This document shows positions 1 through 11,903 of a stretch of 11,903 nt of DNA, piece by piece. The first letter of the stretch is position 1, and the number at the start of each line of letters is the position of its first letter. The position numbers and the translations under genes were made by a program. The stretch covers positions 1 through 11,903 of the forward strand of contig JAEMPZ010000052.1 in NCBI GenBank assembly GCA_022759065.1, read 5' to 3'. Source of the stretch: Acidobacteriota bacterium. Its GTDB lineage: Bacteria; Acidobacteriota; UBA4820; DSQY01. The notes under the pieces are model-generated. The model was not told the origin of the DNA, searched no databases, and saw only the letters and a program-made list of their open reading frames with translations.

Positions 1-27
1 CTCCCTTTCCTCCCTGACCTCCCTGTT
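1..27. repeat. Tandem array, 3 x 9 nt
   Basis: Three consecutive 9-nt units each start with CTCCCT and differ only in the last three bases (1-9, 10-18, 19-27). The array touches the window edge, so more units may lie to the left. It is non-coding as far as can be seen. Confidence 0.7.
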
Positions 28-35
28 AAAATTGC

Positions 36-63
36 GGATGATGGATGATAGATGATGGATGAG
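36..63. repeat. Tandem array, 4 x 7 nt (GGATGAT)
   Basis: Four 7-nt units have the consensus GGATGAT: units 1 and 2 are identical, unit 3 differs at its first base and unit 4 at its last. The number and length of units match the arrays at 84-111 and 2293-2320, although the sequence differs. Confidence 0.8.
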
Positions 64-83
64 GGCAAGATCGCCGCGGCACA

Positions 84-111
84 CCTGACTCCTGACGCCT
101 GACGCCTCACT
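84..111. repeat. Tandem array, 4 x 7 nt (CCTGACG)
   Basis: Four 7-nt units have the consensus CCTGACG: the two middle units are identical and the outer ones carry one or two changes. It has the same 4 x 7 architecture as the arrays at 36-63 and 2293-2320. Confidence 0.8.
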
Positions 112-115
112 TTCC

Positions 116-145
116 CATCCGTGTCCATCCGTGTTCATCTGTGGT
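116..145. repeat. Tandem array, 3 x 10 nt (CATCCGTGTC)
   Basis: Three 10-nt units (116-125, 126-135, 136-145) have the consensus CATCCGTGTY, and the last ends in GGT followed by TAA. The reverse complement begins ACCACAGATG. From memory, near-identical sequence recurs between genes in many unrelated, mostly uncultivated bacteria; I have not checked this. Confidence 0.8.
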
Positions 146-210
146 TAATTGGCTTCTTCTTCCTCCGTGCCCTTGGCGCTGGACCCTTGCATCTTTTCCC
201 CTTATAGCTT

Positions 211-238
211 CTCCGTGTCTCTGCGCCTCTGCGGTGAG
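211..238. repeat. Tandem array, 3 x 8 nt (CTCTGCGN)
   Basis: Three 8-nt units (211-218, 219-226, 227-234) have the consensus CTCTGCGN and are followed by TGAG. The layout of three units with a terminal GG then TGAG matches the arrays at 246-275 and 2374-2400. A degraded two-unit relative may lie at 162-182. Confidence 0.75.
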
Positions 239-245
239 CTTCTTC

Positions 246-275
246 CCTTCGTGTCCTTTGTGCCTTTGTGGTGAG
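246..275. repeat. Tandem array, 3 x 8-9 nt (CCTTTGTG)
   Basis: Three units (246-254, 255-262, 263-271) have the core CCTTTGTG and are followed by TGAG. Lengths are 9, 8 and 9 nt. It has the same architecture as the array at 211-238 but a different unit sequence, and it resembles the array at the btuF/btuC junction (4213-4239). Confidence 0.75.
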
Positions 276-301
276 ATTGCCTTTTCCTCCGCGTCGGGTC
301 G

Positions 302-2347
302 TCAGAAGCTCCACATGACGCTGAGGCGGGCGCAGAGGGGATAGGCCGGGGTCAGGTAGTCATCCCATCCGTTGGTTATGCCTCGTCCGGCGTAGCGGTG
401 GTCGAGAAGGTTTGAAACCGAGGCGCGGACCGTCAGGGCGCGGTAGCGGTAACCGGCGGAAAGATCGGCGGTCGTATAGCCGCCAAGCTGCGGCCTGGTG
501 TTTGAGAGGTCGTTGTCGTAGAGTTGCGGCCCCACGAAGTGAAACGAGAATTGCGTGTTCCAGCCATGGCCGCTCCACGAGGCGCCTATGGTTCCCAGGC
601 CGCGGGGCGTCATTGGGATGCGGCTTTGCGCGTAGGGGCCTTTGGTTATCAGCGTCTCGGTGTAGGAGGCTTCCGCGAAAGCCGAAAAGCCGTGGCCGAG
701 TGGTATGTTTGCCTGTGCCTCCAGGCCGCGGCGCCTGGAAGCGGCGACGTTCATGTTCTCTCCGATGAACCACTGCGGGTCGGTCAGCACAAATACCACC
801 TCGTTGCTCAAATCCATCCTGAAGGCCGTGAAGGTCAGGCGCGTTCCGCCTTTTATATAGCGCCACCCCGCTTCCCAGTCCCTGGCGCGCGAGGGGACGA
901 GGTCCGGGTTGGAGTAGAAGCCGGGATAGGCGAAGAGGTCAACTACGGTGGGGATTCGGTAGCCTTCGCTGAAAGTCAGATAGGCGGAACTGAAGGGCGT
1001 CGTGTGGTATAGAAGCCCGAAGCGGCGCGTGTTTTCGCGAAAGACCCTCGTGGCGTCGTTCGGCGCGTAAAGGTGATCATTATAGTCGTAAGAGGCCCTG
1101 TCCCCCCTGAAGCCGGCTATGAGATGAAGGCCGCCGTAGCCGCCGTCCGCGGAAATCCATCCCGCGGCGAGATGTTCGCCGACGCTTGTCTTGGAGGCGA
1201 TAAACTTGTTGCCGCCGTAGATGTCGGTGTAGTAGCCCTCGCCGTCAAAGCGGCCCGAAGCTCCCTCCGCGCCAGCAGAGATGTCCCAGCTCCATTTCTG
1301 GCGCGTGCCGCTGTTTCTGGCCGAAGCGATGGCGCCGTCCAGCGATTCGCTTCCGGTCGTAAAGAATCCGCTGCCCCAGCGCCCGGTCGTAAGCGTGTCG
1401 CGGTCGTGCCTGCGCGAGTAGGCCTGCGCGTCGAAGGCCCAGCCGCCCGAAAGCGCTGCCTTGTAGCCCAGCGATGCGATGCGGCGCCTGCCCCTTGTGT
1501 TGTCGGCCAGGTTGAAGGGGGACTGGCGGGGGTCTTGCGCGTATTCCTCCGGCGTCAGGCTTCCCGGGTCGTTCTCCCTGCCGCCGTCGTACATCAGAAG
1601 CAGGGCCAGCGATTGGTTTGATGGGAGCGTCACGTTGAACCGCGCAAGCGCGTCATCGAGGCGGTAGCCGTCGTTCTGGCGCCAACCGTCCGAGCGCGCC
1701 GTTTGGCCCGCCGCGTAGAACTCCACGTCGTTGATGGTTCCGCTGGCGTGAAGGCGGCCTGATTCCTCGCCGTAGCTGCCTCCAGCGGCTTGCAGGTCGA
1801 GCCTAGGAATTCCCGGATCGCGCTTTGTTACGAGGTTCACGACGCCTCCCAGCGCTCCTCCGCCGTAGAGCGGCGCCGAAGCCCCGGCATAGACTTCTAT
1901 CCTTTCGAGGTCCTCGACGGGGATGCTGTCAAGGCGAACCGAGTTGTCCTGCAGGTCGTTGAGCCTGACGCCGTCGAGGAAAACGGCGACGCTCGTTCCG
2001 TCAGGGAAAGCTCTCAGGTCAACGGTTGACTCGCGCGGGTTCCCGGTCTGGTTGTGAAGCGCGATGGAGGGGAGAACCTCCAGCGCATCCTGGACGGTCG
2101 TAGCACCGGAAGCCTCGATCTGATCGCGAGTCACCACCGCTATGGGCGCCGCGGCATCAAGAATCTGTCTTTCCGAGGCTGGCAGCCTGTCGCCATAGAC
2201 GGTGACCGTGCTTTGGTAGTTTTGAAGCGCCTCGCGGGCGTCTTGCGCTTGCGCGCCAAGAGCGAGCGAGAGCGAGAAGAGAGCAAGGCAAGTTAGACGC
2301 GAGACGTTAGACGTGAGACGCGGGAATAAAAAAGAGTCGGAACGCAT
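302..2347 (-). CDS. btuB: TonB-dependent outer-membrane corrinoid receptor (BtuB-like)
   Basis: This 681-residue protein should bind cobalamin or a related corrinoid at the cell surface and import it into the periplasm using TonB energy. A signal peptide ends about residue 34 (LGAQA before QD). A TonB-box-like TVTVY at 47-51 follows, then the plug domain to about 165 (PIAVVTRDQIEASGA; VFLDGVRLND; IEVYAGASAPLYGGGALGG). The rest is an aromatic-rich beta-barrel ending in Phe681, the usual C-terminal signal for barrel insertion. It is longer than E. coli BtuB (614 aa). The ATG at 2347 has an AAGGAG ribosome site at 2359-2354, six bases upstream. It is the last gene of the riboswitch-led operon, 63 bp after the ATPase gene. 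The fold is certain; corrinoid specificity rests on the operon. A 7-nt array encodes residues around 10-19 of the signal peptide. Confidence 0.88.
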   Translation of the reverse strand: MRSDSFLFPRLTSNVSRLTCLALFSLSLALGAQAQDAREALQNYQSTVTVYGDRLPASERQILDAAAPIAVVTRDQIEASGATTVQDALEVLPSIALHNQTGNPRESTVDLRAFPDGTSVAVFLDGVRLNDLQDNSVRLDSIPVEDLERIEVYAGASAPLYGGGALGGVVNLVTKRDPGIPRLDLQAAGGSYGEESGRLHASGTINDVEFYAAGQTARSDGWRQNDGYRLDDALARFNVTLPSNQSLALLLMYDGGRENDPGSLTPEEYAQDPRQSPFNLADNTRGRRRIASLGYKAALSGGWAFDAQAYSRRHDRDTLTTGRWGSGFFTTGSESLDGAIASARNSGTRQKWSWDISAGAEGASGRFDGEGYYTDIYGGNKFIASKTSVGEHLAAGWISADGGYGGLHLIAGFRGDRASYDYNDHLYAPNDATRVFRENTRRFGLLYHTTPFSSAYLTFSEGYRIPTVVDLFAYPGFYSNPDLVPSRARDWEAGWRYIKGGTRLTFTAFRMDLSNEVVFVLTDPQWFIGENMNVAASRRRGLEAQANIPLGHGFSAFAEASYTETLITKGPYAQSRIPMTPRGLGTIGASWSGHGWNTQFSFHFVGPQLYDNDLSNTRPQLGGYTTADLSAGYRYRALTVRASVSNLLDHRYAGRGITNGWDDYLTPAYPLCARLSVMWSF
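2293..2320. repeat. Coding tandem array, 4 x 7 nt (TTAGACG), inside the BtuB signal peptide
   Basis: Four 7-nt units alternate TTAGACG, CGAGACG, TTAGACG, TGAGACG. They lie inside btuB and are read in all three phases because 7 is not a multiple of 3, giving the repetitive peptide RLTSNVSRLT (residues 10-19). This segment supplies the two arginines of the positively charged n-region ahead of the hydrophobic core. Confidence 0.8.
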
Positions 2348-2373
2348 CGGTTTCTCCTTTCGTGGCCATCTTT

Positions 2374-2400
2374 CTTGGCGCCTTGGTGTCTTGGTGGTGG
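2374..2400. repeat. Tandem array, 3 x 8 nt (CTTGGTGN), in the btuD-btuB gap
   Basis: Three 8-nt units (2374-2381, 2382-2389, 2390-2397) have the consensus CTTGGTGN and are followed by TGG. The array fills most of the 63-bp spacer between btuD and btuB, immediately upstream of the btuB ribosome binding site. Confidence 0.75.
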
Positions 2401-2410
2401 AGCCTTCTTC

Positions 2411-2445
2411 TTATTCAGCATTCATAATTCCTGCTTCATGCTTGC
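2411..2445. repeat. Coding 7-nt periodic array at the btuD 3' end
   Basis: Five 7-nt steps (2411-2417 to 2439-2445) show TTCA or a near variant at the same phase, most clearly at 2414, 2421 and 2435. The btuD stop codon (TAA at 2413-2411) and about ten C-terminal codons lie within it. The last ten bases, TCATGCTTGC (2436-2445), recur exactly at the other end of btuD (3239-3248). Confidence 0.6.
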
Positions 2446-3235
2446 CTTTGCCCGGGTCAGGGAACCAGCAAGTAATACCATCCAGCTTCGTTGGTATTAG
2501 CGGGGTGTGGTAGACCTTTTCAAGAAGAGCGCCTTGTTCCTCTTCCTTGTTGGGGAAAGGAGCAAGATGACCTGAACGGCCCAGGATGAAAAGGTCGAAG
2601 CCCCAGAGCCTGGGAAAGTTCACGTCGTGCGTGGCCAAAAGTATGGAGCGCCCATCTCCGGCCAGCCGCCCTAGAAGGTGGTGAAGCATCACCTGGCTGC
2701 GAAGGTCGAGGTGGCTTGCCGCCTCATCCAAAAGGAGCGCGGGAGTTTCCTGGACCAAAGCTCTCGCCAGCACCACGCGCTGGGCCTCCCCGCCGCTCAG
2801 CGTCGCTGCCGGGCGCTCCCAGATGGCCTGAAGGCCGAGCGCTTCGCGGGCCTCGTTAAGCCTTTGTTTGATGGGGCGTGGCGCGGGCGGCTTTTCACGG
2901 TGAGGGTAATCGCCTAATGCGACGATGTCTTTCACCGGCCAATCACCGGGCAGCAGCGAATTTTGCGGGACGTAGGCGACTCGCTTCGCTCTGTCCAATG
3001 GAGTGGCTTGCCCGAGCGGGATCGCGTCAACGGAACAGCGGCCTAAGGAGGGGAGTAGAAGCCCCGCCGCGAGCTTCAATAGGGTGGACTTTCCGGCGCC
3101 GTTCGGCCCTGCCACGGCGGAAACGCGGCCTTTGGGGAAAACGGCGCAAAGGCGGTCAAAGAGGGCCGGGCCGCCGGGATAGGCGAAAGTCACGTCATCG
3201 AAAGCGATCAATGCTCCGCCCTCTTCATCATTCAA
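2411..3235 (-). CDS. btuD: Corrinoid ABC transporter ATP-binding protein (BtuD-like)
   Basis: This 274-residue cytoplasmic ATPase powers the inner-membrane corrinoid importer with the adjacent BtuC-like permease. All nucleotide-binding motifs are intact: Walker A GPNGAGKST (43-51), Q-loop VPQNS (Q91), signature LSGGE (146-150), Walker B ALLLDEA (166-172, Glu171) and switch His203 in LLATHD. The reading frame begins at TTG 3235, overlapping the btuC stop by 8 bases. There is no in-frame ATG nearby, and a second TTG at 3211, just after GGCGGAG, is an alternative that removes eight residues. The family (BtuD, FecE, FhuC) also includes siderophore and heme ATPases, so the substrate is inferred from the riboswitch. 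The last residues (KHEAGIMNAE) are encoded by a 7-nt periodic array that also supplies the stop codon, and are unlikely to be part of the conserved fold. Confidence 0.9.
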   Translation of the reverse strand: MNDEEGGALIAFDDVTFAYPGGPALFDRLCAVFPKGRVSAVAGPNGAGKSTLLKLAAGLLLPSLGRCSVDAIPLGQATPLDRAKRVAYVPQNSLLPGDWPVKDIVALGDYPHREKPPAPRPIKQRLNEAREALGLQAIWERPAATLSGGEAQRVVLARALVQETPALLLDEAASHLDLRSQVMLHHLLGRLAGDGRSILLATHDVNFPRLWGFDLFILGRSGHLAPFPNKEEEQGALLEKVYHTPLIPTKLDGITCWFPDPGKGKHEAGIMNAE

Positions 3236-3248
3236 CCGTCATGCTTGC
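3221..3248. repeat. 7-nt periodic array across the btuC/btuD junction
   Basis: TTCA occurs at 3224 and 3231 and GTCA at 3238, seven bases apart, followed by TGCTTGC. The stretch covers the btuC stop codon (3230-3228) and the btuD TTG start (3235). It shares TCATGCTTGC with the array at the btuD 3' end. It is weaker than the non-coding arrays and could be partly chance. Confidence 0.45.
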
Positions 3249-4202
3249 TTTATTGGCCCTTACCATCAGCCAGAGAAACGCGGGGGCGCCCAAGAGGCTC
3301 GTGTAGGCGCCAACCGGAAGAAGAACCCATGGCGCAAGCGCCTTGGCCCCGGAGTGAGCAAACAGGAGAAGCGCCGCGCCCAAAAGGCACGAAAGTGGGA
3401 CAAGCGTCCTGTGGCGATGGCCGCTTAAGGCCCTGGCCGCGTGGGGGATCAGGAGTCCTATGAAGCCTATCATGCCACAGAGCGTGACGGCGGCGGCGGC
3501 AAGGAGAGTTCCCGCGGCCATCGCCCGCGACCTGACCCGGTCAACGTCAGCCCCGAGCGCAAGGGCCTCATCGTCCGCAAGCAGCAGAAGGTCCAAGGTT
3601 CGTGATTTGTAAACGGCCCAAGCGCCCAAAATGGCAACACAGGCCAAGAGGAGCGATGGTTCCCACACAGGGGGCGTGGGAACGTAGCCGAGCAGGAATA
3701 CGGTCACCTGGGCAATCTGGCCCGGTGATAGAAGGGCCGCCAGCACGCGCGCGGCGGCAGCGAAGGCGGTATTGGCAATCACTCCTCCGAGAAGCAGCGC
3801 CACGACTCTTCCGCGAGCGGCTCTTCGAAGTATGGAAAGCGTCGCCATGCCAGAGACAAAAGCGCAAAGCGCGCGCGCGGGAAGGATGACCGCGGCCGCT
3901 CCGTCGCCGAGTATCAGCAGCGCCGAAACCGAACCGAAGGCGGAACCCCCGGCCACCCCCATCACGTATGGATCGGCAAGGTTGTTGCGGAGCGAAAGCT
4001 GGAACAAAAGCCCAGAGAGCCCCAGGGCCGCGCCGGCGCCGGCCGCGGCCAGCGCCTCGGGAACCCGAAGGCCGAAAATGATTCTTGCGCGAGAAGCTTC
4101 GGAAAGGCCGCCAAGATCAGCGCCCAAAAGCAGAGCGCACGCAATGCCCGCGATAAGGGCGAGAAGGCCGATAGATAGCGCAACGGCCTCGCGCCTTGTC
4201 AT
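3228..4202 (-). CDS. btuC: Corrinoid ABC transporter permease (BtuC-like, FecCD family)
   Basis: This 324-residue polytopic inner-membrane protein forms the channel through which periplasmic corrinoid enters the cytoplasm. Family marks are GLRVPEALAA (44-53), NNLADPYVMGVAGG (73-86), the cytoplasmic coupling segment DDEALALGADVDRVR (210-224), GFIGLLIPHAAR (246-257) and a C-terminal GAPAFLWLM. Hydrophobic stretches fit the usual 9-10 helices, and the length is normal for BtuC/FecD (about 320-330). The ATG at 4202 overlaps the btuF stop as ATGA, so the two are probably translationally coupled; a purine-rich AAAAGAG precedes it inside the end of btuF. The protein sequence alone does not separate B12 from ferric-siderophore permeases, and the riboswitch decides for corrinoid. 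Confidence 0.9.
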   Translation of the reverse strand: MTRREAVALSIGLLALIAGIACALLLGADLGGLSEASRARIIFGLRVPEALAAAGAGAALGLSGLLFQLSLRNNLADPYVMGVAGGSAFGSVSALLILGDGAAAVILPARALCAFVSGMATLSILRRAARGRVVALLLGGVIANTAFAAAARVLAALLSPGQIAQVTVFLLGYVPTPPVWEPSLLLACVAILGAWAVYKSRTLDLLLLADDEALALGADVDRVRSRAMAAGTLLAAAAVTLCGMIGFIGLLIPHAARALSGHRHRTLVPLSCLLGAALLLFAHSGAKALAPWVLLPVGAYTSLLGAPAFLWLMVRANKASMTVE

Positions 4203-5104
4203 CTCTTTTGAGCCCTGTGCGCCTTTGTGTCCAGTTGTTTCTCTTCCCTTGCGCGGGAGAGCGCCTCTACGGCGTCAGCCGTTCGCGGGCCGGGGCGCAC
4301 GAGCAGGTCCGCGGGAATCTCGATCGGGAGGCATGGCTTGTCCACCATCCGGTTCAACCTGTTCACGAGCCGTTGAGCTTCGCCGGAGCTGATGTCGCCC
4401 GACGGAAAAATAAGGTAGTCGGGTTTCAGCGCCGCCAGCGTCTCGAGAGAGACGGCTGGGTAAGCCTCGCTGTGAGCCGTGAATGCCGCGCGGAAGCCCG
4501 CGGCACGAAGCAGATCGGAGAGAAAAGAGGCCGGCCCGGCCACCACGAGGGGCTCAATGTTGACGATGACCACTGCCTGCGGCAACAGGTTTCCTCGGGG
4601 AGTGGAGCAAGCGGTGATCCTGCTCATCATCGAAGCGGCGAGTTCCCTGGCCTGTTTCGCGTGGCCGGTCTTAAGCCCAACATCGCTGATGCATTCGTAA
4701 AGCTCGGCGAGCGTATCAATGCGGTAGGAATAGACCGGAATGGGAGCCCTCTTCAGGGCCTCCAACTGAGGCTCCCCCTGCATTCCCTCAATTGTGAAAC
4801 AAGCGGCCGCGCCACGCGCGATTATGCCTTCGGCGTCAACGCCCGAATAGGAAGCTACCACCGGCAGCGAGGCGGCTTCTTTGGGATAGTTCGCGGGGGC
4901 GCACACGCCGATTGTCTCCGCCCCGGCTCCGATGGCGAAGAGTATCTCGTTCATGCTTGGCGCGAGGCTTGCCCAACGATGAGAGGATGGTTGTGGAGCG
5001 GAGGCTGTTTTACAAGAGGCGGCAAATAACAGCAGCAGCGCGGCCAAACGGAATAAAGCGTTTGGATGTCTTGCTCGCGTTGGTGAAAGCCGGCCACGCC
5101 ACAT
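4199..5104 (-). CDS. btuF: Corrinoid-binding lipoprotein (BtuF-like)
   Basis: This 301-residue periplasmic binding protein should capture corrinoid and deliver it to the BtuC-like permease. It has a basic N-terminus, a Leu-rich core and the lipobox-like AASC with Cys31, so it is probably lipid-anchored rather than freely soluble like E. coli BtuF. The mature part is a class III (TroA/BtuF) binding fold: LAPSMNEILFAIGAG early, LPVVASYSGVDAEGII, then a long linking helix with GHAKQARELAASM and a second lobe ending DAVEALSRA. The ATG at 5104 has AAAGAGG at 5116-5110, five bases upstream. It is the first gene after the cobalamin riboswitch. About 15 extra C-terminal residues (EEKQLDTKAHRAQKR) look repeat-derived. 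Related siderophore-binding proteins are the main alternative. Confidence 0.87.
   Translation of the reverse strand: MWRGRLSPTRARHPNALFRLAALLLLFAASCKTASAPQPSSHRWASLAPSMNEILFAIGAGAETIGVCAPANYPKEAASLPVVASYSGVDAEGIIARGAAACFTIEGMQGEPQLEALKRAPIPVYSYRIDTLAELYECISDVGLKTGHAKQARELAASMMSRITACSTPRGNLLPQAVVIVNIEPLVVAGPASFLSDLLRAAGFRAAFTAHSEAYPAVSLETLAALKPDYLIFPSGDISSGEAQRLVNRLNRMVDKPCLPIEIPADLLVRPGPRTADAVEALSRAREEKQLDTKAHRAQKR
4213..4239. repeat. Degenerate coding array, 3 x 9 nt, at the btuF 3' end
   Basis: Three 9-nt steps (4213-4221, 4222-4230, 4231-4239) start with CC and carry TGTG or TTGT at the same phase; the middle one, CCTTTGTGT, matches the unit of the array at 246-275. It encodes QLDTKAHRA near the C-terminus of the BtuF-like protein. 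This is decayed and less certain than the non-coding arrays. Confidence 0.45.
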
Positions 5105-5166
5105 GGGTTCCTCTTTGTGATCCGGAGCCCCAATGGCGCGCGCTCAGTCCCCCCCTCGGGGGCTGA
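5102..5166 (-). promoter_or_regulatory. Riboswitch expression platform with RBS-sequestering hairpin
   Basis: On the transcript, CAUUGGGGCUCC (5135-5124) can pair with GGAACCCAUG (5111-5102), with a bulged U and a small internal loop. This would bury part of the btuF ribosome site and its start codon. An upstream AGCCCC (5164-5159) is complementary to GGGGCU (5131-5126) and could break that hairpin. A competing GC hairpin (UCAG 5166-5163 with CUGA 5147-5144, C-tract against G-tract inside) has no U-run after it. Together this fits control of translation rather than termination. Pairing was judged by eye. Confidence 0.5.
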
Positions 5167-5175
5167 CAGCCGTGC

Positions 5176-5339
5176 GTCCTCAGGCAGGTCTCCTGGCTTG
5201 CGGGTCGTCCTACTCGCGGCGCCTTCCCACCCTCATCAGGGCAGTGGCTTAGTGCCGCTTTCGTAGCCGCTCACAGTGGCGGGGCCGCGGCCGATTTTCA
5301 CGGCCTTCCCTTTTCACCCCGGATCGGGGCACCTTGGAC
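5176..5339 (-). ncRNA. Cobalamin riboswitch aptamer
   Basis: The minus strand shows the class-I cobalamin aptamer blocks in order: GGTGCCC, GGTGAAAAGGGAA, GGCCGUGAAAAUCGGCC, GCGGCCCCGCCACUGUGA, GAAAGCGGCACUAAGCCACUG, GGUGGGAAGGC, then the B12 box GCAAGCCAGGAGACCUGCCU (5201-5182). The closing stem P1 pairs GUCCAAGG (5339-5332) with CCUGAGGAC (5184-5176) around a small internal mismatch. It binds adenosylcobalamin or a related corrinoid and should shut off the btuF-btuC-btuD-btuB operon when corrinoid is plentiful. It starts only about 20 bases after the stop codon of the upstream small gene, with no terminator between, so the promoter is unclear. Confidence 0.96.
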
Positions 5340-5359
5340 AATAGTAAAGGAAGTTAGAG

Positions 5360-5578
5360 CTACTCGCCCTCTTCCGCGAACTCGTTCTTGACGCCCAACC
5401 TCATGCAGGCGGCGCCGTGCATCTGCAATGCCGCCTTCTTGGCTTCCTGGAGGGTGGCAAGCCGCTCCTTGACCTCTGCCAGCTCCTTCTCTATCTGCGC
5501 GTCAATCTCTTTGATCTCGTCGCGCGTCTGGTTGAGAGCGTCCTGATAAAATTTCTTCTGTTTGTCTGTCAGGCTCAC
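5360..5578 (-). CDS. Small coiled-coil protein, function unknown
   Basis: I do not recognise this 72-residue protein. It is strongly charged and almost entirely helical, with a heptad-like stretch from about residue 5 to 50 (DEIKEIDAQIEKELAEVKER), then AALQMHGAACMRLGVKNEF and an acidic tail EEGE. It has no signal peptide or membrane segment. The GTG at 5578 is preferred because AGGAGG (5591-5586 region of the AGGAGGAGG at 5592-5584) stands about eight bases upstream. The GTG at 5584 would add two residues but sits directly against that site. The gene begins 17 bases after the kinase stop codon, so it is almost certainly co-transcribed and perhaps coupled to it. A partner or oligomerisation factor for the kinase is possible, but that is guesswork. 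Confidence 0.75.
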   Translation of the reverse strand: MSLTDKQKKFYQDALNQTRDEIKEIDAQIEKELAEVKERLATLQEAKKAALQMHGAACMRLGVKNEFAEEGE

Positions 5579-5595
5579 GGGCACCTCCTCCTGCG

Positions 5596-8500
5596 TTATT
5601 TTATCTTGAGCTGAACGGGGAACGTCAACTTTGTTTTCACTGGGACGTTGTCCTTGATGGCCGGCGAGAACTTCATGTTTAGCGCCGCCTTCGAGAGCGT
5701 GTCACCCATTCCATAGTCTGGATTGGGCGCTTTCACCACGCGGGCGGCCGTCACTTCGCCGCGTTCATTGATGTCGGCTTCGATGTAGATGGTGCCCTGC
5801 AGCCGGTTGGTCCTGGCCTGGGGCGTGTACTCGACCTTAAGCGGCGTGAGCTCGCGGGGCTTAACGTTCACGGCGAATATCTCGACGAAATCCCCCGGTT
5901 TTGTCGTCTGCGCCGCGGCTGTCTGCGCCGCTTTTTCCGCTTCGGCCTTCTTGCGCGCCTCTTCCTCGGCGGCCTTTCTTGAGGCTTCGGCGGCGGCCGC
6001 CGCCTCAGTGGCCTTCATTTGCTCGTCGGCGGTCTTGGCCTGAACGGCCTGGTCCTTGACCTGCTGGGCGAGCGTCAGGCCCTGCTTCGCTGTTTGCGCG
6101 GCGGCGTTATACTCCTCGACCGTTTTTGCCCGCTTGTAGAGCTTGTCAATGTTGGCCTTGCTCTGTTTCAGCGAGTCGAGGGCGGCCGTGGCGTACTGCG
6201 CGGCCCCGGCCTGTTCGGCGGCGGAGATGGCATCGTCAAAGGACTTGACCGCCGCCGCTGCCTGCTCCCTGGCGGCCTTCGTCTCCGCCTCGGTAGCTGG
6301 CGGCGCTCCGGGAGCGGGCGCTGCCGGTTTAGGCGGTTCCAAAACCGGCGGCGTGGCAGGGGCCGGCTGCGGCTGCGCCGGGGCGGTGGAAGCCGAAGGC
6401 GCGGCAGGCGGTGGAGCCGAAGGTTTCTTGGAACCGGATACAGCGAAAATGACGATGACAAGAACGACGACAGCCGCCGCTATTCCCCCGATGACATAGA
6501 GCTTCTTCTTGTCGGATGACTGCTCCTCGCGCATGGACTTGAACATGCCGGCGCTCTCTTCCGCGGCCTGCGGGACCGGCGCCTGCTTTGGCTCGTCCTT
6601 CCGGGGCGGCTTTTCCTCGGCGGGGGAGGGCTGCTGCTGCGGTTTGGGAGAAGGCGCTTGAGGCTTGGGCTGAGGTTTCTCTTCGGGAGGAGGCGCCTGC
6701 TTCTTTAATGGGGCTGGCTTTCCCCGCTGGAATTTCGACGGCTTGGCTTCTGCCTTCGATGCGCTCTCAGGGGCCGGAGCGGCTTGGGGTTGGGCCTGCG
6801 GCTCGGCTTGCCTGTCGGCGCTCTCTTCCAGCTTGGAGTCAGCGTGTTCGCGCGCCAGAAGCTGCAACGCCTCCTTCTTGTACACGTCGGGGAAAATCGC
6901 CGTGAGGAACTCGACCGCGTGGTACGGGCCGGGCAGCGCCTTCCATTCCTGGCGCGCGAACCGTTCGAGGTCGAGCTGGAGCGCCTTGCAATCCGGGTAG
7001 CGCCGAGAAAGGTCCTTCTCCAAGGCGCGGCGGAGTATTTTTTCGAGCCCCTCCGGGATGCTGGACCTGAACTCCGCGAAATCGGGCAGCTTCGCCTCGC
7101 GCACCTTTTCGAGGATGGACATCTCCGAGTCGCCGTAGAAAAGCTTTCGGCCGGTGAGCATCTCGAAAAGGACGATGGCAAGGGAGAAAATGTCCGTGCG
7201 CGCGTCGGTCGGGCGGCCAAAGGCCTGCTCCGGGGACATGTAGAGCAGCTTGCCCTTCAGGGCGCCGGACTGCGTGTGGCTGGCTTTTGACGCCGCCTTG
7301 GCTATGCCGAAGTCCACAAGCTTGACCTCGCCAACGGAGGAAATGAGAATGTTCTGCGGGGAGACGTCCCTGTGGACAAGGTGCATCGGCTTGCGGTCGC
7401 TGTCTTTCGCCACGTGAGCGTAATGGAGGGCGGAGGCCACCTGCTGGGCGACGAAGACCGCCGCGCGAGTAGGGAAAAGCTTGCCTTGCTCGTCAAGAGC
7501 CCTTAGTATGGCTCGCAGGTCTTTGCCTTCGACGTATTCCATTGCTATGAAGTAGGCGTCTTCCAGCTTGCCTAGATCATAGATGTGGGCGATGTTTGGA
7601 TGGTTCAGTTGGGCGGCAAGCTTGGCCTCGTCAATGAACATCGTGACGAAGTCCGAGTTGGCCGCGAGGTGCGGCAGGATGCGCTTGATGGCGACGATGC
7701 GCTGGAATCCCTCAAGGCCGGTCTGCTTTGCCTTGAAAAGTTCAGCCATTCCACCGACGGCGATCTTGTCCATGAGGATGTATTGGCCGAAGGTAACGCC
7801 CTCTTCCTTGGCCGGCGTCCCCTCTGGTTTAGCCGCGGCCGCTGGCTCCTCCGCCTTTGCGGGAGGCGGCGGCGCTTCGGCTTTGGGGGCTTGGATTACC
7901 GGTTCAGGCGGCTTTGGCGGCGGGATCACCGGCTCGGGAGGCTTTGTCTCGGCAACTGGAGGCTTTATCGCGGCTTGGGGCTTGGGCTTCAAACGCACGC
8001 CCGAAAGCGTCTCCTCCAATTTCTTGTCAAGCTCCTGCTTGGACCTGTCGGCAAGGCGCTTGACGCCCGTGTCCTGCGTGATGATGGGGCGCAACAGCGC
8101 CTTGTCCAAATCGTCGGACGCAATTGCCACCGGCGGTTTGAGTTCCTCCTGGACTTGCGCCTTTGGCGGTTGGACCGGCGGCGGTGGCGGTGGCGGCGGC
8201 TCGACCTTCGGTGGTGGTGGCGGCGGCGGAGGAGGAGGCGGTGGTGGCAACGGTTCGGGCGCGGACACCTCCTTGATCACGTCCCCGAACAGCTCTTCCG
8301 ATGTCAAGGCCTTCTCCGGCAGTGGCGCAGCCGGCTCAGGCTCGGGCATTGGGGGTATTTCAACGTGAGGCACAACGGGCGTAGCCCCTGATGGCTTGCC
8401 TCCGCCACGCTTCATGCCGACGCGAAGCCCTGAAAGGGTGTCTTCAAGCGCTTTATCAATGTCAAATGCGGCCTGGGTGGCCGACGCCGCCGGTTTCGCT

Positions 8501-8934
8501 TGTTCGGGTTTTGGCGCCTCGGAAACCGGCGCGGGTTTGGGGGCCGATACAACTGGCTTTGGCGCAAGGTAGCGTTCGAGCGTCTCGCTGAGAACGTTTT
8601 CGTCAACCGGATCCTCGAGGTAGTCAGCCGCCCCGTATATCTTTATCGCGTCACTCTTGTACTTGCGAGACTTGTAGATGCTGCAGTGCATGACCACTGG
8701 AACCGGCCTGGAGCCAGAGCGTTCGACCATCTCTTGGCAGACCTGAAAGCCGTGCTTCTTCGGAAGCATCGTCCTTAAGAGGACCAGGTCCGGGTGAAAT
8801 TGATCGAAAACCTCAAGCGCGGCGGCGCCATCCTTGGCCGTTTCAACCTCGTAAAGGTCCTTTGGAATAAGGCTTACAAGGCGTTCCAGCGACTTGGGCT
8901 CGTATTCAACTACCAGCACGCGTTTCTTAGCCAT
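5596..8934 (-). CDS. Mosaic protein: degenerate receiver, Ser/Thr kinase, membrane helix, TonB C-terminal domain
   Basis: This 1112-residue protein has a receiver-like domain (1-124) lacking the phosphoacceptor: Arg54 stands in for Asp in LVLLRTMLP, Asp108 for the conserved Lys, and the acid pair reads Glu10-Tyr11. Residues 125-380 are a Pro/Ala-rich linker with runs of 13 and 8 prolines. A Hanks-type kinase (about 383-660) looks active: VGGMAE loop (393-398), Lys417, Glu436, HRDVSPQN (521-528), DFG (541-543), SPE (567-569). After a second Pro-rich linker comes one membrane helix (811-834), an Ala/Lys/Glu helical region like TolA (885-1005) and a TonB C-terminal domain (1015-1112, YTPQAR, INERGEV, MKFSPA). 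The kinase should be cytoplasmic and the TonB end periplasmic. The ATG at 8934 has GGGGG eight bases upstream. Substrates are unknown. Confidence 0.9.
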   Translation of the reverse strand: MAKKRVLVVEYEPKSLERLVSLIPKDLYEVETAKDGAAALEVFDQFHPDLVLLRTMLPKKHGFQVCQEMVERSGSRPVPVVMHCSIYKSRKYKSDAIKIYGAADYLEDPVDENVLSETLERYLAPKPVVSAPKPAPVSEAPKPEQAKPAASATQAAFDIDKALEDTLSGLRVGMKRGGGKPSGATPVVPHVEIPPMPEPEPAAPLPEKALTSEELFGDVIKEVSAPEPLPPPPPPPPPPPPPKVEPPPPPPPPVQPPKAQVQEELKPPVAIASDDLDKALLRPIITQDTGVKRLADRSKQELDKKLEETLSGVRLKPKPQAAIKPPVAETKPPEPVIPPPKPPEPVIQAPKAEAPPPPAKAEEPAAAAKPEGTPAKEEGVTFGQYILMDKIAVGGMAELFKAKQTGLEGFQRIVAIKRILPHLAANSDFVTMFIDEAKLAAQLNHPNIAHIYDLGKLEDAYFIAMEYVEGKDLRAILRALDEQGKLFPTRAAVFVAQQVASALHYAHVAKDSDRKPMHLVHRDVSPQNILISSVGEVKLVDFGIAKAASKASHTQSGALKGKLLYMSPEQAFGRPTDARTDIFSLAIVLFEMLTGRKLFYGDSEMSILEKVREAKLPDFAEFRSSIPEGLEKILRRALEKDLSRRYPDCKALQLDLERFARQEWKALPGPYHAVEFLTAIFPDVYKKEALQLLAREHADSKLEESADRQAEPQAQPQAAPAPESASKAEAKPSKFQRGKPAPLKKQAPPPEEKPQPKPQAPSPKPQQQPSPAEEKPPRKDEPKQAPVPQAAEESAGMFKSMREEQSSDKKKLYVIGGIAAAVVVLVIVIFAVSGSKKPSAPPPAAPSASTAPAQPQPAPATPPVLEPPKPAAPAPGAPPATEAETKAAREQAAAAVKSFDDAISAAEQAGAAQYATAALDSLKQSKANIDKLYKRAKTVEEYNAAAQTAKQGLTLAQQVKDQAVQAKTADEQMKATEAAAAAEASRKAAEEEARKKAEAEKAAQTAAAQTTKPGDFVEIFAVNVKPRELTPLKVEYTPQARTNRLQGTIYIEADINERGEVTAARVVKAPNPDYGMGDTLSKAALNMKFSPAIKDNVPVKTKLTFPVQLKIK

Positions 8935-8953
8935 AGGTCAAACCCCCGGGGAG

Positions 8954-8977
8954 AAAAACACCCTCAAGCGCAGGGTA
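8954..8977 (-). terminator. Probable intrinsic terminator after ffh
   Basis: Reading the minus strand, ACCCT (8976-8972) pairs with AGGGT (8964-8960) across a 7-base loop, with a possible extra U-G pair, followed after one base by five Ts (8958-8954). The stem is short, so termination may be partial. It lies in the 62-bp gap between ffh and the kinase gene and would separate the two transcription units. Confidence 0.5.
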
Positions 8978-8996
8978 GCACGCCCGCCGCCGTTTT

Positions 8997-10340
8997 TCAA
9001 TAGGGCTGCCGCCCCGCCATCAATGACCGCATCATGCCTTTGAGGCCCGTGCGCTTCAACTGTTGCATCATTTTGCGCATCGCCAGGTACTGCTTGAGCA
9101 CCCTGTTGACGTCGCTCACGGAGACGCCCGCGCCCGAAGCTATGCGCTTCCGGCGGCTGCCGTTGATGACCTGGTGGTGCGACCGTTCGTATGAAGTCAT
9201 GGAGTCGAGAACCGCTTGGACCTTCGTGATCTCGCGCTCATCAATCTGTGACGGGTCGAGCCCCTTGAGCGCCCCGGCGCCTGGAAGCATTCCTATTACC
9301 TGCTGCAATGGCCCCATTTTGCGCATTTGCTTTAGCTGGGAGTGGAAATCTTCTAGCGTGAATTCGGAGTGGCGAAGCCTTTCCGCGGTTTTCAGCGCCT
9401 CCTCGGCGTCAACCGAGGATTGGACCTTTTCGATAAGGCCGATGACGTCGCCCATGCCCAGGATGCGTGAGGCCATCCTGTCGGGATAAAAAGGCTCCAA
9501 GGCGTCGAGCTTCTCGCCCACGCCGACCATTTTTACCGGAAGGCCGGTGACCGCCTTTACCGAGAGGGTCGCTCCGCCCCTGGCATCGCCGTCGGCCTTT
9601 GTGAGGATGACGCCCGTCAAGGCGACCTTTCCGAAGAAGGCCTTGGCCGTGGCCACCGCCGACTGGCCAATCATCGCGTCCGCGACGTAAAGGCTCTCGT
9701 GCGGAGAGACGGCTGACGCCAGGCGGGCAAGCTCTTCCATGAGCGCTTCGTCAACGTGGAGCCGCCCAGCCGTATCCAGGATCACCCTCTGGGCGCCGGT
9801 CCTTTTAGCCTCCGCGATGGCGCCTTTGGCGATGGCAATAACGTCGGTACTGCCCTTTGGGTCATACACCTTGGCGTTAACCTGGCGGGCGATCACCTCC
9901 AGTTGCTGTCTCGCGGCCGGGCGATGGACGTCGGCAGGCACCAGAAGAACCGAGTGGCCGTCCTTTTGGAAAAACCGCGCCAACTTGCCGGCGGTGGTCG
10001 TCTTTCCGGAACCCTGGAGGCCGACCAGCATGACTATTCCTGGAGGGACGGAAGGGAAGCGCAGCTTTGAGTCGCCCTCCCCCAGGACCCTCACCAGCTC
10101 GTCATTCAGGATTTTCAGGAAGTGCTGGTCCGGCGTGAGGCTCTTCACCACCTCCTGGCCGAGGGCCGTGGCCTTTACGCCTTCAAGCAGGTCGCGCACA
10201 ACCGAGACGTGGACGTCCGCCTCTAAAAGGGCGAGCCTTACCGCGCGGAGGCTTTCCTGGATGTTCTGCTCGGATATCCGCCCCTGGCCTTTAAGCGACC
10301 GGACGGCCTGCTGTATGCTCTGCGTCAGCTTTTCAAACAT
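8997..10340 (-). CDS. ffh: Signal recognition particle GTPase Ffh (SRP54)
   Basis: This 447-residue protein is the SRP subunit that binds signal sequences of nascent membrane proteins together with 4.5S RNA and docks with FtsY at the membrane. Domains in order are an N helical bundle (about 1-90), a G domain with GLQGSGKT (107-114), PADVHRPAARQQL (135-147), DTAGR (189-193) and TKADGDARGG (247-256), and a Met-rich M domain (about 300-435) with the RNA-binding GSRRKRIASG. The length is typical. The ATG at 10340 overlaps the protease stop codon by one base (TAATG), with GAAGG-type purines upstream. ffh often sits beside rpsP, rimM and trmD; here it follows a protease and is followed by a terminator-like hairpin. 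Confidence 0.98.
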   Translation of the reverse strand: MFEKLTQSIQQAVRSLKGQGRISEQNIQESLRAVRLALLEADVHVSVVRDLLEGVKATALGQEVVKSLTPDQHFLKILNDELVRVLGEGDSKLRFPSVPPGIVMLVGLQGSGKTTTAGKLARFFQKDGHSVLLVPADVHRPAARQQLEVIARQVNAKVYDPKGSTDVIAIAKGAIAEAKRTGAQRVILDTAGRLHVDEALMEELARLASAVSPHESLYVADAMIGQSAVATAKAFFGKVALTGVILTKADGDARGGATLSVKAVTGLPVKMVGVGEKLDALEPFYPDRMASRILGMGDVIGLIEKVQSSVDAEEALKTAERLRHSEFTLEDFHSQLKQMRKMGPLQQVIGMLPGAGALKGLDPSQIDEREITKVQAVLDSMTSYERSHHQVINGSRRKRIASGAGVSVSDVNRVLKQYLAMRKMMQQLKRTGLKGMMRSLMAGRQPY

Positions 10341-11899
10341 TACGCCGCCTTCTTTTCAAGGACATTATCGCGGTTGCCCTCTTTGGATAGTATTGCAACA
10401 GCCTTCTGGACCACCGCGTCAAGCGGCGCGATGGCTTCGAAGGCGCCGGCCTGCCCCGCGGTCAGCGCCATGAATTCCCTCATGAGCGTAAGCCGCGTAT
10501 AGGGAAGAGCGTCGTTCCACTCCTTCGGCGTATACTTCTCTCCAGAGGCGTCAACCGCCTGTTGGAATCTAGCTATAAAAGCGTCAGAGCGGACCGTGTC
10601 CGCCGTCAACCCGTCTTTTTCAAATTCGCGCGAGACGAAGTCGAGGTAGGAACGCCGCTGTTCCAGCCGAACCGCAAGCTCGGGCAGTTTGTACGGCGCC
10701 ACTGGAACGTCTGGCTCGATCCCGCCGCCGCCATAGACGCTTCTTCCGTTATCGGTATGAACAGCGGGCCCCGCCGGCGCGGCGTTGGCCTGCTCGGCGT
10801 CCTCTGGATAAAAGTAAGCGTCGTATGATGTGAAGTCCCGCTGAATGCATCGGCCGGAGGGGGTATAGTACCTGGCCGTCGTTATGGCGGCGGCGCCTCG
10901 GTCCAGCGGCGTAACCGTCTGAACGAGGCCTTTCCCCCATGAACGCTCCCCGACGACCGTCGCCCTGTCGTGGTCCTGCAAGGCGCCGGCGACGATTTCC
11001 GAAGCGCTGGCCGAACCCTGGTTTATCAGCACCACAACTGGAAGGTCAAGAAATGGGCCGTCTTCCTCGGCGTAATAACGGCGGACCATATCCGCCCTGC
11101 GCCCCCTGACGCTCAGCACCTCCTGCCCCTTTTTCAAAAAGAGGGAGGCCGTGCCAACGGCGGCAGGCAATGATCCGCCCGGATTCTCCCGCAGATCGAA
11201 TATCAGGGACTTGGCGCCTTTAGCCAACAACCCGTTGATGCTCGAAGTGACCTCGTCAACGGTCTTCTGGCCGAACGTGTTGAGCTTTATGTAACCGGTG
11301 GCGCCGCTGAGAATCAGCGAGAACGCGACGGTATACTTGGGGATGGGGGCTCGCTTCAGCGTCATCGTCTGAGGCGGAGCGGTTCCTCGGCCTATCGTGA
11401 TCGAAACCGGCGTCCCCAGCGGCCCCTTCAGCTTTCGTACCGCGTCGCGGATTGTCATCTGGCTCGTCGGATGGCCCTCGATTTCCAGGATGAGGTCGCC
11501 AGACCTCAAGCCGGCGCGGGCCGCGGGAGTGTCGGGAATCGGCTGGACGACCAGCACGGGGCTTGTCGCCGTCGGCTTGGCAACCTGCATTCCGAGGCCA
11601 TAGAAGTGGCCCTCCTGGTCCTCCATCAGCTCCTTGAACATCTCGGGAGTGTAGTAGCTGGAATGAGGGTCCAGGTGGCCCAGCATCCCCTGAAGCGACG
11701 CGGCCACGAGGTCATCCTGCGAAGGCGGCTTTGCCGCGTGAGCTTCCACCAGCACCGCGGCCTGCTCGAAGAGAGTCACGGCCTTTTCGCGGCCGGAGGA
11801 TTCGCCCGTTGCAAACGTCTTCTCCGGCCAGCTTCCAGAGGCCCAGAGCGCAAAGGCCAAAAGAATCGCGAGTAGGCAGAGTCGGCGCGGCGCAACCAT
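10340..11899 (-). CDS. S41 carboxyl-terminal processing peptidase (CtpA/Prc family)
   Basis: This 519-residue serine protease cleaves proteins near their C-termini in the periplasm. A hydrophobic N-terminus (LCLLAILLAFALW, about 7-19) acts as signal peptide or anchor. A PDZ domain follows (about 100-182, YGLGMQVAK, AGLRSGDLILEIEG), then the S41 catalytic core. The Ser-Lys dyad is intact: NQGSASASEI with Ser298, and WGKG with Lys323, the same 25-residue spacing as in E. coli Prc. A C-terminal helical part continues to residue 519. Only four bases of sequence lie upstream of the ATG at 11899, so its ribosome site cannot be seen and the frame is open to the edge; the position of the signal sequence supports this start. 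It overlaps ffh by one base. The natural substrate is unknown. Confidence 0.93.
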   Translation of the reverse strand: MVAPRRLCLLAILLAFALWASGSWPEKTFATGESSGREKAVTLFEQAAVLVEAHAAKPPSQDDLVAASLQGMLGHLDPHSSYYTPEMFKELMEDQEGHFYGLGMQVAKPTATSPVLVVQPIPDTPAARAGLRSGDLILEIEGHPTSQMTIRDAVRKLKGPLGTPVSITIGRGTAPPQTMTLKRAPIPKYTVAFSLILSGATGYIKLNTFGQKTVDEVTSSINGLLAKGAKSLIFDLRENPGGSLPAAVGTASLFLKKGQEVLSVRGRRADMVRRYYAEEDGPFLDLPVVVLINQGSASASEIVAGALQDHDRATVVGERSWGKGLVQTVTPLDRGAAAITTARYYTPSGRCIQRDFTSYDAYFYPEDAEQANAAPAGPAVHTDNGRSVYGGGGIEPDVPVAPYKLPELAVRLEQRRSYLDFVSREFEKDGLTADTVRSDAFIARFQQAVDASGEKYTPKEWNDALPYTRLTLMREFMALTAGQAGAFEAIAPLDAVVQKAVAILSKEGNRDNVLEKKAA

Positions 11900-11903
11900 A
11901 AGC

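Follow-up and report, generated by a model that had tools for sequence, protein, structure and literature searches.

Hanks-type Ser/Thr kinases of the PASTA group (PknB/StkP/Stk1) consist of a cytoplasmic kinase, one transmembrane (TM) helix and an extracytoplasmic part, while the energy transducers TonB and TolA are built on a single TM helix, a long stalk and a periplasmic C-terminal domain of characteristic fold. This last domain, TonB_C, is also carried by multi-domain proteins other than TonB, among them those of the PglI/AgmX type. The stretch of Acidobacteriota DNA analysed here (11,903 nt, hereafter the window) contains on its minus strand an ORF with an ATG start, whose product of 1112 aa resembles both groups. 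PASTA-type kinases are its best NCBIfam match and are among the best PDB matches of its kinase part, PknB and StkP figuring among the best-scoring solved chains; the NCBIfam score for PknB_PASTA_kin is nevertheless 292.7 against a cut-off of 450, and Pfam finds no PASTA domain. In contrast to PASTA-type kinases, the outer domain is TonB_C, and the protein has an N-terminal pseudo-receiver, linker motifs and a co-encoded small protein. Unlike in TonB and TolA, the TM helix is not N-terminal and lacks His, a kinase is attached, and TonB_C is missing in some relatives. Hanks kinases of myxococcal and deltaproteobacterial origin (loci L030, L032 and L058) are 47-51% identical in the kinase domain, but bear PEGA in place of TonB_C, show no Response_reg or TonB_C in Pfam and belong to genomes devoid of the small protein; such a replacement is what would be expected if the outer part were an exchangeable sensor. 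The receiver–kinase–TM–TonB_C architecture was not described in any of the titles listed by a literature search, most subscription journals being outside its scope.

We propose, with a probability of about one in two, that the large protein is a modular trans-envelope signalling protein and not an energy transducer, its TonB fold serving for sensing or pairing and the small protein being its cytoplasmic partner.

Domain organization of the large protein

The features of the locus, all on the minus strand, are as follows.

5596..8934, minus strand: protein with pseudo-receiver, Pro-rich linker, Ser/Thr kinase, membrane helix, helical periplasmic stretch and TonB_C (ORF, Pfam, full-length model)
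8578..8919, minus strand: pseudo-receiver, residues 6-119 (Pfam Response_reg, E 1.7e-15), with Arg54 at the phospho-acceptor position
7996..8457, minus strand: linker region with conserved short motifs (conserved alignment columns)
6982..7773, minus strand: Ser/Thr kinase, residues 388-651 (Pfam Pkinase, E 2.1e-40)
6433..6504, minus strand: membrane helix without His, residues 811-834 (predicted helix 816-832; alignment of relatives)
5938..6291, minus strand: helical periplasmic stretch, residues ~882-999 (model helices 882-914, 916-935 and 939-999)
5599..5895, minus strand: TonB_C with a conserved GDFV lead-in, residues ~1014-1112 (Pfam, NCBIfam, model, Foldseek)
5360..5578, minus strand: 72-aa coiled-coil protein with a GTG start, putative co-encoded partner (alignment of relatives)
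5166..5351, minus strand: cobalamin riboswitch (Rfam RF00174, 128.5 bits, E 1.1e-32)
302..5104, minus strand: btuF-, btuC-, btuD- and btuB-like genes (binding protein, FecCD permease, ATPase, TonB-dependent receptor; Pfam)

Computation shows the domain order, the predicted folds, catalytic motifs that are intact, a TM helix devoid of His, and a gene pair that is both conserved and modular. The three Pfam matches in the protein (Response_reg, Pkinase, TonB_C) all exceed their curated cut-offs and, together with the predicted models, confirm the succession of receiver, Pro-rich linker, kinase, membrane helix and TonB_C in one polypeptide that was originally predicted. The topology announced with it, a cytoplasmic kinase and a periplasmic TonB-like tip, is likewise supported. 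TonB_C is matched at residues 1035-1108 (Pfam, E 2.6e-7; NCBIfam tonB_Cterm, 5e-9) and the full-length model contains a TonB-type alpha/beta domain reaching residue 1110, with blocks of residues 1011-1110 at pLDDT 83-94; the mean pLDDT of this model is only 63.7 because the Pro-rich linkers are unordered. Folded alone, the last 120 residues reached a pLDDT of 88.4, and the 17 top-ranking PDB entries in Foldseek (E 1.1e-4 to 0.21, 3 of the 17 at E <=0.001) are without exception C-terminal domains of the TonB family. A C-terminal region without the TonB fold or a segment 811-834 that is no membrane helix had been named as possible refutations; in view of the two models and of Foldseek neither occurred, the predicted helix 816-832 falling within 811-834. 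The periplasmic helical stretch matched no Pfam family above cut-off, including the DUF4398-like domain that had been suspected there.

The kinase retains all motifs expected of Hanks-type Ser/Thr kinases (catalytic Lys, HRDxxxxN, DFG and an APE-like motif), namely VAIK at 414-417, HRDVSPQN at 521-528, DFG at 541-543 and SPE at 567-569. The receiver is degenerate, E10/Y11, R54, C84 and D108 standing at what we take to be, in an alignment by eye, the positions D12/D13, D57, T87 and K109 of CheY; with Arg54 in place of the conserved Asp, it lacks the residue that marks a phospho-accepting response regulator, and this Asp is kept in only 4 of 53 receivers of the family, two of which (L188, L196) are weak partial matches. 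The linker contains the motifs DKALEDTLSGL (160-170), LTSEELFGD (210-218) and DKKLEETLSGV (303-313), and the pattern L..TL[SA][GD][LVIFM] is present in 42 of the 75 linkers, while 200 shuffles yield 0.03 on average; helices are predicted at 159-170 and 289-309 in the full-length model, with low or moderate pLDDT. A hairpin resembling a terminator, situated between ffh and the kinase gene, was not retained; the RNA there is no more stably folded than its shuffled versions (z -0.16).

A small conserved gene and the modularity of its neighbour

The 72-aa gene follows the kinase gene, and the cobalamin riboswitch lies 8 nt past its stop codon; the original prediction mentioned neither this ORF nor the riboswitch. 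Its product, read as a coiled coil from the sequence by eye, matched no Pfam family above cut-off and no NCBIfam model at E 0.01, and the best match among the solved structures searched had an E of 0.035. It was found in 136 of 396 Acidobacteriota genomes (72 of 210 genera) and in none of 48 genomes from elsewhere in which related kinases occur.

The proteins encoded upstream of the small gene were compared in 77 Acidobacteriota loci, which were selected through this gene, so that kinases without it would be missed. The search for relatives with the domain order of the window was successful, receiver, kinase, TM helix and TonB_C following each other in 41 loci. The others comprise kinase–TM–TonB_C proteins (4, two of which begin at a contig start), receiver–TM–TonB_C proteins without kinase (6), TM–TonB_C proteins (6, one beginning at a contig start) and kinases without TonB_C (13, plus one in which this region is masked); the remaining six, kept in the denominator, have no usable upstream ORF (L185, L187, L194) or no informative architecture (L197, L229, L235). 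The small gene is therefore also present where the neighbouring protein has no kinase or no TonB_C. Receiver, kinase and TonB_C were called across loci with HMMs built from the family of the window protein, Pfam being run on 9 + 6 large proteins among the relatives, and L188, taken in a wrong frame in the architecture tally, was read as a kinase in the kinase tally. HRDxxxxN and DFG are kept in all 59 kinases upstream of the small gene. The locus is followed by accD in 13 and by folC in 22 of these 59 cases, counts that are lower bounds since neighbours were called by a simple longest-ORF method and spurious ORFs occur in GC-rich loci. Gene adjacency and co-occurrence suggest a link between the small and the large protein.

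Energy transduction, receptor contact and pairing

An accidental fusion or assembly artefact would be conceivable for a contig from an incomplete genome (86.5% complete), but orthologous matches were found in 13 of 13 genomes of the class (in pieces only in G003 and G004) and the identical order recurs in 41 of 77 loci, which leaves this explanation a negligible probability. That phosphorylation gates energy transfer, one of two functions originally envisaged, is compatible with the TonB fold, a plausible orientation and the presence of ExbB/ExbD matches in the genome (contigs C144, C20 and C195). The TM His is essential in TonB. This His of TonB/TolA is reported to contact ExbB/TolQ (PMC12215075), and Ser-x3-His to be part of the SHLS motif of their TM helix (PMC12204202, PMC12215075). 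The TM helix of the window protein has neither the His nor Ser-x3-His. Among 75 proteins considered (74 loci and the window, including the possibly unrelated L197, L229 and L235), 71 bear a TM helix, L229 and L235 being counted among them, and none has a TM His, 58 of the 71 possessing TonB_C; in the control, which was drawn from the window's class, 14 of the 18 TonB_C proteins of ordinary size (239-300 aa) have the His, the four exceptions being two lipoprotein-like proteins (L003, L264) and two with Gln (L255, L262). This control covers a part of the TonB_C matches of the class with L003, L100 and L101 added. Kinase-like proteins were left out of the count, as were frames that are short or cut (L254, L266, L269, L100) or long (L242, L247, L260); in all of these the helix chosen by the script has no His, though the 351-aa frame of L100 contains a His in another hydrophobic segment close by. 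None of the controls was flagged for Ser-x3-His, which leaves the His as the informative residue. Most of the control's TonB_C proteins that are shorter or longer than 239-300 aa are likewise devoid of a TM His, and its absence therefore marks a protein that is not an ordinary TonB and does not point to any one function. Moreover, the window contains no exbB/exbD, TonB_C was not found in 13 of 59 kinases, and the ExbD-bearing contigs C144 and C20 also carry separate TonB_C genes. A point against the signalling reading is an ExbB-like gene 4-5 genes away on the opposite strand in 7 of 59 kinase loci, five of them with ExbD. Transfer driven by ExbBD is disfavoured by the missing His, the lack of exbB/exbD in the window and the kinases without TonB_C, and we reject the energy-transducer reading as highly improbable.

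The second function envisaged, receptor contact reported inward to the kinase, is possible and nearer to the reading that we prefer: inward signalling is compatible with the data, while the link to a receptor is specific to one lineage. In the window's class the kinase–small gene pair is directly followed by the riboswitch and btu genes, which were named on the strength of the riboswitch and of the genes present together, their NCBIfam scores lying below the equivalog cut-offs; the BtuB-like protein of the window has Plug and barrel (Pfam) and scores 135.8 bits with TIGR01779, for a cut-off of 599.7. The tip could then touch this receptor and report cobalamin uptake. Where the contig is long enough, BtuF- and BtuC-like genes come next in 10 of 10 class genomes, and BtuB is present downstream in 9 of 9; all 9 class loci tested have the riboswitch in between, 7 of them at 3-13 nt past the small gene's stop, and the genes from the kinase to btu may accordingly share one transcript. 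TonB bound to BtuB (2gsk) is among the Foldseek matches, and STVTVYG near the N-terminus of the window's BtuB is presumably akin to a TonB box. Outside the class, however, 73 loci were searched by tblastn with this BtuB and yielded no BtuB-type receptor, a BtuF-like gene adjoins in 12 of the 73, the riboswitch was found in none of 12 loci tested, and accD and folC occur as other neighbours; cobalamin is, besides, already reported by the riboswitch. Cobalamin reporting through BtuB thus appears improbable. Because the protein retains the TonB fold, it may touch a genuine TonB-dependent receptor; this counts against the signalling reading, as does the BtuB-type receptor present nearby in every class genome whose contig extends far enough. 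Another partner might be a pseudokinase paralogue (kinase-like region, TM, TonB_C). Of the 13 class genomes, 12 encode it as a long ORF (that of G004 starting at a contig edge), and HRDxxxxN is kept in none of the 12; four contain the string DFG, each time visible in the TonB_C end. TonB_C would then chiefly be a pairing domain, dimerising the kinase or joining it to this paralogue. C-terminal domains of TonB are known to form dimers. In the window's genus the TonB_C of the kinase groups with those of the paralogues (support 99/97) and is 63.5% identical to that of its own genome's paralogue, versus 44-58% to class orthologues, which suggests an exchange between the two genes. Such an exchange was observed in a single genus and was not retained as a general rule, kinase tips grouping with kinase tips in the other 10 genomes compared, and we hold a chiefly pairing role to be rather unlikely.

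Proposed role in Acidobacteriota

In the signalling reading that we prefer, the periplasmic TonB-type domain would sense or pair, binding a strand, in extended form, of a partner in the periplasm or outer membrane as the tips of TonB and TolA do, or another TonB_C, and the cytoplasmic kinase would be regulated via the membrane helix as in PASTA-type PknB/StkP. The pseudo-receiver and linker motifs may act as docking surfaces and the 72-aa protein as a cytoplasmic adaptor, regulator or substrate; we infer here the direction of signalling, the ligand and the role of the small protein. More tentatively, the locus may represent a trans-envelope signalling module widespread in Acidobacteriota, whose TonB-type tip would monitor the outer membrane or its receptors and control an inner-membrane kinase, the 72-aa protein, possibly a previously undescribed partner of the kinase, staying in place while tip, kinase and receiver are exchanged or lost between lineages.

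Short and strongly conserved, the 72-aa protein offers a clear handle usable as bait, and the run of kinase, riboswitch and vitamin B12 import genes in the class allows a connection of cobalamin with phosphorylation to be tested directly. If the proposed module is real, the TonB fold, which otherwise transmits force, would have been co-opted by a kinase for receiving signals, and a phylum not easily studied would possess a conserved and testable signalling pair.

Domain architecture of the 1112-aa protein

The original prediction joined a pseudo-receiver, a linker, a Ser/Thr kinase, a membrane helix and a TonB domain, in this order, in a single open reading frame, and this order was borne out by Pfam, with three domains above the curated cut-offs, and by an AlphaFold model of the whole protein:

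5596-8934, minus strand: kinase ORF, 1112 aa
residues 6-119: Response_reg
residues 388-651: Pkinase
residues 1035-1108: TonB_C, with which NCBIfam tonB_Cterm concurs

The model displays the receiver fold and the kinase, unordered Pro-rich linkers, a helix at 816-832 (within the membrane segment predicted at 811-834), helices across 882-999 and a TonB-type domain up to residue 1110. Modelled alone, the last 120 residues reach a pLDDT of 88.4, and the best 17 PDB matches of the TonB_C end are all TonB-family C-terminal domains, three of them at E ≤0.001. The absence of a TonB fold or of a membrane helix would have contradicted the prediction; neither result arose. The TonB_C domain is an ordinary TonB fold, and the solved structures nearest in sequence to the kinase domain are those of PknB/StkP-type kinases.

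The kinase looks active, since VAIK, HRDVSPQN, DFG and SPE are all present and HRDxxxxN and DFG are kept in the 59 kinases (59/59) encoded upstream of relatives of the small gene that follows it. Phosphorylation of the receiver in the usual manner is improbable, because Arg54 occupies the position of the phospho-acceptor Asp, a residue found there in 4 of 53 family receivers, two of these four being weak partial matches. Two short motifs recur in the linkers and may be docking sites. Of 75 linkers, 42 contain L..TL[SA][GD][LVIFM], whereas 200 shuffles gave a mean of 0.03 and never more than 1; a motif resembling LTSEDLFGD is present in 20 (shuffle mean 0.005).

A small conserved gene behind a gene of modular architecture

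Directly behind the kinase gene lies a short frame:

5360-5578, minus strand: small ORF, 72 aa, GTG start

Its product is 45-83% identical across related loci; it stays below the cut-off of every Pfam family and matches nothing in NCBIfam at E 0.01. It was found in 136 of 396 genomes of the phylum (72 of 210 genera), and in none of 48 genomes from other phyla harbouring related kinases, a small and biased sample in which, without a positive control, an empty result carries little weight. Searched through the kinase, the 13 genomes of the class all contain this kinase, in pieces in G003 and G004, and 11 contain the small gene, which was not found in these two; the G004-type kinase frame extends to the contig end (locus L009).

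The sample comprised 77 loci centred on the small gene, with certain genera represented twice. The gene was confirmed in all of them, a constancy due to their selection through this gene; kinase loci devoid of it would escape this sample. A kinase is encoded upstream in 59 of the 77. According to local HMMs, the upstream protein combines receiver, kinase, membrane helix and TonB_C in 41 loci, lacks the receiver in four, lacks the kinase in six and is reduced to membrane helix and TonB_C in six; no architecture was assigned to six others, kept in the denominator. In 14 loci the kinase has no detected TonB_C, one of them (L182) being N-masked at that spot, and the kinases of L183, L205 and L224 lack the membrane helix as well. 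Pfam concurs for kinase-less TonB_C proteins (L166, L189, L195, L203, L231) and for kinases without TonB_C (L173, L201, L205, L223). Given this variation, kinase, tip and receiver can each be absent from the upstream protein. Family f23 (L173, L188, L190, L196, L215, L219, L220, L238) groups tail-anchored kinases ending in a membrane helix, which have no TonB_C yet still adjoin the small gene.

Gene neighbourhood and pseudokinase paralogue

In the window, the genes run ctp, ffh, kinase, small gene, cobalamin riboswitch, btuF, btuC, btuD and btuB:

5166-5351, minus strand: cobalamin riboswitch, starting 8 nt past the stop codon of the small gene

This gap leaves no space for a promoter, which suggests that the riboswitch lies within a longer transcript or that a promoter is located inside the small gene. 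The riboswitch occurs in the nine class loci tested (the window and eight others), starting 3-13 nt past the stop codon in seven and 79 and 87 nt past it in L012 and L013, respectively. BtuF- and BtuC-like genes lie downstream in 10/10 class genomes whose contig extends far enough, as does BtuB in 9/9. Outside the class, in contrast, 12 of 73 loci have an adjoining BtuF-like gene, a tblastn search of the 73 detected no BtuB-type receptor, and the riboswitch is absent from the 12 loci tested. A neighbouring TonB-dependent receptor is therefore the rule in one class only and not a general trait. Among the 59 kinase loci, accD follows in 13, folC in 22 and glyA is nearby in 12 (one member of each checked). 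Six loci have, at a distance of 3-5 genes on the upstream side, another kind of outer-membrane barrel cluster, assigned to PF25183 in the two members that were checked; in five of the six it is on the other strand.

Several other neighbours were observed. In two loci the small gene is followed by a gene for a RelA/SpoT-type protein, in L184 (9463-11634, plus strand, by Pfam) and, as a gene of the same cluster, in L206. A DUF4388 protein is encoded on the other strand, 4-5 genes to the upstream side, in L225 (2166-3062, minus strand, by Pfam), its cluster also occurring at L168, L179 and L198 (four loci in all), and a second, apparently similar cluster lies near six further loci.

In 12 of the 13 class genomes there is, in addition, a long paralogue that combines TonB_C with a degenerate kinase domain, HRDxxxxN being kept in none of the 12; in G003 the sole trace is an 85-aa piece of TonB_C where a contig ends, which could belong to either protein. 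One such gene is:

L099 (G000:C103) 4812-6788, minus strand: pseudokinase, membrane helix and TonB_C

A putative glutamine synthetase-like gene (L099 3370-4782, same strand) lies directly downstream. In the window's genus, the kinase TonB_C clusters with paralogue tips (support 99/97) and is 63.5% identical to that of the paralogue in its own genome, which points to an apparent exchange of TonB_C between the two genes (window 5599-5895 and L099 4815-5174, both minus strand); none was seen in the other 10 genomes compared. The long TonB_C proteins of L242 (G005:C99) and L247 (G007:C40), open frames of 653-683 aa with an internal membrane helix, gave no match to the family kinase HMM in the frames examined.

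Energy transduction or sensing as possible roles of the TonB_C domain

TonB and TolA use two residues of an SHLS motif in their membrane helix, the Ser and an essential His, to contact their motors (PMC12215075, PMC12204202). Among 75 proteins (74 loci and the window; three possibly unrelated), a clear membrane helix is recognised in 71, 58 of them carrying TonB_C, and none of the 71 has a His inside it, against 14 of 18 control TonB_C proteins, 239-300 aa long, of the class. The four remaining controls are two lipoprotein-like proteins and two with Gln, and the longer or cut class TonB_C proteins mostly lack this His too. The Ser carries no weight here, since Ser-x3-His was flagged in no control. 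The ExbB/ExbD matches of the window's genome sit on contigs other than the window's; 7 of the 59 kinase loci have an ExbB-like gene on the opposite strand, 4-5 genes to the upstream side, accompanied by ExbD in five (one of each checked in Pfam). Such TolQ/ExbB-like and ExbD genes, as in L230 (13924-15142, plus strand), L202 and L223 among others, lie in a subset of families on the strand opposite the kinase, often adjoining yebC and ruvC.

In our favoured reading, to which we give roughly even odds, TonB_C would act as a sensing or pairing domain in the periplasm and the kinase would relay the signal from there to the cytoplasm, where the small protein would be its partner. TonB and TolA tips hold their targets by strand addition (PMC12204202), which fits recognition of a strand presented in extended form by an envelope partner; within the class, BtuB is the best single candidate for this partner. 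The system takes its place among the membrane Ser/Thr kinases, to which it would add, judging from a search of open-licence papers that retrieved none of these, the combination of a kinase with TonB_C, its modular spread and its small partner.
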